Source of the DNA: Tenggerimyces flavus
Lineage (GTDB): Bacteria > Actinomycetota > Actinomycetes > Propionibacteriales > Actinopolymorphaceae
NCBI RefSeq assembly: GCF_016907715.1
Contig: NZ_JAFBCM010000001.1
Location: 3,906,001 to 3,970,000, forward strand
Direction of reading: 5' to 3'
Length of the DNA: 64,000 nucleotides
In this document: positions 1-64,000 of the stretch, piece after piece
Layout: each line of letters opens with the position of its first letter
How positions within the stretch are numbered: position 1 is the first letter of the stretch
Position numbers and translations under genes: made by a program
Notes under the pieces: model-generated
Database searches by the model: none
What the model saw: only the letters and a program-made list of their open reading frames with translations
Told to the model about the DNA's origin: nothing

Positions 1-261
1 GCCGCCGGACTCCGCGACGGCGTGACCGCCAGCCGCGCGCTCGGCTACTCGCAGGTGCTCAGGTTCCTCGCCGAGGACCTGACCGAGGACGAGGCGCGCG
101 TGGAGACCGTCCGCGCGACGCGCCGGTTCGCCCGGCGGCAGGACTCCTGGTTCCGGCGTGACGACCGGATCCGGTGGCTGCCGTTCGACGCACCAGACCT
201 ACCCGAGCGCGCACTCGCCGCAGCCCCCACTTCACGGATGGACGAGAACGCGGCAGGGTAG
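1..261 (+). CDS. miaA: tRNA dimethylallyltransferase, C-terminal part
   Basis: The reading frame is open from base 1 and ends at TAG 259-261, so only the last 86 residues are present. MiaA transfers a dimethylallyl group to A37 of tRNAs that read UNN codons. The visible part holds the family's C-terminal signature: a GYSQVL stretch (the GYRQ/GYSQ motif before the last helices), then [15 protein letters not shown] and an IRWLPFDAP-like ending. The neighbouring dapF and hflX are usual miaA neighbours in actinobacteria, with ggt here inserted between them. The identification rests on motif and context. The P-loop half lies outside the window. Confidence 0.9.
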
Positions 262-298
262 GACCCCTCTCAGTGGGACCTGGAGGGATGTGGGGCGG

Positions 299-2098
299 AT
301 GCGGACATTCAAGACGCGTGCCATCGTCGCGGGCGCTGCCGTACTGGCGCTGACCGGCGCGGGCATCGCGCCGGCGGCAGCCGGAACGAGCCACGGCGAC
401 GCGAAGGTGCCGGTGGCGAAGGGGTACGGCGGTGCGGTCAGCACGGTCGACCTGGACGCGACCAAGGCCGGCATCGAGGTGCTGCGCAAGGGCGGCAACG
501 CGGTCGACGCCGCGGTCGCCGCGGCCGCGACGCTCGGTGTGACCGAGCCGTTCTCCGCCGGCATCGGCGGTGGCGGCTTCTTCGTGTACTACAACGCGCG
601 TTCGGGCAAGGTGTCGACGATCGACGGCCGCGAGACGGCGCCCCGGAGCGCGACCGACCAGCTGTTCGTCGACCCCGCGACCGGCCTGCCGCTGGCGTTC
701 AACGACGCCCGCGGCAGTGGCCTGTCCGTCGGTACGCCCGGCACGCCGCTCACCTGGCAGCGCGCGCTCGACAAGTGGGGCACCTGGTCCCTGCGCAAGG
801 CGCTCAAGCCCGCGATCAAGGTCGCCGACAAGGGCTTCCTCGTCGACGCGACGTTCGCCTCGCAGGTCAACGAGAACAAGGCGCTGTTCGGCGACTTCGT
901 CCCGACGCGTGAGCTCTACCTGCCGGGTGGATCGGCGCCCGCGGTCGGCTCGGTGTTCACGAACCCCGACATGGCGGACACGTACCAGCAGATCGCCGAC
1001 CGCGGCGTCCGGACGATCTACGGCGGCCAGCTGGGCAAGGAGATCGTCGAGGCCGTCCAGCACCCGCCGGTCGCTCCGGAGACCACGCGGAACGTCCGCG
1101 CGGGCGACCTGTCGATCCGCGATCTTGCGAACTACAAGGCTCCGCTGCGTGAGCCGACCCGCGTGAGGTACCACGGGCTCGACGTCTTCAGCATGGGTCC
1201 GCCGTCGTCCGGTGGCTCGACGGTCGGCGAGATCCTCAACATCCTCGAGGCTTCCGACACCCCCGACGAGACCTCGGTGCTGCACGCCTACATCGAGGCC
1301 GCGTCGCTGGCGTTCGCCGACAGGAACCGGTACGTCGGAGACTCCGACTTCGTCGACGTACCGCTGCGCCAGCTGCTCTCGCAGGGCTTCGCCGACGAGC
1401 GCGCCTGCCTCATCGATCCCGCGCGGGCGTTGCCCAAGCCGCTCGCGCCAGGCGTACCGGACGGCCGCTACTCCGGCTGCGGCCAGCAGGCGGCGAAGGA
1501 GACCGGCAAGCAGAACGACGGCCAGTCCACGACGCACCTCACGACGTCCGACCGCTGGGGCAACGTGGTGTCGTACACGCTCACGATCGAGGCGACCGGC
1601 GGCTCCGGCATCGTCGTTCCGGGCCGTGGGTTCCTGCTGAACAACGAGCTGACCGACTTCAACTTCACGCCGACGCAAGGCGACGCGTTCGACCCGAACC
1701 TGCCCGGCCCGAACAAGCGGCCGCGCTCGTCGATGTCGCCGACGATCGTGCTGAAGAACGGCAAACCGTTCGTCGCGCTCGGCAGCCCCGGCGGCGCGAC
1801 GATCATCGGCACCGTGTCGCAGACGTTGGTCAACCGGGTCGACCTGGACATGACGCTGCCCGAGGCACTCGCGGCGCCGCGGGTGTCGGCGCGGAACGCG
1901 GTGACGCAGGCGGAGCCCGCGTTCATCGCCTCGCCCGTCGGACAGGCGCTCGTGGCCAAGCAGCACGTATTCAGCTCGGTCGCGGAGATCGGCGCGGCGA
2001 CCGCGATCGAGTTCGGGCGGCACGGCTTCGTGACGTCCGTCGCCGAACCGACGCGTCGTGGTGGTGGCTCCGCGATGGTGGCTTGGCCAGTGAAATAA
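299..2098 (+). CDS. ggt: Secreted gamma-glutamyltranspeptidase (glutathione hydrolase family)
   Basis: This 599-residue proenzyme belongs to the Ntn-hydrolase family. Members cleave or transfer the gamma-glutamyl group of glutathione and similar peptides after self-cleavage into large and small subunits. The ATG at 299 is chosen because it starts a clear signal peptide (MRTFKTR, then an Ala/Leu/Val-rich core ending near residue 28); longer in-frame starts only add non-signal sequence inside miaA. The processing and nucleophile threonine is Thr411, first of the TTH motif, followed by NVVSYTLTIE. A PSSGG segment and an SSMSPTI segment, both typical of the family, are also present. Length is normal. 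It sits 37 bp after miaA and 10 bp before dapF. Actinomycetes use mycothiol rather than glutathione, so the natural substrate may be another gamma-glutamyl compound. Confidence 0.93.
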   Translation: MRTFKTRAIVAGAAVLALTGAGIAPAAAGTSHGDAKVPVAKGYGGAVSTVDLDATKAGIEVLRKGGNAVDAAVAAAATLGVTEPFSAGIGGGGFFVYYNARSGKVSTIDGRETAPRSATDQLFVDPATGLPLAFNDARGSGLSVGTPGTPLTWQRALDKWGTWSLRKALKPAIKVADKGFLVDATFASQVNENKALFGDFVPTRELYLPGGSAPAVGSVFTNPDMADTYQQIADRGVRTIYGGQLGKEIVEAVQHPPVAPETTRNVRAGDLSIRDLANYKAPLREPTRVRYHGLDVFSMGPPSSGGSTVGEILNILEASDTPDETSVLHAYIEAASLAFADRNRYVGDSDFVDVPLRQLLSQGFADERACLIDPARALPKPLAPGVPDGRYSGCGQQAAKETGKQNDGQSTTHLTTSDRWGNVVSYTLTIEATGGSGIVVPGRGFLLNNELTDFNFTPTQGDAFDPNLPGPNKRPRSSMSPTIVLKNGKPFVALGSPGGATIIGTVSQTLVNRVDLDMTLPEALAAPRVSARNAVTQAEPAFIASPVGQALVAKQHVFSSVAEIGAATAIEFGRHGFVTSVAEPTRRGGGSAMVAWPVK

Positions 2099-2108
2099 CC
2101 TTGGCGGC

Positions 2109-2933
2109 ATGAACTGGGTCAAGGGGCACGGCACCGAGAACGACTTTGTGCTGCTCCACGACCCGGACGGCACCGAGTTTCCCGACCTCGACGCCGCGAC
2201 CGTACGGGCGCTCTGCGACCGGCGGCGCGGAGTCGGGGCGGACGGAGTGCTGCGCGTGGTCCGTACAGACGCTCTGACCGATGGTGCGCCGTGGGTCGAC
2301 GAGGCGGACTGGTTCATGGACTTCCGCAACGCCGACGGCTCGACCGGCGAGATGTGCGGCAACGGCGTACGCGTGTTCGCCCACTACCTCGCCGAGTTGG
2401 GGCTGGTCTCCCGTACCGGCACGGTGCCGATCGCGACCCGGGCGGGGCTGCGGCCGGTGCGGTTCGAGGCGGACGGGCAGCTGACCGTCGACATGGGCGT
2501 GCCGGGGCTCCCGGGGCCGGACGACATCAAGGTCACCGCTTCCGGGCGGTCCTGGTCGGCGGTTTCGGTGGATATGGGCAACCCGCACGCGGTGGCGTTC
2601 GTCGACACCCTCGACGACCCGGGCGCGCTGGTCGAGCAGCCGACGTGGGAACCGCCGAGCGCTTTCCCGGTGGGCGTGAACATCGAGTTCGTGGTGCGGC
2701 GCGGGCCTCAGCACGTGGCGCTGCGGGTGCACGAGCGCGGGGTGGGGGAGACCCGTTCCTGCGGTACGGGGGCCTGCGCGGCCGCCGCGGTGGCCGCGTC
2801 GGCCGACGGGCCGGCTGAGGCGTACCAGGTGGACGTGCCGGGGGGATCCCTGACGATCACGTTCCTGCCGAACGGGCACGTGGAGATGACCGGCCCCGCG
2901 GTGCTCACGCTCCGTGGCGAAGTGGTTCCCTGA
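2109..2933 (+). CDS. dapF: Diaminopimelate epimerase
   Basis: This 274-residue cytoplasmic enzyme interconverts LL- and meso-diaminopimelate, the step that supplies meso-DAP for lysine and peptidoglycan. The two catalytic cysteines are visible: Cys83 in the EMCGNGVRVF motif and Cys218 in ETRSCGTGACAAA. The N-terminal KGHGTENDFVLL is a family hallmark. Length is typical. The gene starts 10 bp after ggt, so co-transcription is possible. A small perfect hairpin follows the stop codon. Confidence 0.96.
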   Translation: MNWVKGHGTENDFVLLHDPDGTEFPDLDAATVRALCDRRRGVGADGVLRVVRTDALTDGAPWVDEADWFMDFRNADGSTGEMCGNGVRVFAHYLAELGLVSRTGTVPIATRAGLRPVRFEADGQLTVDMGVPGLPGPDDIKVTASGRSWSAVSVDMGNPHAVAFVDTLDDPGALVEQPTWEPPSAFPVGVNIEFVVRRGPQHVALRVHERGVGETRSCGTGACAAAAVAASADGPAEAYQVDVPGGSLTITFLPNGHVEMTGPAVLTLRGEVVP

Positions 2934-2951
2934 GGCTGGCTGGGGTAGATG

Positions 2952-2977
2952 TCCTCCCAGAGGATGACCTGGGAGGA
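2952..2977 (+). terminator. Hairpin downstream of dapF
   Basis: Perfect 9-bp arms TCCTCCCAG and CTGGGAGGA enclose an 8-base loop, 18 bp after the dapF stop. No T-run follows. A terminator or 3'-end stabiliser for dapF is the likely role. The gap 2934-3307 otherwise holds only the doubtful small ORF at 3026-3193. Confidence 0.55.
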
Positions 2978-3025
2978 GACCTTGGACCGAAGAGGAATGT
3001 CGGTGGTCACGCCTAATGTGAGGGC

Positions 3026-3193
3026 ATGGCCGCGATCAGGATTCCGGAGCAGCGAGACGCTTCTCGCGAGGAGCGGCGCGCTGTCGTTCTCCGGACCGTG
3101 CGAGCCCGCCAGGCCGCTCACCGCGCTCGCGAGTCCGCGGCGCAGCGTACGGCCCACCTTCTTCGCTCCGTCGCTTACACAGAGTCCCATTAA
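3026..3193 (+). CDS. Possible small Arg/Ala-rich protein (55 aa)
   Basis: An ATG preceded by GTGAGGGC opens a 55-codon frame ending in TAA at 3191-3193. The peptide begins MAAIRIPEQRDASREERRAVV and is very rich in arginine and alanine, with a pattern that could form one long basic helix. About 70 percent of third positions are G or C, lower than in the neighbouring genes, so coding is uncertain. It occupies the 374-bp gap between dapF and hflX, where the other frames look random. No family was recognised. Confidence 0.3.
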   Translation: MAAIRIPEQRDASREERRAVVLRTVRARQAAHRARESAAQRTAHLLRSVAYTESH

Positions 3194-3307
3194 GTGGCGT
3201 GCATTGCGCTGGCAGTCGTGTCATCCTTCTCGACATGAAGCTGTGAGGGGAATCCGCCGCGTGCCGGCGGTGTTGACGCAACTAGTCCTGCCATCAACTG
3301 GAGAGAT

Positions 3308-4747
3308 GTGTCTGTAGATCCCTATCGCACCCCTGACTCAGAGTTTCCCGTGCCTTTCGAGCAGCTCGACGACCCCGCGACGGGGGAGCTGGATCTCGAA
3401 GATCGCCAAGCGCTTCGCCGGGTTGCCGGATTCAGTACCGAGCTCGCGGACATCACCGAGGTCGAGTACCGGCAGCTGCAGCTCGAACGTGTCGTGCTCG
3501 TGGGCGTCTGGACCGAAGGAACCGCTGACGATGCCGAGAACTCCCTGCGAGAGCTGAAGCTGCTCGCGGAGACGGCCGGCTCGGAGGTTCTGGACGGCCT
3601 CATTCAGCGGCGTTCGCGGCCCGACCCGGCGACGTACATCGGTCGAGGCAAGGTCGAAGACCTCCGTGACTCAGTGCTGGAGAGCGGCGCCGACACCGTC
3701 ATCTGCGACGGTGAGCTGAGCCCTGCCCAGCTGCGTACGTTGGAAGAACGCACCAAGGTCAAGGTCATCGACCGGACCGCGTTGATCCTCGACATCTTCG
3801 CCCAGCACGCGAAGAGCAAAGAGGGCAAGGCGCAGGTCGAGCTCGCGCAGCTGTCGTACTTCCTTCCCCGCTTGCGTGGTTGGGGTGGCAACCTGTCCCG
3901 ACAGGGCGGTGGAGCCGGTGGCGGTGGCGGCAACGGCGGCGTGGGTCTGCGCGGTCCTGGTGAGACCAAGCTCGAGATCGACCGGCGGCGCATTCGTACG
4001 CGGATGGCCAAGCTGCGCAGGCAGATCGCGGACATGGCACCGGCGCGGGCGACGAAACGGCTGAACCGTAAGAGGAACGCCGTTCCGTCGGTCGCGATCG
4101 CCGGGTACACCAACGCGGGCAAGTCCTCGTTGCTCAACCGGCTCACCGGAGCAGGCGTGCTGGTCGAGGACGCGTTGTTCGCGACGTTGGACCCGACGAC
4201 GCGTCGGGCGGCGACGCCGGACGGGAAGCTGTTCACGCTGACCGACACGGTGGGCTTCGTACGGCACCTGCCGCACGAGCTCGTCGAGGCGTTCCGTTCC
4301 ACGCTGGAAGAAGTCGCGCAGGCCGACGTGGTCGTGCATGTGGTCGACGGCTCCAACCCGGACCCCGAGGGTCAGATCTCGGCCGTCCGCGAGGTGCTGT
4401 CCGACGCGGGCGCCGGCGACCTGCCGGAGATCATCGCGATCAACAAGGCCGACGTGGCCGACGCCCTCACCATCGCCCGCCTCCGCCGCCACGAGCCCCG
4501 CACGGTCGTGGTGTCGGCGAAGACAGGCGAAGGCGTGGCGGAGCTGCTCTCGATGATCGCCGAGGCGCTGCCGCGGCCCGACATCGAGGTCGACGCACTG
4601 GTCCCGTACGCCCGCGGCGACATCGTCGCGAAGGTGCACGAACGCGGCGAGGTGCTCTCCCTGGAACACACCGCCGACGGCACCCGCCTCAAGGCCCGGG
4701 TCGACCCAGCCCTGGCCGCCGACCTGAACGGCTATCAGCTCGCCTGA
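3308..4747 (+). CDS. hflX: GTPase HflX
   Basis: HflX (479 aa) is a translation-factor GTPase that binds the 50S subunit and splits stalled ribosomes under stress. The N-terminal HflX domain is followed by a glycine-rich linker (about residues 197-212) and the GPGETKLE motif. The G domain contains GYTNAGKSS (P-loop, near residue 266), DTVGF (G3), NKAD (G4) and SAKTGE (G5). The GTG at 3308 is preceded by GGAGAG and gives an N-terminus of normal length. A strong hairpin follows the stop codon. The gene is convergent with the ArsR-type gene. Confidence 0.96.
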   Translation: MSVDPYRTPDSEFPVPFEQLDDPATGELDLEDRQALRRVAGFSTELADITEVEYRQLQLERVVLVGVWTEGTADDAENSLRELKLLAETAGSEVLDGLIQRRSRPDPATYIGRGKVEDLRDSVLESGADTVICDGELSPAQLRTLEERTKVKVIDRTALILDIFAQHAKSKEGKAQVELAQLSYFLPRLRGWGGNLSRQGGGAGGGGGNGGVGLRGPGETKLEIDRRRIRTRMAKLRRQIADMAPARATKRLNRKRNAVPSVAIAGYTNAGKSSLLNRLTGAGVLVEDALFATLDPTTRRAATPDGKLFTLTDTVGFVRHLPHELVEAFRSTLEEVAQADVVVHVVDGSNPDPEGQISAVREVLSDAGAGDLPEIIAINKADVADALTIARLRRHEPRTVVVSAKTGEGVAELLSMIAEALPRPDIEVDALVPYARGDIVAKVHERGEVLSLEHTADGTRLKARVDPALAADLNGYQLA

Positions 4748-4769
4748 GCTGGCTGACTGCCAAGTCGAG

Positions 4770-4800
4770 AAGGGCACTTTCCCCTGTGGAAGGTGCCCTT
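4770..4800. terminator. Terminator between hflX and the ArsR-type gene
   Basis: Thirteen-base arms, AAGGGCACTTTCC and GGAAGGTGCCCTT with one G-T wobble, surround a 5-base loop. It lies between the convergent stop codons of hflX and the ArsR-type gene and could serve both strands. Confidence 0.75.
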
Positions 4801-4803
4801 CCG

Positions 4804-5772
4804 CTATGTCCGGCCGGCGAGCAGGCTGTCGCCGAGGTCGGTGCGGCGGTAGAGGACCGTACGGCCGTCGCGGCGGGAGGAGACGACTCCGGCGGCGTGC
4901 AGGGTCTTCAGGTGCACACTCAACGTGGGCGCTGTCAGGTTGAGCTGGCAGGCTAGCTGGGTCGTCGACATCGGCAGGTCCAGCTGCGCCACGATCGCCG
5001 CGCGCGAACGACCGAGCAGGTCGGCGAGCGGGGAGTCCGAGGTCGCGGGCGTCGTCTCCCACAGCCGGCCGATGCCCCGGGGCGAGTACGTGACCGTCGG
5101 CTGGTGCGGAAGCGCCGTCAACACCAGCACGTCCGGCCAGGCGAACACGCACGGCACCAACAGCAGCCCCCGGCCGCCGAGCTCGGTCTGGCCGCAGTAC
5201 GCCTTCGTGACCAGCAGCGTGTCGTGCCGCAGCCCGACCAGCGGATGCAGCGTCCGGAACAGCTGGTCCACTCCGCCCGACGCGAGCTCCTCCATCCGGT
5301 AGGCCAGATCGGCCTGCAACAACGCACGGACCCGGGACCAGTACGGCTCGACCGCCACCGCCCAGTACCGCGACAGCTCCGCCGCGATCGTCCGCAGCGC
5401 CGAAGCCGGCGAGGCGATCAGCCGGTCGAGCACCGGGCTCGGCTGCGACACGGACAGCATCTCCAGATCCGTCGCGACGTGCTTCAACGGCGTCGCCGAC
5501 AGGTCGCGCAGCCCGGCCTCGAACGACGACGAGCGGCGGGTCGGCGCCGGGGTCAGGAAGTCGGGGATGTACCCGGTCGCGGGCACCAGCGCGGACAGCA
5601 CTTCGAGGTCCAGTGCGGCCAGCCGGGGACGTACGTCGCGCAGCCACGGCCCGTGCAGCCCGTTCGCCGCCGAGCCCGCCAACGTCCGCAGGCTCGTCAC
5701 GGTCTCCCACACGGGTGAGAACGCGAACCGGATCCGGCTGAGGTCCGCCGGCGACAGGTCGAGCTCGATCAC
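4804..5772 (-). CDS. ArsR-type transcriptional regulator with DUF5937-like N-terminal domain
   Basis: This 322-residue protein has a long N-terminal effector-like region beginning MIELDLSPADLSRIRFAFSP, typical of actinobacterial regulators annotated DUF5937. A C-terminal winged helix follows: STTQLACQLNLTAPTLSVHLKTLHAAGVV, then the wing SRRDGRTVLYRRT. No metal-binding cysteine motif of classic ArsR proteins is seen, so the ligand is probably a small organic molecule. The gene is divergent from an MFS exporter, with a perfect 10-bp inverted repeat in the 72-bp gap. This suggests autoregulation and control of the exporter. Confidence 0.85.
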   Translation of the reverse strand: MIELDLSPADLSRIRFAFSPVWETVTSLRTLAGSAANGLHGPWLRDVRPRLAALDLEVLSALVPATGYIPDFLTPAPTRRSSSFEAGLRDLSATPLKHVATDLEMLSVSQPSPVLDRLIASPASALRTIAAELSRYWAVAVEPYWSRVRALLQADLAYRMEELASGGVDQLFRTLHPLVGLRHDTLLVTKAYCGQTELGGRGLLLVPCVFAWPDVLVLTALPHQPTVTYSPRGIGRLWETTPATSDSPLADLLGRSRAAIVAQLDLPMSTTQLACQLNLTAPTLSVHLKTLHAAGVVSSRRDGRTVLYRRTDLGDSLLAGRT

Positions 5773-5787
5773 CCCACCGAGCGTACG

Positions 5788-5815
5788 CGACGATTAGGCG
5801 AGGCTCTAATCGTCG
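5788..5815. promoter_or_regulatory. Perfect inverted repeat, probable operator of the ArsR-type regulator
   Basis: CGACGATTAG and CTAATCGTCG form a perfect 10-bp inverted repeat with an 8-base spacer. It lies 15 bp upstream of the regulator start and 29 bp upstream of the exporter start. Position and symmetry fit a dimeric winged-helix repressor site controlling both genes. Confidence 0.6.
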
Positions 5816-5844
5816 ACAGCGAAGATCACCGCCGGCAGCCTGGT

Positions 5845-7053
5845 GTGGTGAGTGAAACGGAGACGCTGACGCCCGCCGGGCGGCAACGGTTGCCGCTGCC
5901 GTTCTGGGCGCTCTGGGCGTGCCAACTGATCAACCGGGTCGGCGGATTCGTGCTGCCGTTCCTCGTCCTCTACCTCACCCAGGAACAGCATCTGACCGCA
6001 GCGATGGCCGGTGCGATCGCCGCCGCGGTCGGTGCCGGGTCGGTCGTCTCCAGCCTGCTCGGCGGCTGGATGACCGACCACGTCGGGCGGCGGCGTACGT
6101 TGATCGTCGGCTTCCTCGGTACTGGGCTGGCGATGATCGCGCTCGGCTCGGTGGACACGCTGCCGCTGATCTGGGTGGCGGCTTTCCTCGTCGGCGTCAT
6201 GGCCGACCTGTTCCGCCCGGCCAGCTCCGCGCTGGTGGCGGATCTCCTCGGTCCGGAGGCGCGGGTTCGTGCGTACGCGTTGCTGTTCTGGGCGGTGAAC
6301 CTCGGCTTCTCCATCTCGACGCTGAGCGCGGGCATCCTCGCCTCGTTCGGCTTCGGGTTGCTGTTCTGGCTGAACGCCGCGGCCTGCGCGATCGCCGCGA
6401 TCGTGATCTGGCGGCTCGTCCCCGAGACGAAGCCGGAGCGCGATCCGGACGAGCCGCGCCGCGGCTTCGTGGCGGTCGCGTCCCGCGACACCGTGCTGCT
6501 GTTGCTCCTCGTGGTCTCGATTGTCTATGCGAGCCTGTACTTCCAGGCGTACTCGAGCCTCCCGCTCGCGATGGCGGCCGACGGGCTGAGCAACGCGACG
6601 TACGGCATCGTGATCGCGCTCAACGGCGCCGCGATCGTGGTCGTGCAGCCGTTCCTCGTCCGCGTGATGCCGCGCTTCGACCGCAGCCGGGTGGCCGGCG
6701 GATCGATGCTGCTGGTCGGGATCGGCTTCGGCATCGGGGCGTTCGTGGACAGCGCGGTTGGCTACGGCGTGTCCGTCGTCGTGTGGACGCTCGGCGAGAT
6801 TGGCGTGACGAGCGTGCTGATGGGGCTGTACGCGGACCTCGCGCCGGTGGACCTGCGCGGGCGGTACCTCGGGCTGGCGGGCTTCACCTGGTCGGTCGGC
6901 ACGATCATCGGACCGCTCGCGGGAACGGCGGTGTTCGGAACGTTCGGCCCAGTCACGTTGTGGATCGGCTGCGCAGTCGTCGGCGCGGTGTGCTGCGTGG
7001 CTCAGCTGCTGATCGGCCCCGCGCTACGTCGCCGCGCCCTGGTGCCGGCATGA
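5845..7053 (+). CDS. MFS transporter (12 TM, drug-efflux type)
   Basis: This 402-residue polytopic membrane protein is a major facilitator. The loop 2-3 motif reads GGWMTDHVGRRRTLIVG, the classic MFS signature A, and about twelve hydrophobic segments can be counted. It resembles MdtH/YdeE-like proton-driven multidrug exporters; the substrate is unknown. Two adjacent GTG codons (5845 and 5848) could start it and neither has a strong Shine-Dalgarno sequence. It probably answers to the divergent ArsR-type regulator. Its TGA overlaps the next ATG by 4 bp, so the SnoaL-like gene is translationally coupled. Confidence 0.93.
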   Translation: MVSETETLTPAGRQRLPLPFWALWACQLINRVGGFVLPFLVLYLTQEQHLTAAMAGAIAAAVGAGSVVSSLLGGWMTDHVGRRRTLIVGFLGTGLAMIALGSVDTLPLIWVAAFLVGVMADLFRPASSALVADLLGPEARVRAYALLFWAVNLGFSISTLSAGILASFGFGLLFWLNAAACAIAAIVIWRLVPETKPERDPDEPRRGFVAVASRDTVLLLLLVVSIVYASLYFQAYSSLPLAMAADGLSNATYGIVIALNGAAIVVVQPFLVRVMPRFDRSRVAGGSMLLVGIGFGIGAFVDSAVGYGVSVVVWTLGEIGVTSVLMGLYADLAPVDLRGRYLGLAGFTWSVGTIIGPLAGTAVFGTFGPVTLWIGCAVVGAVCCVAQLLIGPALRRRALVPA

Positions 7054-7412
7054 CGCCGCGCGAGGTCCTGCAGACGATCGCGGCCGCCTGGTGTTCGCGT
7101 CCTGCCGACGCGGCCGCGTACTTCACCGAGGACGCGCTCTACCTCGAGCCGCCGGACAAGCAGCGCTACGTCGGCCGCGCGGCGCTCGCCGAGTTCTTCG
7201 GCGAGGAGCCGCTGCGGATGGAGTGGCACGGTCTCGCGTACGACGAGGCGTCCCGGACGGCGTACGGCGAGTACACGTTCCGAGGCGGCAACCAGTACCA
7301 CGGCGTGGTCATCGCGACCTTCCGCAACGGGCTGGTCGCGTCGTGGCGGGAGTACCAGTACGAGAGCGACCTGCCGTTCGAGGACTTCGCAAGCGGTCAG
7401 GGCCGGTCGTAG
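7050..7412 (+). CDS. SnoaL/NTF2-like small protein
   Basis: This 120-residue protein begins MTPREVLQTIAAAWCSRPADA with the alpha+beta pattern of the NTF2/SnoaL fold: an N-terminal helix, DALYLEPPDKQRYVGRAALAEFF, and C-terminal strands GVVIATFRNGLVASWREYQ. Such proteins act as small cyclases, isomerases or ligand-binding proteins; no catalytic residue pattern is specific enough to choose. It overlaps the exporter by ATGA and probably belongs to the same ArsR-controlled unit. Its 3' end overlaps the convergent toxin-like gene by 16 bp. Confidence 0.75.
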   Translation: MTPREVLQTIAAAWCSRPADAAAYFTEDALYLEPPDKQRYVGRAALAEFFGEEPLRMEWHGLAYDEASRTAYGEYTFRGGNQYHGVVIATFRNGLVASWREYQYESDLPFEDFASGQGRS

Positions 7413-7708
7413 ATCTCGTGCGTGCCGATCCGCCGCCACACAAGGACAGGATCGCCTTCGTCGTCAGACTCGAGGTGGAATGTGGCGCGGCCGTCCGGCC
7501 CAGTGAAGCTCCACGTCAGCGAGTAGATCGACGTGTCGGCGATCCGATGGATGCGTAACCGAGTCGGCCACGGCGGGTTTCCAGTGAAGGCGCCTGAGTC
7601 GACCGCGGGCAGAAAGTGCTCGTGAAGGGCTGCGCGAAAGAGCTTCTTGTGCTCCCGCGGTAGCCGCGCATACTCGCGATCGAACACCGGTTGCGTGTCG
7701 AGCTTCAT
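7397..7708 (-). CDS. RelE/ParE-like toxin candidate
   Basis: This 103-residue basic protein starts MKLDTQPVFDREYARLPREHKK, a common beginning for RelE/ParE-superfamily toxins. A central RLRIHRIADTSIYSLTWSF strand region and a C-terminal VLVWRRIGTHEIYDRP strand fit the fold, where a late HEIYD-like strand is typical. Its ATG overlaps the stop codon of the upstream AbrB-type gene by 4 bp, the usual antitoxin-first order. mRNA-interferase activity is inferred, not shown. Confidence 0.65.
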   Translation of the reverse strand: MKLDTQPVFDREYARLPREHKKLFRAALHEHFLPAVDSGAFTGNPPWPTRLRIHRIADTSIYSLTWSFTGPDGRATFHLESDDEGDPVLVWRRIGTHEIYDRP

Positions 7709-8019
7709 GCCTCGTCGGTCGCCTCGTCGAGCCGATCGAGGTGGGCGAGGAAGTCGGCACTCGTCTCATGCCTGGTGCGCCGACCAGCCGCGAGTTCCTC
7801 GTCGACCTCGCGTTCCTTGGCCTGCCATTCCTTGGACCAGAACCAGGTCTCGTCGACTCGTACCGCAAGGTGAGGGACGAGAACGATCTCCCCATCACGA
7901 ACGATGATCTCCACCTGCGCGCCGGGCTTGTCCAGTCCGAACTCCCGCCTGACCTGGGCAGGGATCGTCACCGTCCCGTTCTTGGGCTGGACTGCGGCGA
8001 AGGCGACATGCTTTTCCAT
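7705..8019 (-). CDS. AbrB/MazE-type antitoxin-like DNA-binding protein
   Basis: This 104-residue protein has an N-terminal swapped-hairpin AbrB (SpoVT) domain, residues 8-50: VQPKNGTVTIPAQVRREFGLDKPGAQVEIIVRDGEI is the standard pattern. The acidic, charged C-terminal tail (residues 60-104) could wrap and neutralise a toxin. It is translationally coupled to the RelE-like gene. Such antitoxins usually repress their own promoter, here in the 28-bp gap before the rhomboid gene or further upstream. Confidence 0.8.
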   Translation of the reverse strand: MEKHVAFAAVQPKNGTVTIPAQVRREFGLDKPGAQVEIIVRDGEIVLVPHLAVRVDETWFWSKEWQAKEREVDEELAAGRRTRHETSADFLAHLDRLDEATDEA

Positions 8020-8047
8020 AAAGCCAAGATACCAGGAATCTCGGATC

Positions 8048-8692
8048 TCAGCTGTAGTAGGTGGGGCCCTGCGCGGGCGTCTTCTGCTTGCGGTCGCGGC
8101 TCGCCAGCAGCCAGGCGACGAGGATGCCGCCGATGGCGCCGAAGAGGTGGCCTTGGAAGGAGATGCCGTCCTGCGGCAGCAGGCCGCCGAGGAGGGCGCC
8201 GCCCCACACGAGGATGACGCCGACGCCGATCGCGAGCTGGCCGAGCTTGCGGTTGAAGATGCCGCGCACGATCAGGTACGTCGCGTACCCGAACACCAGG
8301 CCGCTCGCGCCGATCGTCACCGTGAACGACGGCGAGGTCAGCCAGGTGCCGATGCCCGAGATCAGTGCGACGCCGGCGGTCACCATCAGCAGCCTGTACG
8401 CGCCGCCGATCGCGATGAAGATGCCGAGCGTCACCAGCGGGATAGTGTTCGAGATCAGGTGCCCGAACCCGAGGTGCAGGAACGGCGCCGTGACGATCCC
8501 GACCAGCCCGTCCATGTCGCGAGCCTCGATGCCGTACGCGTCGAGCCGGTGCCCGAGCGCGGTGTCGAGGACCTCGCTGATCCACATCAGGCCCACGAGA
8601 ATGCCCAGGACCTGCAGACCGCCCACCACCCGCCGGGAAGTCTCGCTCGACTGCCGGCCGGACGGCTGCGGGTAGGAGTACGCGGCGCTCAT
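8048..8692 (-). CDS. Rhomboid family intramembrane serine protease
   Basis: This 214-residue membrane protein has about six transmembrane segments. The catalytic serine is Ser130 in GASGLVFG, and the partner histidine is His182 in SFQGHLFG. The HLGFGHLISN motif (His73, His78, Asn82) in an earlier helix matches the oxyanion region of rhomboids. It probably cleaves single-pass membrane proteins within the bilayer; the substrate is unknown. Length and motif order are normal for a short actinobacterial rhomboid. Confidence 0.92.
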   Translation of the reverse strand: MSAAYSYPQPSGRQSSETSRRVVGGLQVLGILVGLMWISEVLDTALGHRLDAYGIEARDMDGLVGIVTAPFLHLGFGHLISNTIPLVTLGIFIAIGGAYRLLMVTAGVALISGIGTWLTSPSFTVTIGASGLVFGYATYLIVRGIFNRKLGQLAIGVGVILVWGGALLGGLLPQDGISFQGHLFGAIGGILVAWLLASRDRKQKTPAQGPTYYS

Positions 8693-8886
8693 ACCTCTAC
8701 GATGCCCGACCGGCGTCGTTAGGGCGACTCACCGGCCGGTTTCTCACCCACTTCTTAACACCGGCGAGCGAGGGTGAGATGGCCGGACCCGGGCGTCGGG
8801 TCTTGCTCGCGTCCTGCCGCAAGCCCTACCGTCGCTTCGGATATGTGGATTAGTTTCTGAAATCCCGTAGACACCTGGGGGCGGCC

Positions 8887-10938
8887 ATGCGTACACGCCA
8901 TCTGCTCGGCATCCTGCTGGCCCTGGTGGCGGTGATCGCCACCACCGGACCCACGAACGCGGCCACCGGCACCGAACGACGCGTCGAGCTCCCGCCCGAG
9001 GGTGTGCTGTCGGCGATGACCGGCGGCAACACGGTCGGCGCGATCATCCGCGAGAAGAAGGCGCGCTCCGACGGCTACCTGCACCTCGACACGCCCGCGA
9101 TGATCAGGACCCTCAAGGCGATGCACGCCAACACATTCACGTACGGCGTCTGGGACGGCGACAAGGACTGGGACGACCTGCGCCTGGAGTTCGCGCCGGC
9201 GGCACAGAGAGCGGGCATCGACATCTGGGTCTACCTCGTCCCGCCGTCCGAGTGCTTCAACAACCAGGAAAGGCACCTGAACGGCAACTGCAGCCGCCCG
9301 TACGACCTCGACTTCATCACCTGGTCGACCGAGATCGCCAAGCTCTCCAAGAAGTACCCGAACATCAAGGCCTGGGCGATCGACGACTTCCTCTCCGGCC
9401 CGGGCAACCGCGCGCTGTTCACCAACGAGTACCTCAGCCAGGTCCGCGCCGCGCAGGACGCGATCAACCCGAAGCTCGGCTTCTACGTCACGCTCTACTT
9501 CGGCGAGATCGCGCCCGAGAACCTCGAGATCATCGACGGCGTGCTCGACGGCGTCATCTATCCGTACGTCGGGTACAACGCCGACACCAACGACACCGAC
9601 TGGGTCGAACGGCGCATCGACTCCGCGCTGCAGACGCTCGAGCCGTACGACCTCGACCTGGTTTTCCTCCAGTACACAGGGCGATTCCTCGACACGGTGA
9701 TCGAGCCGCACGAGGACACGGTCGCCGAGATCCTGCGCCGCGTGCAGCCCTACATCGACGACGGCCGCGTGATCGGCGTCATCGCGTACGCAGCGCCCGT
9801 CGCGCTGGACGAGCAGCAGGCGAGCTACACCAACCGCGGGCACAGTGGGAGCGGACGACTGTCGTTCAGCATCAACATGTTCACGGGCACGGCCGCCGGC
9901 GACTACGCGGAGGCGAAGCAGGAGGTCCGTGTTGACCCACGCGCTGCCAAGAAGGAGTTGACGTTCTTCCATCGCGACCCGTTTGGCCCATGGGCGTTGA
10001 AGGACTACCAGTTCAAGCAGCTACTCGTCGACGGCCAGGTCGCCTGGGAGTCCGACATCTCCGCCGACACCGGCTACACCTGGGCCAAGACCACGGTAGA
10101 CCTCACCGCGGCGCTGGCGGGCAAGCAGAAGGCGACGATCGCTTTCCGCCTGTTCCACAAGAACGGCGTCGGCCACTGGCCCACCGACGTGAGCATCGAC
10201 GACGTACGAGCGCGCGGGCTGACCGTACGCAACGGCGACTTCGAGAACGGCGGCGCGTGGACGCTGTCCGAGACGAACGAGGGCTTCCGCACGTTCATCG
10301 ACCAGTACCGCGCCGACCGCCAGGCGAGAATCATCAACGAGATCGGCAAGGTCTACGCCGACCTCCGCGGCGTGCGGCACCACAAGGTCGAGGCGCCGGC
10401 GTGGGCACGAGCGCAATGGAAGAAGCTGCGCACCGGCGGCGACAACGTCGCGTTCAACGGCAACGGGCGGCTGTCTTTCTCCCAGCCCGAGGGAACGACC
10501 TCGCCGGAGGGGGAGACCTGCGCGACCGCGTGGCAGGACGTCCGAGTCCAGCCCGGGCTGGACCGGTACGAGATCTCGTTCTGGCACGGTGACACCTGGT
10601 CGTTCGGCGGTGAGCACATCCAGCACAAGCAGCTCGTGATCGACGGCGAGGTGCTGTGGAAGCGGTCGACCCGCGACGCGTGGGACTGGTACCAGATCTA
10701 CGGCTCGGACCACCAGGGCGCAATCGACGTCACGGACTTCGTGAAAGGCAAGAAGCAGGTCCGGTTGGAGTTCCGGATGTGCAACGACAAGGCGTACGGC
10801 GAGCTGTTCATGGACGCGACGTTCGACGCCATCCGGACCGCCGGCCTCGACGTGCGCAACCCCGACTTCGAGACCACCGCGGCGTGGCACCTGACGTCGG
10901 AGGCACCGCTGCGGGCGCGGATCGCGATCAGCAGGTAG
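8887..10938 (+). CDS. Secreted glycosidase-like protein with duplicated C-terminal domains
   Basis: This 683-residue protein has a signal peptide (residues 1-26, MRTRHLLGILLALVAVIATT, cut after a TNA motif). Residues about 45-320 follow a TIM-barrel rhythm: an alternating strand/helix pattern with NIKAWAIDDF near residue 165 and VLDGVIYPYVGYN near 220, the kind of acidic strand ends found in glycoside hydrolases. Two related C-terminal units follow, at about 320-470 and 510-683. Each runs from a GRLSFS strand through a QLLVDG/QLVIDG strand to an ending of the type RARGLTVRNGDFENG or RTAGLDVRNPDFETT. They look like beta-sandwich carbohydrate-binding modules. The exact glycosidase family was not recognised. 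An ATG after a GGGGGC stretch is used. Confidence 0.7.
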   Translation: MRTRHLLGILLALVAVIATTGPTNAATGTERRVELPPEGVLSAMTGGNTVGAIIREKKARSDGYLHLDTPAMIRTLKAMHANTFTYGVWDGDKDWDDLRLEFAPAAQRAGIDIWVYLVPPSECFNNQERHLNGNCSRPYDLDFITWSTEIAKLSKKYPNIKAWAIDDFLSGPGNRALFTNEYLSQVRAAQDAINPKLGFYVTLYFGEIAPENLEIIDGVLDGVIYPYVGYNADTNDTDWVERRIDSALQTLEPYDLDLVFLQYTGRFLDTVIEPHEDTVAEILRRVQPYIDDGRVIGVIAYAAPVALDEQQASYTNRGHSGSGRLSFSINMFTGTAAGDYAEAKQEVRVDPRAAKKELTFFHRDPFGPWALKDYQFKQLLVDGQVAWESDISADTGYTWAKTTVDLTAALAGKQKATIAFRLFHKNGVGHWPTDVSIDDVRARGLTVRNGDFENGGAWTLSETNEGFRTFIDQYRADRQARIINEIGKVYADLRGVRHHKVEAPAWARAQWKKLRTGGDNVAFNGNGRLSFSQPEGTTSPEGETCATAWQDVRVQPGLDRYEISFWHGDTWSFGGEHIQHKQLVIDGEVLWKRSTRDAWDWYQIYGSDHQGAIDVTDFVKGKKQVRLEFRMCNDKAYGELFMDATFDAIRTAGLDVRNPDFETTAAWHLTSEAPLRARIAISR

Positions 10939-11206
10939 GACGGGTGGCGGGCGCCATCATGACGGCGGGGATCGTCCGGTCGAACGGGATCCCCGCCAGC
11001 GCCGCTGCCTCGGTGACGCGGCCGAGTTGGTCGGCGGCCACGACCAGGAGCACCACGTCGTCGTCCGGGATCGCGACGGCCGCCAGGATCGCGCCCTCGG
11101 GTACGGACGCCGCGAGGGCGGTCAGGTCAGGCGCGATCCCCGACTCCTCGTAGTGCTCGGCGAGGACGACCTGCCTCGGAGTCCACGCCGCTGCGCTCTC
11201 GGTCAT
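10928..11206 (-). CDS. Hypothetical protein (92 aa)
   Basis: This 92-residue protein begins MTESAAAWTPRQVVLAEHYE. It has a hydrophobic beta strand, AILAAVAIPDDDVVLLVVAADQ, and a C-terminal IPFDRTIPAVMM segment, suggesting a small alpha/beta fold. No family was recognised. It is convergent with the glycosidase-like gene and overlaps its last 11 bp. Codon use looks coding. No clear Shine-Dalgarno sequence precedes the ATG. Confidence 0.55.
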   Translation of the reverse strand: MTESAAAWTPRQVVLAEHYEESGIAPDLTALAASVPEGAILAAVAIPDDDVVLLVVAADQLGRVTEAAALAGIPFDRTIPAVMMAPATRPTC

Positions 11207-11260
11207 GGGCTGACCGTAAGGAATGCGAACGTGCCGGGGAATCAGGGAACCCCCTCGCCA

Positions 11261-11422
11261 TCACCCCTGCTCGATGCCGGGGAGCGCTTCGCCGTACCGC
11301 CAGAGGGCGGTGAGGTAGGTGAGGCCGAGGATGCTGAGGACGATGGTGGAGATGAGTCTGGGGGTGCGGTCCTCAGCTGAGGACCATATGGACCCGCCGT
11401 TTCTCCCAGCCGAAGTCGTTGT
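11261..11422 (-). pseudogene. Possible C-terminal remnant of a membrane protein
   Basis: On the minus strand a 54-codon frame runs from an upstream stop to TGA at 11263-11261 without ATG, GTG or TTG. It encodes RTPRLISTIVLSILGLTYLT followed by ALWRYGEALPGIEQG, a convincing transmembrane helix with almost exclusively G/C third positions. This looks like the tail of a gene whose 5' part is gone. It occupies most of the 292-bp gap 11207-11498. Confidence 0.25.
11368..11385. repeat. Perfect 18-bp palindrome
   Basis: GGTCCTCAGCTGAGGACC is a perfect palindrome without spacer. It lies inside the possible membrane-protein remnant and about 110 bp from the 3' end of the HNH gene. No partner gene is obvious, so its role is unknown. 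Confidence 0.35.
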
Positions 11423-11498
11423 TCAGAAGGGAAATCGGACGTTATAGGAGCCTTCCGCGACAAACGCCCCACGCGCGCCGCAGCCACCCGGCCGCTGT

Positions 11499-12752
11499 TT
11501 AGGCGGCTGGGGTGAGGCGGTGGTTGCGGAGTGGTCGTTGCTGGGGGTCGATCCAGTCGGGGGGTAAGAACTCGGGTAATCCGTCGAGTGCGATTCGGAC
11601 CTGCCATGCGCCTTGGTGGATCAGGCGGTGGTGATACCCACACAGCAGGACCCCGTTGTCCCGAGTGGTCGGACCGCCCTTACTCCACGGGACCACATGG
11701 TGGGCGTGACACCAGCCGGGTGGCCGGTCGCAGCCGGGGAACGCACACCCACCATCACGGAGCTCGAGCAACCGGCGGAGTTTGCCTTGGAACAGTCGCT
11801 GCTGGGTGTCGGTCAGCAGTGTGACGCGGCCGGGCTGGTCCTCGGGCTTGACCAAGAATGCCCGGTCGGCTTCGCACATCAGCTGGTCGACGAGTTTGCG
11901 GGACAGTTCGATCCCGGTGTGCAGAGTCCGCCCACCAGTGTTCGTGAGGGTGACGACGAGCTGGGTGGGGTTCCCGCCATGGGAGGGAACGAGCCGCTCG
12001 GCTAGCAACCGGCGGCAGGCCTCATCCAGAGCATCGACGTTGCGTTGTTCGGGGAGGCGGGTGTCGCGGCCGTCGGGTCCGGGCTGGGGTGCGGCGAGCG
12101 GGTCGAGGAAGAGTTTGAGTCGTTCTCCGACGAGTTTGGGGAGCCGGGCGGTGACCCGCCACGTCCCCGAGGTGGCGTCGAAGGACATGCGCAGGAACCG
12201 GTCCCGTTCGGCGCTGGCTTCTTCTTGTTTGAGCTTCAGTTCCAGGACCTGGTCGGCAAGATCGGGAGCGACGGTCTCCAAGAGCCTGTTCCCGACCTTC
12301 GACAAGACTTTGGGGTCGAAGGTCGCGGCTTGCTTCAGCAGAGTGGCTTCGACTTGGGAACGCAGCTCCGGCGTCGAAATGTGGGAGGGCAGCAGCTGCA
12401 CCACCCGCGAGATCACCCGCGCATGCGGAACAGAAATCTCACCCTCAGCCAACGCTCGCGCGGTCGCCGGAAGCTCGGCGTCGAGATGAGAGGCTAATTT
12501 CACCATCGCCCCGGCCTCAGCAGTCGGGACCCGAAGCCGACCAGCAACCCACTGCGCGGTGTTCGCGGCGCCGGCGGTGACGGCGAGGTTGCGGGAGTCG
12601 GCCTCGCGGATCAGTTCGAGCTGGCGGCCCTGGAGTTGGTTCAGCTGGGTGGCGTTGTCGAGGAGTGCGGTGGTGAGTTGGTCATCGGACATCGACCACG
12701 CCGACACACCATCGGCGGTGCCGGTGGTGTTCGAGCAGGTGGTCGATTTCAT
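11499..12752 (-). CDS. DUF222/13E12-type HNH endonuclease
   Basis: This 417-residue protein belongs to the actinobacterial 13E12 repeat family. The helical DUF222 domain spans about residues 20-260 (ELPATARALAEGEISVPHARVI is characteristic). A C-terminal HNH nuclease domain follows at about 335-385: GGCAFPGCDRP with metal-ligand cysteines, then CHAHHVVPWSKGG and LLCGYHHRLIH. Family members occur in many near-identical copies per genome and are suspected mobile or homing-like elements; their biological role is not established. A near-consensus extended -10 (TGGTAGAAT) ends 6 bp before the ATG, predicting a leaderless transcript. A 112-bp cloverleaf-forming repeat lies 180 bp upstream. Confidence 0.93.
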   Translation of the reverse strand: MKSTTCSNTTGTADGVSAWSMSDDQLTTALLDNATQLNQLQGRQLELIREADSRNLAVTAGAANTAQWVAGRLRVPTAEAGAMVKLASHLDAELPATARALAEGEISVPHARVISRVVQLLPSHISTPELRSQVEATLLKQAATFDPKVLSKVGNRLLETVAPDLADQVLELKLKQEEASAERDRFLRMSFDATSGTWRVTARLPKLVGERLKLFLDPLAAPQPGPDGRDTRLPEQRNVDALDEACRRLLAERLVPSHGGNPTQLVVTLTNTGGRTLHTGIELSRKLVDQLMCEADRAFLVKPEDQPGRVTLLTDTQQRLFQGKLRRLLELRDGGCAFPGCDRPPGWCHAHHVVPWSKGGPTTRDNGVLLCGYHHRLIHQGAWQVRIALDGLPEFLPPDWIDPQQRPLRNHRLTPAA

Positions 12753-12758
12753 AGCGCA

Positions 12759-12789
12759 ATTCTACCAGCCGGATCGGTCTAATGCCCAA
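12759..12789 (-). promoter_or_regulatory. Predicted promoter of the HNH gene
   Basis: Read on the minus strand, TTGGGC (12789-12784) and TGG-TAGAAT (-10 at 12764-12759) are separated by 19 bases. The extended TGN before the -10 compensates for the long spacer. Initiation about 7 bases downstream would fall on the start codon itself, giving a leaderless mRNA. Confidence 0.45.
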
Positions 12790-12934
12790 CCCGGCAAGGG
12801 AAATCTCCCGGCTTCATCCGCCACCACAAGAGACCGGGGGCTCCACAAGCAGCCGCAACACGGCCACAGACCCAAGGCGCAGGCAGGCCTTGCCCGGGAC
12901 CCTGTTCCGGGGGCAGGGGCGGCGCGTGAAAATC

Positions 12935-13046
12935 TGGTGGCCGGTCCGGGGCGAGTCAAGGGCCGCAAAGCGGTCGCGTAGCGACGCCTCTCTCCTCCGC
13001 GAAGCGCCCCAGAGAGGCGCCCTTGACGCGCCCGGACCGGCCACCA
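12935..13046. repeat. Long inverted repeat able to form a cloverleaf, next to the DUF222-HNH gene
   Basis: The outer arms are 12935-12963 and 13019-13046 (from TGGTGGCCGGTCC to GGACCGGCCACCA). They pair over 28 positions with one mismatch and one single-base bulge. Enclosed are three perfect hairpins in a row: CCGC-AAA-GCGG (12963-12973), TCGC-GTA-GCGA (12974-12984) and CGCCTCTCT/AGAGAGGCG (12985-13019), the last with an inner CGC-GAA-GCG. The result is a four-way junction. The rest of 12753-13430 is non-coding on inspection, with a strong purine/pyrimidine strand bias from 13081 to 13340 and no other long hairpin except the terminator at 13431. Confidence 0.85.
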
Positions 13047-13430
13047 CCATCGACCGCCGCCACAGCCCGACCAGCTCATCCACCCAAGCACAGCAGGGCA
13101 AAGCAACAGCAAGAGCAGAAGCACAGCACAGGCCCCCAAAAGAGGCGATGGCGGAGAGGACGGGAGTGACGGTCGAGAGAGGCAGGAGCGACCGGGCAAT
13201 GGACGATGGTGGAGAGGTGGGAATATGCGCGGCGTCAGGGTGGGGTGATGGTCGCGGGCGCGCAAGGTCGCCGGGGTTAGTGGGTGAAGTGACAGCCCAG
13301 TGGGTGAAAGTGGCGGCCCGACGGGCGAGGTGAGAATGGTGGAGAGGGTGGGAGTACCGCCGACCACGCTGAGATCGACCTGAGCGCTGTCGGCCAAGTG
13401 CATGTCGCAGTCCAGCAGAAGCCCACGACA

Positions 13431-13456
13431 AACGCCCCCTCAAAAGAGGGGGCGTT
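13431..13456 (-). terminator. Terminator of the gltA remnant and luxR-type gene
   Basis: Perfect 11-bp arms AACGCCCCCTC and GAGGGGGCGTT enclose an AAAA loop. The hairpin starts 21 bases past the stop codon of the citrate synthase remnant on the minus strand, where the original gltA terminator would be expected. It should now end luxR transcripts. Confidence 0.75.
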
Positions 13457-13476
13457 CGACGGATCCAACGAAGAAA

Positions 13477-13662
13477 CTACCGCTGACCGATAGGAACGAA
13501 AGGACGCTCCGGCTCACCGACGTAAACCTGGCGCGGCCGACCGATCTTCGTCGCGGGGTCGTTGTTCATCTCCCGCCACTGGGCGATCCACCCAGGCAAC
13601 CGGCCAAAGGCGAACAGCACCGTGAACATCTTCGTCGGAAAGCCCACAGCCCGATAGATCAA
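13477..13662 (-). pseudogene. gltA: Citrate synthase 3' fragment (last 61 codons)
   Basis: Minus-strand codons ending in TAG at 13479-13477 encode LIYRAVGFPTKMFTVLFAFG and then RLPGWIAQWREM, TKIGRPRQVYVGE and PERPFVPIGQR. This is the well-known C-terminus of bacterial type II citrate synthase. The family protein has about 430 residues; everything before this point is missing and replaced by the end of the LuxR-type gene, whose stop codon (13659-13661) overlaps the first fragment codon in another frame. The native-looking terminator just downstream is retained. It is a remnant, not an expressed enzyme, and marks a recombination or deletion junction. Confidence 0.8.
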
Positions 13663-16412
13663 CCACGTATGACAGCGCCGAGCTCCGCACGCGAGCGGAT
13701 GCCGAGCTTCCGGTAGATCCGGGTGAGGTTGGCCTCGACCGTCTTCGGGCTGAGGAACAGCGCTTCGGCGATCTCCCGCGTCGTCGCGCCACCCGCCGCG
13801 GCCTTGGCGACCTGGGTCTCGGTCGCCGTGAGCCCGGCCGGTGCCGGCGGCCTGCCGCCGATGCGGTCGCGCTCGGACTTCGCGCGCTCGACCCAGGCGG
13901 TCGCGCCCAGCTTCTCGAAGCCGGCGATCGCCGCGTCCAAGGCCAGCCGCGCCGCCGCCTTGGCCCGGGCGCGGCGGTGCAGCCTGCCGGCGACGAGTTG
14001 CGCGCGGGCCTGGTCGAACGGCGGCAACGGCTCGCCCTCGACCTCCGCGAGCGCCGCCTCGACCAGCGCGGCACCGTCCCCCGGTGTCCCGCGCAGGCTG
14101 GCGATCAGCCCGTGCCCGACCGCCGCGGCGAGCCGCAGCCGGGCGCGAGGGATGACCTCGTGGCGTTCGTCCAGCCGCTTGACGTACGCGGCCAGCTCGG
14201 CGTCGTCCGCGCCCGAGCCGCTCATCGCCTCGAGCTGGTCGAGCTCGATGCGGACGCCGACCGGCTCGACATGGCCCATCTTGTCCAGCTGCCCGCTGAT
14301 CTCGCGGAGGCGGTCCGCGGCGGCCACGTACTCGCCACTGGTGACCTCGGCGGTCGCGAGCAGGCGCATGCCCACCCGGGCCAGCCAGGTGTCGCCGGCC
14401 TCGTCGCCACGTCGCATCACGTCGGTGCCGTGGCTGCGTGCCTCGGCGGAGTCGCCGCGGTAGGCGGCGAGCAGGTGGCCGACGAAGTCCGCCTGCGTCG
14501 TCGGTACGTCGAGCTCGCCGGCGAGTGCGGTCGCCTGGTCGACGTAGCGCGCCGCGAGCTCCCAGTCGCCGGCGAGGAACTCGTTGTCGGCGAGGTGCGG
14601 CAGCAGTTCGAGCACCGACGCCTCGTCGCCCGCGTCCCGGGCCCGCTCCAGCATCGCCACGTACCGCGCGCGTGCGGCGTCGAAGTCGTCGATCGCCTTG
14701 TACCAGATGCCCACGGTCGTGCTGTGCTGACGACCTGGCCGACTCGACTCGAGCGCCAGCCCCTCGTCGAGCATGGTCAGGTCCGGACGCTGGCCGTTGA
14801 GAATCTCGCTGTAGAACGTCTGGAACAGCGCGAACGCGAGCCACTCGTGCTCGTCGGTGCCGCGGAGCAGCTCGATCGCGCGGTGGCCGTGGTCGAGCCA
14901 ACGGTCCTCCGGCGCCATCACCGTCAGGTGCGCGTGCACCCTGCCCTCGGCGATCGGGTGGCCGGCCGCGGCGTCGAGCGCCGACGTGGCGTGCCACTCC
15001 GCGGCGGCCGAGTCGTCGGCGTGCCAGGAGCTGGTGGCGAGCAGCAGATAGGCCTCGGCTCGGTCGTGACCGAGCGGGAGGGTGTCGAGGTGCATGGTCA
15101 GCCAGTGCTGGGCAGCGCCGAGGTCACCGGAAGCGGCGCGCGACTGGCCGGCGAGCAGGATCCGCCTCGGTGCGTTGGGGCTGCCCTCCGGCGTGGCTTC
15201 GGCCGCCTGTTCGGCGAGGTCGGCGGCGACGTCGAGCGCGCCGCGGCGGCTGGCCAGGCGGGCAGCGTCTTCCAGCGTGGCGGCGAGCTGCTCGTCGGGC
15301 TCGACGCTTGCGGCGGCGAGGTGGCGGGCTCGTCGTTCGACATCGGTGACCACGTCGGCGAGGCGCTGGTGCAGCCTGCGGCGCTCGGGGTCGGGGATGC
15401 CGGCGCGGACGACGCTCGCGTACACCGGATGGGTGAACCTGACCTGGCCGCCGCCCAGGCTGATCAGGCCAGCCTCCTCGGCAGCCTGCAGCGCGTCGGC
15501 GACGTCCTGCTCGCTGGCCGCGGCGAGCACGTCGAAGCTCGCGGGTGCGGCGAGGGCGGCCAGCCGGAGGGCCTGCGTGGTCTCGAGGTCCAGGCCGGAG
15601 AGGCGGTCGGCGATCAGGCCGGTGAGGCTCGACGGTACGGGCAGCTCGCGGCTCGGCGCGGGGAGCTTGGGGAGCGCGGAGATCGCGCGGCCGAGCTCGA
15701 GGGTGAACAGCGGGTTGCCGTCGGACGCGGTCGCCACGGAGGCGAGCAGCTGGCGGGGGAGCGAGAGGCCGAGCTGATCTCTGAGCAGGTGGTGGAGCGC
15801 GCCCGTACGCATGCCGCCGACCGTGATGCGGTGCACGGCCTCGGGCGGGAGGATGCGTTCGATGTCGAGGGCCTCGCTGGGGCCGTGGGAGTGGCGCGGG
15901 TCGAAGTCGTCGGGGCGCCTTGCCGCGATGACGACGAGCGGGGCGTCGGTGATGCGTCTCAGGGCGAACCTGAGGACGCGTACGGACGGGGCGTCCAGCC
16001 AGCGGACGTTGTCGATGACCAGGACGGTGGGATCGCTGGAACGGCCGAGCAGCCCTCTGGTCGCGAAGCAGAGGGCGCGCTCGTCGGCGACCTGGTCCGG
16101 CTCGTCGTGCCGGAGCAGTGCGATCTCAACGGCCTGGCGCTGCGGGGTGGGGAGGTCGCTCGCGAGTCCTACGACTGGCTCGAGCAGGTCGGCGACGGCG
16201 GCGTACGTGAGCGTGGTCTCGAGCTCGGTCGGCTGGCAGCGGAGCACCTGATACCCGCGTTCCCTCGCCAACTCCGCGGCTGCGTTGAGGAGGGCGGTCT
16301 TCCCGATCCCGATGGGACCGTCGACCACAAGCGCGACCGGCCGCTGCGGAACGTCGGCGAGCAGCCGTTCGCACACGGCCAGCTCGGCGTCCCGTCCGAT
16401 CAACCCCCGCAT
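13659..16412 (-). CDS. LuxR-family regulator with AAA/NACHT-like ATPase domain (LAL type)
   Basis: This 917-residue protein is a large ATP-binding LuxR regulator. The N-terminal ATPase has Walker A GPIGIGKTA (residues 33-40) and a Walker B-like PTVLVIDNVRWLDAP, where the usual second acidic residue of DD is Asn. A long helical TPR-like middle (about 350-830) is followed by a C-terminal LuxR helix-turn-helix: LTATETQVAKAAAGG, TTREIAEALFLSPKTVEANL, TRIYRKLGIRSR. LAL proteins usually activate secondary-metabolite or sugar-utilisation operons in response to an inducer. No target is evident here. Its 3' end lies exactly at the gltA remnant, so the gene probably arrived by the event that removed gltA. 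Confidence 0.92.
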   Translation of the reverse strand: MRGLIGRDAELAVCERLLADVPQRPVALVVDGPIGIGKTALLNAAAELARERGYQVLRCQPTELETTLTYAAVADLLEPVVGLASDLPTPQRQAVEIALLRHDEPDQVADERALCFATRGLLGRSSDPTVLVIDNVRWLDAPSVRVLRFALRRITDAPLVVIAARRPDDFDPRHSHGPSEALDIERILPPEAVHRITVGGMRTGALHHLLRDQLGLSLPRQLLASVATASDGNPLFTLELGRAISALPKLPAPSRELPVPSSLTGLIADRLSGLDLETTQALRLAALAAPASFDVLAAASEQDVADALQAAEEAGLISLGGGQVRFTHPVYASVVRAGIPDPERRRLHQRLADVVTDVERRARHLAAASVEPDEQLAATLEDAARLASRRGALDVAADLAEQAAEATPEGSPNAPRRILLAGQSRAASGDLGAAQHWLTMHLDTLPLGHDRAEAYLLLATSSWHADDSAAAEWHATSALDAAAGHPIAEGRVHAHLTVMAPEDRWLDHGHRAIELLRGTDEHEWLAFALFQTFYSEILNGQRPDLTMLDEGLALESSRPGRQHSTTVGIWYKAIDDFDAARARYVAMLERARDAGDEASVLELLPHLADNEFLAGDWELAARYVDQATALAGELDVPTTQADFVGHLLAAYRGDSAEARSHGTDVMRRGDEAGDTWLARVGMRLLATAEVTSGEYVAAADRLREISGQLDKMGHVEPVGVRIELDQLEAMSGSGADDAELAAYVKRLDERHEVIPRARLRLAAAVGHGLIASLRGTPGDGAALVEAALAEVEGEPLPPFDQARAQLVAGRLHRRARAKAAARLALDAAIAGFEKLGATAWVERAKSERDRIGGRPPAPAGLTATETQVAKAAAGGATTREIAEALFLSPKTVEANLTRIYRKLGIRSRAELGAVIRG

Positions 16413-16442
16413 GCTCTAGATCATGACATCAAGGTGCGTGAA

Positions 16443-16474
16443 ATGGCGCCCGGTTTGCACGGATATCGCGCCAT
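16443..16474. promoter_or_regulatory. Inverted repeat upstream of the luxR-type gene
   Basis: ATGGCGC and GCGCCAT (7 bp, perfect, 18-base spacer) lie 31 bp upstream of the start codon. This could be an activator or repressor site; no known consensus was matched. Confidence 0.25.
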
Positions 16475-16502
16475 GCCAACGCCTGCCACCCGCCGATCTT
16501 TA

Positions 16503-16525
16503 GGGTGCCTTTAGGCCTAGCACCC
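16503..16525 (-). terminator. Hairpin after the DHA2 exporter gene
   Basis: GGGTGC and GCACCC arms (6 bp) with an 11-base loop lie 22 bp beyond the stop codon of the exporter on the minus strand. It is weak, without a T-run. Confidence 0.4.
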
Positions 16526-16546
16526 ATGCCGGCCAGCGGTACGACC

Positions 16547-18094
16547 TCATGGTTCCTGCCGTTGGTTGGTGGGCTCGATGCGGCGCAGCAGGACGACGGC
16601 GACGACGGCGAGGGCGGCAACGACGACGGCGGTGATGCCGGCGACGGTCTGCATGCCGTCGACGAACGCCTCGCGCGCGGCGTCGAGCAGGGCCGGTCCG
16701 GTGTCGGCGGGCAGCCGTTCGGCGACCTCGGTCGCGCTCGCCAACGTGTCCTGGCTGGCCTCGGCCGCCTGCTCGTCGAGGCCGGCCGGCATCGTGTCGA
16801 CGAGCCGATCCCGGTAGACGAACGTCCCGAGCGCGCCGAGCGCCGCGATGCCCACCGCGACGCCGAACTCGCCGCTGGTCTCGAGCATCGAGCCGGCCGA
16901 GCCCGCCTTCTCCGGTGGCGCCGACGCGACCACGATGTCGGTGCTCAGCACCATCGTCGGCGCGGCGCCGATGTGCACCAGGACGGCACCGGCGATGAGG
17001 AAGCCGAGCCCGGTACCGCCACCCACCCCGGCGATTACCGCCAACCCGACCGCGGTCACGGCGAGCCCCGCCGCGGCGACGTATGCCGGCCGCAGCCGCC
17101 GTGCGAGCAGCGGAGCCAGCACGGCGACCGCCATCTCGCTCAGCGCGGCGGGCATCATCCACAGTCCGGCGCGCAGCGGCGAGAGTCCGTCGACGAGTTG
17201 GAGGTACTGCGCGATGTACAGGTACCCGCCGGCGAGCACCATCATCGCGACGAGCAGCATGCCGAGTGCGGCGCAGAACGAACGCGAGGCGAAGAGCCGG
17301 ACGTCCAACAACGGGTTGTCAAGGCGACGTTGACGACGGACGAACCGCCAGCCGAGAATCAGCCCGGCCGCGATCGCGAGCAGCGCGATCGGTCGCGGGC
17401 CTTCCTCGGCGAGCTGCTTCAGTCCGTAGATCGCGGGCAGCACCGTGCCGAGCGAGAGCGCGACGCTGACGAGGTCGATTCGGCTTGTGGTGTTGGCGTT
17501 CCGTACCTCCGGCAGCACGATCGGACCGAGTACGAGCAGCAGCACCATCACCGGAACGCCGAGCAGGAAGACCGAACCCCACCAGAACGACTCCAGCAGC
17601 GCGCCGCCGACGACCGGCCCGAGCACCGTTCCGCCGGAGAAACAGGCGGTCCAGATGCCGAACGCGAGGCCGCGTTCCCTCGGGTCGGTGAACAGCTGGC
17701 GCACGAGGACGAGCGACGCCGGCATCAGCGTCGCGGCGGCCACCCCGAGGAGTGCGCGGGAGACGATGAGCATCTCGGCGGAGGTCGAGTACGCCCCGAG
17801 GATCGAGAGCGCGCCGAACGCGACCGCGCCGACGAGGATCAGCCGGCGGGCGCCGATGCGGTCGGCGAGGCCGCCCATCGTGACGAGGAACCCGGCGATG
17901 AGGAAGCCGTACACGTCCAGGATCCACAGCAGCTGCGGGCCGCTGGGGCGGAGGTCGGCCGCGAGCTGCGGGCCGGCGAGGAACAGCACGCTGTTGTCGA
18001 GGGCGAGCAGCAGGATCGGAAGGGCCAGCACTGCGAGGCCCAGCCAGCGCCGCGGCGTACCCGTAAGGACCGGTGGTGCGACGGTCGAAGACAT
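16547..18094 (-). CDS. MFS transporter, DHA2 (14-TM) drug-efflux family
   Basis: This 515-residue membrane protein has about fourteen hydrophobic segments. The start, LALPILLLALDNSVLFLAGP followed by LLWILDVYGFLIAGFLVTMG, is close to the SmvA/QacA group, which export cationic and lipophilic compounds. Motif A reads GGLADRIGARRLILVG and the antiporter motif C region reads GGTVLGPVVGGAL. It is divergent from a TetR gene, with a perfect palindrome in the shared promoter region. Repression by that TetR protein and induction by a substrate is the expected arrangement. Confidence 0.92.
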   Translation of the reverse strand: MSSTVAPPVLTGTPRRWLGLAVLALPILLLALDNSVLFLAGPQLAADLRPSGPQLLWILDVYGFLIAGFLVTMGGLADRIGARRLILVGAVAFGALSILGAYSTSAEMLIVSRALLGVAAATLMPASLVLVRQLFTDPRERGLAFGIWTACFSGGTVLGPVVGGALLESFWWGSVFLLGVPVMVLLLVLGPIVLPEVRNANTTSRIDLVSVALSLGTVLPAIYGLKQLAEEGPRPIALLAIAAGLILGWRFVRRQRRLDNPLLDVRLFASRSFCAALGMLLVAMMVLAGGYLYIAQYLQLVDGLSPLRAGLWMMPAALSEMAVAVLAPLLARRLRPAYVAAAGLAVTAVGLAVIAGVGGGTGLGFLIAGAVLVHIGAAPTMVLSTDIVVASAPPEKAGSAGSMLETSGEFGVAVGIAALGALGTFVYRDRLVDTMPAGLDEQAAEASQDTLASATEVAERLPADTGPALLDAAREAFVDGMQTVAGITAVVVAALAVVAVVLLRRIEPTNQRQEP

Positions 18095-18117
18095 ATCGGA
18101 GGTCCTCTCGGAATTAC

Positions 18118-18132
18118 GTTACGAGTCGTAAC
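18118..18132. promoter_or_regulatory. Probable TetR operator
   Basis: GTTACGA-G-TCGTAAC is a perfect 15-bp palindrome in the 63-bp gap between the divergent exporter and TetR genes. Adjacent half-site-like repeats (ATTACG on the left, TTAACGAGTAGAC on the right) suggest that two dimers may bind. Confidence 0.65.
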
Positions 18133-18157
18133 ATAACTTAACGAGTAGACTTGGACC

Positions 18158-18829
18158 GTGCAACCACGTCAGGCCAGTGGCCGTCCTCGCGACGTGCGGA
18201 TCGATGCCGCCGTCCTCGACGCGACGCTGGCCGTCCTCGCCGAGACCGGGTACCGGCGGCTCACGCTCGAGGAGGTCGCGCGGCAGGCGGGGACGACCAA
18301 GCCGGCGATCTACCGCCGCTGGGCCGGGCGCGAACGCCTGGTGCTGGCCGCGCTCGCGCGAGAGCTCGGCGAGATCGACACGCCCGACACCGGCTGCACG
18401 ATCTGCGATCTCGGCGAGTGCCTGAGCGTCTTCATCGGCTCGTTCCGCCGGATGCCGCCGGACGTCCTCGGGCCGCTGTACGCGGACTGCGCGGGCACGC
18501 CGGAGCTCCACGACGAGTTCATGTGCGTGCTGTTCGACCCGCCGCGCTCAGCCGTCGCTCGTACGATCACCCGCGCGATCGCGCGCGGCGACCTGCGCGC
18601 CGATCTCGACGCCGGGCTGACGTTGGACCTGATCGGCGCGTTCGTCCACTACCGCGTGCTGTTCGGGCACGCCTCGACCGAGGTGAACGAGATCTCCCAC
18701 GTCGTCGAGACGTTGCTGCACGGGATCGCCACCGACTACCCGGCGCTGCTCGCGCACAGCCTCGAGCTCGAGGCCGCCGCCCAAGCCCAGCAGACGCACC
18801 ACCTGCACCGGGCCGCGCCGGAGCGGTAA
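18158..18829 (+). CDS. TetR/AcrR family repressor
   Basis: This 223-residue protein has an N-terminal TetR DNA-binding domain: RIDAAVLDATLAVLAETGYR, LTLEEVARQAGTTKPAIYRRW. The remainder is the ligand-binding helical domain. Cys80, Cys83 and Cys88 cluster in TGCTICDLGECL, just after the DNA-binding domain, where related repressors usually have no cysteines; a redox or metal response is conceivable. A GTG start at 18158 is used; no good Shine-Dalgarno sequence is present. It probably controls the divergent DHA2 exporter and itself. Confidence 0.92.
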   Translation: MQPRQASGRPRDVRIDAAVLDATLAVLAETGYRRLTLEEVARQAGTTKPAIYRRWAGRERLVLAALARELGEIDTPDTGCTICDLGECLSVFIGSFRRMPPDVLGPLYADCAGTPELHDEFMCVLFDPPRSAVARTITRAIARGDLRADLDAGLTLDLIGAFVHYRVLFGHASTEVNEISHVVETLLHGIATDYPALLAHSLELEAAAQAQQTHHLHRAAPER

Positions 18830-18841
18830 CGACGCTTCGAG

Positions 18842-18885
18842 TTGTTGGACAGATCTCGCCTTCTAGGCCGAGATCCGTCCAACAA
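18842..18885. terminator. Bidirectional terminator between tetR and the S9 peptidase gene
   Basis: Long arms starting TTGTTGGACAGATCTCG and ending CGAGATCCGTCCAACAA pair over about 18 bases with one mismatch and one bulge around a short loop. It lies between the convergent stop codons. Confidence 0.8.
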
Positions 18886-18890
18886 GTCGG

Positions 18891-20753
18891 TCAGGCGTCG
18901 CTCTGCGACCGGCCGCCGCCGAGGTGCTCGGCGAGGAAGCGCTCCACCGCCGCGTAGTAGATCTCCCTGTTCTCCGGGCGGGCGAGGCCGTGGCCCTCGT
19001 CCGGGAACACCAGGTACTCGTGCGGCAGGCCCTTCGCCTTCAACGCGTCGACGATCTGCTCCGCCTCCGCCTGCTTCACCCGCGGATCGTTCGCGCCCTG
19101 GGCGACGAGCACGGGGATCGCGATGTCGTCCACGCGCGACAGCGGCGAGCGCTCCCAGAGGAAGTCCTTCTCGGTCTCCGGGTCGCCGATCTTGCCGTAC
19201 ATCATCGCGATCATCGGCTTCCAGTACGTCGGCAGCGACGCGAGCAGCGTGAGCAGGTTGGACGGGCCGCACATGTCAACGGCACAACGGAAAACGCCCG
19301 GAGTGAAGGCCGCGCCGGCGAGGGCCGCGTACCCGCCGTACGAGCCGCCGTAGATCGCGACCCGGCTCGCGTCGATCCGTCCCAGCGACGCGAGGTGGTC
19401 GACCGCGTCGAGCAGGTCGGTGTGCATCGCGGCGCCCCACTCCTTGTCGCCCGCGTTGCCGAACGCCTTCCCGTACCCGGTCGAGCCGCGGAAGTTGACC
19501 TGCACGCAGGCGTAGCCGCGGTTGGCGAGCCACTGTGCCTCGGAGTGGTAGCCCCACTCGTCGCGGTGCCACGGGCCGCCGTGCACGTTGACCACCGCGG
19601 GCAGCGCTTGCGGGTCGACGTTCGGCGGGTACGTCACGTACCCGTGCACCTCGAGTCCGTCGCGCGCGTTGAACGAGAACGGCTCCATCACCGCGAGCTG
19701 GTAGCCGTCGAGCTCGGGGCGCTGCCCGAACAGGAAGGTGGCCTTGCCGGTGACCTTGTCGAACACGTAGTACCGGCCGGACCCGTCGGACACGTCGACC
19801 GCGATCAGCCAGAACTGGTCGGTCCGCTCGGTGCGGTTGACGGTGAGGTCGCCGTCGATGCCGATCGCCGCCTCGACCTGCGCCATCGCGGCGGAGTAGC
19901 TCGGGTCCAGGAAGACCCGCTCGGACCGGTCCTTGGCGAACACCACGCCCTGCGGCACACGCGTCATCGGGTCGAGCTCGACCCCGTCGACGTCGTACGC
20001 GGGATCGTCGGCGAGCACGGTCTCGGTGCCGCTCGCCAGGTCGATCGCGACCAGCCTCGCGGCGTTCGCTCCGATCGAGGAGACGAGGTAGAGCGTGCTG
20101 CCGTCGCGGGAGAAGCCGATCGTGTCGGTCGTGACCGCGTCGTCGGACGGCACCTCGAGCCAGGCCTCGGGCTCGTTGGTCTGCGGCGAGATCCGGTAGT
20201 ACGTGATGCCGCCGTCCTCGTTCATCGACGCGCCGCCGCGGACGTCGAGGTTGGTGTCGAGCAGCCAGGTGACGAAGCCGGGGGTGTTCTCGACGACCTT
20301 CTCCAGTTCGTCGGTCGCCAGGTCGAGCCGGTAGAGGTCGTGCAGCTCGGGGGTGTCCTTGTTGATGCCGAGGATCATCACGGTGGGGTTCCACCGGTTG
20401 TGCCCGAGCACGCGGACCTGTACGCCGTCGAACGGGGTGGGGCAGCGCTCCTCGCCGCTCTCGAGGTCGAGCAGATGCAGCCGCCAGTTCTCGTCCCCGT
20501 CGGCGTCCTGCAGGTAGTAGAGGTGCTTGTCGTCGTGCGTGAAGCCGTACACGCGAATGCCCTGCCCGCGATCATGCGTGACCGCGCGCGCCTGGTCTGG
20601 TGCGTCGATCGGGCCGACCCAGACGTTCAGCACCCCCTCCTCCGGCGCGAGGAACGCGAGCCACCGCCCATCCGGCGAGATGGTCGGCATCGCGTACGTC
20701 GGGTTCCCGAACAGAACCGAGCGCGGAATCAACGGAACGGCGTCGTAGGTCAT
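18891..20753 (-). CDS. S9 family (prolyl oligopeptidase-like) peptidase
   Basis: This 620-residue protein has an N-terminal beta-propeller (TISPDGRWLAFLAP is a typical blade) and a C-terminal alpha/beta-hydrolase. The catalytic triad is Ser471 in GGSYGGY, Asp556 in GANDPRV and His588 in DEGHG. No signal peptide is visible, so it is probably cytoplasmic, cleaving short peptides or acyl-amino acids. Length matches dipeptidyl/acylaminoacyl peptidases. It is divergent from the flavin oxidoreductase gene across a 117-bp gap and convergent with tetR. Confidence 0.95.
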   Translation of the reverse strand: MTYDAVPLIPRSVLFGNPTYAMPTISPDGRWLAFLAPEEGVLNVWVGPIDAPDQARAVTHDRGQGIRVYGFTHDDKHLYYLQDADGDENWRLHLLDLESGEERCPTPFDGVQVRVLGHNRWNPTVMILGINKDTPELHDLYRLDLATDELEKVVENTPGFVTWLLDTNLDVRGGASMNEDGGITYYRISPQTNEPEAWLEVPSDDAVTTDTIGFSRDGSTLYLVSSIGANAARLVAIDLASGTETVLADDPAYDVDGVELDPMTRVPQGVVFAKDRSERVFLDPSYSAAMAQVEAAIGIDGDLTVNRTERTDQFWLIAVDVSDGSGRYYVFDKVTGKATFLFGQRPELDGYQLAVMEPFSFNARDGLEVHGYVTYPPNVDPQALPAVVNVHGGPWHRDEWGYHSEAQWLANRGYACVQVNFRGSTGYGKAFGNAGDKEWGAAMHTDLLDAVDHLASLGRIDASRVAIYGGSYGGYAALAGAAFTPGVFRCAVDMCGPSNLLTLLASLPTYWKPMIAMMYGKIGDPETEKDFLWERSPLSRVDDIAIPVLVAQGANDPRVKQAEAEQIVDALKAKGLPHEYLVFPDEGHGLARPENREIYYAAVERFLAEHLGGGRSQSDA

Positions 20754-20870
20754 GCGTTGAATCCCACCACATCCCGGCGACAGCCGCCCCAGGTAGTCCC
20801 GTGCTCTAAGGCTGCTTTAAGGCACGCGCCTACGCTGTTCTCACTATTCATCGCATGAGGGGGGAACCTC

Positions 20871-22265
20871 ATGACCCAGCTCGCCAGTGACATCCTCGGA
20901 ACTCTCCGAGCGACGATGAAGGGGCCGGTCATCGGCCCGAACGACCCGGGCTACGACGAGGCCCGAAAGGTCTGGAACGCCGCGATCGACCGTAAGCCGG
21001 CCGCGATCGCGCGGTGCCAAAGCGCCGACGATGTCAGCGCGGCGGTGATGGGCGCCGTCGAGCACGGGCTCGAGATCGCTGTGCGTGGGGGAGGGCACAG
21101 CATGGGTGGCGCGTCGGTGGTCGACGACGGCCTGGTCATCGATCTCAGCATGCTCAACGAGGTCAGCGTCGATCCCGAAGCGAAGCGGGCGAGGGTCGGC
21201 GGGGGCGCGCTATTGGGCGACGTGGACAAAGCCGCGCAGGCGTACGGTTTGGCCACGACCACTGGCATGGTGAGCCACACCGGCGTCGGCGGCCTCACGT
21301 TGGGCGGCGGGATGGGCTGGCTGACCCGCCAAGCCGGTCTGAGCATCGACAACGTCCTCTCGGCCGAGGTCGTCACCGCGGACGGCCGGATCCTGCGCGC
21401 CGACGCGAACGAGAATCCCGAGCTCTACTGGGCGATAAGAGGTGGAGGCGGCAACTTCGGCGTCGTCACCGAGTTCGAGTTCCGGCTCCACGAGGTCGGC
21501 CCACTCGTCCAGTACGGGATGCTCTTCTGGGGCCTGGACCAAGGGCCGGACGCGCTGCGGCTCGCCCGCGACGTCATCCCCACCCTGCCCCGCGAGATCA
21601 ACGTCGTGATCGCCGCACTGAACGCCCCACCGGCGCCGTTCGTCCCCGAGCAGTACCACTTCCAGCCCGGCTACGCGCTGGTCGTGGTGGGCTTCGGGTC
21701 GAACGCACAACACGAAGTGGCGCTGACGCGGCTACGCGAGAAGGTGCCGCCGCTGTTCGAGCACGTCACGCCCCTGCCGTACCTGGCGCTGCAACAGATG
21801 CTGGACCAGGCCAACGCGTGGGGATCCCACTGCTACGACAAGGCGGTCTATCTCGAGGAGTTCACCGACGACGCGATCGAGGTGATCACCGAGTACGTAC
21901 CGCGCAAGACCTCGCCGCTGTCGGTGATGCTGGTCTACCGGCTCGACGAGGCCTACTCGGAGGTGGGCGAGGACGAGACGGCGTTCAGCGGTGGACGGTC
22001 GCCCCGGTACAACGTGTTCGTTGTCGGCGTGTGCCCGACCGCCGAGGCACTGGTCGCGGAGCACGACTGGGTCCGTGAGTTCTGGGAGGCGCTCCACCCG
22101 CGTGGCCTCGGCGTCGGCATCTACGTGAACGCGCTGATCGACGCCGACGAGGACCGGGTGCGAGTCTCCTACGGTGCGGCCAAGTACGACCGGCTGGCCA
22201 GCATCAAGCGCACGTACGACCCGGGCAACGTGTTCCACCGCAACGCCAACATCAAGCCCGCCTAG
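20871..22265 (+). CDS. FAD-binding oxidoreductase, berberine-bridge (BBE-like) family
   Basis: This 464-residue protein has the PCMH/FAD_binding_4 domain: AVRGGGHSMGG with His76 as the flavin attachment residue, then GVGGLTLGGGMGWLTR. Its C-terminal BBE segment is YGAAKYDRLASIKRTYDPGN ending FHRNANI. Bicovalent family members have a cysteine near the second motif; here the segment is SHTGVGGL without Cys, so the flavin is likely attached by histidine only. There is no signal peptide. Members oxidise sugars, alkaloids or polyketides; the substrate is not predictable. A GGGGGG stretch precedes the ATG and a very strong hairpin begins directly after the stop codon. Confidence 0.93.
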   Translation: MTQLASDILGTLRATMKGPVIGPNDPGYDEARKVWNAAIDRKPAAIARCQSADDVSAAVMGAVEHGLEIAVRGGGHSMGGASVVDDGLVIDLSMLNEVSVDPEAKRARVGGGALLGDVDKAAQAYGLATTTGMVSHTGVGGLTLGGGMGWLTRQAGLSIDNVLSAEVVTADGRILRADANENPELYWAIRGGGGNFGVVTEFEFRLHEVGPLVQYGMLFWGLDQGPDALRLARDVIPTLPREINVVIAALNAPPAPFVPEQYHFQPGYALVVVGFGSNAQHEVALTRLREKVPPLFEHVTPLPYLALQQMLDQANAWGSHCYDKAVYLEEFTDDAIEVITEYVPRKTSPLSVMLVYRLDEAYSEVGEDETAFSGGRSPRYNVFVVGVCPTAEALVAEHDWVREFWEALHPRGLGVGIYVNALIDADEDRVRVSYGAAKYDRLASIKRTYDPGNVFHRNANIKPA

Positions 22266-22326
22266 GTTTCGCATGAGGGCGTCCCTCTATCGATCTATTC
22301 GACAGAGGGACGCCCTCATTCGAAAC
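22266..22326 (+). terminator. Strong terminator after the FAD oxidoreductase gene
   Basis: Arms of 23 bases (22266-22288 and 22304-22326, core ATGAGGGCGTCCCTCT / AGAGGGACGCCCTCAT) pair with one mismatch around a 15-base loop. The arm begins at the base after the stop codon, and the hairpin ends 7 bp before the convergent DUF4185 gene, so it may serve both. Confidence 0.85.
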
Positions 22327-22332
22327 GGCAGC

Positions 22333-23976
22333 TCAGCGCATCGCGGTCCGCGGGGCGGCCGGGGCGCTGGAAGCGGTGGCTGAGGGGCCGGTCTCGACCA
22401 CGTTCACGTCGTCCAGCTGGATCCACGTCTCGCCGCCGTTCGCCCACTTGCCGGCGAAGACCTCGAAGACGGTGTGCGGTCCGCTGTCGAAGTCGACCGT
22501 CAGCTGCGTGTACGCGTCGTGCCGCTCGAACTTCGTCTCCTTCCAGACCCCGCCGCCGACCAGGCGCACGCCGAAGTAGGCGTTGTTGTTGTTCGCCGAC
22601 GTCCGCACCCAGCCCGTCAACCGGTACTTCCGGTGCGGCTGGACCGCGAACTGCTGCTTGACATCACTCCAACCCGACGAGGTGTTGGCCCACGCGTTGT
22701 TCTTCCCCGTCCGCGCGCCACCCGCGTCGAAGTCGAGACCCGATCCCGGCCCGGTCACCCACGGGGCCTTCTCGCCGGAAAGTTGCCCCTCGAACGACGG
22801 CTCCGACAGCAGTGACAAAGGCCCGGAGGACTTCGTCAACGTCGTCCGCATCAGGAACGCGTTGTACGGCAGCCACTGCGACATCGCGAAGTAGAGCTGG
22901 TTCCCCTTGCTCCACGGGTGAATGAACGAGCCGTACAACGCCGTGAACTGCTGCCCCGAAGCCACCACCTGCTCCCCGCTCCACGGCCCCTGCGGCGACG
23001 TAGCCTCCCGGAACACGATGTCCGGCTGCCCGTTCAGCCCGCGCGCGTCGTCGATGTACAGCATGATCCAGCGCTTGAGGTACGCGTTGTACTGCACCGA
23101 CAGCTCGCCGACGTTCGGCACGACGATCGGCGTCGCGATCCACTCCGAGCCCTTCGACCAGCGCGTGCCGGTCCAGTACTCGTACGAAGACTTCTCCAGC
23201 ACTTTGCCAGGGCGCACCCTCGCGACGTGCGCCGAGCCACCGCGCCCGTTCGGCGTGCCGAACAGGTACACGTAGTCGCCCTTGTGCACGAACGCGGCCT
23301 GCTGGAACGGGTTGTCCCACCGCCCCGGCGTGTTCACCCACTTGGCGTCGCGCGCGATCTTCCAGGTCTGCCCGTTGTTGTCCGAGTACGCGATCGCGCC
23401 CTCGTTGGTGAACCAGCGTCCGGGCGGACCCCAGTAGTTGACCGACATGTAGTGCAGGTAGCTGCGCTTGCCGATCGTCACGCCCGCGGTCGGGATCGTC
23501 GTGTGCACGATGCCCGGCTGCTTCGGGCAGTCGAACAGCTCCTTCGCGTGTCCCGGCCGGTCGACCACGAAGTCGTCGAACGCCATGCCGTCGGCGAGGT
23601 TCCTGTCCGAGCTGCGGCCGAGCACCTGGCAGCGCCAGTCGATGGTCGCCTGGTCACCGACACCGCCGCCAGGCCCCGTCCAGCCGGCGCCGTACGTGTC
23701 ACCGAACGCCGCGAACACCTGGCCGCGGCCGTTGTCCCACAAGATGCCCAGATCGGTCGCTTTGACCGACCAGTTCGTGTCGGTCGCGCTCGTCGAGCCG
23801 GGACCGGTGAGCTTCGCGAGCTGCTCGGCGGGGGAGACCGTCGTGCTCCCGTTCGAGGCGGCGGCTGGGGTCAGTGTCTTGACTTCCTGGGGAACGGCCG
23901 CATCGGCGGCGGGGACGCTCGCGCCGACGAGCAGGACGCTCAGCGCGACGAGGCGAAGCTTGGAACGCGGCAACAT
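22333..23976 (-). CDS. Secreted DUF4185 domain protein with C-terminal carbohydrate-binding module
   Basis: The ATG at 23976 follows a good GGAGG and starts a signal peptide (MLPRSKLRLVALSVLLVGAS, cut near AADAA), giving 547 residues. Residues about 60-380 match DUF4185 (LGILWDNGRGQVFAAFGDTYG; FTNEGAIAYSDNNGQTW), a five-bladed propeller related to glycosidases and sialidases. The C-terminal 140 residues form a jelly-roll module with an YRLTGWVRTS strand and a final WIQLDDVNV. The likely role is extracellular polysaccharide binding or cleavage; related mycobacterial proteins act on arabinan. It is convergent with the FAD oxidoreductase gene. Confidence 0.75.
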   Translation of the reverse strand: MLPRSKLRLVALSVLLVGASVPAADAAVPQEVKTLTPAAASNGSTTVSPAEQLAKLTGPGSTSATDTNWSVKATDLGILWDNGRGQVFAAFGDTYGAGWTGPGGGVGDQATIDWRCQVLGRSSDRNLADGMAFDDFVVDRPGHAKELFDCPKQPGIVHTTIPTAGVTIGKRSYLHYMSVNYWGPPGRWFTNEGAIAYSDNNGQTWKIARDAKWVNTPGRWDNPFQQAAFVHKGDYVYLFGTPNGRGGSAHVARVRPGKVLEKSSYEYWTGTRWSKGSEWIATPIVVPNVGELSVQYNAYLKRWIMLYIDDARGLNGQPDIVFREATSPQGPWSGEQVVASGQQFTALYGSFIHPWSKGNQLYFAMSQWLPYNAFLMRTTLTKSSGPLSLLSEPSFEGQLSGEKAPWVTGPGSGLDFDAGGARTGKNNAWANTSSGWSDVKQQFAVQPHRKYRLTGWVRTSANNNNAYFGVRLVGGGVWKETKFERHDAYTQLTVDFDSGPHTVFEVFAGKWANGGETWIQLDDVNVVETGPSATASSAPAAPRTAMR

Positions 23977-24179
23977 GGAAGTACCTCCAGATGCGCACCA
24001 GGACGAGGATTCGCACAATCTAGATGAGCCCACCGACGAATTCTCGCGGTTGCGGGAAATGGATTTCTCGACAGGTTCGCTGGTGATCCCCTGTGGATGG
24101 CTTGTGGACAGACATCCGGTTATCCACGGGCTCCGTGCGCCGCGTCAGCTTGCCGCCGCTGTCGGGGTAATCTCGCCGG

Positions 24180-26225
24180 ATGGCCGACCACGATGAGAGC
24201 GCTTCGGCGCGCGTGAAGGAGATTCTGGCGGCCGCTGTGGAGGAGCTGGGCGGGAGCGAGCGACCGGGCCAGGTAGCGATGGCCGACGCGGTCGCCCGGG
24301 CGATGACCGAGCAGGAGCACCTGGTGGTGCAGGCGGGTACGGGCACGGGCAAGTCGCTCGCGTACCTCGTGCCGGCGTTCGCCCGCGTGGAGAAGAGCGA
24401 ACGGCCGGTCGTGATCGCGACGGCGACGCTGGCGCTGCAGGCGCAGCTCGTCGACCGAGACCTGCCGATGCTCGCCGACGCGGTGGAGAAGAAGCTGGCG
24501 CGGCGGCCGTCGTACGCGATCTACAAGGGTCGCGGCAACTACGCCTGCCTGCAGCGCGTACGCGACGGCGTGCCCGACGACCAGGGCGAGCTGATCCAGG
24601 CACAGCCGACCGGCCCGTTGGGGCGGTCGGTGCTCGAGCTGCGCGAGTGGGCCAAGAAGGAGTCGTCGAACGGTGGCGCCGGCGACCGCGACCACGCGCC
24701 GTCGCACCAGGACCGGGCCTGGTACCAGGTCGCGGTGAGCGCGCGCGAGTGCATCGGCGCGGACAAATGTCCTTATGGGCTGGAATGTTTCGCCGAACGA
24801 GCGAAGACCCGAGCGATGTCGGCCGACGTCCTCGTCACCAACCACACGCTGCTCGCGATCGACGCGCTGGAGAACTTCCACATCCTGCCCGACTACGACG
24901 TCGTGGTGATCGACGAGGCGCACGAGCTGGCCGCGCGGGTGACGGCGTCGGCGTCGGCGGAGCTGTCGCCGGGCGTGGTCGAACGAGCCGCGCGGCGAGC
25001 CCGCGCGTTCTGCGACGACGGTGAGGCCGAGCCGCTGGACGAGGCCGGCGAGGCGCTACGGATGGCGCTCGCGGTCGCCGAGCCGGGCCGGGTCGAGACG
25101 TTGGCGCCCGCGCTGGCCGAGGCGGTGGCGTTGGTGCGCGACGGCGCGCGGACGGCGTTCTCGGCGTTCCCGGAGGAGATCAAGGACCAGCCCGAACGCG
25201 AGGCCGCGCGCCGGCAGGCGAAGGTGCTCGTCGACCAGATCCGCGACGTCGCCGAACGCATCGCGACGATCTCGGCGTACGACGTCGTCTGGATCGCCGA
25301 GCGCGAACGAGGCGGGCCAGAGCTCCGGGTGGCGCCGCTGTCGGTGGCGGGGCTGTTGCGGAGCGGGCTGTTCGCGAACCGTACGGCGATCCTGACCTCG
25401 GCGACGCTCACCGTCGGCGGGGACTTCGACTCGACGGCGCGCTCGGTCGGGCTGCGGCCGGTCGACCTCGTTCCCGAGGGCGACGCACCCGCGAAGAAGG
25501 CGCCGGTGGAGAAGGTCGACGGCGACGTGGTCGAGCCGTTGCCCTGGCGGGCTTTGGATGTGGGCTCGCCGTTCGACTACGGCAAGCAGGCGATCCTGTA
25601 CGTCGCGCGCAAGCTGCCGCCGCCGGGTCGGGGTGGGATCTCGGAGAAGGTGCTGGACGAGCTGTGCGCGCTGATCGAGGCAGCCGGCGGACGGACGTTG
25701 GGGCTGTTCTCGTCCCGCCGGGCGGCGGAGGAGGCGGCGAGCGCCGTCCGCGACAAGCTCGGCGTCACCGTGCTGTGCCAGGGGGAGGGGCAGTTGCCGG
25801 AGCTGCAGAAGGCTTTCGTGAAGGACCCGGCGACGTCGCTGTTCGGGACGTTGTCGCTGTGGCAGGGGTTGGACGTGCCGGGGGACACGTGTCAGCTGGT
25901 GGTGATCGACCGGATCCCGTTCCCGCGGCCGGACGACCCGCTGATGTCGGCGCGGCAACGTTCGGTGGACGAGGCCGGCGGCAACGGCTTCATGTCAGTG
26001 GCGGCGACGCACGCCGGCCTGCTGCTGGCGCAGGGAGTGGGGCGGCTGATCCGCCGTTCCTCCGACAAGGGCGTCGTGGCGGTGCTGGATCCGCGCCTGG
26101 TGACTGCCCGGTACGGCAACTTCCTCAAGGGTTCGTTACCGCCGATGTGGTTCACCCACGACCGCGAGATCGCGCTCGGTGCGTTGCGTCGGTTGCGCGA
26201 CACCGCGGCGTCCGAGGCGAGCTGA
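24180..26225 (+). CDS. dinG: ATP-dependent DNA helicase DinG family (XPD-like)
   Basis: This 681-residue protein is an SF2 helicase with Walker A QAGTGTGKS (residues 51-59) and DEAH at 245-248. An Fe-S cluster insert has four cysteines at 123, 191, 197 and 203 (YACLQR; ECIGADKCPYGLEC), as in XPD/DinG. C-terminal motifs include LGLFSSRRAAEEA, FGTLSLWQGLDVPG and QGVGRLIRRSSDKG. DinG unwinds DNA forks, D-loops and R-loops 5'-to-3' and is damage-inducible in E. coli. No LexA box is seen in the 203-bp upstream gap. Confidence 0.93.
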   Translation: MADHDESASARVKEILAAAVEELGGSERPGQVAMADAVARAMTEQEHLVVQAGTGTGKSLAYLVPAFARVEKSERPVVIATATLALQAQLVDRDLPMLADAVEKKLARRPSYAIYKGRGNYACLQRVRDGVPDDQGELIQAQPTGPLGRSVLELREWAKKESSNGGAGDRDHAPSHQDRAWYQVAVSARECIGADKCPYGLECFAERAKTRAMSADVLVTNHTLLAIDALENFHILPDYDVVVIDEAHELAARVTASASAELSPGVVERAARRARAFCDDGEAEPLDEAGEALRMALAVAEPGRVETLAPALAEAVALVRDGARTAFSAFPEEIKDQPEREAARRQAKVLVDQIRDVAERIATISAYDVVWIAERERGGPELRVAPLSVAGLLRSGLFANRTAILTSATLTVGGDFDSTARSVGLRPVDLVPEGDAPAKKAPVEKVDGDVVEPLPWRALDVGSPFDYGKQAILYVARKLPPPGRGGISEKVLDELCALIEAAGGRTLGLFSSRRAAEEAASAVRDKLGVTVLCQGEGQLPELQKAFVKDPATSLFGTLSLWQGLDVPGDTCQLVVIDRIPFPRPDDPLMSARQRSVDEAGGNGFMSVAATHAGLLLAQGVGRLIRRSSDKGVVAVLDPRLVTARYGNFLKGSLPPMWFTHDREIALGALRRLRDTAASEAS

Positions 26226-26333
26226 CCTGGCTAAACCGGTCGCAAGAGCGTCGGCGGCCGCGTTGCTTCGTCGATGCCCCACGTCGACGAGGCGACGCGT
26301 CAAGCCGCCGACCGGTGCGGACCCATAGATACG

Positions 26334-26380
26334 GGTCGCCCAGGTACACCTGCCGGGGTCGGGCGGGTACCTGGGCGACC
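26334..26380 (+). terminator. Terminator downstream of dinG
   Basis: Perfect 14-bp arms GGTCGCCCAGGTAC and GTACCTGGGCGACC around a 19-base loop are followed by ATTTTCC, the expected T-rich tail on the plus strand. It lies 109 bp past dinG and 30 bp from the convergent repeat-protein gene. Confidence 0.7.
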
Positions 26381-26409
26381 ATTTTCCTTGAGGGCTCGCG
26401 GTTAAGCGG

Positions 26410-27192
26410 TCACTCCGGGAGCGGGACGGGCAGGTCCGGTACGGAACCACCCAGGCCCAGGCCAGACAGAAGATCCATCACGACACTCAGCACCTGGTCG
26501 ATCAGATCGGTCAGGAAGCTGGTGTCCAGGCCGCCGGGCAGCCCCGCGGCGTCTTCTTCGCTCGCCGGCAGCGGTACCGGAAGGTCCGGCAGGCCGAGGC
26601 CGAGCGATTCGAGCAGGCCCTTGACCAGGTCCAGGATCTGCTTCAGCAGGCCGGTCAGGACGCTGGTGTCGGGCAGCCCCGGCACCCCGGGAAGCCCTTC
26701 GGCTTCGGCGTCGCTGGCTTGGGCCGGCAGCGGTACCGGAAGGTCCGGCAGGCTGAGGCCGAGTGAGGCGAGCAGGCCCTTGACCAGGTCCAGGATCTGC
26801 TGCAACAGACCGGTCAACAGGCTGGTGTCGGGAAGCCCCGGCACCGGCAGGTCGGCTTCGGCGTTGCTGTCGGCAGCGGGTGCCCCGAAGCGCATCATCG
26901 CGGTGCGCTTGCGGTCGATCCGGTCGCTCTCGTCGACGGCCCGGTCGGACAGTCTGTTCAGCTTCTTGAGCTGCGCCGGGTCGAGGTTCGATGTGTCGAC
27001 CTTCGCGAGCTTCTCACGCAGCTCGCCCTTGTCCAGGTTCAACATCCGCTCGAGGCGGTCGATCCGCTCGATGCTCCTGCTGTCGCGGTCGGAATCTCCG
27101 GCCGTGATTGCCGCCGAGGCCGGAATGGCCGCGGCGACAGGCATCGCGATTCCGAGAATGACGGCCGCGATCCGGGTATGGATTTTCGCCAT
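26410..27192 (-). CDS. Secreted protein with three LPDLPVPLP repeats
   Basis: The ATG at 27192 starts a signal peptide (MAKIHTRIAAVILGIAMPVA, cut near ASA), giving 260 residues. Residues 40-100 are a charged helical region. Three tandem repeats of about 42 residues follow, at 115-156, 167-209 and 218-259. Each has the form GLPDTS-LLTGLLQQILDLVKGLL-SLGL-LPDLPVPLP: an amphipathic leucine-rich helix framed by proline-rich strands. Repeats 1 and 2 are closest to each other. No enzyme domain or cell-wall anchor is visible and no family was recognised. A surface-structural or self-associating role is possible. The upstream 332-bp gap holds only the lexA terminator and unassigned sequence. Confidence 0.7.
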   Translation of the reverse strand: MAKIHTRIAAVILGIAMPVAAAIPASAAITAGDSDRDSRSIERIDRLERMLNLDKGELREKLAKVDTSNLDPAQLKKLNRLSDRAVDESDRIDRKRTAMMRFGAPAADSNAEADLPVPGLPDTSLLTGLLQQILDLVKGLLASLGLSLPDLPVPLPAQASDAEAEGLPGVPGLPDTSVLTGLLKQILDLVKGLLESLGLGLPDLPVPLPASEEDAAGLPGGLDTSFLTDLIDQVLSVVMDLLSGLGLGGSVPDLPVPLPE

Positions 27193-27471
27193 GGTGCTAA
27201 GACACCTCCACGCTTGGAAGATCTGCCAGACCACGGGCCCCTCCCATTCCCTGGACCCGGTGATCGCGCGAAGCGATCTCCTTTCCTTCCGAGCAGAGCA
27301 GCCCATGGAGGAGGCTGCTCCACTGCGCCCCGTAGTGAAGCCCTAAAACCACACATTCGATCCGAATGGTCTTACTCACTCAGATCGGACGTAATACACA
27401 TAGTTCGCAGCTATCTACGAATTGTCAAGATCTCGTCGCTCTCTGTATTGAGGCTTAGGCGCACAAACAAC

Positions 27472-27502
27472 AACCGCGCCACGGAAACTCCGGGGCGCGG
27501 TT
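27472..27502 (-). terminator. lexA terminator
   Basis: AACCGCGCC and GGCGCGGTT arms (9 bp) enclose a 13-base loop. On the minus strand they are followed by TTGTTGTTTGTG. It lies 22 bp beyond the lexA stop codon. Confidence 0.7.
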
Positions 27503-27524
27503 GCTGTCGGGGAATCCGAGTGGC

Positions 27525-28265
27525 TCAGACGCGGCGGAGGACCGCCACGACCTTGCCGAGGATCACCGCGTCGTCGCCGTTGATCGGCTCGTACGCGGGG
27601 TTGTGCGGCAGCAGCCAGACGTGGCCGTCGCGCCGGCGGAACGTCTTCACGGTCGCTTCGCCGTCGAGCATCGCCGCCACGATCTCGCCCTGTTCGGCGT
27701 TCTGCTGTTGCCGAACGACCACCCAGTCGTCGTCGCAGATCGCCACGTCCACCATCGAGTCGCCGCGCACCTTGAGCATGAACAGCTCGCCGTCGCCGAC
27801 CAGGTCCCGCGGCAGCGGCATGACCTCCTCGATCGCCTGCTCGGCGAGGATCGGGCCACCGGCGGCGATCCGGCCGACCACCGGCACGTACGTCGGGGTC
27901 GGGCGCAGCTCGCCGAGGCCGGTCTCGTCGTACGTCGCGTCGCTGGCCGCGCCGACCGAACGGCGGGGCTGGTCGTGCGGAGCGAGCACTTCGAGCGCGC
28001 GCGGCCTGTTCGGGTCGCGGCGCAGGAATCCCTTCTCCTGCAGGACCTTGAGCTGGTGGGCGACCGACGAGGACGAGGTCAGGCCGACCAGGTCGCCGAT
28101 CTCCCGCATCGCCGGCGGATAGCCGCGCTTGTCGACGGACTCCCGGATGACCTCGAGGATGCGGCGCTGCCGCGGCGTGAGGCCGGAAGCGTCCGGCGGG
28201 CCGTCAGGAAGCTCTCGTACCGCGGCGGTCTGGCTGTCCTGGCCCGCGCGCTTCCCCTTCGGCAT
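27525..28265 (-). CDS. lexA: SOS repressor LexA
   Basis: This 246-residue repressor has an N-terminal winged helix ([40 protein letters not shown]) and a C-terminal S24 self-cleavage domain. The cleavage site is Ala135-Gly136 in [12 protein letters not shown], the nucleophile is Ser170 in RGDSMVD and the general base is Lys207 in ATVKTF. RecA-stimulated autocleavage derepresses the SOS regulon. Three LexA boxes lie in the 236-bp gap shared with the divergent LysM gene, so lexA is autoregulated as expected. Confidence 0.97.
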
Positions 28266-28361
28266 GGCGATCTCCTTCGGGCGAGTGGCCGGCGGTGAGG
28301 CCGGCTCGAGGCTGGGCGAGTGGGGCGTTGGTGGTCACGTTAGGCCCTGACTTGGACACTT

Positions 28362-28377
28362 TCAAACATCTGTTCGA
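28362..28377. promoter_or_regulatory. LexA box, lexA-proximal
   Basis: TCAAACATCTGTTCGA matches the actinobacterial/Gram-positive LexA box TCGAAC-N4-GTTCGA with one change. It lies 97 bp upstream of the lexA start codon. Confidence 0.6.
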
Positions 28378-28381
28378 ACTG

Positions 28382-28399
28382 GCGTGTCGCGCGACACGC
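28382..28399. repeat. 18-bp palindrome between LexA boxes
   Basis: GCGTGTCGCGCGACACGC is a perfect palindrome wedged between two LexA boxes, ending one base before the second box. Its own binding protein is unknown. Confidence 0.4.
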
Positions 28400-28415
28400 T
28401 CGAACAAATATTCGA
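28400..28415. promoter_or_regulatory. LexA box, middle
   Basis: TCGAACAAATATTCGA matches TCGAAC-N4-GTTCGA with one change (A for G). It lies between lexA and the LysM gene. Confidence 0.65.
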
Positions 28416-28468
28416 TCGCTCCTTGGGCTTGTCGGTGGGTTGGTGTACAACTTCGTACAGGCGTTCGA

Positions 28469-28484
28469 TCGAACAATAGTTCGA
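28469..28484. promoter_or_regulatory. LexA box, perfect, LysM-gene proximal
   Basis: TCGAACAATAGTTCGA fits TCGAAC-N4-GTTCGA exactly. It ends 17 bp before the LysM gene start, just upstream of its AAGGAGG ribosome-binding site, so LexA should repress that gene. Confidence 0.8.
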
Positions 28485-28501
28485 GCAAGGAGGCGGTAGG
28501 A

Positions 28502-28942
28502 ATGGGTGTCACCACGACGACGCGGCCGGCCCGCAGGCGCAATGTGCGGCCGACGGTGGTGCGGTTGCCAGCCCCGGAACGGGTACGTTCCTGCGCTCTC
28601 GCGCCGGAGGAGCGGACGCTCGACTTCTCCGAGCGCCCCGTCCAGCTGACCAGGCGCGGCCGGCTCGTGCTGGCTCTCGGCGTTGCGGTCGTCGCCGCGG
28701 TGCTGATCGCCCTCGCCGGCCTCGCGGCACTGAAGATCGCCCCCGCCGCCGACGCGTCCGTGCCGGAGCGGACCGCCACGGTGATGGTCGAGCCGGGCCA
28801 GACGCTCTGGCAGATCGCCAAGCGCGCCGCGCCCTCGGAGGACGTCCGCGCGACCGTCGACCAGATCATGCGGCTGAACGGGATCAAGGACGCCGGCGCC
28901 GTCGAAGCCGGCACCGAGTTGCGCGTCCCGCTGTCTCGCTAG
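28502..28942 (+). CDS. Membrane-anchored LysM protein, probable SOS-induced division regulator
   Basis: This 146-residue protein has a basic N-terminal tail, one transmembrane segment (residues 54-78, LVLALGVAVVAAVLIALAG) and a C-terminal LysM domain (about 93-143, VMVEPGQTLWQIAKR ... ELRVPLS) that would bind peptidoglycan outside the membrane. AAGGAGG precedes the ATG. Its size, topology, divergence from lexA and a perfect LexA box match the YneA/DivS-type cell-division suppressors found beside lexA in Gram-positive bacteria. That function is inferred from position and architecture. Confidence 0.85.
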   Translation: MGVTTTTRPARRRNVRPTVVRLPAPERVRSCALAPEERTLDFSERPVQLTRRGRLVLALGVAVVAAVLIALAGLAALKIAPAADASVPERTATVMVEPGQTLWQIAKRAAPSEDVRATVDQIMRLNGIKDAGAVEAGTELRVPLSR

Positions 28943-29029
28943 ACCGGCCGCTGAGTCGCCGAGGTTCGAACGCCTGCCTCCTCGGCCTCACCCACGGAAT
29001 CGAATCGAGCTGGTCGACGAAGAACGGGC

Positions 29030-31003
29030 ATGACGCTTCGAGGCCTCGTTCTGCCCGTGCTCCTGATCGGCGCCCTGCTCGCCCCGGCCGGCAGTGCCGC
29101 CGCGGCGCCACAGATCTTCCCGGAACGGTTCACGCTGACCGTTCGGCTCCTTGACCGCGCCGGCCAGCCCGCACCGGCAGCGACGGTGCCGTCCATCGAC
29201 ATCTTCAAGCTCGACGATCCCGATTTCATCTACCGAGGCGATCCAGGCCGGATCGTCCTCCGGCAGGGCCGGTACGCCGTCCATGCGACCATCCGCACCC
29301 CGCGCCCTGGGCTCGAGCCGTCGTACAGCTTCATCTCCCACCCCGACCTGCGCATCAATGGCGACACCACGCTCACCCTCGACGCGCGCCTCGGTAAGCC
29401 TGTCGGCCTGAGCTCGGACGACCCGGCCGCTCGCGGCGGCGCGTACAGCTTCCATCGCTACGCCCGCATCGCCGGCGAGACTGTCGGCACGTACGAAGAG
29501 TTCGACCCGCGGTACCACCCGACCTACGCCGCGACGGTCCCAGGCGCCGGTTCGCCCACGTTCGCCTACTCCCAGATCCGCCGCGCCGCAGAGCCCCAGC
29601 TCGAGCTCCACCTGCTCGGAGCGGATGGCTTCGAGGTCGCCGCGTACGGCTTCCTCAACTCACCCGTACCCCAGCTGCGTGGCACCTTCACCGCCGTCTA
29701 CGCAGGGGGCGGCACCACTGCGGACCTGGCCCGCGTCGACGCGCGCGGCAAGCTCGTCGCGATCGAGCTCCCCAGCGGTACCACCTATGCCGAGGCGTTC
29801 CGCCGGACCGCGAACATCAAGGCCGCCGGGGCCAAACTCGCTTACGTCGTGGTGAGCCCGGCGAGCGGCGACTGGATCGCCGCCGCCGAGGCGGAGGAAG
29901 CTCCCGCGTTGCCGACTCTCGAAGGCAACACCGTGACCGGCCGGCGGTTCCTGGCACGGGTCAAGGCGGCCGAACGAACCGTGTCGGTCGTCCTCGATCG
30001 ACGCCCGACCCGCCGGTACGAGCTCGCGTACGGCGGCGACACCGACCTGAGCAAGGCCCGGGTGCTGCGACCGCGCACCCGCGACCTGGCGGCCGTACGT
30101 ACGACGTACCACGGTGACGCCGCCCACCCGTTGCGCGAGGTCTCCGCCGTGACCACGATCGCCGGCGGCGACGTGTTCCTCTTTACGTCCGAGCCCACCG
30201 TCGCGCCGACAACTCGCCTCGAGTACTTCACGCCTGGCACGTGGAGGCTGTCCGCCTGCGGGCCGGGCACGGGCTGCGCGTCCACCACCGAACGGCTGGT
30301 CCGCGGCCGGACGCACAGCGTCGCCTGGAACAAGGCGGTCGCGGGTCCCACGTTCCGCGGCGCCACGGAGGACCGCACGTACGGAAGACGACCGTGGGCC
30401 TGGCGCAAGGACGGCGCGCTCGACCTCGCGTTTCCGATGTTCGGCGACGCCGCCGGGCGTCCACGCGAGGCGCTCCCCGAGATCGGCGACGAGGGATCGA
30501 TCGCGCTCTACCGCGACGGCGCTCTCGTCCAACGCGTGCCGAGGCCGTCGCGGGCGCGCATCCCTGTCCAGGCGGGGGAGTCGACCTACCGGCTGATCGC
30601 CGAGGCGATCCGGGAGACCGACTGGTGGCCGCTCTCGCGGACCGTCAAGGCGGACTGGACGTTCCGTTCGTCGGCAGCGAACGAAGGCGAGTCCCTTCCG
30701 CTGGTGACGGTTCGCTTCGACCCGAAGGTCGACGTCCTCAACCGAGTCCGCGCCGACCGCCGGATCTCGATTCCCGCGTACGTCGAACGCGGAGGAGTCT
30801 CGGTCCGAGCGAAGCAGCTGAGCGTGTGGACGTCGGCCGACGACGGGCGCACCTGGCAACAGGTCTCGGTGCGGCGAACGCTGGCCGGCTGGCGGGTCGA
30901 CGTACGCACGCCGCCGTCCGGCTACGTCTCGCTGCGAGCGCGAGCGGTCGACACCGCCGGCAACCGCGTCGAGCAGACGATCCTGCGCGCGTTCGGAGTC
31001 TAG
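29030..31003 (+). CDS. Secreted PA-domain protein without a protease domain
   Basis: This 657-residue protein begins with a signal peptide (MTLRGLVLPVLLIGALLAPA, cut near SAAAA). Residues about 215-290 resemble a protease-associated (PA) domain: RGKLVAIELPSGTTYAEAFR, IKAAGAKLAYVVV. The rest is beta-rich, ending in a SVWTSADDGRTWQQVSV fibronectin-like segment. The whole resembles the region downstream of the catalytic domain in large actinobacterial subtilases, but no Asp/His/Ser triad is visible. It may be a free-standing binding or processing partner. Its TAG stop codon lies on the first bases of a three-copy tandem repeat. Confidence 0.6.
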   Translation: MTLRGLVLPVLLIGALLAPAGSAAAAPQIFPERFTLTVRLLDRAGQPAPAATVPSIDIFKLDDPDFIYRGDPGRIVLRQGRYAVHATIRTPRPGLEPSYSFISHPDLRINGDTTLTLDARLGKPVGLSSDDPAARGGAYSFHRYARIAGETVGTYEEFDPRYHPTYAATVPGAGSPTFAYSQIRRAAEPQLELHLLGADGFEVAAYGFLNSPVPQLRGTFTAVYAGGGTTADLARVDARGKLVAIELPSGTTYAEAFRRTANIKAAGAKLAYVVVSPASGDWIAAAEAEEAPALPTLEGNTVTGRRFLARVKAAERTVSVVLDRRPTRRYELAYGGDTDLSKARVLRPRTRDLAAVRTTYHGDAAHPLREVSAVTTIAGGDVFLFTSEPTVAPTTRLEYFTPGTWRLSACGPGTGCASTTERLVRGRTHSVAWNKAVAGPTFRGATEDRTYGRRPWAWRKDGALDLAFPMFGDAAGRPREALPEIGDEGSIALYRDGALVQRVPRPSRARIPVQAGESTYRLIAEAIRETDWWPLSRTVKADWTFRSSAANEGESLPLVTVRFDPKVDVLNRVRADRRISIPAYVERGGVSVRAKQLSVWTSADDGRTWQQVSVRRTLAGWRVDVRTPPSGYVSLRARAVDTAGNRVEQTILRAFGV

Positions 31004-31207
31004 CCGGGTGCCGTGGTCGGGGTCACTTCAAGCACCCGGCTCCGGAGCGCGCCAGCGCGACCATATGGCTAGCCGGGTGCCGTGGTCGGGGTCACTTCAA
31101 GCACCCGGCTCCGGAGCGCGCCAGCGCGACCATATGGCTAGCCGGGTGCCGTGGTCGGGGCCACTTCAAGCACCCGGCTCCGGAGCGCGCCAGCGCGACC
31201 ATATGGC
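31001..31207. repeat. Three tandem copies of a 69-bp CTAG-bounded repeat
   Basis: Units start at 31001, 31070 and 31139 with an exact 69-bp period. Copies 1 and 2 are identical and copy 3 differs by one base (GGGGCCAC for GGGGTCAC). Each unit is bounded by CTAGCC and GGCTAG, so neighbours share GGCTAGCC. Each contains a 10-bp hairpin AGCCGGGTGC/GCACCCGGCT and a GCGCGCCAGCGCG tract. A fourth copy in inverse orientation is at 54842-54915. Frames through it are not credible proteins. It looks like a REP/MITE-type dispersed element. Confidence 0.97.
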
Positions 31208-31246
31208 TAGACGGAATAGGTTGCGAGCCTGCGCCGAAGAACCGAT

Positions 31247-31807
31247 GTGGAACGCACCGCCGACGACGCGGTGGCCGTGCTGACCGACGCCGAGCTGATG
31301 GGCGCCGGCGCGGCCGAGTTCGGCGTGCTCTTCGACCGGCACGCCCACGTGCTCTACCAGTACTGCGTGCGCCGCGTCGGGCCCGCGGCGGTCGAGGACG
31401 CGGTCGCGGACACGTTCCTCATCGCGTACGAACGACGCGACCGGTTCGACCACACCCGCGCGAGCGCGCTGCCGTGGCTGTTCGGCATCGCGACGAACGT
31501 GATCCGCCGGCACCGGGCCGCCGAGACCCGCTACCAGCGGCTGGTCGCCCGGCTGCCCGCGCCCGTCCCCGAGGCACCCATGGCGGAGCGCGCGGTCCAA
31601 CGAGCCGATGCCGAGGCAGGCGTACGCACGATCGCCGCCGAGCTGGCCCGGATGTCCGCGCGGCACCGCGACGTGCTGTTCCTGTTCGCGGCCGGGCTGA
31701 GCTACGCCGAGATCGCCGAGGCACTCGGCATCCCCGCCGGCACCGTGATGTCCCGGTTGCACCGCGCTCGCCAGCGACTGCAGGCGGCGCACGGAGGTGA
31801 GTCATGA
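31247..31807 (+). CDS. ECF-type RNA polymerase sigma factor
   Basis: This 186-residue sigma-70 family protein has region 2 (FGVLFDRHAHVLYQYCVRRV, AVEDAVADTFLIAYERRDRF, ALPWLFGIATNVIRRHRAAE) and region 4 (LSYAEIAEALGIPAGTVMSR, LHRARQRL). The GTG at 31247 gives the usual N-terminal length. It lies 40 bp after the tandem repeat and overlaps the next gene by ATGA. The downstream membrane protein occupies the anti-sigma position, so a paired signalling function is likely; the signal is unknown. Confidence 0.93.
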   Translation: MERTADDAVAVLTDAELMGAGAAEFGVLFDRHAHVLYQYCVRRVGPAAVEDAVADTFLIAYERRDRFDHTRASALPWLFGIATNVIRRHRAAETRYQRLVARLPAPVPEAPMAERAVQRADAEAGVRTIAAELARMSARHRDVLFLFAAGLSYAEIAEALGIPAGTVMSRLHRARQRLQAAHGGES

Positions 31808-32793
31808 CCGATCTCGACGAGCGGCTGCGCGCGTACTACGACGCGGCCGATGAGCCGCCGCCCGAGGCGCTCGCACGCATTCGCCGCCGCGTCCTCACCC
31901 CCCAGCGACGCTCGCCGGCACCGTGGCGTTGGCCGACGCTCGTCTCGGCCGCGGTCGCGTTCGCCGTCCTCGCGCTGGTCGTGCTGACGCGATCGGCCTC
32001 CGTGCCGGCGGACGACGCCCGCGCCACGCTCGAGCTGGTCGCCGCGCGGGCGGCCGGCAGCGCGCCGACCGCGCTTCCGGGCGACGGCTTTGTCTACGCA
32101 CGCACGCGGCAGCTCGCCGTCAATTCGGTGTTCGGCAAGGACGGCGAGGCTCGGTACGAGTCGGAGAGCCTGATCGAGACCTGGGCGCCGGCCGACACGC
32201 TGCGCGCCGTCCGGATCGACACCACGACGGGGCTCCACGCCCGACCGCTGACGGCGGACGACGCGGCCCGGCTGAGTGCGTACGGCTCGACGTACCAGAC
32301 CGTCCAGCAGCGCTCGACCACCACGCCGAACCGCGCAGAGCTTCCCGTGCGCGCCTACCTGGCGGCGATCCCGACCGACCCGCACCAGGTGGTCGCGCGG
32401 CTGCGCGAAGAGGTGGAGACCGCGTACGGTCCGCCGCCGCGAGGGTCGGCCAAGCCGTCCGTCGACCAACGCACGTTCACCCGGATCGGCGATCTGCTCA
32501 GCGAGGCCGGTGTCCTGCTGGAGCCGGCGCAACGGGCCGCGCTCTTCCGCGCCGCGGCGCTCCTGCCCGGCGTCCGCGAGCTCACCGAGCGTGCCGATCT
32601 CGCCGGTCGCTCGGGCGTCGCGATCGGGTACGGGATGCCGAACGGGACCCGCGAGGAGCTGATCGTGGACGTCGACTCCGGGCAGGTGCTCGGCCTCCGG
32701 ACGGTGGACATCTCCAGCGGCACCGTGCTCGCCTGGTCCTCCTCCGAGCAGCGCGTGGTCCGGGCGGTCGGCGGCAAAGAATCCGCCAGGTGA
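31804..32793 (+). CDS. CU044_5270 family membrane protein (anti-sigma-position partner)
   Basis: This 329-residue protein starts MTDLDERLRAYYDAADEPPP, with a cytoplasmic N-terminus of about 40 residues, one transmembrane helix (about 43-63, LVSAAVAFAVLALVVLT) and a large extracytoplasmic part. This is the architecture of actinobacterial CU044_5270 proteins encoded after ECF sigma factors. Translational coupling to the sigma gene supports a regulatory pair. The N-terminus lacks an HxxxCxxC zinc motif, so it is not a classic ZAS anti-sigma factor. Confidence 0.75.
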   Translation: MTDLDERLRAYYDAADEPPPEALARIRRRVLTPQRRSPAPWRWPTLVSAAVAFAVLALVVLTRSASVPADDARATLELVAARAAGSAPTALPGDGFVYARTRQLAVNSVFGKDGEARYESESLIETWAPADTLRAVRIDTTTGLHARPLTADDAARLSAYGSTYQTVQQRSTTTPNRAELPVRAYLAAIPTDPHQVVARLREEVETAYGPPPRGSAKPSVDQRTFTRIGDLLSEAGVLLEPAQRAALFRAAALLPGVRELTERADLAGRSGVAIGYGMPNGTREELIVDVDSGQVLGLRTVDISSGTVLAWSSSEQRVVRAVGGKESAR

Positions 32794-32931
32794 AACACGC
32801 TCCGTCACCGAATCGGCTCCCGCAAACCACCCCAAAACGCCGGCCCAGGCGGCCTGACCTGCGCCGATGACACGATCCGCGAAACGACACGCGGAAGCTT
32901 GCATGCTGGTGTTCGGCGACGTAGATTACCC

Positions 32932-32942
32932 CTACATCTAGT
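32932..32942. promoter_or_regulatory. NrdR-box-like site upstream of nrdRJ
   Basis: CTACATCTAGT agrees with the core of the NrdR consensus (CwAtATaTwGt) at nine of eleven positions. It lies 179 bp upstream of nrdR. NrdR boxes usually come in pairs about 31 bp apart; a second good copy was not found. Confidence 0.45.
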
Positions 32943-32963
32943 AGTTACACGGCTGTAAGTCAT

Positions 32964-33051
32964 CCACAGGTAGTTCACAGGCGGAACGCACAAGTGCACA
33001 GGTTCTCCCCAGGTGATCCACAGGATTACCCCCAGGCGAGAGCCCCACAGG
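32964..33051 (+). promoter_or_regulatory. Cluster of five CACAGG elements (DnaA-box-like) in the nrdR leader region
   Basis: CCACAGG, TCACAGG, GCACAGG, CCACAGG and CCACAGG occur on one strand, starting at 32964, 32975, 32996, 33018 and 33045. The first and fourth read TCATCCACAGG and TGATCCACAGG, near matches to the DnaA box TTATCCACA. Spacings of 11, 21 and 22 bp put the first four on one face of the helix. The 327-bp gap 32794-33120 contains this cluster, the NrdR-like box and nothing else recognised; no cobalamin-riboswitch core was seen. Confidence 0.35.
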
Positions 33052-33120
33052 CACCGCGGTCCCACCGCGACTCCCTCCCGCGATGACACGCAGAGTAACC
33101 GCCGAGGAGGTGCGTCGCCC

Positions 33121-33630
33121 GTGCACTGCCCGTTCTGCCGCCACCCTGACAGCCGCGTCGTGGACAGCCGCACCGCCGACGACGGCACGGCGATCCGGCG
33201 TCGCCGGCAGTGCCCGGAATGCGAACGCCGCTTCACCACGGTCGAGCAGGTCACGCTCGCGGTCGTGAAGCGCTGCGGCGTCACCGAGCCGTTCAGCCGG
33301 GACAAGGTCGCCTCCGGCGTCCGCAAGGCCTGCAAGGGCCGGCCGGTCGGCGAGGACAAGCTCGCCCTGCTGGCCCAGCGGGTCGAGGAGGACATCCGTT
33401 CCACCGGGCTCGCCGAGGTGCCCTCGCAAGAGGTCGGCCTCGCGATCCTGGGTCCGCTCCGCGAGCTCGACGAGGTGGCGTACATGCGCTTCGCCAGCGT
33501 CTACCGGAGCTTCGGCAGCCTGGACGACTTCGAGACCGAGATCGCCTTGCTGCGTGCGGAGAACGAAGACACCGTGCCCGAGCCCGAGCCCCGTACGCAG
33601 GCGGCGCAGAACGAGGCACGTCCGACATAG
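33121..33630 (+). CDS. nrdR: Transcriptional repressor NrdR
   Basis: This 169-residue protein has a zinc ribbon (Cys3, Cys6, Cys31, Cys34 in HCPFC and QCPEC) followed by an ATP-cone domain ([20 protein letters not shown]). NrdR senses dATP/ATP and represses ribonucleotide reductase genes. The GTG at 33121 gives the standard N-terminus HCPFCRH and is preceded by GAGGAGG; in-frame starts upstream would add about 36 residues foreign to the family. It is followed 122 bp later by nrdJ. Confidence 0.96.
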
Positions 33631-33752
33631 CGCACCACCCACGGGCAGCCGCCGAGGTCTGCCCACCCCACGACGTGTCCCTGGGCCAGCAAGGGGAAGT
33701 GCCTGGCCCAGGGACACCAGCCACACAAGGATCAGAGGCAGGGAGTCCAGAC

Positions 33753-36596
33753 ATGACGGAGACGGTGAGCGGGCCTCGCGGGGGCGCCAAGGGGCGCTCG
33801 GCGACCAAGGGCCTGAAGATCGGCCGGATCTTCACCACTCCAGGCGTTCATCCCTACGACGAGGTGACCTGGGAGCGCCGGGACGTCCTCCAGCAGAACT
33901 GGAAGACGGGCGAGACGGTGTTCCAGCAGAGTGGAGTGGAGTTCCCCGACTTCTGGTCGGTGAACGCCTCCACGATCGTCACCACGAAGTACTTCCGCGG
34001 TGCGGTCGGCACTGAGCAGCGGGAGTGGAGCCTCAAGCAGCTCATCGACCGGGTCGTGAAGACGTACCGGCGCGCCGGTGAGGAGTACAACTACTTCGCC
34101 AGCCCCGCCGCCGCGGAGACGTTCGAGCACGAGCTCACCTGGATGCTGCTGCACCAGGTGTTCAGCTTCAACTCGCCGGTCTGGTTCAACGTCGGCACGC
34201 CGTCGCCGCAGCAGGTGAGCGCCTGCTTCATCCTCGCCACCGACGATTCGATGGACTCGATCCTCAACTGGTACCGGGAAGAGGGCCTGATCTTCAAGGG
34301 CGGCTCCGGTGCCGGGGTCAACCTCTCCCGCATCCGGTCCAGCCGTGAGCTGCTGTCGTCCGGCGGCACGGCGTCTGGCCCGGTCTCGTTCATGCGCGGC
34401 GCGGACGCGTCCGCCGGGACGATCAAGTCCGGCGGTGCCACCCGGCGCGCGGCGAAGATGGTGATCCTCGACGTCGACCACCCCGACATCGAGGAGTTCA
34501 TCGAGACCAAGGCGCGCGAGGAGGACAAGATCCGCGCGCTGCGCGACGCCGGCTTCGACATGGACCTCGGCGGCAAGGACATCGTCAGCGTCCAGTACCA
34601 GAATGCGAACAACTCGGTGCGCGTCTCCGACGAGTTCATGCGCGCGTACGAGGACGGCAACGCGTTCGGCCTGCGTGCTCGCGCCACCGGCGAGGTGCTG
34701 GACAAGGTCGACGCGAAGGAGCTGTTCCGCAAGATCGCGCTGGCCGCGTGGGGTTGTGCCGACCCGGGCATCCAGTACGACGACACGATCAACGACTGGC
34801 ACACCACGCCGGAGACCGGGCGGATCACCGCGTCCAACCCGTGCAGCGAGTACATGCACCTGGACAACTCCTCCTGCAACCTGGCTTCGCTCAACCTGTT
34901 GAAGTTCCTGCGCGACGACGACACGTTCGACACCGACAAGTTCGCCAAGGCCGTCGAGCTGATCATCACCGCGATGGACATCTCGATCTGCTTCGCGGAC
35001 TTCCCGACCGAGGCGATCGGCGAGACCACCCGCGCGTACCGGCAGCTCGGCATCGGCTACGCCAACCTCGGCGCGCTGCTGATGGCGACCGGGCACGGGT
35101 ACGACTCCGAGGGCGGCCGCGCGATGGCGGCGGCGATCACGTCGCTGATGAACGGCACCGCGTACAAGCGCTCTGCCGAGCTGGCCGCGATCGTCGGCCC
35201 GTACGACGGCTACGCCCGCAACGCCGAGCCGCACAAGCGCGTGATGCGCAAGCACGCGGCGGCGAACGACGCGATCCAGCCGGTCGAGACGCTGGACGAG
35301 ACCGTGCTCGACGCGGCCTCGAAGGCGTGGGCGGCGGCGCTGGAGACCGGCGAGAAGTACGGCTGGCGCAACGCGCAGGCTTCGGTGCTCGCGCCGACCG
35401 GCACCATCGGCCTGATGATGGACTGCGACACGACGGGCATCGAGCCGGACCTCGCGCTGGTGAAGTTCAAGAAGCTCGTCGGCGGCGGCTCGATGCAGAT
35501 CGTCAACAACACCGTGCCGCGTGCGCTCCGCCGGATGGGCTACCAGGAGGAGCAGGTCGAGGCGATCGTCGAGTACATCTCCGAGCACGGCCACGTGGTC
35601 GACGCGCCGGGGCTCAAGCAGGAGCACTACGAGGTGTTCGACTGCGCGATGGGCCAGCGTTCGATCCGGCCGATGGGGCACGTGAAGATGATGGCCGCGG
35701 TGCAGCCGTTCATCTCCGGTGCGATCTCGAAGACCGTGAACATGCCGGAGACGGCGACGGTCGAGGAAGTCGAGGAGATCTACTACCAAGGTTGGAAGCT
35801 CGGGCTGAAGGCGCTGGCGATCTACCGCGACAACTGCAAGGTCGGCCAGCCGCTGTCGGACGCTCGGGCGAAGAAGGCCTCTTCGTCGGAGTCTTCGGCG
35901 GCGGAGAAGGAGGTCGTGGTCGAGTACCGGCCCGACCGGAAGCGGCTGCCGAAGTCGCGTCCGTCCCGGACGACCTCGTTCACGGTCGGCGGTGCCGAGG
36001 GCTACATGACGGCGGGCTCGTACCCCGACGACGGCCTCGGCGAGGTGTTCCTCAAGCTGGGCAAGCAGGGTTCGACGCTCGCCGGGGTGATGGACGCGTT
36101 CTCGATCGCGATCTCGATCGCCTTGCAGTACGGCGTTCCGCTGGAGACGTTCGTCCAGAAGTTCACCAACCTGCGATTCGAGCCGGCCGGCATGACCGAC
36201 GACCCGGACGTGCGGATGTCGCAGTCGATCATGGACTACATCTTCCGCCGCCTGGCGCTGGACTACCTGTCCTTCGAGCAGCGCTCGGCGCTGGGAATCT
36301 ACTCGGCGGACGAGCGGCAGCGGCAGCTCGAGACGGGCTCCTATGAGCCCGTGGTCGAGTCCGTACCCGAGGACACCGGCGACGCGTCGTCGCTGAAGCA
36401 ATCGCAGGTTGACGAGACGCCCGCTGCCGCTGCCAAGCCGGCGCCGACGCAGGCCCACACGTCGACCGAGCTGCTGGAAGCCATCACCGGCACCACCGCC
36501 GACGCCCCGCTGTGCTTCACCTGTGGCACCAAGATGCGCCCCGCCGGAAGCTGCTTCGTCTGCGAAGGCTGCGGCAGCACGAGCGGGTGCTCGTAG
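33753..36596 (+). CDS. nrdJ: Vitamin B12-dependent (class II) ribonucleoside-diphosphate reductase
   Basis: This 947-residue enzyme reduces ribonucleotides to deoxyribonucleotides using adenosylcobalamin and so works with or without oxygen. Visible motifs are VSACFILATDDSMDSI (an active-site cysteine), KGGSGAGVNLSRIR, NPCSEYMHLDNSSCNLASLN (the N-x-C-x-E radical core) and LAPTGTIGLMMDCDTTGIEP. The C-terminus ends in a cysteine-rich tail, LCFTCGTKMRPAGSCFVCEG then CGSTSGCS, typical of actinobacterial NrdJ. The ATG at 33753 gives the family N-terminus; the open frame extends upstream through nrdR but is not coding there. nrdR precedes it and a strong terminator follows. Confidence 0.97.
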   Translation: MTETVSGPRGGAKGRSATKGLKIGRIFTTPGVHPYDEVTWERRDVLQQNWKTGETVFQQSGVEFPDFWSVNASTIVTTKYFRGAVGTEQREWSLKQLIDRVVKTYRRAGEEYNYFASPAAAETFEHELTWMLLHQVFSFNSPVWFNVGTPSPQQVSACFILATDDSMDSILNWYREEGLIFKGGSGAGVNLSRIRSSRELLSSGGTASGPVSFMRGADASAGTIKSGGATRRAAKMVILDVDHPDIEEFIETKAREEDKIRALRDAGFDMDLGGKDIVSVQYQNANNSVRVSDEFMRAYEDGNAFGLRARATGEVLDKVDAKELFRKIALAAWGCADPGIQYDDTINDWHTTPETGRITASNPCSEYMHLDNSSCNLASLNLLKFLRDDDTFDTDKFAKAVELIITAMDISICFADFPTEAIGETTRAYRQLGIGYANLGALLMATGHGYDSEGGRAMAAAITSLMNGTAYKRSAELAAIVGPYDGYARNAEPHKRVMRKHAAANDAIQPVETLDETVLDAASKAWAAALETGEKYGWRNAQASVLAPTGTIGLMMDCDTTGIEPDLALVKFKKLVGGGSMQIVNNTVPRALRRMGYQEEQVEAIVEYISEHGHVVDAPGLKQEHYEVFDCAMGQRSIRPMGHVKMMAAVQPFISGAISKTVNMPETATVEEVEEIYYQGWKLGLKALAIYRDNCKVGQPLSDARAKKASSSESSAAEKEVVVEYRPDRKRLPKSRPSRTTSFTVGGAEGYMTAGSYPDDGLGEVFLKLGKQGSTLAGVMDAFSIAISIALQYGVPLETFVQKFTNLRFEPAGMTDDPDVRMSQSIMDYIFRRLALDYLSFEQRSALGIYSADERQRQLETGSYEPVVESVPEDTGDASSLKQSQVDETPAAAAKPAPTQAHTSTELLEAITGTTADAPLCFTCGTKMRPAGSCFVCEGCGSTSGCS

Positions 36597-36613
36597 AGCC
36601 GATTGTCGAGTGA

Positions 36614-36647
36614 GGCGAGGGCCTGGCCGGTTGGCCAGGCCCTCGCC
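36614..36647 (+). terminator. nrdJ terminator
   Basis: Perfect 15-bp arms GGCGAGGGCCTGGCC and GGCCAGGCCCTCGCC with a GGTT loop lie 17 bp after the nrdJ stop codon. Confidence 0.82.
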
Positions 36648-36651
36648 GCGT

Positions 36652-36804
36652 CTAGACCCAGATCTCGATCGCCACCACCTGCTGCGCGCCGACGAGGTCG
36701 GCGATCGTCGGCGCGATGATCGCCTGCACGAACCGGCCGTCCGCGTCGAGCTCGATGCCCACCCACCCCTGCGGACAGGCATCCACACCAAGAACACTGG
36801 GCAT
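36652..36804 (-). pseudogene. DUF429 protein, N-terminal remnant (50 aa)
   Basis: From an ATG at 36804 the minus strand encodes MPSVLGVDACPQGWVGIELD and ends QQVVAIEIWV, then TAG. GVDACPxGWVG and VVAI-I are the N-terminal strands of DUF429 proteins, which are normally above 200 residues and continue with a PIGL-type motif after this point. Here the frame stops and the nrdJ terminator begins 4 bp further on. It is a truncated remnant, though a short peptide could still be made. Confidence 0.7.
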
Positions 36805-36836
36805 CGTCGCACCCTTGTCGCGTGAGGAGTCACCAA

Positions 36837-37577
36837 GTGCGGGTCGTCAGGGTCGGGCTCACTCCCCTCAAGGGCATGGCACATCTCGCGTTGGACAGCG
36901 TCGAGCTGGCGTTGGACGGGCCAGTGGGGGATCGGGTGTTCTGTCTGGTCGACCCCGCCACTCACCGCGTGCTGCGCACGGTCGAGGACGACGCGCTGAT
37001 GGCCTGCCGGGCGGAGTGGACCGATCCCGTCCTGACGATTCGCACGCCGATCGGGACCGTGACCGGCGAGGTTGAGGTCGGCAGCGAGCTCACCGCCGAC
37101 TACTGGGGACGAACCGCGCGGCTGCGGGAGGTGCGCGGTCCGTGGGCGGAGCTGCTGAGCGCGTACGCCGGACGCCCCGTCGTGCTCTGCCGCACTACAC
37201 CCGGCGAGATCATCTGGGCTGGCTCCGTCTCGATCGTCACCACCGCGTCCCTCGCCGAGCTGGCGCGTCGGGTGGGACGGGTGGTGGACGATGGCGCGAG
37301 GTTCCGGGCGACGTTCGTCGTCGACACCGGCGACGACGAGCCGTTCGCCGAGGACCGCTGGCAGCAGGTTCGGCTCGGCGACGCCGTCCTGCGCGTACGC
37401 GGTCCGCTCGCCAGATGCGCCGTCGTCGACCGCCACCCAGCCCGAGGCGGGCACGACCTGCCCGCCCTCAAGGCGCTCGCCCACGACCGCACCAAGGACG
37501 GCGAGATCCTGTTCGGCATCTCCGCCGACGTCGTCCGCCCTGGAATCGTCAACGGACGTTGGGTAGCACCTCGGTAG
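36837..37577 (+). CDS. MOSC domain protein
   Basis: This 246-residue protein has an N-terminal MOSC beta-barrel half (VVRVGLTPLKGMAHLALDSV) and the MOSC core. FAEDRWQQVRLGDAVLRVRG and the RCAVVDRHPARG motif include the single cysteine that usually ligands molybdenum. MOSC proteins are sulfur carriers or N-hydroxylated-compound reductase components linked to the molybdenum cofactor. The GTG at 36837 is preferred over 36822 because GAGGAG is placed 7 bases before it. Its end overlaps the convergent LLM gene by 29 bp. Confidence 0.85.
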   Translation: MRVVRVGLTPLKGMAHLALDSVELALDGPVGDRVFCLVDPATHRVLRTVEDDALMACRAEWTDPVLTIRTPIGTVTGEVEVGSELTADYWGRTARLREVRGPWAELLSAYAGRPVVLCRTTPGEIIWAGSVSIVTTASLAELARRVGRVVDDGARFRATFVVDTGDDEPFAEDRWQQVRLGDAVLRVRGPLARCAVVDRHPARGGHDLPALKALAHDRTKDGEILFGISADVVRPGIVNGRWVAPR

Positions 37578-38520
37578 CCGCGCGGTCGAGCTGGACGAGC
37601 GCGAGGTCGGGGTCCTTCGGCGGCACGAACACCACCGAGTCCGATCCCGACTCGACCAGCGCCAGGATGCCGGTGACGCAGTCGTCCGCCGAGCCCGCGA
37701 TCGCGAGCTGGGCGAGCGCCTCGTCCGGCAGCGCCTCGGCCAGCTCCGCCGGACCGCCGGTCGACTCGACGAGCGCGCGCACCCGGTCGGCCAGCGCCTC
37801 GTCGTCGAGCTGGAACGGCGACCGGTACGAGAGGCTCGTCGCCGTCTCGAGGCGGGCGTTCGTCCGTGCCGGGTCGAGGTCGAAGTGCGCGAACGTGATC
37901 AGCTGGTGCTCGTCCGTACGTCCCGCCGCCGCCCGGCCGGCGTCGATGTGGCCGCGCGCCCACCGTTGGTACGTCGGCGTCGCCAGCTCCGCGAGCAGCG
38001 TCCCGTTGGCGACCTCACCGGACAGCTTGAGCGACTTCTCGCTGCGTACGCCCGAGACGATCGGCGGCACGGCGGCGGGCGGGTAGTCCAGCTTCACGTT
38101 GTCGAAGTGCACGTACTTGCCGTCGGTCGTCACCGTCTCGCCCGCGAGCAGCCGCCGGACGACATCGATCGTCTCGCGCAGCGCGGCGAGCTGTGACGGC
38201 GGCAACGCGCCGATCTGCCGCATCCAGTCCGTGACGCCGTGGCCGAAGCCCGGGATGAACCGGCCGGGGAAGAGGCGCTCGAGGTTCGCCAGCTCCATCG
38301 CGGCGAGCGCCGGGTTGCGCAGCACGGCGGGCAGGATGCCGATGCCGATCGTGATCCGTTCGGTCACCGAGGCCGCGACCGCGGCGGTCGAGATCGCGCC
38401 GGCGAAGAAGCAGTCCTCGACCACCCACAGCTCGTCGTACCCCAGCTCCTCGACCCGCCTCGCGAAGTCGCGCAACTCCTCGGGCGGCCTGACACAGCGG
38501 TACATGACGCCGACGCGCAT
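37549..38520 (-). CDS. LLM class flavin-dependent oxidoreductase (F420- or FMN-dependent)
   Basis: This 323-residue protein has the luciferase-like TIM barrel: MRVGVMYRCVRPPEELRDFA, ELGYDELWVVEDCFFAGA, RITIGIGILPAVLRNPALAA and FPGRFIPGFGHGV. This pattern resembles F420-dependent LLM reductases and dehydrogenases of actinobacteria. FMN remains possible because no residue seen decides the cofactor. It is divergent from the DinB-fold gene and convergent, with overlap, to the MOSC gene. Confidence 0.93.
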   Translation of the reverse strand: MRVGVMYRCVRPPEELRDFARRVEELGYDELWVVEDCFFAGAISTAAVAASVTERITIGIGILPAVLRNPALAAMELANLERLFPGRFIPGFGHGVTDWMRQIGALPPSQLAALRETIDVVRRLLAGETVTTDGKYVHFDNVKLDYPPAAVPPIVSGVRSEKSLKLSGEVANGTLLAELATPTYQRWARGHIDAGRAAAGRTDEHQLITFAHFDLDPARTNARLETATSLSYRSPFQLDDEALADRVRALVESTGGPAELAEALPDEALAQLAIAGSADDCVTGILALVESGSDSVVFVPPKDPDLALVQLDRAATEVLPNVR

Positions 38521-38556
38521 GAACGTCTCCCTCCAGTCGATGCGACGATCTCACAT

Positions 38557-39246
38557 ATGACCGACATCGATGCCGCGACCCTTGTCGACCTCGTCCGAGC
38601 CAGTCACCTCCGCCTGCACAAGCTCGTCGACGGGCTCACCGACGCGCAGGCGCGCGAACCGTCCGCGTTGCCGGACTGGTCGCGCGGACACGTTCTCACC
38701 CACGTCGCGAACCTCGCGACCGCGTTCGCGCGGGTCACCGACTTCGCCCTGCGGGGCGAGCAGGTCGAGGTGTACGAGGGCGGTCGGCCGGCGCGTGCCG
38801 CCGCGATCGAGGCGGGTGCCGGGCGGCCTGCCGCGGAGCTGGTACGGGCGGTGGTGGAGTCCGACGCGTTGTTGGAGCAGGCGTGGGCGAAGGCCGGTCC
38901 GGACGACTGGGCACGACCCGTTCGGTATCGCGACGGCGTGCTGCTGGACACGGTGTGGTGCCGGTGGCGCGAGGCCGAGGTGCACGCGGTCGACGCGCAC
39001 CTGGGGTACGAGCCTTCGCAATGGTCGCCGGAGTTCTGCGCGCACCTGGTGGAGTTCCTGACGCCGCGGGTGCCGGAGGGGATCGAGCTGATGCTGTCGC
39101 CGGTCGACGGCGAACGCGCGTTCCTGCTCGGCGGCGGCCGCGAGGTGGAGCTGCGCGGTCACCTCAGCGATCTGGTCGCCTGGCTGGCGGGACGGCGCCA
39201 CGGCGACATCGACGGGGAGCTCGTCGAGCTGAACCCCTGGCCTTAG
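38557..39246 (+). CDS. Maleylpyruvate isomerase family (DinB-fold, mycothiol-dependent) enzyme
   Basis: This 229-residue protein shows the four-helix DinB/MDMPI fold: LVRASHLRLHKLVDGLTDAQ, SALPDWSRGHVLTHVANLAT, and a WREAEVHAVDAHLGY motif. The histidines in GHVLTHV and EVHAVD form the expected metal site. Family members are mycothiol-dependent isomerases or S-transferases. The exact reaction is unknown. The ATG at 38557 gives the standard family start. Confidence 0.85.
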   Translation: MTDIDAATLVDLVRASHLRLHKLVDGLTDAQAREPSALPDWSRGHVLTHVANLATAFARVTDFALRGEQVEVYEGGRPARAAAIEAGAGRPAAELVRAVVESDALLEQAWAKAGPDDWARPVRYRDGVLLDTVWCRWREAEVHAVDAHLGYEPSQWSPEFCAHLVEFLTPRVPEGIELMLSPVDGERAFLLGGGREVELRGHLSDLVAWLAGRRHGDIDGELVELNPWP

Positions 39247-39276
39247 GCCGACGCTAGCCGCCGGCCTCCGGCCTAA
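39243..39276. terminator. Inverted repeat covering both convergent stop codons
   Basis: TTAGGCCG and CGGCCTAA (8 bp, perfect) enclose 18 bases that contain a further GC-rich CCGGCC/GGCC core. The arms contain the TAG of the DinB-fold gene and the TAG of the DUF3037 gene, so one hairpin can end both transcripts. Confidence 0.55.
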
Positions 39277-39653
39277 CGGACGAGTTGGTGCAGGAGCCGG
39301 TCGACCTCGGCTTTGGGGTCGTCGGTGAGGCCGGCGTGGACGGGGCCGGGTTGGACGATCGTGCTGCGCGGCGCGGTGAGCCAGCGGAACCGTTCGCCTC
39401 GCGGCAGCGCGCCGGCCGGGCCGGCGTCGGCGTTGCCGCGGCAGACGGCGCAGATCGCGTCGAGCGCCTCGCGTACCGCCTCGACGTCGGCCTCGGCGTC
39501 GAGGCAGGTGAGCCGGGCGACGTCGACGTGGACGGCGGCCTCGAGGAAGTCGTGCTGCTGGCAGTAGACGACGACGCCGACGTTGACGGTCTCGCCGCGT
39601 TCGATCCTGGGAACGGCGCGCAGCAGGGCGTAGTCGAAGACAGCTCTGGTCAT
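39273..39653 (-). CDS. DUF3037 protein
   Basis: This 126-residue protein starts MTRAVFDYALLRAVPRIERG, followed by ETVNVGVVVYCQQHDFLEAA, the DUF3037 hallmark. The family has no established function. Its ATG overlaps the stop codon of the HipA-like gene by 4 bp. This two-gene order is common in actinobacteria and suggests that the two proteins act together. Confidence 0.8.
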   Translation of the reverse strand: MTRAVFDYALLRAVPRIERGETVNVGVVVYCQQHDFLEAAVHVDVARLTCLDAEADVEAVREALDAICAVCRGNADAGPAGALPRGERFRWLTAPRSTIVQPGPVHAGLTDDPKAEVDRLLHQLVR

Positions 39654-40414
39654 GGCGTTTTCACCCAGCTGCGTGGGGATTTCGCGCGTGCGGCGAGGTG
39701 GTCGACGTACGCCTGTTTGGTGGTGGCTTCGTCGATCCACTCGTCGGGAACGTGCGCGACGACGTCGTGGAGCAGCTCGTCGGTGACCTGGGGCGCGAGG
39801 TCGGCGTCGGCAGCTGCGAGGCCGTCCGTGAACGCTGTCAAGGCGTGGTTGACATAGTCGTACGGACGGTTGGCGGACTGCTCGGGTGTGGGCCAGGTGT
39901 GTTGGAACAGCAGCGTCGCGCCGTGGTCGATGCAGTAGAGCTCGCGGTGCCAGACGAGCAGGTTGGGGTTGCGCCAGCTGCGGTCGACGTTCGTCACCAG
40001 GCCGTCGAACCAGAGGATACGCGCGGCGGTCTCGGGAGCGGGCTTCCAGGAGACGCCCTCGTACCCGAGCGCTCGGGGCAGGAAGTCCATGCCGAGGTTG
40101 GTGCCGGCGCTGGCGTGCAGGACGTCTTGGACCTCGGGATCGGGTTCGTGGCGGCCGATCTGTGGATCGAGGTGGACGACGACGAGCTCGGGGATCGCGA
40201 TGCCGAGCCTTCGTCCGAGCTCGCCGGCGATGACCTCGGCGACGAGGGCCTTGAGTCCTTGGCCAGCGCCACGGAACTTTACGACGTACGTACCGAGGTC
40301 GTCGGCCTCGACCAGGCCGGGGAGGGAGCCGCCTTCGCGCAACGGGGTGACGTATCGAGTCGCCTCCACGGTCCGCAGCACGGGCGTCAGGCTACCGTCG
40401 GGGTGGACGTCCAC
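39650..40414 (-). CDS. HipA-like kinase domain protein
   Basis: This 254-residue protein has a HipA-type protein kinase fold. It shows YVVKFRGAGQGLKALVAEVI (ATP-lysine strand), a catalytic loop LVTNVDRSWRNPNLLVW and a metal-binding CIDHGATLLF. It lacks the N-terminal domain of full HipA toxins (about 440 aa), so it is a compact homolog. A HipB-type DNA-binding partner is absent; the partner is DUF3037. The GTG at 40414 is used. Its target could be a translation factor, as for HipA, but that is unproven. Confidence 0.85.
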   Translation of the reverse strand: MDVHPDGSLTPVLRTVEATRYVTPLREGGSLPGLVEADDLGTYVVKFRGAGQGLKALVAEVIAGELGRRLGIAIPELVVVHLDPQIGRHEPDPEVQDVLHASAGTNLGMDFLPRALGYEGVSWKPAPETAARILWFDGLVTNVDRSWRNPNLLVWHRELYCIDHGATLLFQHTWPTPEQSANRPYDYVNHALTAFTDGLAAADADLAPQVTDELLHDVVAHVPDEWIDEATTKQAYVDHLAARAKSPRSWVKTP

Positions 40415-40432
40415 GGTGCAAGGGAGCTACTG

Positions 40433-41101
40433 ATGAGGATCGCGATTGCCGGAGCGCACGGGCAGATCGGCCTGCGGCTGGGGCGGCTGCTCGCCGCGCG
40501 CGGCGACTCGGTGGTGGGGCTGGTACGGAACCCGGACCACGTGCCCGACCTGGCGGAGGCCGGCGTCGAGGGCGTGGTGCTGGACCTCGAGCAGCCGGTG
40601 ATGGATCCGCTGGCGGAGGCGATCGAGGAATGCGACGCGGTCGTGTTCGCGGCCGGTGCCGGGCCGGGGAGCGGTGCGGCGCGGAAGGACACCGTCGACC
40701 GCGGCGCCGCGGTCCTGCTCGCCGAGTCGGCCGGGTTGTCGGGCATCTCGCGCTACCTGTTGGTCTCGTCGATCGGCGTCGACTCCGTCCGCGACGGCGC
40801 TGTCCCCTCGGGCGTGGACGAGGTGTTCCTGGCGTACCTGCGCGCGAAGCTCGCCGCCGAGGAGGCGCTGTTGAAGGAGAAGCTGGACCTGACGATCCTG
40901 CGCCCCGGCGGCCTCACCAACGACGCCGGAACGGGCCGTGTGACGCTCGCTCCGAACGTCGACCGCGGCCAGGTGACCCGCGACGACGTCGCAGCCGTCC
41001 TCGTCGCGTTGCTGGACGAGCCCCGCACCGCCGGCCTCGTGTTGGGCCTCACCGGCGGCGACGTGCCCATCAAGGAGGCCGTCGCCGCGGTCTGTGGATA
41101 A
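40433..41101 (+). CDS. NAD(P)-binding SDR-type protein (NAD(P)H-binding domain)
   Basis: This 222-residue atypical SDR has a Rossmann start MRIAIAGAHGQIGLRLGRLL (GAHGQIG dinucleotide motif), ECDAVVFAAGAGPGSGAARK, YLLVSSIGVDS and LDLTILRPGGLTND. It resembles the YwnB/YhfK-like NAD(P)H-binding family. GGGAG precedes the ATG. It is divergent from the HipA-like gene with an 18-bp gap, so the two promoters must overlap. The substrate is unknown. Confidence 0.9.
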   Translation: MRIAIAGAHGQIGLRLGRLLAARGDSVVGLVRNPDHVPDLAEAGVEGVVLDLEQPVMDPLAEAIEECDAVVFAAGAGPGSGAARKDTVDRGAAVLLAESAGLSGISRYLLVSSIGVDSVRDGAVPSGVDEVFLAYLRAKLAAEEALLKEKLDLTILRPGGLTNDAGTGRVTLAPNVDRGQVTRDDVAAVLVALLDEPRTAGLVLGLTGGDVPIKEAVAAVCG

Positions 41102-41168
41102 CTTCCGACGGCTTGGTGGTCGGGAGGCGCATCCTTTGGGTGGGAAGCGGTACCCGAAGGAGTGCGTG

Positions 41169-41657
41169 ATGAGGTATCCGACAGAGGTGCTCGGTGAGGT
41201 CGAGATCCGGCCTTGGCTCAACGAAGCCGAGGTTCAGTATCTGACGGCGTTCGCTCGGACGCGGCGGTGGTTCAGGCCGCAGGGGCCCTATGTCGTGCTC
41301 GGGCCTGACGCGGTCGAGACGTACGACGATCTGGCCGCCATCAATCGGCCGTGGCCGGGGGAGCCGAGCCTCGCCTGTGACTGGGTGCCGAGTGACAATG
41401 GGCGGCGGATGTGCTTCAACGGGCGGGAGAGCTTCTGCCAGCCGGCCGAGTGGCTGCGCTACCTGGTCGACACGTTCCTCGGCCCCGAGGCGGCCGCGCG
41501 GCAGAGCAAGGAGCCGGTGTTCGAGCGGTTCACGTTCGACCACGTACTGAACGGCGTCTTCGCGCTGAGGCGCCGCGACACTGGACGGCTGTGGCTGATC
41601 GAGGTCGTCGACAACGAGATCACCGAGCGGGAGCTCGTCGCGGCGGCAGCGGCCTAG
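41169..41657 (+). CDS. Conserved hypothetical protein (162 aa)
   Basis: The ATG at 41169 has a good AAGGAG and yields MRYPTEVLGEVEIRPWLNEA, followed by FARTRRWFRPQGPYVVLGPD, LACDWVPSDNGRRMCFNGRE and SFCQPAEWLRYLVDTFLGPE. Similar soluble proteins are widespread in actinobacteria, but no function is known to me. Its stop codon overlaps the convergent SWIM gene by 4 bp. Confidence 0.75.
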   Translation: MRYPTEVLGEVEIRPWLNEAEVQYLTAFARTRRWFRPQGPYVVLGPDAVETYDDLAAINRPWPGEPSLACDWVPSDNGRRMCFNGRESFCQPAEWLRYLVDTFLGPEAAARQSKEPVFERFTFDHVLNGVFALRRRDTGRLWLIEVVDNEITERELVAAAAA

Positions 41658-42562
41658 CTGTTGTGCGCCGCGAGGTTGCGCTGGGCGCGGCGGGCGGCGA
41701 GCGACGTCGGAGCCTCGCGGATCCGCGCCTCGACCTCCTGCCGGAACGCCGCGATGCCGCGCTCGCCAAGTGGCTCGGCGTAGTCGGCGATGTCGATGCT
41801 GAAGTACTGCTGGTCGTCGAAGCTGAACTTCACCAGCCACCGCACCAGCTGCAACGGCTTCGGCGGAACGGCAGCGCAGGCCCGCGCGTGCAGCTCGAGC
41901 AGCCGCACCGCTGCCGAGCCGATCGCGCCGGACGCGTCGTCGGCCGATGACAGCAGGCGAACTACCTTCACCAACGTCCGTTGGATCAACGCCACCGCCT
42001 CCGGCCGCTCCGCCTCGATCAGCCCTTCGAGCAGATCGGACGCGGCGCCCAGCTGCCGGCCGTAGATCACGGTCGACCGCGCGTCGAGCTTGCGCGGCCG
42101 GCGAACGAGCTCCTCGAGCTGCTCGCTGATCGCGCCGAGGTCGCCGACCGCGCGGGCGGCCCGGTCGGACAGCCGGGTGGCGAAGGCCGGCGCGTCGTCC
42201 ATGGCCTCGAGCACGAGGTCGATCAGGTCGTCCTGGCCGCGGGTGCGCAGATACTCCTGCACCGCCGAACCACGCTCGGCGATCGGCGGGCCTTCCTCGC
42301 CGGTGATCAGCAGCGCGACCGCGACGGTGTGCTTGCAGATGCGGCCGTCTTCGACTGCCACCGGGCACTCGCACGACCAGTCGTCCTTGCTGATCCGCAC
42401 CCGATAGCGGTGCGAACCTTCGACAGTCCCGAAGACGACACCGCCACCGCGGGCGAGCTCGGTGACGTGCCCGTCCTCGGCGTACTTCACGCCGCGCTCG
42501 AAGGACGCCAGGTCGGCGTCGACGATGAGCTCCTTCGCGGCATCGAAGCAGGAGGCGGTCAT
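41654..42562 (-). CDS. SWIM zinc-finger protein
   Basis: This 302-residue protein carries an N-terminal SWIM motif, CECPVAVEDGRICKHTVAVA (C-x-C-x(n)-C-x-H), near residues 64-83. A long helical C-terminal region follows, with KLDARSTVIYGRQLGAASDL and SIDIADYAEPLGERGIAAF. SWIM domains bind DNA or proteins and often accompany SNF2 helicases; this one stands apart from the SNF2/SWIM operon at 50.8-54.8 kb. It is divergent from the APH-fold gene. Confidence 0.85.
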   Translation of the reverse strand: MTASCFDAAKELIVDADLASFERGVKYAEDGHVTELARGGGVVFGTVEGSHRYRVRISKDDWSCECPVAVEDGRICKHTVAVALLITGEEGPPIAERGSAVQEYLRTRGQDDLIDLVLEAMDDAPAFATRLSDRAARAVGDLGAISEQLEELVRRPRKLDARSTVIYGRQLGAASDLLEGLIEAERPEAVALIQRTLVKVVRLLSSADDASGAIGSAAVRLLELHARACAAVPPKPLQLVRWLVKFSFDDQQYFSIDIADYAEPLGERGIAAFRQEVEARIREAPTSLAARRAQRNLAAHNS

Positions 42563-42623
42563 GTGATGACGGTACGACTCGCCACCGACAGCGCGCGACA
42601 AGGCACGCCCTATCGTGGGACGG

Positions 42624-43598
42624 ATGCGAGAAGTGGCGGGGGCGTTCGGGCTGGGCGACGTGCTCGCGGTCGCGTACCTGCCGAACGGGATGATGAACCG
42701 CAACTGGCGGGTCGAGACGTCGAGCGGGACGTACGCGATCAAGCAGCTCCGCGACGTCGAACCCGACCCGGCGCGTCGTCAGCACGACACGATCGACCAG
42801 CTCGCCGCAGCTGGCCTGCCCGTGCCTCGGGTGGTCCGGACCGGCGAAGGCGACTCGGTCGTCGAGGTGGACGGACTCTCGTATGCAGCCAGTCAGTGGA
42901 TGGTGGGTGAACATCGCGAAGGCGCGACGCTGGCGATCGCCGAGTGTGTCGAGCTCGGTGGGCTGCTCGGCGTGCTGCACCACGAGCTCGAGCGTGTCCT
43001 GCCAGACGTGCCGGATCAGGTTGAGGTGAGGGTGCGCGATCACGGCGGCGCGGTGGCGGACGCCGAGCGGTACCTTGCGCTGATCGCAGCGAAGGACGAG
43101 CCCGACACCTTCGATCGTCTGGCTGAGCGCGGTCTGATCGAAGGGTTGGAGCTGCTCGCGAAGTACCGTGACCGGGCGCCCAAGCCCGACATCGGCGGTG
43201 GCGGGTGGATCCATGGCGACTTCAACCACTTCAACGTGCTGTGGGAAGCGGGCAGCGTGCGTGCCGTTCTGGACTGGGATCGGCTGAAGGCCGCGCCCCG
43301 CGGGATGGAGGTCGCTCGAGCCGCCGAGCTGCTGTTCTGGCAGGAGACGACCTTCGATCTCAAACGGATGGCGGCGTTCATCGGTGGGTACCGCGCCGTG
43401 GCACCGATCGACTCGTCGGATCTCCTTGCTGGGTTGCAGCTTCGGTGGTGGAACCTACTCTGCGGGTTCTGGCCGCTCGACGCGCACTACGACCGGAACG
43501 ACCTGACCTGCGACCATCTCTTCGAGCCACGCTGCGCTCGGCTCGCCTGGTGGTGCTCACACGAGGATGAGCTCATAGCGGCAGCCACAGCTCGGTAG
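42624..43598 (+). CDS. Aminoglycoside phosphotransferase (APH)-fold kinase
   Basis: This protein of about 324 residues has the APH/choline-kinase fold: PNGMMNRNWRVETSSGTYAI (nucleotide loop and lysine strand) and a catalytic loop with metal site, WIHGDFNHFNVLWEAGS then VRAVLDWDRLK. Such enzymes phosphorylate small-molecule hydroxyls (homoserine, choline, sugars, antibiotics); nothing here indicates antibiotic resistance. Starts at GTG 42615 or ATG 42624 are both possible. Its end overlaps the AddA-like gene by 26 bp, tail to tail. Confidence 0.85.
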   Translation: MREVAGAFGLGDVLAVAYLPNGMMNRNWRVETSSGTYAIKQLRDVEPDPARRQHDTIDQLAAAGLPVPRVVRTGEGDSVVEVDGLSYAASQWMVGEHREGATLAIAECVELGGLLGVLHHELERVLPDVPDQVEVRVRDHGGAVADAERYLALIAAKDEPDTFDRLAERGLIEGLELLAKYRDRAPKPDIGGGGWIHGDFNHFNVLWEAGSVRAVLDWDRLKAAPRGMEVARAAELLFWQETTFDLKRMAAFIGGYRAVAPIDSSDLLAGLQLRWWNLLCGFWPLDAHYDRNDLTCDHLFEPRCARLAWWCSHEDELIAAATAR

Positions 43599-46500
43599 CG
43601 CCGGCGTCGACGGAGCAGAACAGCAGGACGCAGTCGGCGGGGGAGCCGGTCGCGTCGTGGATCGCCCTGGCGTAGAGGCTGAGCTGGGTCGCGTACGCGC
43701 GCACCGTCTCCTCGGTCGGGGCGGCGTCGGTCTTGTAGTCGACGATCACCAGGCGGCCGTCGTCCTCGCGGTAGAGCAGGTCGACGTACCCCTCCACCAG
43801 GACGTCGTCGATGATCGTGCCGACGTACGTCTCCTTCCAGTGCTCCCGTGTCGCCGCTCGCCCGATCACCGGCGAGGCCAACGCCGAACGGGACATGGCC
43901 GCGACGACGGCGCTGTGCTCGCCGACTCCCTCGGCTTGGGACAGCGACTCGGCGATCGGCTCCAGGCCGTCGCCGGTCGCGAGCGACACGGTCTGTAGAA
44001 CGGCGTGTACGGCCCGGCCGACCGCGGTGCCGTACCGTCCCTTCGCCCACGGCGGCAGCTCGAGGTCGCGCGGCTGCTTGGCCAGGCCGGCGATCGCCAC
44101 CGACGGCAGCTCGACCGGTGCCCGGCCGTGCGCCACGTCTGTCGCCGACACCGCCGCCGGCAGCGTCGCCTGGGCGACCGCCCGCGCGTGCTCGACCTGC
44201 CACTCGGTCCAGGTCGGGAACGGCACGGGTGCGGCCGCGACCACCGACGGCAACGGCGGCACGGCCGACAGGTCGCCCGCGCACGTCCAGGTCTGCTGCC
44301 CGGTCGACGCGCTCGCTGACGCCAACAGCTCGGCGAGTGAAAGCGACACCTGATCCCGGGCGGGATAGCGCCGCGCGGACCTGTGCAACGAGACCACCAG
44401 CCGCGACTCGGCCCGCGTGCAGGCGACGTAGAGCAACCGCAGGTCCTCGGCGTGTTCCAGCTCGCGTTCGGCCGCGGCCGCCTCGGCGTACCCGGCCGTC
44501 TCCGTGTACCGGGTCACCCGCAGCTGGTAGCCGTTCGTCGACCACAACGCGCGCGCTGTCGTGTTCGGCCACCGCGCGCCCAGCCCCGACACGATCACCA
44601 TCGGGAACTGCAGCCCCTTCGCGGCGTGGATCGTCATGATCCGTACGGCGTCCTCGTCGGACTCCGGCAGCACGGGCTCGCTCACCCGTGCCGACTCCTC
44701 GGCCTGCCGCGCCGCCCACGCGAGGTACTCACGGAGCGTCCCGTGCTCGGCCTCCGACCAGGCCCGCGCCTGGTCGAGCACGTACCTGATCCGCCGCCAT
44801 CTCTCCCGATGCCGCGGCCGACCCAGCCCGTCGGCGTCGACCGCGAGCTCGAGCTGGTGCCGGTCCCGAACGATCCGGTCCAACAGCTCGACCGGCGCGA
44901 GCTGCGGTCGTGCCAACGCGGCCGAACGCAGCCAAGCCATCGACTCGCGCACCGGATCGTCGGGCGGGACCTCCTCCGGCGGCGGCGCGAAGATCGACCA
45001 CCGGCCGCCGGCCTCCTTCCACCGCCACAGGTCGTCGTCACCGCAGCCGAACAGCGTCGAACGCAGCGTGGACACCAGCGCCAGCTGGTCGGTCGGATCT
45101 GCGAGTGCGCGGGCCGCGAGCATCAGGTCGCGCACCTCGCGGGAGGAGTACACCAGCGAGGTCGCATCCGTACGGAACGGAATGCCCGCTTGGTCGAACG
45201 CGCTCTCCAACGCCCCGATCGACGTGCGCGTCGGGACCAGGATCGTCACGTCACCGAGCCGCAGGGGCCGTCGCTGCCAGCTGCCGTCGGCGCGGTCGTC
45301 GACCTGCCAACCCTCGGCGACCGCGCGCAGGATCGTGCTCGCGACGTCCGCCGCCTCCAGCTCGCGCACCCTGTCGGCGCTGGTCTGGACCGGGTGCGGG
45401 TCCGGCCCCACGGCGAGCACGGCCGGGCCGGCTCCGTCCCAGGGCGGGCGACTCGGATCCGGGTCGAGTCCGACGTACTCCGGCTGGCTGTCCGCCGTCG
45501 GCTGGATCAGCTGTCCGAACACGGTGTTGATCCAGCCCAGCAGGTCGGGAGTGGCGCGGAAGTTCGTGGTCAGGTCGAGCACGCCGCCGAGCCGCGTGCG
45601 GGCGGCGAGGAACGCCCCGATGTCGGCGCGGCGGAACCGGTAGATCGACTGCTTCGGATCGCCGACCACGAACAGCGCGCCCGCGGGCACCGCGACCTCG
45701 CGCCAGTCGGCCGCGTCCCCGTCGGCGCCGGCGGCGATCCGCACCGCGAGCTCGATCTGGATCGGGTCGGTGTCCTGGAACTCGTCGAGCAGGATCCGCT
45801 GGTACCGCTCCTGCAGGGTGGTCCGCACCCGGGCGCCGTGGACCGGGTCGCGCAGCACGGTCCGCGCGAGCACGAGCAGGTCGTGGAACGTGAGCCGACC
45901 GCTCGTCCTTCGTTCGGTCGCGGCCAGGACGGTGTGGACGGCGATCCGGTAGGCGACGCGGCGAAGCGCGGCGTCGAGCACGTGGGCTCGTTGGGCGAAC
46001 GCCGCTGTCCTGAGGTTGGCGAGCGCCTCTCGGAGTATTGCGAGATCGGTGCCGGGCCAGTTGCGCCGCGCGCCGTAGTAGCCGCTGTCGGGGACGGCGC
46101 CCAGCAGCACGAACCGGTCGAGGCTCTGCTCGGCGGCGTCGACGTCGGCGATCCAGGTGCGCAGCCGGGTGAGGCGTTGGGCCAGCTTGTCGTCGACGTC
46201 CGCGCGGCGCCCACCCATGGCCAACACGGCCTCGGCACGCTCGCGCAGCTCGGCCAGCGACGGATCCGGCACCGGTCCCGGCTCGCCGAGGCGGACGATG
46301 TGCTCGTCGACCAGGTCCCAGTTGGCGTCGAAGTCGCGGGCAAGCGGGCGCAGATGGCGCTCGAGGTCGATGCCGACGGCAAGCACGAGTCGGAGCGTCG
46401 GGGCCAGCTCGGCGTCGTCGAGCAGCGCGACCCGCAGGTCGTGCCAGCGCCGTTCGAAGCCGACCTGAGCGCCGACCTCGTCGACCACCTGCACCAGCGG

Positions 46501-46866
46501 TGGTAGCCCGGCCTCGATCGGATGCTCGGCGAGGATGCGACCCGCGAACGAGTGCAGCGTGCCGATCGCCGCGCCGTCCAGATCGTCCAGCGCCGCCTCG
46601 GCTCGTGCGCCGACGATGCCCTCCTCGCCGGCGAGCTCCTCCAAGCCGACGCGGATCCGGTCGCGGAGCTCGGCGGCGGCCTTCTCGGTGAACGTCACCG
46701 CGGCGATGTGCTCGACGGAGATGCCCGCGTGGACGACCAGCGCGACGATGCGTTCGACCAGCACGGTGGTCTTGCCCGACCCGGCACCCGCCTCGACGAA
46801 CAACGTCGAGCCGAGGTCGGTCGCGATGCGTTCACGGACGGCCTGGTCGGCCAGCTGCTCAGCCAT
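43573..46866 (-). CDS. AddA/RecB-like UvrD helicase with C-terminal nuclease domain
   Basis: This 1097-residue protein is an SF1A helicase: Walker A EAGAGSGKTT (residues 25-34), HIAAVTFTEKAAAELRDRI (motif Ia), RILLDEFQDTDPIQIEL (motif II), VVGDPKQSIYRFR (motif III), and VRIMTIHAAKGLQFPMVIVS (motif V). A C-terminal PD-(D/E)XK nuclease shows VEGYVDLLYREDDGRLVIVDYKT. This is the AddA architecture: end processing of double-strand breaks before RecA loading. It overlaps the AddB-like gene by 8 bp, so the two subunits are co-translated. Full AddAB activity is inferred. Confidence 0.93.
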   Translation of the reverse strand: MAEQLADQAVRERIATDLGSTLFVEAGAGSGKTTVLVERIVALVVHAGISVEHIAAVTFTEKAAAELRDRIRVGLEELAGEEGIVGARAEAALDDLDGAAIGTLHSFAGRILAEHPIEAGLPPLVQVVDEVGAQVGFERRWHDLRVALLDDAELAPTLRLVLAVGIDLERHLRPLARDFDANWDLVDEHIVRLGEPGPVPDPSLAELRERAEAVLAMGGRRADVDDKLAQRLTRLRTWIADVDAAEQSLDRFVLLGAVPDSGYYGARRNWPGTDLAILREALANLRTAAFAQRAHVLDAALRRVAYRIAVHTVLAATERRTSGRLTFHDLLVLARTVLRDPVHGARVRTTLQERYQRILLDEFQDTDPIQIELAVRIAAGADGDAADWREVAVPAGALFVVGDPKQSIYRFRRADIGAFLAARTRLGGVLDLTTNFRATPDLLGWINTVFGQLIQPTADSQPEYVGLDPDPSRPPWDGAGPAVLAVGPDPHPVQTSADRVRELEAADVASTILRAVAEGWQVDDRADGSWQRRPLRLGDVTILVPTRTSIGALESAFDQAGIPFRTDATSLVYSSREVRDLMLAARALADPTDQLALVSTLRSTLFGCGDDDLWRWKEAGGRWSIFAPPPEEVPPDDPVRESMAWLRSAALARPQLAPVELLDRIVRDRHQLELAVDADGLGRPRHRERWRRIRYVLDQARAWSEAEHGTLREYLAWAARQAEESARVSEPVLPESDEDAVRIMTIHAAKGLQFPMVIVSGLGARWPNTTARALWSTNGYQLRVTRYTETAGYAEAAAAERELEHAEDLRLLYVACTRAESRLVVSLHRSARRYPARDQVSLSLAELLASASASTGQQTWTCAGDLSAVPPLPSVVAAAPVPFPTWTEWQVEHARAVAQATLPAAVSATDVAHGRAPVELPSVAIAGLAKQPRDLELPPWAKGRYGTAVGRAVHAVLQTVSLATGDGLEPIAESLSQAEGVGEHSAVVAAMSRSALASPVIGRAATREHWKETYVGTIIDDVLVEGYVDLLYREDDGRLVIVDYKTDAAPTEETVRAYATQLSLYARAIHDATGSPADCVLLFCSVDAGATELWLPL

Positions 46867-49800
46867 CGTCGCCCTCGCCTTCGGGATGGACGAGGGCCTG
46901 GAACGCGGCCAGCTCGGGTGCGGTCCGGACGCGCTCCCAGGTCCGCACGGCGAGGGCGTCGCCGAGGCCGTCGGGATCGCAGTAGACGCAGTGGTAGCCG
47001 CCGCTGTCCTTCACCGGGCGGGGCGGGAACAGGCCGGTCCGGATGCCGTCGACGATCACCGTGAGCGCGTCGCGGAGCTCGGCCAGCACGGCGTCGGAGA
47101 CGAGGTAGCCGCAGACCTCGTACCGGCCACGCCTGGTCGCGAACCAGTACTCGGAGTGGACCGGGACGTCGGTCTCGCCGAGCTTGTGTTGGGCCGCGAG
47201 CGCGTAGATCGGCAGCTGGAGGCGGTGGCCGTGGTCGATCGGGTTGTCGACGCTGAGCCGGTCGTACGACGACGCCAGCGCGCCGGTCTTGTAGTCGGCG
47301 ACGACGAGGCCGCCGCCGATTGCGCGGTCGACTCGGTCGGCGGTGCCCTTGAGCAGCATCGTCCGACCGTCGGGCAGGTCGACGGGGATCTCGTTGAACC
47401 AGAGCTCGGTCGCCACCGGCGTCAGGCCGCCCTCGGCGCGGCGCCGATCGTCGTGGCTGAGGAACGTCAGGACGTCGGTGAGGATGTCCTGCCGGTCCTG
47501 CTCCCAGAGCAGCGGCGATCCGGTGGCGCCGCGTTGTTCGACGTTGGTGAACTCCTCCGCCGCGATCGTGCGCATGCGGGCCCTCGCGGCCTCGTCCCAG
47601 GGAACGTTCGGGGCCGGGATCTCGCCGCTGTCGATCGCCTCCTGAATGAACCGTTCGTAGATCGCGTGTACCAGCGAACCGCGTTGCAGGGCGCTGATCC
47701 GCAAGAGCTCTTCGGGGGTGTCGTTGGGGCGGATCCTCAACACCTGTTGGAGGAAGTAGCCGTGCGGGCAGGTGGTCCAGGACTCGAGGGCGGTCGGTGA
47801 GACGGCTGCGCGCTCGGTCGGGTCGGGGAGGCCGGTGACCTCGCGGAGGTTGCCATCGAACCTGGTGAACGCGTCGCTCCGCCTTGCGCGGGCCGCCTCG
47901 AGCGAGCGGCGGAACAGCACGCCGTCGACCTTGTCGTCGATCTTCTCGCCTCTGGCCGCCGCGGCGACGGCGCTGCGTTGGCGCCACTCCTGGCTGGTGG
48001 CGGGGCGCCGGAGGGTCTCGACGGCGTGCGCGTGCGAGGGCAGCTCGACGATGGCTTCGCTTGGCGTTCGTTGCCAGGTGGTGCCCTGCAGTCCGGGGTC
48101 GTGGGCGAGCCTTCGCAGCGTGGGCAGGAGCCAGCGCGACGGCACCCGCACGCCGCCGCGGCGCAGGTCGCCGCGCGGGAACGTGAGCAGCGACTCTTCC
48201 GCGCCGGCCAGTGCGGCGTGCAGCTGGTCGCGTTGCTGGACGAGGCGTTGCTTCCCGGTGGGCAGGTCGCGTCCGCCTTCGCGGGCTCGATCCGGCAGCA
48301 GCGGGTCCTCGCGCTGTCGCGCTGGCAGCAGGCCTTCGGCGAGACCGACGACGATCAGCAGGTCGACGTCCAGGCCGGGGCCGTCGCTGATCGGGCCGAC
48401 GAGGACGCCGACGCCGATCTTGCCGACCCGGTCGAGGTCGTCGGTGAGCTCGAGCTCGAGTAGCTCGCGGGCGGCCTGGAGGGTCGCGCCGCCGGCCACG
48501 CCGTCGAGGCTGGCCAGGCTGGAGATGAGCGTCGAGACCTTGTCGGCGGCGCGGCGTTGCTCCTCGGAGAACGTGGTGCGTTCGTCGACGCCGAGGACGT
48601 GCTGCCAGAGCGACTCGAGGCCGGCGGAGAGGGCGCGCCACGTTCCGGGCTCGCGGAGGGCGTCGAGCCGGTCGCGGAGGTCGGTGACGAACGCGAGCAG
48701 GTCGTCGGCCGCGGTGGCCAGGCCAACGTTGCGTTCGATCAGCCAGTCGCGCGGCTCGGGTACCTCTCGTTCGAGGGCGACGATCTCCCTGTACTCCGCG
48801 GCCAGGTTGGCGAGGCGTTGCCAGTCGGTGCCGCGGACCACGCCGGCCCGGCGGGAGGTGCGTTCGGCGAGGCTGGCCTCGACCCTGGCGCCGCGGAACC
48901 AGACCGGGACGTCGGAGAGGACGGCCATCAGCTGGTCGCGGCGGACGTCCTGGTCGGGGAGCGCGAGCAGCCGCAACAGCGCGCGGGGGAGCGGTCGCTC
49001 CGCGGTCGGGCGGACGGCCCTGCCGTGGATGCGGAGGTCGGCGGCGGCCAGGTGCTCGTGCAGCAGGCGGGCGTACGGGTCGGCGGTGCCGTACAGGATC
49101 GCGATCCGGTGGCCTGGCGTGTTGGCCAGCCTGGTGGTGACCTCGCGGACGACGGCGCGGACCTCGTCGTCGGGGTCGGTAGCGTGCAGCACGCGGGTGC
49201 CGAACGCCTCGGCCGACTCGGGGCGGACCTCGACGAGTTCGTCGAGGGTGGCGAGCAGCTCGCGCTCGGGGTGGTCGAGCTCGCGTGGGAGGAACGTGAC
49301 GATGGTGCCGAACCCCGCGAGCTCGCGCTCGCCCGCCTGCTCGGTGGCCGCGTCGAGGAGGTCGACCGGATCGAACCAGCGGGTCTGGACGATCGCGCGG
49401 ATCGCGTGGTGCAGGCGGACGACGTCCGCGACGAGCGGGCCGCCGGTTACCGCGAGGTCGTCGACGGCCTGGGGTGGGAGGGTGCGGAGCTCGCGGTGCG
49501 CCTTGGCGATGGCCCGCACGGTGCCGAAGTGCTCGGCGACGGTGTCGAACCTGCCCGGCGCGTCGGTGAGCACGCGGCGGACGGCGGTGGCGAGGACCGG
49601 GTCGGTCAGCGGCCTGCGCCCAGCCCTTGCGAGCTTGTCGCCGGCCAGCTGCTCGGCGAGCCTGCGGAGCGTGAGAACGGCGAGCCCGGCGATGCCGGGG
49701 CGCCCGCTCCCGTTGTCCCGCGCGAGCGCCCGCCGGGCGGTGACGCCGACCAGCTCCGAGGAGACGATCAGCGTGACCTGCGCGAGCGGAGCATCCCGCT

Positions 49801-49882
49801 TGGCGGCGGCGACAGCCCGCCGCAACGCCTCGTACGCCGCGGCCCCGAACGGCGCCACGATCTGCTGAGCGGTCATCGTCAC
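46859..49882 (-). CDS. AddB-like PD-(D/E)XK nuclease subunit
   Basis: This 1007-residue protein has an inactivated helicase-like N-terminal half: where AddB has a P-loop, this one has PFGAAAYEALRRAV without GKT. A C-terminal nuclease follows, with LLKGTADRVDRAIGGGLVVA then DYKTGAL. TTCPHGYFLQ before the nuclease and GYHCVYCDPDGL after it match the flanking cysteines that hold an Fe-S cluster in AddB, but only three of the usual four are evident (the C-x2-C-x5-C pattern lacks its last Cys). It is the first gene of the addB-addA-like pair. Confidence 0.88.
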   Translation of the reverse strand: MTMTAQQIVAPFGAAAYEALRRAVAAAKRDAPLAQVTLIVSSELVGVTARRALARDNGSGRPGIAGLAVLTLRRLAEQLAGDKLARAGRRPLTDPVLATAVRRVLTDAPGRFDTVAEHFGTVRAIAKAHRELRTLPPQAVDDLAVTGGPLVADVVRLHHAIRAIVQTRWFDPVDLLDAATEQAGERELAGFGTIVTFLPRELDHPERELLATLDELVEVRPESAEAFGTRVLHATDPDDEVRAVVREVTTRLANTPGHRIAILYGTADPYARLLHEHLAAADLRIHGRAVRPTAERPLPRALLRLLALPDQDVRRDQLMAVLSDVPVWFRGARVEASLAERTSRRAGVVRGTDWQRLANLAAEYREIVALEREVPEPRDWLIERNVGLATAADDLLAFVTDLRDRLDALREPGTWRALSAGLESLWQHVLGVDERTTFSEEQRRAADKVSTLISSLASLDGVAGGATLQAARELLELELTDDLDRVGKIGVGVLVGPISDGPGLDVDLLIVVGLAEGLLPARQREDPLLPDRAREGGRDLPTGKQRLVQQRDQLHAALAGAEESLLTFPRGDLRRGGVRVPSRWLLPTLRRLAHDPGLQGTTWQRTPSEAIVELPSHAHAVETLRRPATSQEWRQRSAVAAAARGEKIDDKVDGVLFRRSLEAARARRSDAFTRFDGNLREVTGLPDPTERAAVSPTALESWTTCPHGYFLQQVLRIRPNDTPEELLRISALQRGSLVHAIYERFIQEAIDSGEIPAPNVPWDEAARARMRTIAAEEFTNVEQRGATGSPLLWEQDRQDILTDVLTFLSHDDRRRAEGGLTPVATELWFNEIPVDLPDGRTMLLKGTADRVDRAIGGGLVVADYKTGALASSYDRLSVDNPIDHGHRLQLPIYALAAQHKLGETDVPVHSEYWFATRRGRYEVCGYLVSDAVLAELRDALTVIVDGIRTGLFPPRPVKDSGGYHCVYCDPDGLGDALAVRTWERVRTAPELAAFQALVHPEGEGDDG

Positions 49883-49946
49883 CTCCTCGGGTGATTCGGG
49901 TCGTACGAGAAACGCTAGACGAGCCCACCGACAACCTGGGGTGCTG

Positions 49947-50216
49947 TCACGTGCTCAGACGGTGAACACTGCGAGCTTCGGATCGATGTGTCGAAGTCGC
50001 CAGGACCTCGTCAGCCCAGGCGTAGTCCTCCGCGCTCGGCCCGCCGAACTCCGATTTGAAGTCGGCGACCAGACCAGCGAGAGCGCGCTCCCGCTTCCAA
50101 GCGATCATGGCGTCCGCGATGTAGGCCGAGACGCTCGCGACCTGCCCCGTGCGGACGGCTTCGCGCGCGTCATGGACGAGTTCGGCCGGAAGCCTGACGG
50201 CGATCCTTGTAGTCAT
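49947..50216 (-). CDS. Ribbon-helix-helix antitoxin-like protein
   Basis: This 89-residue protein starts MTTRIAVRLPAELVHDAREA, followed by VRTGQVASVSAYIADAMIAW, a clear RHH (CopG/ParD-type) DNA-binding strand-helix-helix. The acidic C-terminal half could bind a toxin. No toxin gene follows: the next 64 bp are empty and then the AddB-like gene begins. It is therefore an orphan antitoxin or a plain repressor. An alternative ATG at 50228 adds four residues. Confidence 0.7.
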   Translation of the reverse strand: MTTRIAVRLPAELVHDAREAVRTGQVASVSAYIADAMIAWKRERALAGLVADFKSEFGGPSAEDYAWADEVLATSTHRSEARSVHRLST

Positions 50217-50249
50217 GGCGGAAATCATCCCGGATCATCCGTCTCGGCC

Positions 50250-50741
50250 TCAGCTTGCTCGGCCGAGGAGGGGTTGGTGGGTGCGGTCCCGCGGGTAGTC
50301 GGTGTCCCAGGGAAACCTGCCCTCCTCCGACGTCACCAGCTGGAGGGCCGGGATCGGTGGGGCGCCGGCCGCTCTGTACATGCCGTTCGCGACCTGGAGG
50401 TGGGTGGAGGAGTCGGCCACCCGCAGCATCCGGGCGACGCAGGGGCCGAACAGGTCGTCGAGGACGGCTGGGTCGGTCACGTCGCGGCCGTCGCGGGCCG
50501 CGGCGCCGACGAGGTTGAGGGCGTGGCCGCCGCAGTCCATGCAGGAGCCGAACATGACGACCTCCGGGTGGTCTCGATAGCGCGTCAGCCCGACCGTGTA
50601 CGCGAACGGCGGCTCGCTGACCGGGTCGTCGCGCCCGCCATCGCAGGAGGGATCCGCGCAGACGCCCATGCCGACGAACTGGACGTACCAGCCGTGCTCG
50701 AGGATCGCGTTCCGAGCCAGGTTGTAGAAACTGCGTCGCAT
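50250..50741 (-). CDS. DUF4262 protein
   Basis: This 163-residue protein reads MRRSFYNLARNAILEHGWYV, then PPFAYTVGLTRYRDHPEVVM, the DUF4262 signature (F-Y-T-x-GL). Five of its six cysteines fall in the first half, including CADPSCDGG and GSCMDCGGHA, suggesting a metal site. GGAG lies 6-9 bases before the ATG, and a LexA-like box covers this same stretch. The function of the family is unknown. It is separated by 59 bp from the SWIM gene upstream. Confidence 0.85.
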   Translation of the reverse strand: MRRSFYNLARNAILEHGWYVQFVGMGVCADPSCDGGRDDPVSEPPFAYTVGLTRYRDHPEVVMFGSCMDCGGHALNLVGAAARDGRDVTDPAVLDDLFGPCVARMLRVADSSTHLQVANGMYRAAGAPPIPALQLVTSEEGRFPWDTDYPRDRTHQPLLGRAS

Positions 50742-50757
50742 TCGAATCTCCGTTCGA
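50742..50757. promoter_or_regulatory. LexA-box-like site over the DUF4262 ribosome-binding region
   Basis: TCGAATCTCCGTTCGA differs from TCGAAC-N4-GTTCGA by one base, as do two of the three boxes at lexA. It touches the start codon of the DUF4262 gene. The promoter would have to lie upstream, or the transcript be very short-leadered. Confidence 0.4.
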
Positions 50758-50800
50758 TTGGAAGGTGCGACGAAGCCTACAACGGGGCCACCGACAATGC

Positions 50801-52051
50801 TCAGGAGCGCAGGGCGTCGGCGGGATGGGAGACCGGCGGTCCGGTGAGATCCCAGCCGCCGAACGTCTTGGCGAACGGGTACCACCGCCCGTCGCGCCCG
50901 AGGCGGGCCTGCCGGCGGTCGCAGGTGAGGCGGTTGCCGTCCACCCGAATGTCCTGCCCAGGCAGGGCGGACGCGGCCGCGACCGAGAGATCGGACATCA
51001 CCGCGGGCTCGGGGTTCCAGACGTCGAGCAGCGCGGCGAGACCGCCAGGACCGGCGTGCCGCCAGGCGATCGCCCAGCCGGTGAGGTCGCGTTGCGAGAT
51101 CCCCGCCTGGGCGGCGAGCTCGACCAGCCGCGGACCGCCGACGAGCGGGACCGCGCGCCGGGCCAGGTCCTGCTCGCGCGTCAGCTGCAGCCCGCCGTCG
51201 CCCGCGCCGGTGGCGAGCTCCCAGGCGCGACCGGCCGCATCGGTGGCGAGCGCCGCGATGCCCTCGGCGTCCACGCCCGCGGCAGGCGGTGGTGCGATGC
51301 CCAGCACGGGAGGCCGGCCCGGCCGGTGCGGCGGGAGCAGCGGAGTCGGGATCGCGGCGCGAACGTACGAACGGAAAGCCTCCCGAGCCGGCACCCCCTC
51401 GTCCACCGGCTCGGCCTCGAGCTGAACGCCAGCGGCAACCGAACCGAGACCGCCCGTTCGCCGAGCGCGTAACGCCGCGAGCAGCTCGTCGCGAGATCGC
51501 CCGCGCAGCTGCAGCAGCGCGAACGGATCCACGTCCAACGCGTCGGCCACGAGGTAACAGACCGCCGCCGCGTGCTTGCACGGATCCGCCCAGTCCGGGC
51601 ACGAACACCGCGGCTGCACCTCGCCAGCCACCGGCAGCAGATCCACGCCCGCGGCCTTCGCGTCCTCGACCACCTCAGGCGGCAATTCGCCGTCCAGCAA
51701 CGCCGCGGTCCGCCCCAGCTGCGCGGCGATCAGGTCGATGATCCGGTCCCACTCCTCCGCGGTGAAAGCGCGAACCCGCACCGTCACGCCGTACGGCTTC
51801 GGCCGGCTGCCCTGCACCTCGGCCCGGATCAACCCCGGCTCGACGGCGAGCTCCACGACCGTCCCGCGCCGCGCGTAGCTACGTCCGCGCGAGAGCCTGC
51901 TCGGATCCAACCGGGCATTGTGCTCGAGCGCGCCGATCCACGCGCGGCTCCACCAGGTCTGCCCGAACGAGCGCCGGCTCCCCTGCCCGCGTGCCGGCGG
52001 CGGTGTGTGGTCGTCGCCCTCGCGGGACGCCCACCATGGCTCCTGGCTCAC
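50801..52051 (-). CDS. SWIM zinc-finger protein, partner of SNF2 helicase
   Basis: This 416-residue protein has an N-terminal region SFGQTWWSRAWIGALEHNAR, typical of SNF2-associated SWIM proteins. The SWIM motif is CSCPDWADPCKHAAAVCY (around residues 130-150), followed by a helical C-terminal half. The GTG start overlaps the SNF2 stop codon (GTGA), so it is translationally coupled to the helicase. It probably helps recruit the helicase to DNA or a protein target; this is inference from the fixed gene pair. Confidence 0.88.
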   Translation of the reverse strand: MSQEPWWASREGDDHTPPPARGQGSRRSFGQTWWSRAWIGALEHNARLDPSRLSRGRSYARRGTVVELAVEPGLIRAEVQGSRPKPYGVTVRVRAFTAEEWDRIIDLIAAQLGRTAALLDGELPPEVVEDAKAAGVDLLPVAGEVQPRCSCPDWADPCKHAAAVCYLVADALDVDPFALLQLRGRSRDELLAALRARRTGGLGSVAAGVQLEAEPVDEGVPAREAFRSYVRAAIPTPLLPPHRPGRPPVLGIAPPPAAGVDAEGIAALATDAAGRAWELATGAGDGGLQLTREQDLARRAVPLVGGPRLVELAAQAGISQRDLTGWAIAWRHAGPGGLAALLDVWNPEPAVMSDLSVAAASALPGQDIRVDGNRLTCDRRQARLGRDGRWYPFAKTFGGWDLTGPPVSHPADALRS

Positions 52052-54807
52052 AGTTCCTTCCCCAGCTGCACGAGGTCGGCCAGCTCCTTGTCGGACAGCT
52101 CCGTCAGCCACGCCTCGCCCGACCCGACGACCGCGTCGGCCAGCTCCCGTTTGGCCGCGATCAACGAAGCGATCCGGTCCTCGAGCGTGTTCTCGGTGAC
52201 CAGTCGGTGCACCTGCACGGGATGGTCCTGACCGATCCGGTACGCGCGGTCGGTGGCCTGGTCCTCCACGGCCGGATTCCACCAGCGGTCGTAGTGCACG
52301 ACGTGCGTCGCCTTCGTCAGCGTCAGCCCGACGCCGCCCGCCTTGAGCGACAGCAGGAACACCGGCGCGCGGCCGTCCTGGAAGTCCGCGACCATCCGGT
52401 CGCGCTCCTTCACCGACACGCCGCCGTGCAGGAACAACGTCGGGATGCCGCGCGACTCCAGGTGTGCCTGCAGCAGCTTGCAGAGCTCGACGTACTGGCT
52501 GAACACCAGCACCGACTCGCCCTCGGACAGGATCACGTCGAGCAGCTCGTCCAGCGCCGCCAGCTTGCCGGACCGGCCGGGTAGCGGCTCGCGTTCCTTG
52601 AGGTACTGCGCGGGGTGGTTGCAGATCTGCTTCAGCGCCGTGAGCAGGCTGAAGATCAGGCCGCGGCGCTCGAGGCCCTGGGCCTCCTCGATCTTCGCGA
52701 GCGTCTCGGCGACCACCGCCTTGTACAGCGTGGCCTGCTCCGTCGTGAGCGGAACGATCACGTCGCTCTCGGTCTTCGGCGGCAGCTCGGGCGCGATGCC
52801 CGGGTCGACCTTGCGCCGCCGGAGCAGGAACGGCCGGGTGATCCGGGCGAGCCGGCCGGTCGCGTCCTTGTCGTGGTAGCGCTCGATCGGGACGGCGAAC
52901 TTCGTCCGGAACCGCTCGAGCGAGCCGAGGATGCCGGGCGTCGTCCAGTCGAGCACCGACCACAGCTCGGACAGCCTGTTCTCCACCGGCGTACCGGTCA
53001 GTGCGACCCTCGTCGGCGCGGGGACCGAACGGAGCGCGCGGGCGGTCCGGGAGAGCGGGTTCTTCGCGTGCTGCGCCTCGTCGGCGACGACCAGCCCCCA
53101 GGCGGTCTCGGCGAGCGTCTCATGGTCGCGGCGGACGACGCCGTACGTGGTGAGCACGACCTCGTTCGGCGCGAGATCGTCCAGGCTGCGCGACCCGCTG
53201 TGGAAGCGTCGCGTCGGCACGGTCGGCGCGAACTTGGCCAGCTCGCGCTGCCAGGTGCCGAGCAGCGTGGTCGGGCAGATCACCAGCGTGGGGCCGCGGT
53301 CGGGACGCTCGTTGTGCAGATGCAGGTGGAGCGCGATGAGCTGCAACGTCTTGCCGAGGCCCATGTCGTCGGCGAGGCAGCCGCCGAGGCCGAGCTCGGT
53401 GAGGTGGGCGAGCCAGCCGAGGCCGCGCAGCTGGTACGGGCGGAGCGTGGCCTCCAGCTCTGGCGGCTGGGCGAGCTCGCGCTGGACGTTCGCGGCGTTC
53501 GACAGCGCGGCGGCGAGATCGGCGACCGGGCCGTCGGCGACGAACTCGACGTTTTCGCCGTCCACCTCGACCTCGCCGGTGAGCGCGGCGGCGAGCGCCT
53601 CGGCGGCGGTGAGCCGCCGCTCCCTCTTGCGGCGCAGCTTGGCAAGGACGTCCGGGTCCATCCGGACCCACCTGCCACGCAGGCGGACGAGCGGGCGCTT
53701 CGCCTCGGCGAGCGTGGCGATCTCGGCGGCGGTGAGCGGCTCGCCGTCGAGGGTCGGCTGCCACTTGAACTGGAGCAGGTCGGACAGCGTGATCGTGGGC
53801 TCAGCCGCGCTCGCAGGCGCGGCGACCGCCTTGGCCTTGACGGCGAGGCCGCCGCCGAACAGCTCGGTCGGCCAAAGCACCTCGATCCCCGCGGACTCCA
53901 GCGCCTCGGCGCCGTCGGCGAGCAGGTCCTCCAGATCGGCGTCGCCGAGGTCGATGCCGGTCGGCGCCGCGGCCTCCAGCGCCGCACCGAGCGGCGGCCA
54001 GGCTCGGGCCCCTCGCCGCAGCCCGAGCAGGAGATTGGTCTCCGCCTCCTGACCGAGGCGGGTGAGGACGGCGGCGGGCGCGTTCCACAGGTCGGCGACG
54101 TCGACGAGCAGGCTGGGGTCGGCGACACTGCGCAGCTGGAGCGCGCCGCGGAACGCCTGCCGTTCGTCCTCGTCGTCGTCCTCGGGCGGCTCGACGCGGA
54201 GGACCACGCGGGCGCCGGCTCGTTCGGACCGGATGATCTCGGCGAGCCAGTCGGTCGAGCCCTCGACCGGCGCCGGTGCGCGCGTGGCGAACGCGCCGGG
54301 CACGGCCAGCTCGGCCGCGGGCGTGCGGACGAGGGTGTCGGCGATCGCGTCCCAGAACTGCCTGACCAGGGCTTCCGGCGAGGCGATCCGCACGGGGGTG
54401 TCTTCGTTGATCGGGATCGCGTATGCCTGCGGCGGCATCGCGGCCGCGAGCTCGCGCAGCCAGGACTGGTCGGACTGGTCGAGCGGGCCGACGCGCCAGG
54501 TCGCGTAGCCGCTGGCCGACTGCGCGGGACGCAGCCTTCCGCGCGCGACCAGGCGGATGCCGGCGAGGGCGGCGGCCTGCCAGGCGCGGAACGAGTCGGT
54601 GACCTGCGCGGGGAACGTGTCCGTGAGCTCTCTTAGCGCCTCGGCGACGCTCAGCTTGCGGGCCGGGACCTGCCCGCGGCTCACCCGCGTGCCGGTCGAC
54701 CGGACCAGCTCGACGTGGTCGTCCGCCTCGGTCGTGCCGTAGAGCGCGAGCGTGCCCGTCCGCGGTGGATCCGCGGGGACGAAGACGGCTTCGGCGACGG
54801 CAGGCAT
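52048..54807 (-). CDS. SNF2/RapA-type DNA-dependent ATPase (DEAQ-box helicase)
   Basis: This 919-residue protein has an N-terminal SNF2-associated domain (bacterial SNF2_N-type, about 1-420) and then the SF2 motor. Motifs are LADDMGLGKTLQLIALHLHL (Walker A, near residue 485), VVADEAQHAKN (motif II as DEAQ), VALTGTPVENRLSELWSVLD (III), VLVFSQYVELCKLLQAHLES (IV) and LLSLKAGGVGLTLTKATHVV then DRAYRIGQ (V-VI). Such ATPases translocate on double-stranded DNA and displace proteins or RNA polymerase. The ATG at 54807 is chosen because it leaves the repeat at 54842 outside the gene. It forms an operon with the SWIM gene. Confidence 0.94.
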   Translation of the reverse strand: MPAVAEAVFVPADPPRTGTLALYGTTEADDHVELVRSTGTRVSRGQVPARKLSVAEALRELTDTFPAQVTDSFRAWQAAALAGIRLVARGRLRPAQSASGYATWRVGPLDQSDQSWLRELAAAMPPQAYAIPINEDTPVRIASPEALVRQFWDAIADTLVRTPAAELAVPGAFATRAPAPVEGSTDWLAEIIRSERAGARVVLRVEPPEDDDEDERQAFRGALQLRSVADPSLLVDVADLWNAPAAVLTRLGQEAETNLLLGLRRGARAWPPLGAALEAAAPTGIDLGDADLEDLLADGAEALESAGIEVLWPTELFGGGLAVKAKAVAAPASAAEPTITLSDLLQFKWQPTLDGEPLTAAEIATLAEAKRPLVRLRGRWVRMDPDVLAKLRRKRERRLTAAEALAAALTGEVEVDGENVEFVADGPVADLAAALSNAANVQRELAQPPELEATLRPYQLRGLGWLAHLTELGLGGCLADDMGLGKTLQLIALHLHLHNERPDRGPTLVICPTTLLGTWQRELAKFAPTVPTRRFHSGSRSLDDLAPNEVVLTTYGVVRRDHETLAETAWGLVVADEAQHAKNPLSRTARALRSVPAPTRVALTGTPVENRLSELWSVLDWTTPGILGSLERFRTKFAVPIERYHDKDATGRLARITRPFLLRRRKVDPGIAPELPPKTESDVIVPLTTEQATLYKAVVAETLAKIEEAQGLERRGLIFSLLTALKQICNHPAQYLKEREPLPGRSGKLAALDELLDVILSEGESVLVFSQYVELCKLLQAHLESRGIPTLFLHGGVSVKERDRMVADFQDGRAPVFLLSLKAGGVGLTLTKATHVVHYDRWWNPAVEDQATDRAYRIGQDHPVQVHRLVTENTLEDRIASLIAAKRELADAVVGSGEAWLTELSDKELADLVQLGKEL

Positions 54808-54841
54808 GGTCGTACGGTACGCAGGCCCGCCGACATCGGCA

Positions 54842-54915
54842 CTAGCCACATGGTCGCGCTGGCGCGCTCCGGAGCCGGGTGCTTGAACGTGGCCCCGACC
54901 ACGGCACCCGGCTAG
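54842..54915. repeat. Inverted single copy of the CTAG-bounded 69-bp repeat
   Basis: Reverse-complemented, this 74-bp segment matches the units at 31001-31207 with three differences: a T-to-C change (shared with copy 3 there), one inserted G in CCACGTTCAAG, and an A-to-G change in CCATGTGG. It keeps the CTAGCC/GGCTAG ends and the AGCCGGGTGC/GCACCCGGCT hairpin. It ends 8 bp from the stop codon of the 539-residue protein gene and lies 35 bp upstream of the SNF2 start. Confidence 0.95.
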
Positions 54916-54922
54916 TCCGCAG

Positions 54923-56542
54923 CTAGTCCGCGGCGGCCACCCAGGACGAGGGGAGTGCCGCGAGCTCGCGTTCGTACGCGTCCGCGTCGGCCGCCCTGGA
55001 GTGCGCGTACATCAACGCGTGCAGCACATCCTCGCGGTCCATGCCCTCGTCGAGCAGCCGTTGCGCGGTTGTCCACAGCCCCTTCGGCTCGCCTTGCCAT
55101 AGCTTCGAACTGATGATCGAATGAAGTGACCGGTGCTCCACGGCATCGGGAAGGGCCGCCAGATACTCCGGCGGGTGCTCCTCGTCGACCAGGGCCGCCA
55201 CCTGGTCTTGGTTCGAGGCGTCGAAGTCGGAGTCGGGCATGCGAGCGAACGCGAACGTGCGTCGAGCGAAGACCTCGTCCAGGTCTTCGGTCTCGGGATC
55301 GACGTCACTGAGCAGCCGCTCGACCGCGATGCGTTCCGGGCTCCACCGGGACTCGTCGAGGAAGGCCTCTGCCGCGCCGCTCGTGAGCCCGGGCAGCGCG
55401 TCGAGGGTCTCGCGCAGTGACAGAGAGGAGAGATCGGTGCGGCGCGCGGCGTATCGCACCCAGGCAGGCACGACGACGTCCAACGAAGGGAGGTGTTTGG
55501 GGTTCAGCAGTCCGGTACGAGGCAGCCAGCCCATCAACAGCAGCTCGAGCTTGGGCGCGCTGACGCGGAGCACCCGGCCGTGGTCGGTCACGCCGAACTC
55601 GACCAGCTCGCGAGCGATGTCGGTCGCGGCCTCATGCGGCAGGTCCTTGCCTTCGGGTGAGGCGAGGAAGTCGTCGATGAGCTCGCGCTGGTCGTCCTCG
55701 GACCAGGTGGGCGCGTCGGGGACGACGCCGTCCGGCGGGAGGGAGCGGACGCGGGCCTGAGCGATCAGGCGGAAGCCGGCGAACTTCTCGTGCACGGGAG
55801 GGTCGGCGACCGCGTCGGTGAGTTCGAACATCGGCTCGACGAGGGCCCGCACGTACGCGGGATCGGGCCGGGTGAGCGTGATCCGTTCGTCCGCCTCGGC
55901 CTCCTTGGCGAGGTGCTCGACGAGACCGGTGCCGTCCTCGACGATCCACGCCTCGGTGACGAGGCCACCGATCGTGTGGTCGAGGAGCAGGAAGAGCGCG
56001 TGCGGTGGCTCGTCGGCGTAGCCGAAGCTCAGGACGAGCTGGCTGATGTCGCCGAGCTCGTGCTCGAGCTCGACCGCGGACTGGAAGCGGGCCTGGCCGA
56101 GCTGGTCGGCCCAGGGAAGGGCGTCGCTGACGTCGGACGCTCGGGCTGCGACCAGCGGGTTCGCGAGGTGCGCCCGGGCCTGGTCGGCGACGGGCGGGAG
56201 CCCGACGGCGGAGGCCGCGCGGAGGAACAGGTCGGCGTACGGTGCGGCGACCTCGCTGAGTCGGGTGACGAGCTCGTGACCAGTTCTGGTCTCGAAGTCC
56301 TCGTCGTCCGTCCCGGCTTCGGTGTTCCAGAGCGCGCCGAGCAGGCCGGAGACGTACGACTCCGCGCCGAGTGCGGACTCGGTCTTCATGATGTCCGGCG
56401 CGAGGTCGAGGACCGCGGTGAGCAGCATCTCGCCGGGGTCGTTCTCAGCTCCTGGCATGGTGTCCTCACGTGACCTGCGCTGCGCCCGGCGGCGATCCGA
56501 CGGACGCTTGGAGTCGCGGCGACCGCGACTTTTCGGGCTCAT
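54923..56542 (-). CDS. Conserved hypothetical protein (539 aa)
   Basis: This 539-residue protein starts with a very basic tail, MSPKSRGRRDSKRPSDRRRA, then an acidic, mostly helical body. One segment is ALFLLLDHTIGGLVTEAWIV and the C-terminus is MDREDVLHALMYAHSRAADA. An ATG at codon 29 (MPGAENDPG) is an alternative start without the basic tail. It has no signal peptide, transmembrane segment or recognised domain. The last 110 residues resemble the DUF1841-like C-terminal helices seen on some actinobacterial proteins, but this is weak. It lies upstream of the SNF2/SWIM operon on the same strand, separated by the 69-bp repeat. Confidence 0.8.
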   Translation of the reverse strand: MSPKSRGRRDSKRPSDRRRAQRRSREDTMPGAENDPGEMLLTAVLDLAPDIMKTESALGAESYVSGLLGALWNTEAGTDDEDFETRTGHELVTRLSEVAAPYADLFLRAASAVGLPPVADQARAHLANPLVAARASDVSDALPWADQLGQARFQSAVELEHELGDISQLVLSFGYADEPPHALFLLLDHTIGGLVTEAWIVEDGTGLVEHLAKEAEADERITLTRPDPAYVRALVEPMFELTDAVADPPVHEKFAGFRLIAQARVRSLPPDGVVPDAPTWSEDDQRELIDDFLASPEGKDLPHEAATDIARELVEFGVTDHGRVLRVSAPKLELLLMGWLPRTGLLNPKHLPSLDVVVPAWVRYAARRTDLSSLSLRETLDALPGLTSGAAEAFLDESRWSPERIAVERLLSDVDPETEDLDEVFARRTFAFARMPDSDFDASNQDQVAALVDEEHPPEYLAALPDAVEHRSLHSIISSKLWQGEPKGLWTTAQRLLDEGMDREDVLHALMYAHSRAADADAYERELAALPSSWVAAAD

Positions 56543-56737
56543 GGACGAACGGGCCTCTCAGGTAAACGTCTGATGACTAACTGATCTTTGTCCGTATCGG
56601 CGGCTAGTCTGGCAGAGACATCACCGCTGGCATCGAGCTTAGGCATCGGAATAGCTCGTGCCAGCCCAGCGCTCCTTTGCTAGTGGCAGTGCCGCCACGC
56701 GTCCCGCGTTCTCTTCTCGATCTGCCACGGAGTCTTT

Positions 56738-58078
56738 GTGCGCACTCCCGCCGGTGCGTCCGGCGTGCCTCAGCTGTCCGGTCTCGTCCTCCTGCTCGGC
56801 TCGATCATCGCGATCGGCCCGATGTCCATCGACCTGTATCTGCCGGCGTTCCCGGGTCTGATCACCTCCCTGGAGACGACCGAGCCGATGGTGCAGCTCA
56901 CGCTCACCGCGTGCCTGGTCGGCTTGGCGTCGGGCCAGGCGGTGATCGGACCTCTCTCCGACGCGATCGGGCGGCGACGCCCGCTGCTGGCCGGCATGGC
57001 GTTGTACGCGCTCGCCTCGGTGGCCTGCGCACTGGCGCCGACCGTCGAGATCCTCACCGCAGGTCGTTTCATCCAGGGTGTCGCTGCTGCCGCCGGCACG
57101 GTGATCTCGCAGGCGCTGGTCCGCGACCTGGTCGAGGGACCGTACGTCGCTCGCGTGCTGTCCCGGCTGCTCCTGGTCATGGGGCTGGCGCCGATCCTCG
57201 CCCCGACACTCGGCGGCCAGCTGTTGCTGGTCACCGGGTGGCGCGGGCTGTTCTGGCTGCTGGCCGGGTTCGGGGTGCTGATGACCGTGGTCGTCGCGGT
57301 GTTCGTCAAGGAGACCCTGCCGGTCGAGCGGCGTCACCAGGGCGGCGTCGCGGACGCGCTCCGCTCGTACCGCTCGCTGCTGCGCGACCGCCGCTATGTC
57401 GGATATGCCGCGTTGTCGATGCTGGGCTTCGTGGCGATCTTCGCGTACGTGTCCGGCTCGCCGTTCGCGTACCAGGAGGTGCACCAGCTCTCGCCGCAGC
57501 TGTTCGGGCTGATGTTCGGCATCAACTCGGTCGGCCTCGTCGCGGCGAGCCAGTTGAACGCGCGCCTGGTGTTGACGGTGTCGCCGTTCCGCATCCTGCT
57601 GCACGCGGTGCCGTTCATGGCGCTCGCGGCCGTGGCGCTGCTCATCACGACGGCGACCGGATGGTTCGGCCTGGCGGGGTTGACGGTGCCGCTGTTCGTG
57701 CTGATCTCCAGCGTCGGCCTGGTGCTGCCGAACGCGGGAGCGCTCGCACTCAACCGGCACCCCGAGTCGGCCGGCGCCGCGGCGGCGCTGGTGGGGACGA
57801 TCCAGTTCGTGGTCGGCGCGTTCGCCGGTCCGCTGATCGGTGTGATGGCCAACGGCACCGCGGTGCCGATGGCGGTGGTGATCGCGATCGGCGCGTTCGG
57901 CGCGGTCGCCGTCGCCGGGCTGCTCGTTCTCGGCGACCGCCGGCGCGGGCCGTCCGTACCCGCCGCGCGGCACGAGTCGGCCGACCAGAACCCGCTCCCG
58001 GTCGAGCCGGTTCCGCTGCCGCACCAGCCCGACGGCGAGAACTCGACGACCAGACACGAGGCGGGCGCGGCAGACTAG
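56738..58078 (+). CDS. Bcr/CflA family multidrug efflux MFS transporter
   Basis: This 446-residue, 12-TM transporter shows IIAIGPMSIDLYLPAFPGLI, the Bcr/CflA opening motif. Motif A is GPLSDAIGRRRPLLAG, followed by GRFIQGVAAAAGTVISQALV and the antiporter motif region LAPILAPTLGGQLL. The C-terminal tail is hydrophilic. The GTG start is preceded by GGAG. Five bases separate it from the dinB-type gene, so the two are probably co-transcribed. The substrate is unknown; relatives export bicyclomycin, sulfonamides or chloramphenicol. Confidence 0.93.
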   Translation: MRTPAGASGVPQLSGLVLLLGSIIAIGPMSIDLYLPAFPGLITSLETTEPMVQLTLTACLVGLASGQAVIGPLSDAIGRRRPLLAGMALYALASVACALAPTVEILTAGRFIQGVAAAAGTVISQALVRDLVEGPYVARVLSRLLLVMGLAPILAPTLGGQLLLVTGWRGLFWLLAGFGVLMTVVVAVFVKETLPVERRHQGGVADALRSYRSLLRDRRYVGYAALSMLGFVAIFAYVSGSPFAYQEVHQLSPQLFGLMFGINSVGLVAASQLNARLVLTVSPFRILLHAVPFMALAAVALLITTATGWFGLAGLTVPLFVLISSVGLVLPNAGALALNRHPESAGAAAALVGTIQFVVGAFAGPLIGVMANGTAVPMAVVIAIGAFGAVAVAGLLVLGDRRRGPSVPAARHESADQNPLPVEPVPLPHQPDGENSTTRHEAGAAD

Positions 58079-58083
58079 GGGCC

Positions 58084-59166
58084 GTGCCTACCTGGGTGCT
58101 GCACGTCGACCTCGACCAGTTCATCGCGGCGGTCGAGGTGCTGCGGCGCCCGGAGCTGCGCGGCAAGCCGGTGATCGTCGGCGGCGACGGCGACCCGACG
58201 AAGCGCGCGGTGGTGGCGACGGCCTCGTACGAGGCGCGCGAGTTCGGCGTCGGCTCGGGCATGCCGATGCGTACGGCGGCGAAGAAGATCCCGGACGCGA
58301 TCTTCCTGCCGAGCGACCCTCCCGCGTACGACGCCGCGTCCGCCGAGGTGATGGCGACGCTGCGCGAGTTCCCGGCCGTGGTCGAGGTGCTCGGCTGGGA
58401 CGAGGCGTTCATGGGCGTCGAGACCGACGACCCGGAGGCGTTCGCGCGCGACATCAAGGACGCGGTGCTGGAACGGACGAAGCTCACCTGCGCGGTCGGC
58501 ATCGGCGACAACAAGCTGCGCGCGAAGCTCGCGACGGGTTTCGGCAAGCCCGGCGGGATCTTCCGGCTGACCGCCGAGAACTGGTGGGAGGTCATGGCGG
58601 ACCTCCCGACGAACGCGATCTGGGGCATCGGCGCCAAGACCCAGAAGAAGCTGACCGAGCTCGGCGTCACGACGGTGCTCGAGCTGTCGAGAACCGACGC
58701 GCATACCCTCGCCGGCCGGCTCGGTCCGACGATGGGGCCTTGGTACCGGCGGATGGCGCGCGGCGAGGACGCGTCGCCGGTGGTCGGCACGCCGTACGTC
58801 GCGCGTTCGCGCAGCCGGGAGACGACGTTCCAGCAGAACCTGACCGACTGGGACGCAGTGCGTACGGAGATCGTCGCGCTGTCGCGGCGGGTCACCGACG
58901 ACGTGCTCGCCGAGGGACGGCCGGCGGTGCGGGTCGGCGTGAAGGTGCGGTTCGCCCCGTTCTTCACCCACACCCGAAGCGTGACGCTGGCCGGTCCGAC
59001 GTCGGAAGCCGCGCAGATCGAGGCTGGCGCGCTCGCGGCGCTGGACAAGTTCGAGGTGAAGCCGGAGACGAAGGTGCGGCTACTCGGTGTCCGCGCGGAG
59101 TTCCCGACGCCGCCCGAGGAGACTGTCGACAGCGGTCGCGAGCAGGACGAGAACGGCGAGGCGTAG
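58084..59166 (+). CDS. dinB: DNA polymerase IV, DinB2-type Y-family polymerase
   Basis: This 360-residue Y-family polymerase has catalytic Asp9 in HVDLDQF and Asp106-Glu107 in EVLGWDEAFM. Other motifs are ASYEAREFGVGSGMPMRTA, VGIGDNKLRAKLATGFGKPG and the helix-hairpin-helix IWGIGAKTQKKLTELGV. The position after Phe13, where most DinB enzymes have the aromatic steric gate, is Ile14. Mycobacterial DinB2 likewise has a non-aromatic residue here and incorporates ribonucleotides. The C-terminus ends past LLGVRAEF in an acidic tail without a clamp-binding motif that I can recognise. Its last 87 bp overlap the antisense membrane-protein gene. Confidence 0.93.
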   Translation: MPTWVLHVDLDQFIAAVEVLRRPELRGKPVIVGGDGDPTKRAVVATASYEAREFGVGSGMPMRTAAKKIPDAIFLPSDPPAYDAASAEVMATLREFPAVVEVLGWDEAFMGVETDDPEAFARDIKDAVLERTKLTCAVGIGDNKLRAKLATGFGKPGGIFRLTAENWWEVMADLPTNAIWGIGAKTQKKLTELGVTTVLELSRTDAHTLAGRLGPTMGPWYRRMARGEDASPVVGTPYVARSRSRETTFQQNLTDWDAVRTEIVALSRRVTDDVLAEGRPAVRVGVKVRFAPFFTHTRSVTLAGPTSEAAQIEAGALAALDKFEVKPETKVRLLGVRAEFPTPPEETVDSGREQDENGEA

Positions 59167-60429
59167 CGCGACCCCTTCCTGCATGCCGAAGCGAGCGTTT
59201 TCGCCTGTGCTGTAAAGGAGTCCGGCGACCACGCTGGCGGACGCGGCGACCGTGAGAATCAGTCCGGTGCCGAGCAGCAGGCGGCGTCTGCGCCACGCGC
59301 CCGCGGCCAGCGCGGCGAGGAGCGTGATGCTGAGACTCCCCAGCAGGACGGGGACGATGACGGTGATCCGCGGGAAGTACACGAGATCCGCCCACAGCGG
59401 CAGGGGAGCCGCGACGTCGGCGTACCTGGTCCCGACGAGGGCGCGTGGCATCGTCGACCAGGTCTGCTCGAGGAACAGCGCGGGTGCGGCGAGCACGTAC
59501 CGCAGGCCCGACCGCCCTGCGTTCTCCGCGCCCCAGCGGCGCAGTTCCGGGCAGGCGCGGTACGCGACCGCGAAGCCGGGCATGTCCCACTTCTTGCCCT
59601 GCTCGGCGACGACGATCCGCTTCATGGCAGGGCAGTCGGGCATACCGAGCTTGGTATGGAAGACGTTCTCGACGCGCGGGTCGGCCAGCACCTGCAGGCG
59701 GAGACGGTAGAGCAGCGTCTCCTCGCGCAGCGTGAGTCCGGTGGCGCTCCACCCGGCGAACGTCTTGCCGACGGTCGGGGTGATCGCGACGGACCAGCCG
59801 ATGCCGGCGATCAGCAGGCCGGCGGCGATCGCGGTGGCGAGCTGGCGCTTCCGTACGGCGCGCACGGCGAGGACGAGCGCGACCACGCCGACGAGGAGGA
59901 CGAGCTCCGGGCGGACGAACGTCCAGGCGAACGCGATCACGACCAGCGCGACGAGCAGCGGGAGCTTGCCGAACCGCAGCCAGAGAAGGAGGAGCGCGAG
60001 GACGAGCAGGCCGAGGGAGATCGAGAGCGACTCGGAGAGGATCGCGAAGTCCCAGTTGGTGACCTGGGGGAGGAGTCCGAGCGCGAGCACGGTCGTCGTG
60101 GCGAGGACGCGGGCGACGAAGGTACGGAGCACGATCGCGAGCGCCACGGCGAGCGCGACCCAGGCGATCGTGCCGATCAGCCACTGCCCGAACGTCCGCG
60201 CGACGTCATCGGGAAACAGGGCATAGAACGCCGGCGCGCCCCACAGTCGTGGTGCGTGGCCGGTGAACGAGACGGGCAGGTAGGACGCGGTGTCGTACGC
60301 GGTGAAGACGCTGCCGCCGAACCAGATCTCCAGCCGCGCGGCAACGAACAGGCCGAGCGGGATGGCGAGAACGATCACGGTGGCAACGGCGCGCCGGGAG
60401 ACAGAGCGAGCTCCACGCTGAAGCAGCAC
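59080..60429 (-). CDS. Polytopic membrane protein of unknown function
   Basis: From the GTG at 60429 the protein has 449 residues and about ten transmembrane segments. A first extracellular loop is GSVFTAYDTASYLPVSFTGH and a large central loop contains LGMPDCPAMKRIVVAEQGKK and FAVAYRACPELRRWG, with two cysteines. The layout recalls GT-C/ArnT-like glycosyltransferases or O-antigen-type proteins, without a diagnostic motif. GGAGG sits only 2 bases before the GTG, so the start is uncertain. Its last 28 codons overlap the 3' end of dinB on the other strand. Confidence 0.75.
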   Translation of the reverse strand: MLLQRGARSVSRRAVATVIVLAIPLGLFVAARLEIWFGGSVFTAYDTASYLPVSFTGHAPRLWGAPAFYALFPDDVARTFGQWLIGTIAWVALAVALAIVLRTFVARVLATTTVLALGLLPQVTNWDFAILSESLSISLGLLVLALLLLWLRFGKLPLLVALVVIAFAWTFVRPELVLLVGVVALVLAVRAVRKRQLATAIAAGLLIAGIGWSVAITPTVGKTFAGWSATGLTLREETLLYRLRLQVLADPRVENVFHTKLGMPDCPAMKRIVVAEQGKKWDMPGFAVAYRACPELRRWGAENAGRSGLRYVLAAPALFLEQTWSTMPRALVGTRYADVAAPLPLWADLVYFPRITVIVPVLLGSLSITLLAALAAGAWRRRRLLLGTGLILTVAASASVVAGLLYSTGENARFGMQEGVALRLAVLVLLATAVDSLLGRRRELRADTE

Positions 60430-60472
60430 GGCCTCCTTCCACCCGTTGCCGGCCGCGCGCAACCCTATGCGA

Positions 60473-60793
60473 TCAGTCGCAGACGATGCCGTCCTCGTCC
60501 GCGTCGCGGTACCAGCCGTACTCGACGTCCTCGCCATCACGGTAGCTGCCATAGCCGTGCGACTTGGCCTCGGCGCACGAGCGGAACTTGGGATCGAGGT
60601 CGTCGCTCGACGCGACCTGTGCGCCGACACCGACAGCGATCGTCGTCAGCAGCGCGGCGACTCCGGCCAGGATCGGGCCGGTCCGGAGCGCGACCTTGGT
60701 CCTGCTCTGGTGGCCGTCGGGCCGGCTGACCTGCCGATCGACAGAGACGTCTGGTGGATCATCCGCCGAGTCGGGCGGATCGAACGAGGGCAT
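60473..60793 (-). CDS. Membrane-anchored Excalibur-domain protein
   Basis: This 106-residue protein (ATG at 60793, GGAG seven bases upstream) has a short acidic N-terminus, one transmembrane helix (ILAGVAALLTTIAVGVGAQV) and a C-terminal Excalibur domain. The domain reads FRSCAEAKSHGYGSYRDGED ... YRDADEDGIVCD, with the DxDxDGxxC calcium-binding loop. It is closely related to the last domain of the next gene. The CTACCATCG element shared with its two paralogs lies 33 bp upstream of the start. The likely location is the cell surface. Confidence 0.85.
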   Translation of the reverse strand: MPSFDPPDSADDPPDVSVDRQVSRPDGHQSRTKVALRTGPILAGVAALLTTIAVGVGAQVASSDDLDPKFRSCAEAKSHGYGSYRDGEDVEYGWYRDADEDGIVCD

Positions 60794-60826
60794 GAGAGGG
60801 CTCCATTTCCCCATCCCTGTGGCCAC

Positions 60827-60836
60827 CGATGGTAGG
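60827..60836 (-). promoter_or_regulatory. Shared upstream motif CTACCATCG, copy 1
   Basis: On the minus strand CCTACCATCG lies 33 bp upstream of the 106-residue Excalibur gene and is followed by GTGGC. The same CTACCATCG-N-GGC occurs at the same distance before the two neighbouring paralogs. TACCAT could act as a -10 element; no shared -35 was seen. Confidence 0.45.
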
Positions 60837-60876
60837 TGGCCAGGGAGGGGCCGGTGGGTGGTTCGGAGGAAGTCGG

Positions 60877-61635
60877 CTACTCGCAGACGATGCCGTCGCT
60901 GTCGGCGTCGCGATACCAGTGGTATTCGGGGTCGCGGCCTTCGCGATAGGGGCCGTAGCCGTGGGACTTGGCTTCCTTGCAGGTGCCGAACCGGGGGTCC
61001 GTGTCAGGCGCGGGCTCGGGGTCGGGTTCCGGCTCGGGCGGCGGCTTCGGCTTGGGCTTCTTCGTCTTCTTCGGCGCGGGCTCGCAGGCCACGCCGTCGT
61101 GGTCGCCGTCGAGGCTGGAGCGGTAGCCGGGGTCGTCGCGGTGCAACGGTGCCTTGCCGGCCGCACGGACCGCGGCGCAGTTGACGTAATACACCGGCTT
61201 GGGCTTCGGCTTCGCCTTGGGCTTGGGTGTCGCCGTCGGCGACGGCACCTCGGCCAGTCGTGGCACCGGAACGGTCGGCGTCACGCTCACCGAAGGCGTC
61301 GGCGTGGGCGTCGGTGTCGACGATGGAGTCGCGGATGGAGTCGGCGACGAGCTGACCACCTCGCTCGATGCTGAAGGAGCCGGTGCGGCGCCGGGCGTCG
61401 TGGAGCTCGGATCGCCACCACCACTGGCGATTCCGGCGATGACGAGCACGCCGGTCACCGCTCCGGCCGCGATCAGGACCGAACGCCGGCGGCGGCGTGG
61501 ACGTTCGTCCTCGACCCAGAAGTCCCAGCCGTACGGGGCCGGACCCCAGGCCGGATCGGGCTCCCAGCCCTCCGGTGGCATCCAGCCCTCCGGTGGTTGC
61601 GGCCAGTTCGGAGGCACGACAAAACGCATTGCCAT
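60877..61635 (-). CDS. Surface protein with two Excalibur domains
   Basis: This protein of about 252 residues starts MAMRFVVPPNWPQPPEGWMP with a Trp/Pro/Gly-rich cytoplasmic head (DPAWGPAPYGWDFW). An arginine stretch and a transmembrane helix (SVLIAAGAVTGVLVIAGIAS) follow, then a Ser/Thr/Pro linker. The first Excalibur domain is VNCAAVRAAG ... DGDHDGVACE, then comes a PKPKPPPEPEPDPEP linker, and the second domain is GTCKEAKSHGYGPYREGRD ... ADSDGIVCE. The DxDxDG loops predict calcium binding at the cell wall. The head domain is shared with the next gene and the last domain with the previous one, showing local duplication. Confidence 0.85.
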   Translation of the reverse strand: MAMRFVVPPNWPQPPEGWMPPEGWEPDPAWGPAPYGWDFWVEDERPRRRRRSVLIAAGAVTGVLVIAGIASGGGDPSSTTPGAAPAPSASSEVVSSSPTPSATPSSTPTPTPTPSVSVTPTVPVPRLAEVPSPTATPKPKAKPKPKPVYYVNCAAVRAAGKAPLHRDDPGYRSSLDGDHDGVACEPAPKKTKKPKPKPPPEPEPDPEPAPDTDPRFGTCKEAKSHGYGPYREGRDPEYHWYRDADSDGIVCE

Positions 61636-61669
61636 AACGGGTGAACTCCCCCCAACAAGAGTGGAGCCA

Positions 61670-61679
61670 CGATGGTAGG
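61670..61679 (-). promoter_or_regulatory. Shared upstream motif CTACCATCG, copy 2
   Basis: CCTACCATCG followed by TGGC lies 34 bp upstream of the two-Excalibur gene on the minus strand. A GGGGGGAGTT ribosome-binding stretch downstream is also shared with copy 3. Confidence 0.5.
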
Positions 61680-61717
61680 ACCGCGAACACCCAGAGCGTG
61701 GGCGTTTGCACAAACAG

Positions 61718-61996
61718 TTACCCGCAGGCCTGTTGCCACCAGTTCGGCGGCCCGATGGGCGCGGCGGGCGCGGGGTTGCCGTTCGCCACGTTCGCTCCCA
61801 CGATCAACATCACGGCGGCCAGCGCGAAGGCGAGATTGACCCGGTACCGGCGGCGGTGCAGGGAGCCATCGTCGAGCCAGAACGGCCAGCCGTACGGGGC
61901 CGGACCCCACGCCGGATCGGGCGACCAGCCCGGCGGCGGACGCCACCCGGCGGGCGGCGTGGGCCAGCCCGGAGGCGCGTTGAATCGCATGCCCAT
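61718..61996 (-). CDS. Small membrane protein with Trp/Pro/Gly-rich head (Excalibur-family paralog without the domain)
   Basis: This 92-residue protein starts MGMRFNAPPGWPTPPAGWRP, DPAWGPAPYGWPFW, with one transmembrane helix (VNLAFALAAVMLIVGANVA) and a short outside tail ending WWQQACG. The head is clearly homologous to that of the 252-residue neighbour (DPAWGPAPYGW identical), but the Excalibur domains are missing: the tail ends soon after the membrane helix. It may be a degraded copy or a regulator of the same complex. It shares the upstream CTACCATCG element and GGGGGGAG site. Confidence 0.72.
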   Translation of the reverse strand: MGMRFNAPPGWPTPPAGWRPPPGWSPDPAWGPAPYGWPFWLDDGSLHRRRYRVNLAFALAAVMLIVGANVANGNPAPAAPIGPPNWWQQACG

Positions 61997-62027
61997 GAAC
62001 CTCAACTCCCCCCACGAGAGCCTGCCT

Positions 62028-62036
62028 CGATGGTAG
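62028..62036 (-). promoter_or_regulatory. Shared upstream motif CTACCATCG, copy 3
   Basis: CTACCATCG followed by AGGC lies 31 bp upstream of the 92-residue paralog on the minus strand, in line with the other two copies. Confidence 0.5.
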
Positions 62037-62172
62037 ATCCGCACGCACCGAAAACGGCTCGCAATTCACCAACATCCCTTGAGATCCTGAACCCCAAGAG
62101 GCCACAGAGCTCGACGTCGATCAAGAGGAGGTGCGCCGTGCTCTAGCTACCCACGTAGACAGGAGCACCGCG

Positions 62173-62466
62173 ATGCCGACTCGCAAACTGCTTTACCGCA
62201 GGCGTTTCCTCAACCGCCCGCGTCATCACACAGGTGCGCACGTGATCGCCCGCGTCGAGCTGGTGCAGTACAAGAAGAGCCCGTGGTACGTCGACAGCAG
62301 CCTGCGACTCGCCGACTGCTACCGCGTGATCGAGCTCGACTTCGAGATCCGCAACAAGACCGATGTGAAGAACGCGCTACACAAGGCGAAACTGCTCCGC
62401 GACCTGCTCGACGACTTCACCAAGTCGCTCGAGGACGCCGTCGAGCAGTGGGAGAACAAGCGCTGA
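62173..62466 (+). CDS. Hypothetical protein (97 aa)
   Basis: The ATG at 62173 follows AGGAG and yields MPTRKLLYRRRFLNRPRHHT, a very basic start, then VIARVELVQYKKSPWYVDSS and a helical tail LHKAKLLRDLLDDFTKSLED. There is no signal peptide or known domain. The basic head and coiled-coil-like acidic tail could suit nucleic-acid or protein binding. It is convergent with the protease gene; a strong hairpin separates them. Confidence 0.7.
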   Translation: MPTRKLLYRRRFLNRPRHHTGAHVIARVELVQYKKSPWYVDSSLRLADCYRVIELDFEIRNKTDVKNALHKAKLLRDLLDDFTKSLEDAVEQWENKR

Positions 62467-62475
62467 GCAACGAAG

Positions 62476-62520
62476 GAACGGGCCCCGTCTCGCCGAGGGG
62501 GTGCGAGAAGGGGCCCGTTC
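62476..62520. terminator. Terminator between convergent genes
   Basis: Perfect 11-bp arms GAACGGGCCCC and GGGGCCCGTTC enclose a loop with a further CTCGC/GCGAG pairing. It lies 10 bp after the stop codon of the 97-residue protein gene, between it and the convergent protease gene. Confidence 0.8.
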
Positions 62521-62569
62521 GGTAACACCGCGCGCGGCGGGAGAGGTCCACGCGCGCCTCATCACACGT

Positions 62570-63460
62570 TCAGTCGATCAGGCCATCCGCGATCGACGTC
62601 GCCCGGTCGATCGGGATCGCGAAGCCGATCCCGATGTTCCCGCCGGACTGCCGGCCCAGCGTCGCGATCGCCGTGTTCACACCGACGACCTGCCCCGCGG
62701 AGTTGACCAACGGCCCGCCGGAGTTGCCGGGGTTGATCGCCGCGTCGGTCTGGATCACGGTCTGCCGTCGGCCGCTGTCGCCGATCGACGCCTGCCGCGA
62801 CACCGTACTCACGATGCCGGCGGTGACAGTTCCTTCCAAGCCCAGGGGCGATCCGACCGCCAACACCGTCTCGCCGACCCGCAGCTGGGACGACCGGCCC
62901 AGCGTCGCCGGACGCAGGTTCGACGCCGACGTGCGCAGCACCGCGATGTCGTTCGCCGAGTCCGTGCCCACGATGGTGGCGGAGACCGTACGTTGGTCGG
63001 CCAACACCAGGCTCACCGACGAGGCATTCTCCACCACATGGGCGTTCGTCAGCACGTTTCCCGCGCTGTCCAGAACGAAGCCCGACCCCGTCGCCTGACC
63101 CCGCGACGAGCGAGCCCGCACCGAGACCACGCTCGGCAGCACGGCGGTGGCGGCGTCGGCGACGGAGCCAGGAGCGGTACGTGGAGCGGTGACCTGCGGC
63201 AGCTCCACCGCCCTGTCAACCGGAGCTTGCCCGTCCCGTCCGAGCACCGCCGCTGAGGCCGCTCCGCCAACCCCGCCGGCAAGAACGGCCAGCGCGATCG
63301 TTCCGAGAAAGGCCCGCCGCGAGCGTGGCGGGGCATCAACCACGCCCGCGGGGGTCGAGGGCGCCGGCCATTCCGGCGTCGGGGAAGGAGGCGGAACGGC
63401 GTGCCGCGGCGGCGCGAGGAAGTCCGGACCGCGAACCGGTGTTCCGAGGTGCTGGCTCAT
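62570..63460 (-). CDS. Membrane-anchored trypsin-like serine protease (HtrA/DegP-like, no PDZ)
   Basis: This 296-residue protein has a proline-rich cytoplasmic head, one transmembrane helix (about 51-73, FLGTIALAVLAGGVGGAASA) and an S1C protease domain. The triad is His141 (TNAHVV), Asp171 (SANDIAVLR) and Ser247 (GNSGGPLV). HtrA proteins normally carry one or two PDZ domains after the protease; this one ends at residue 296, directly after the protease fold. GGAGGAGAT precedes the ATG. It lies 17 bp after a VWA protein gene on the same strand and may be co-transcribed with it. Confidence 0.93.
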   Translation of the reverse strand: MSQHLGTPVRGPDFLAPPRHAVPPPSPTPEWPAPSTPAGVVDAPPRSRRAFLGTIALAVLAGGVGGAASAAVLGRDGQAPVDRAVELPQVTAPRTAPGSVADAATAVLPSVVSVRARSSRGQATGSGFVLDSAGNVLTNAHVVENASSVSLVLADQRTVSATIVGTDSANDIAVLRTSASNLRPATLGRSSQLRVGETVLAVGSPLGLEGTVTAGIVSTVSRQASIGDSGRRQTVIQTDAAINPGNSGGPLVNSAGQVVGVNTAIATLGRQSGGNIGIGFAIPIDRATSIADGLID

Positions 63461-63477
63461 ATCTCCTCCATGGGATT

Positions 63478-64000
63478 TCACGGCAGCCGGGCGAACCACA
63501 GCAGCGAGAACAGCCCGGCAAGTACGGCGGCGGCCAACGCCACCCCGGCCACGATCGACGTGATCTCGCGCGGCTCGGTCGTCCAACCGATCGACGACTC
63601 GAGGTCGGCGTACACGCTGGAGAGCTCGTCACCACTTGCTGCCTGGTAGAACGATCCGCCCGTGTCCGCGGCAAGACCTTCCAGCGAAGCCTCGTCGGCC
63701 GGCACCGGCAACGAACGGCCTTCCAGCTCGATCGAGCCGTCCGGCGTGCCGAACGCGATCGTCGACACCGGCACGTTCGCCGTCCGAGCCGCGGCAGCCG
63801 CCTCCTCGATGGGCCGGCCACTGGTGTTCGCGCCGTCGGAGAGCAGGATGATCCGTGCGGGCGGCGGATCCTCGGCCGACTGCGCGTCGAGGCTCGAAAT
63901 GCTTTCCAGGCTGGAGAAAACAGCCTCGCCGATCGCCGTGCTCTCCGTGATCGAGAGCGTCTGCAACGCGGACGCGGTCGCCGCGTGGTCTGTCGTCGGC
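63478..64000 (-). CDS. VWA domain membrane protein, C-terminal part
   Basis: The frame runs out of the window at base 64000; 173 residues are visible. They contain the second half of a von Willebrand A domain (TESTAIGEAVFSSLESISSL; RIILLSDGANTSGRPIEEAA; NVPVSTIAFGTPDG; SLEGLAADTGGSFYQAASGD) and a C-terminal transmembrane helix (ITSIVAGVALAAAVLAGLFS) with a short tail. This matches BatA/YwmC-type VWA proteins, which bind a metal ion through a MIDAS and often act with AAA ATPases. A TTG at 63966 is internal, not the start. Confidence 0.88.
   Translation of the reverse strand, partial: PTTDHAATASALQTLSITESTAIGEAVFSSLESISSLDAQSAEDPPPARIILLSDGANTSGRPIEEAAAAARTANVPVSTIAFGTPDGSIELEGRSLPVPADEASLEGLAADTGGSFYQAASGDELSSVYADLESSIGWTTEPREITSIVAGVALAAAVLAGLFSLLWFARLP

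Follow-up and report, generated by a model that had tools for sequence, protein, structure and literature searches.

A REP-like cloverleaf repeat and its association with DUF222-HNH genes in Tenggerimyces flavus and other actinobacteria

A REP is a short hairpin. The structured elements of the HEARO/IscB omega RNA type lie upstream of an HNH gene, with the RNA on the coding strand, and MITEs are short non-coding copies that share an end with gene-bearing copies and come with a target-site duplication and a transposase partner. RAYT genes reportedly lie between two REPs in inverted orientation and occur where REPs are abundant (PMC2817692); REPs are described as insertion targets of ISs (PMC1525189). 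The DUF222 repeats of mycobacteria are, according to the DIVE paper, the REP13E12 repeats, that is, multicopy DUF222-HNH genes (PMC10589994).

The element described here lies beside a DUF222-HNH gene in a stretch of 64,000 nucleotides of the Tenggerimyces flavus genome (referred to below as "the window"). It is like the REP/BIME and RAYT systems (REPtrons) in forming some 100 dispersed intergenic palindromes and mosaics with other palindromic units, in having a nuclease gene inside the repeat, and in suffering IS110-family insertions into the palindrome; it differs from them in being a four-way junction of 110 bases, in its enzyme, which is DUF222-HNH rather than a Y1 HUH transposase (Y1 is without a match in this genome), and in that the cloverleaf stands on one side of the gene only. 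With REP13E12 (13E12) it has in common multicopy DUF222-HNH genes as a dispersed repeat, 27 of them in this genome; we know of no cloverleaf in REP13E12 repeats. As with HEARO/IscB omega RNA there is a structured element upstream of an HNH gene, and the HNH domains belong to one superfamily; unlike it, the cloverleaf is on the strand opposite to the gene, with no promoter of its own seen, and the DUF222 protein has no IscB match, nor the element an Rfam match. Short non-coding copies have an end in common with gene-bearing copies, as in MITEs, but no target-site duplication was found, nor a transposase partner for the cloverleaf. Titles and the beginnings of abstracts, mainly of non-subscription papers, yielded no description of the repeat or of its link to DUF222 (PMC10123090 concerns DUF2220, not DUF222).

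The cloverleaf and its fold

The cloverleaf occupies positions 12936-13045 of the window (+ strand), as delimited by folds, a 40-copy alignment, pair counts and a match to the covariance model R1 at 12936-13046; the + strand is assigned to it as the one with GNA-type hairpin loops. It is a four-way junction composed of an outer stem, an inner stem and three consecutive hairpins. The outer stem, read from folds and alignment, joins a left arm of 18 bases (12936-12953, +), lineage-specific in sequence, to a right arm of 17 (13029-13045, +), with one bulge. An A.G mismatch (12954/13028) separates it from the inner stem, in which GTCAAGGG (12955-12962, +), conserved across actinobacterial orders, forms 8 bp with CCCTTGAC (13020-13027, +). 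Within the inner stem follow hairpin 1, CCGC-AAA-GCGG in the window (12963-12973, +; from pair counts), whose loop in this genome is mostly AAA, TCC or AAC; hairpin 2 (12974-12984, +), with the loop GTA in the window copy and GAA in 38 of 40 copies; and hairpin 3 (12985-13019, +), in which two pairs show compensatory changes and whose tip is a second small hairpin, CGC-GAA-GCG, with GAA in 40 of 40 copies.

As RNA the cloverleaf folds at -84.9 kcal/mol (z -8.0), as DNA the + strand at -51.7 (z -9.0) and the - strand with z -7.5; in each of the three cases none of 200 shuffles was as good. The stem enclosing three hairpins, which a preliminary description of this DNA had read as a four-way junction, is thereby confirmed. 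A tRNA reading of the cloverleaf was rejected, the window's one tRNA sitting elsewhere, and pairing of the CACCTGTT loop with AACAGGTG in a pseudoknot was weighed by eye and dropped. A consensus scan of 12700-13500 gave no promoter-like site for the cloverleaf itself, no terminator-like site was found at it, and no Rfam family reached its gathering score in the window or in five related loci.

Pairing is kept in the face of sequence change. Among the 40 copies of this genome (38 distinct), standard pairs fill 97.2% of the pair cells, a share that drops to 36-45% if the partners are shifted along. Double changes fill 22 cells against 5.0 in shuffles and affect four pairs (in 9, 7, 5 and 1 sequences), and a compensatory CG<->TA change at the base of hairpin 1 is found in 9 of the 38 distinct copies; the number of pairs with a double change (4, against 3.2 shuffled) and that of further pair types (7, against 9.2) are not above shuffles. 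Invariant pairs make up 27 of 45 (17, 1, 4, 3 and 2 by helix), and in 28 of 38 copies the two bases of one outer-stem pair, at alignment columns 10/108, do not match. On the + strand there are 32 G.T cells to 5 A.C cells, or 9 to 4 as distinct changes (57 distinct best-strand rows), an excess that leans toward the + strand and that RNA would give likewise.

The pattern extends to 20 chosen cores from outside this genome. The inner parts of all 20 split wholly into three perfect hairpins, as none of 4000 shuffled inners did, and 13 different hairpin-1 stems occur among them, every one complementary. GNA loops account for 55 of their 60 loops; since the search patterns demanded one CGAAG, about one loop per core was preset by selection, and leaving out those that the pattern demanded the count is 35 of 40. 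GNA loops together with G-C pairs give unusually stable DNA mini-hairpins, according to PMC4686876. The stem covariation for which the preliminary description had proposed to search is thus present, both in the double-change cells and in the different hairpin-1 stems, and a conserved structure is supported in either of the forms then envisaged, DNA structure or RNA.

A dispersed repeat, in this genome and in others

That the cloverleaf is a repeat goes beyond the preliminary description, which had missed it. A 132-base query against the genome scored 40 copies (window copy included) of 126 candidates, at 86-100% identity; the covariance model R1, built from these 40 aligned copies, returned at least 150 rows, which, once merged, leave at least 103 distinct sites across the 8.5 Mb of the genome, 48 of the 103 on the plus strand and 55 on the minus strand. 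When the 39 other copies (L010-L048) were fetched with 4 kb on either side, 13 proved to have a DUF222-HNH gene at one spacing and orientation, with 80-95% identity to the protein of the window, and 26 had no match to the gene within those 4 kb. Compared with the window copy, the 26 solo and the 13 gene-bearing copies have in common a core of about 262 bp (12807-13068, +; some alignments are slightly longer), beyond which the solo copies have shared flanks of their own, built of other palindromic repeats. A crude gene caller places 33 of 35 solo copies outside called ORFs, and the neighbours of the 35 are tandem in 19 cases, convergent in 10 and divergent in 6. With 103 sites and mostly intergenic solo copies, the family is a dispersed intergenic palindromic repeat of about 100 or more copies, and in that sense REP-type.

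Other palindromes accompany it. A 55-base palindromic unit (TTGAATGAAGGGCACC...AACCTATT...) flanks many solo copies, and does so on both sides in L021 and L022. At about 4440-4600 of the oriented locus, L042 has a second inverted repeat, ending CAATGTCAAGGG...CCCTTGACATTG and with hairpins inside; the stretch that holds it is common to L029, L034, L043 and L047, and it is possibly a sister family with equal inner ends.

Plasmids and phages gave no match to the window core at E 1e-5. In seven other genomes of the family R1 found none (best 150 of 8,097-19,376 candidates per genome scored), and the DNA consensus matched this genome alone among 293 of the order (best 2 candidates per genome scored), probably because outer stems diverge. 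The core is unlike the outer stem in this respect: TCAAGGG, three hairpins and CCCTTGA, or near variants (some with TTTA at the end or with an imperfect third hairpin), are conserved in at least three actinobacterial orders. The exact core pattern picks out 33 stretches in a genome collection, of which 21 are from Amycolatopsis bartoniae, four from Labedaea rhizosphaerae, two from Actinophytocola xanthii, and one each from Actinopolymorpha pittospori, A. alba, a Pseudonocardia, Terrabacter tumescens, a Microbacteriaceae MAG and another MAG; the named matches fall in the orders Pseudonocardiales, Propionibacteriales and Micrococcales (three species looked up). Of 394 genomes of the class, 13 contain a looser pattern and 2 a reversed control; the looser pattern is also found in 7 of 9 genomes in a targeted search, in which some matches in two genomes (G297 and G300) look unrelated. 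Several genomes of the genus g55 also carry copies, frequently arranged in inverted pairs with a spacing of about 0.8-1.8 kb (L184-L195; G692, G693, G708, G667, G723, G700), whose interiors hold other palindromes and are mostly without a clear gene; a search for an empty site, with one g55 locus against 81 genomes, recognised no syntenic one among the matches listed.

What spreads the repeat? In four of the 21 A. bartoniae loci an IS110-family element sits near one point of hairpin 3 (L074 at 4817, L078 at 7499, L084 at 718 and L087 at 6244, all +; Pfam DEDD_Tnp_IS110 and Transposase_20 in the copy scanned), which makes the repeat a target of the IS. The Y1 transposase (PF01797) has no match in this genome, in A. 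bartoniae, Labedaea or A. xanthii, or in G434 and G529; of eight genomes tested, G316 and G450 alone have one. Mobilisation of the RAYT/IS200 type was for that reason rejected in this genome. A REP-like family of four-way junctions in at least three orders, with no Y1 in six of eight genomes, points to some other activity as the one that spreads it.

The DUF222-HNH gene, its unit and its protein

The DUF222-HNH gene of the window (11499-12752, -) is an intact ORF of 417 aa with Pfam matches to DUF222 (E 9e-37) and HNH, and 183 bases lie between its ATG and the cloverleaf. The sole promoter-like site found in 12700-13500, TGGGCA-18-TAGAAT (12759-12788, -; a consensus match only), stands 6 bases before the ATG and hence between gene and cloverleaf, so that the element is not in the leader of the gene; as had been proposed, the gene seems to have no leader and to start downstream of the cloverleaf.

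Gene and cloverleaf belong to a repeated unit of 1.7 kb (approximately 11472-13172, from comparison of copies, the ends of which vary), with a GC-rich inverted repeat over the stop codon at its left end (approximately 11487-11510). None of the 27 DUF222 frames of this genome has an internal stop, and the genes are under purifying selection (median dN/dS 0.13; 254 close pairs, 25 sequences). The cloverleaf lies upstream of 23 of the 27, on the opposite strand and 265-292 bp from the domain, mostly within the 1.7-kb unit; 80 of the 103 cloverleaf sites are without a DUF222 gene. The 22 main gene-bearing copies look like one amplified lineage, so that 23 of 27 does not stand for 23 independent events; L207 belongs to another DUF222 lineage, and its cloverleaf has a different outer stem. 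The gene-bearing units that were compared have only one cloverleaf, on the upstream side, and not two inverted flanking copies. For the whole unit, neither a target-site duplication nor an empty site was found (the genus is represented by one genome). The mobile-repeat character ascribed to DUF222-HNH genes in the preliminary description gains support from the equal place and orientation in 23 of the 27.

Some units lack the cloverleaf. L209 is 94.7% identical in nucleotide sequence to L207 over 1482 bases and is without it, and so is L208, which is closely related to the window unit. Each of the two retains a piece of one arm, and the joints are at 4-base repeats (CGGA; GGCC); this looks like loss of the cloverleaf by replication slippage rather than clean transposition, a hint that folding of the strand takes place in the cell. 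In the case of L207 and L209, the cloverleaf of L207 may instead be an insertion.

The pairing recurs elsewhere, in part. In Labedaea (Pseudonocardiales; DUF222 31-33% identical), a DUF222 gene accompanies 11 of the 12 strict-pattern elements, with the element upstream on the opposite strand and 167-197 bp from the domain; 11 of the 30 DUF222 genes of Labedaea are paired in this way. The only pattern match of G641 adjoins its only DUF222 gene in a like arrangement, 377 bp from the domain, and that protein has a DUF222 match and no HNH match at E 0.001. Together with the 23 of 27 here, these counts support the non-random link that had been claimed. DUF222 has no match in 9 of 22 other element-bearing genomes (2 of 8 and 7 of 14), so that DUF222-HNH cannot be the general carrier and was rejected as such; the remaining 11 of the 14 genomes with both (this genome being among the 14) showed by eye no pair among the matches listed. 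Thirty DUF222 loci fetched from other genomes have the pattern in 5 of 6 cases from Labedaea and in none of 24 from Actinopolymorpha, Terrabacter, the Microbacteriaceae MAG and Pseudonocardia. One copy in Actinopolymorpha alba (L093) has an HNH-part match about 1.2 kb off on the same strand, which is a different arrangement, and the nearest outside DUF222 relatives, from that species, are without the element. In a 19-row tree the window lineage groups with element-free Actinopolymorpha DUF222, apart from Labedaea, so that the pairing of cloverleaf and DUF222 was gained more than once or lost. DUF222 copies number 27 to 77 per genome in four of the genomes searched.

The preliminary description had set conservation beside other DUF222 genes against occurrence at sites without them, and both are found: stems covary and the link recurs, but the 80 sites and nine genomes lack the gene. 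Of the roles it offered to a nuclease next to such a structure, that of a possible partner stands for some lineages, and that of a general carrier falls with the same nine genomes.

What kind of protein is this? An AlphaFold2 model built on 15 aligned proteins has a mean pLDDT of 71; within residues 21-160 the means by block are 81-94. Residues 36-164 align with ParB/Noc/Spo0J DNA-binding domains at Z up to 10.3 (a value that helical bundles may also attain by chance) and an rmsd of 2.1-2.3 over 101-103 residues; such domains are 12 of the first 13 rows in the structure search, though no plain Foldseek E-value is better than 0.09. The C-terminal part aligns with the HNH domains of IscB (Z 7.3), TagI (7.0) and EcoKMcrA (6.5). 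In a profile search of solved structures IscB comes first, over the HNH part only (E 4e-5); PADLOC and NCBIfam give weak HNH matches only, the NCBIfam IscB model scoring 12.1 bits against a cut-off of 175, and the Pfam domains of the window protein are DUF222 and HNH only. DUF222 thus models as a ParB/Noc-like DNA-binding domain, and the protein, to judge from the model, probably binds and cuts DNA.

Recruited end, passenger, RNA or host site

The interpretation that we put forward, with a probability of roughly 0.4, is that the cloverleaf is a REP-like DNA foldback repeat that DUF222-HNH mobile units have more than once adopted as their recognition end. In this genome one repeat lineage has become linked to a DUF222-HNH gene in the 1.7-kb unit, and the unit has multiplied. 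In the mechanism of mobility that we infer, a strand made single in replication or repair would fold into the cloverleaf; the DUF222-HNH protein would bind the palindromic end and nick or cut at that place or at related copies; and the 1.7-kb unit would then be copied to the cut site by gene conversion or repair. The solo copies would be spread by some activity. In a more ambitious form of the idea, which we consider doubtful, the DUF222-HNH units would be mobile elements in their own right and form a new enzymatic class: an HNH nuclease that binds palindromes and resembles ParB would recognise the single-stranded cloverleaf at the unit end and mobilise the unit, as well as solo cloverleafs in trans where these are present, as an HNH counterpart of RAYT/REP. 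If true, the 13E12 repeats of actinobacteria, which have been known for long, would be accounted for as well.

Recruitment has a rival that we regard as nearly as likely, though it too is tentative: a REP-like repeat that owes its spread to the host or to another enzyme may have landed upstream of DUF222 a few times and been copied along with a gene that multiplies itself, with no functional tie between protein and structure. The element-bearing genomes without DUF222 (9 of 22), the sites without the gene (80 of 103), the near-identical units with and without a cloverleaf (L207 and L209, at 94.7%) and the element-free nearest relatives in Actinopolymorpha are all what a passenger would leave behind; it fits less well that at least four seemingly separate pairings (the main lineage, L207, Labedaea and G641) agree in side and orientation, at 167-377 bp from the domain, that the gene stands beside 11 of 12 strict-pattern elements in Labedaea and 1 of 1 in G641, and that the cloverleaf has been kept at 23 of 27 DUF222 copies here. 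That the + strand is instead transcribed into a guide or scaffold of the DUF222-HNH protein, in the manner of IscB omega RNA, seems improbable. Stem covariation and the excess of G.T over A.C cells on the + strand (32 to 5; 9 to 4 as distinct changes) would suit an RNA, as would some hairpin-1 loops that read G(CTTG)C, which is an RNA tetraloop motif, and the weak match of the HNH profile to the HNH of IscB (E 4e-5). Against it stand the strand of the element, opposite to the gene, the want of a promoter-like site for it and of an Rfam family at gathering score, loops that are GNA triloops of the DNA type, the presence of the element in genomes without DUF222, and a protein in which Pfam sees only DUF222 and HNH and which scores 12.1 bits with the NCBIfam IscB model (cut-off 175); the guide-RNA role considered in the preliminary description has gained no positive support.

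A use by the host, as a terminator, an insulator or a site for a chromosome protein, kept for the host's sake and multiplied by recombination, is more improbable still. That all but two of the 35 solo copies examined lie clear of called ORFs (crude caller) would agree with it, and REPs elsewhere bind host proteins (PMC2817692); but gene ends are not preferred (19 tandem, 10 convergent and 6 divergent neighbours), no terminator-like site was found at the cloverleaf, and the distribution is patchy, with one genome of 293 in the order matched (best 2 candidates per genome scored). For DUF222 (13E12), which is poorly understood, the findings have a practical side: a conserved DNA that can fold and that keeps a fixed position beside the gene in three lineages, taken with a model of the domain as DNA-binding, provides a directly testable substrate.

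Two observations concern the surroundings of the units. At their left flanks, L013, L014 and L019 on the one hand and L011, L012, L016, L020 and L044 on the other stop at the stop codon against two other shared repeats, which points to assembly of mosaics from repeats. Beside the repeat unit of the window, a reading frame fragment (13477-13660, -) adjoins a LuxR-type gene; its tail presumably resembles the C-terminus of citrate synthase.
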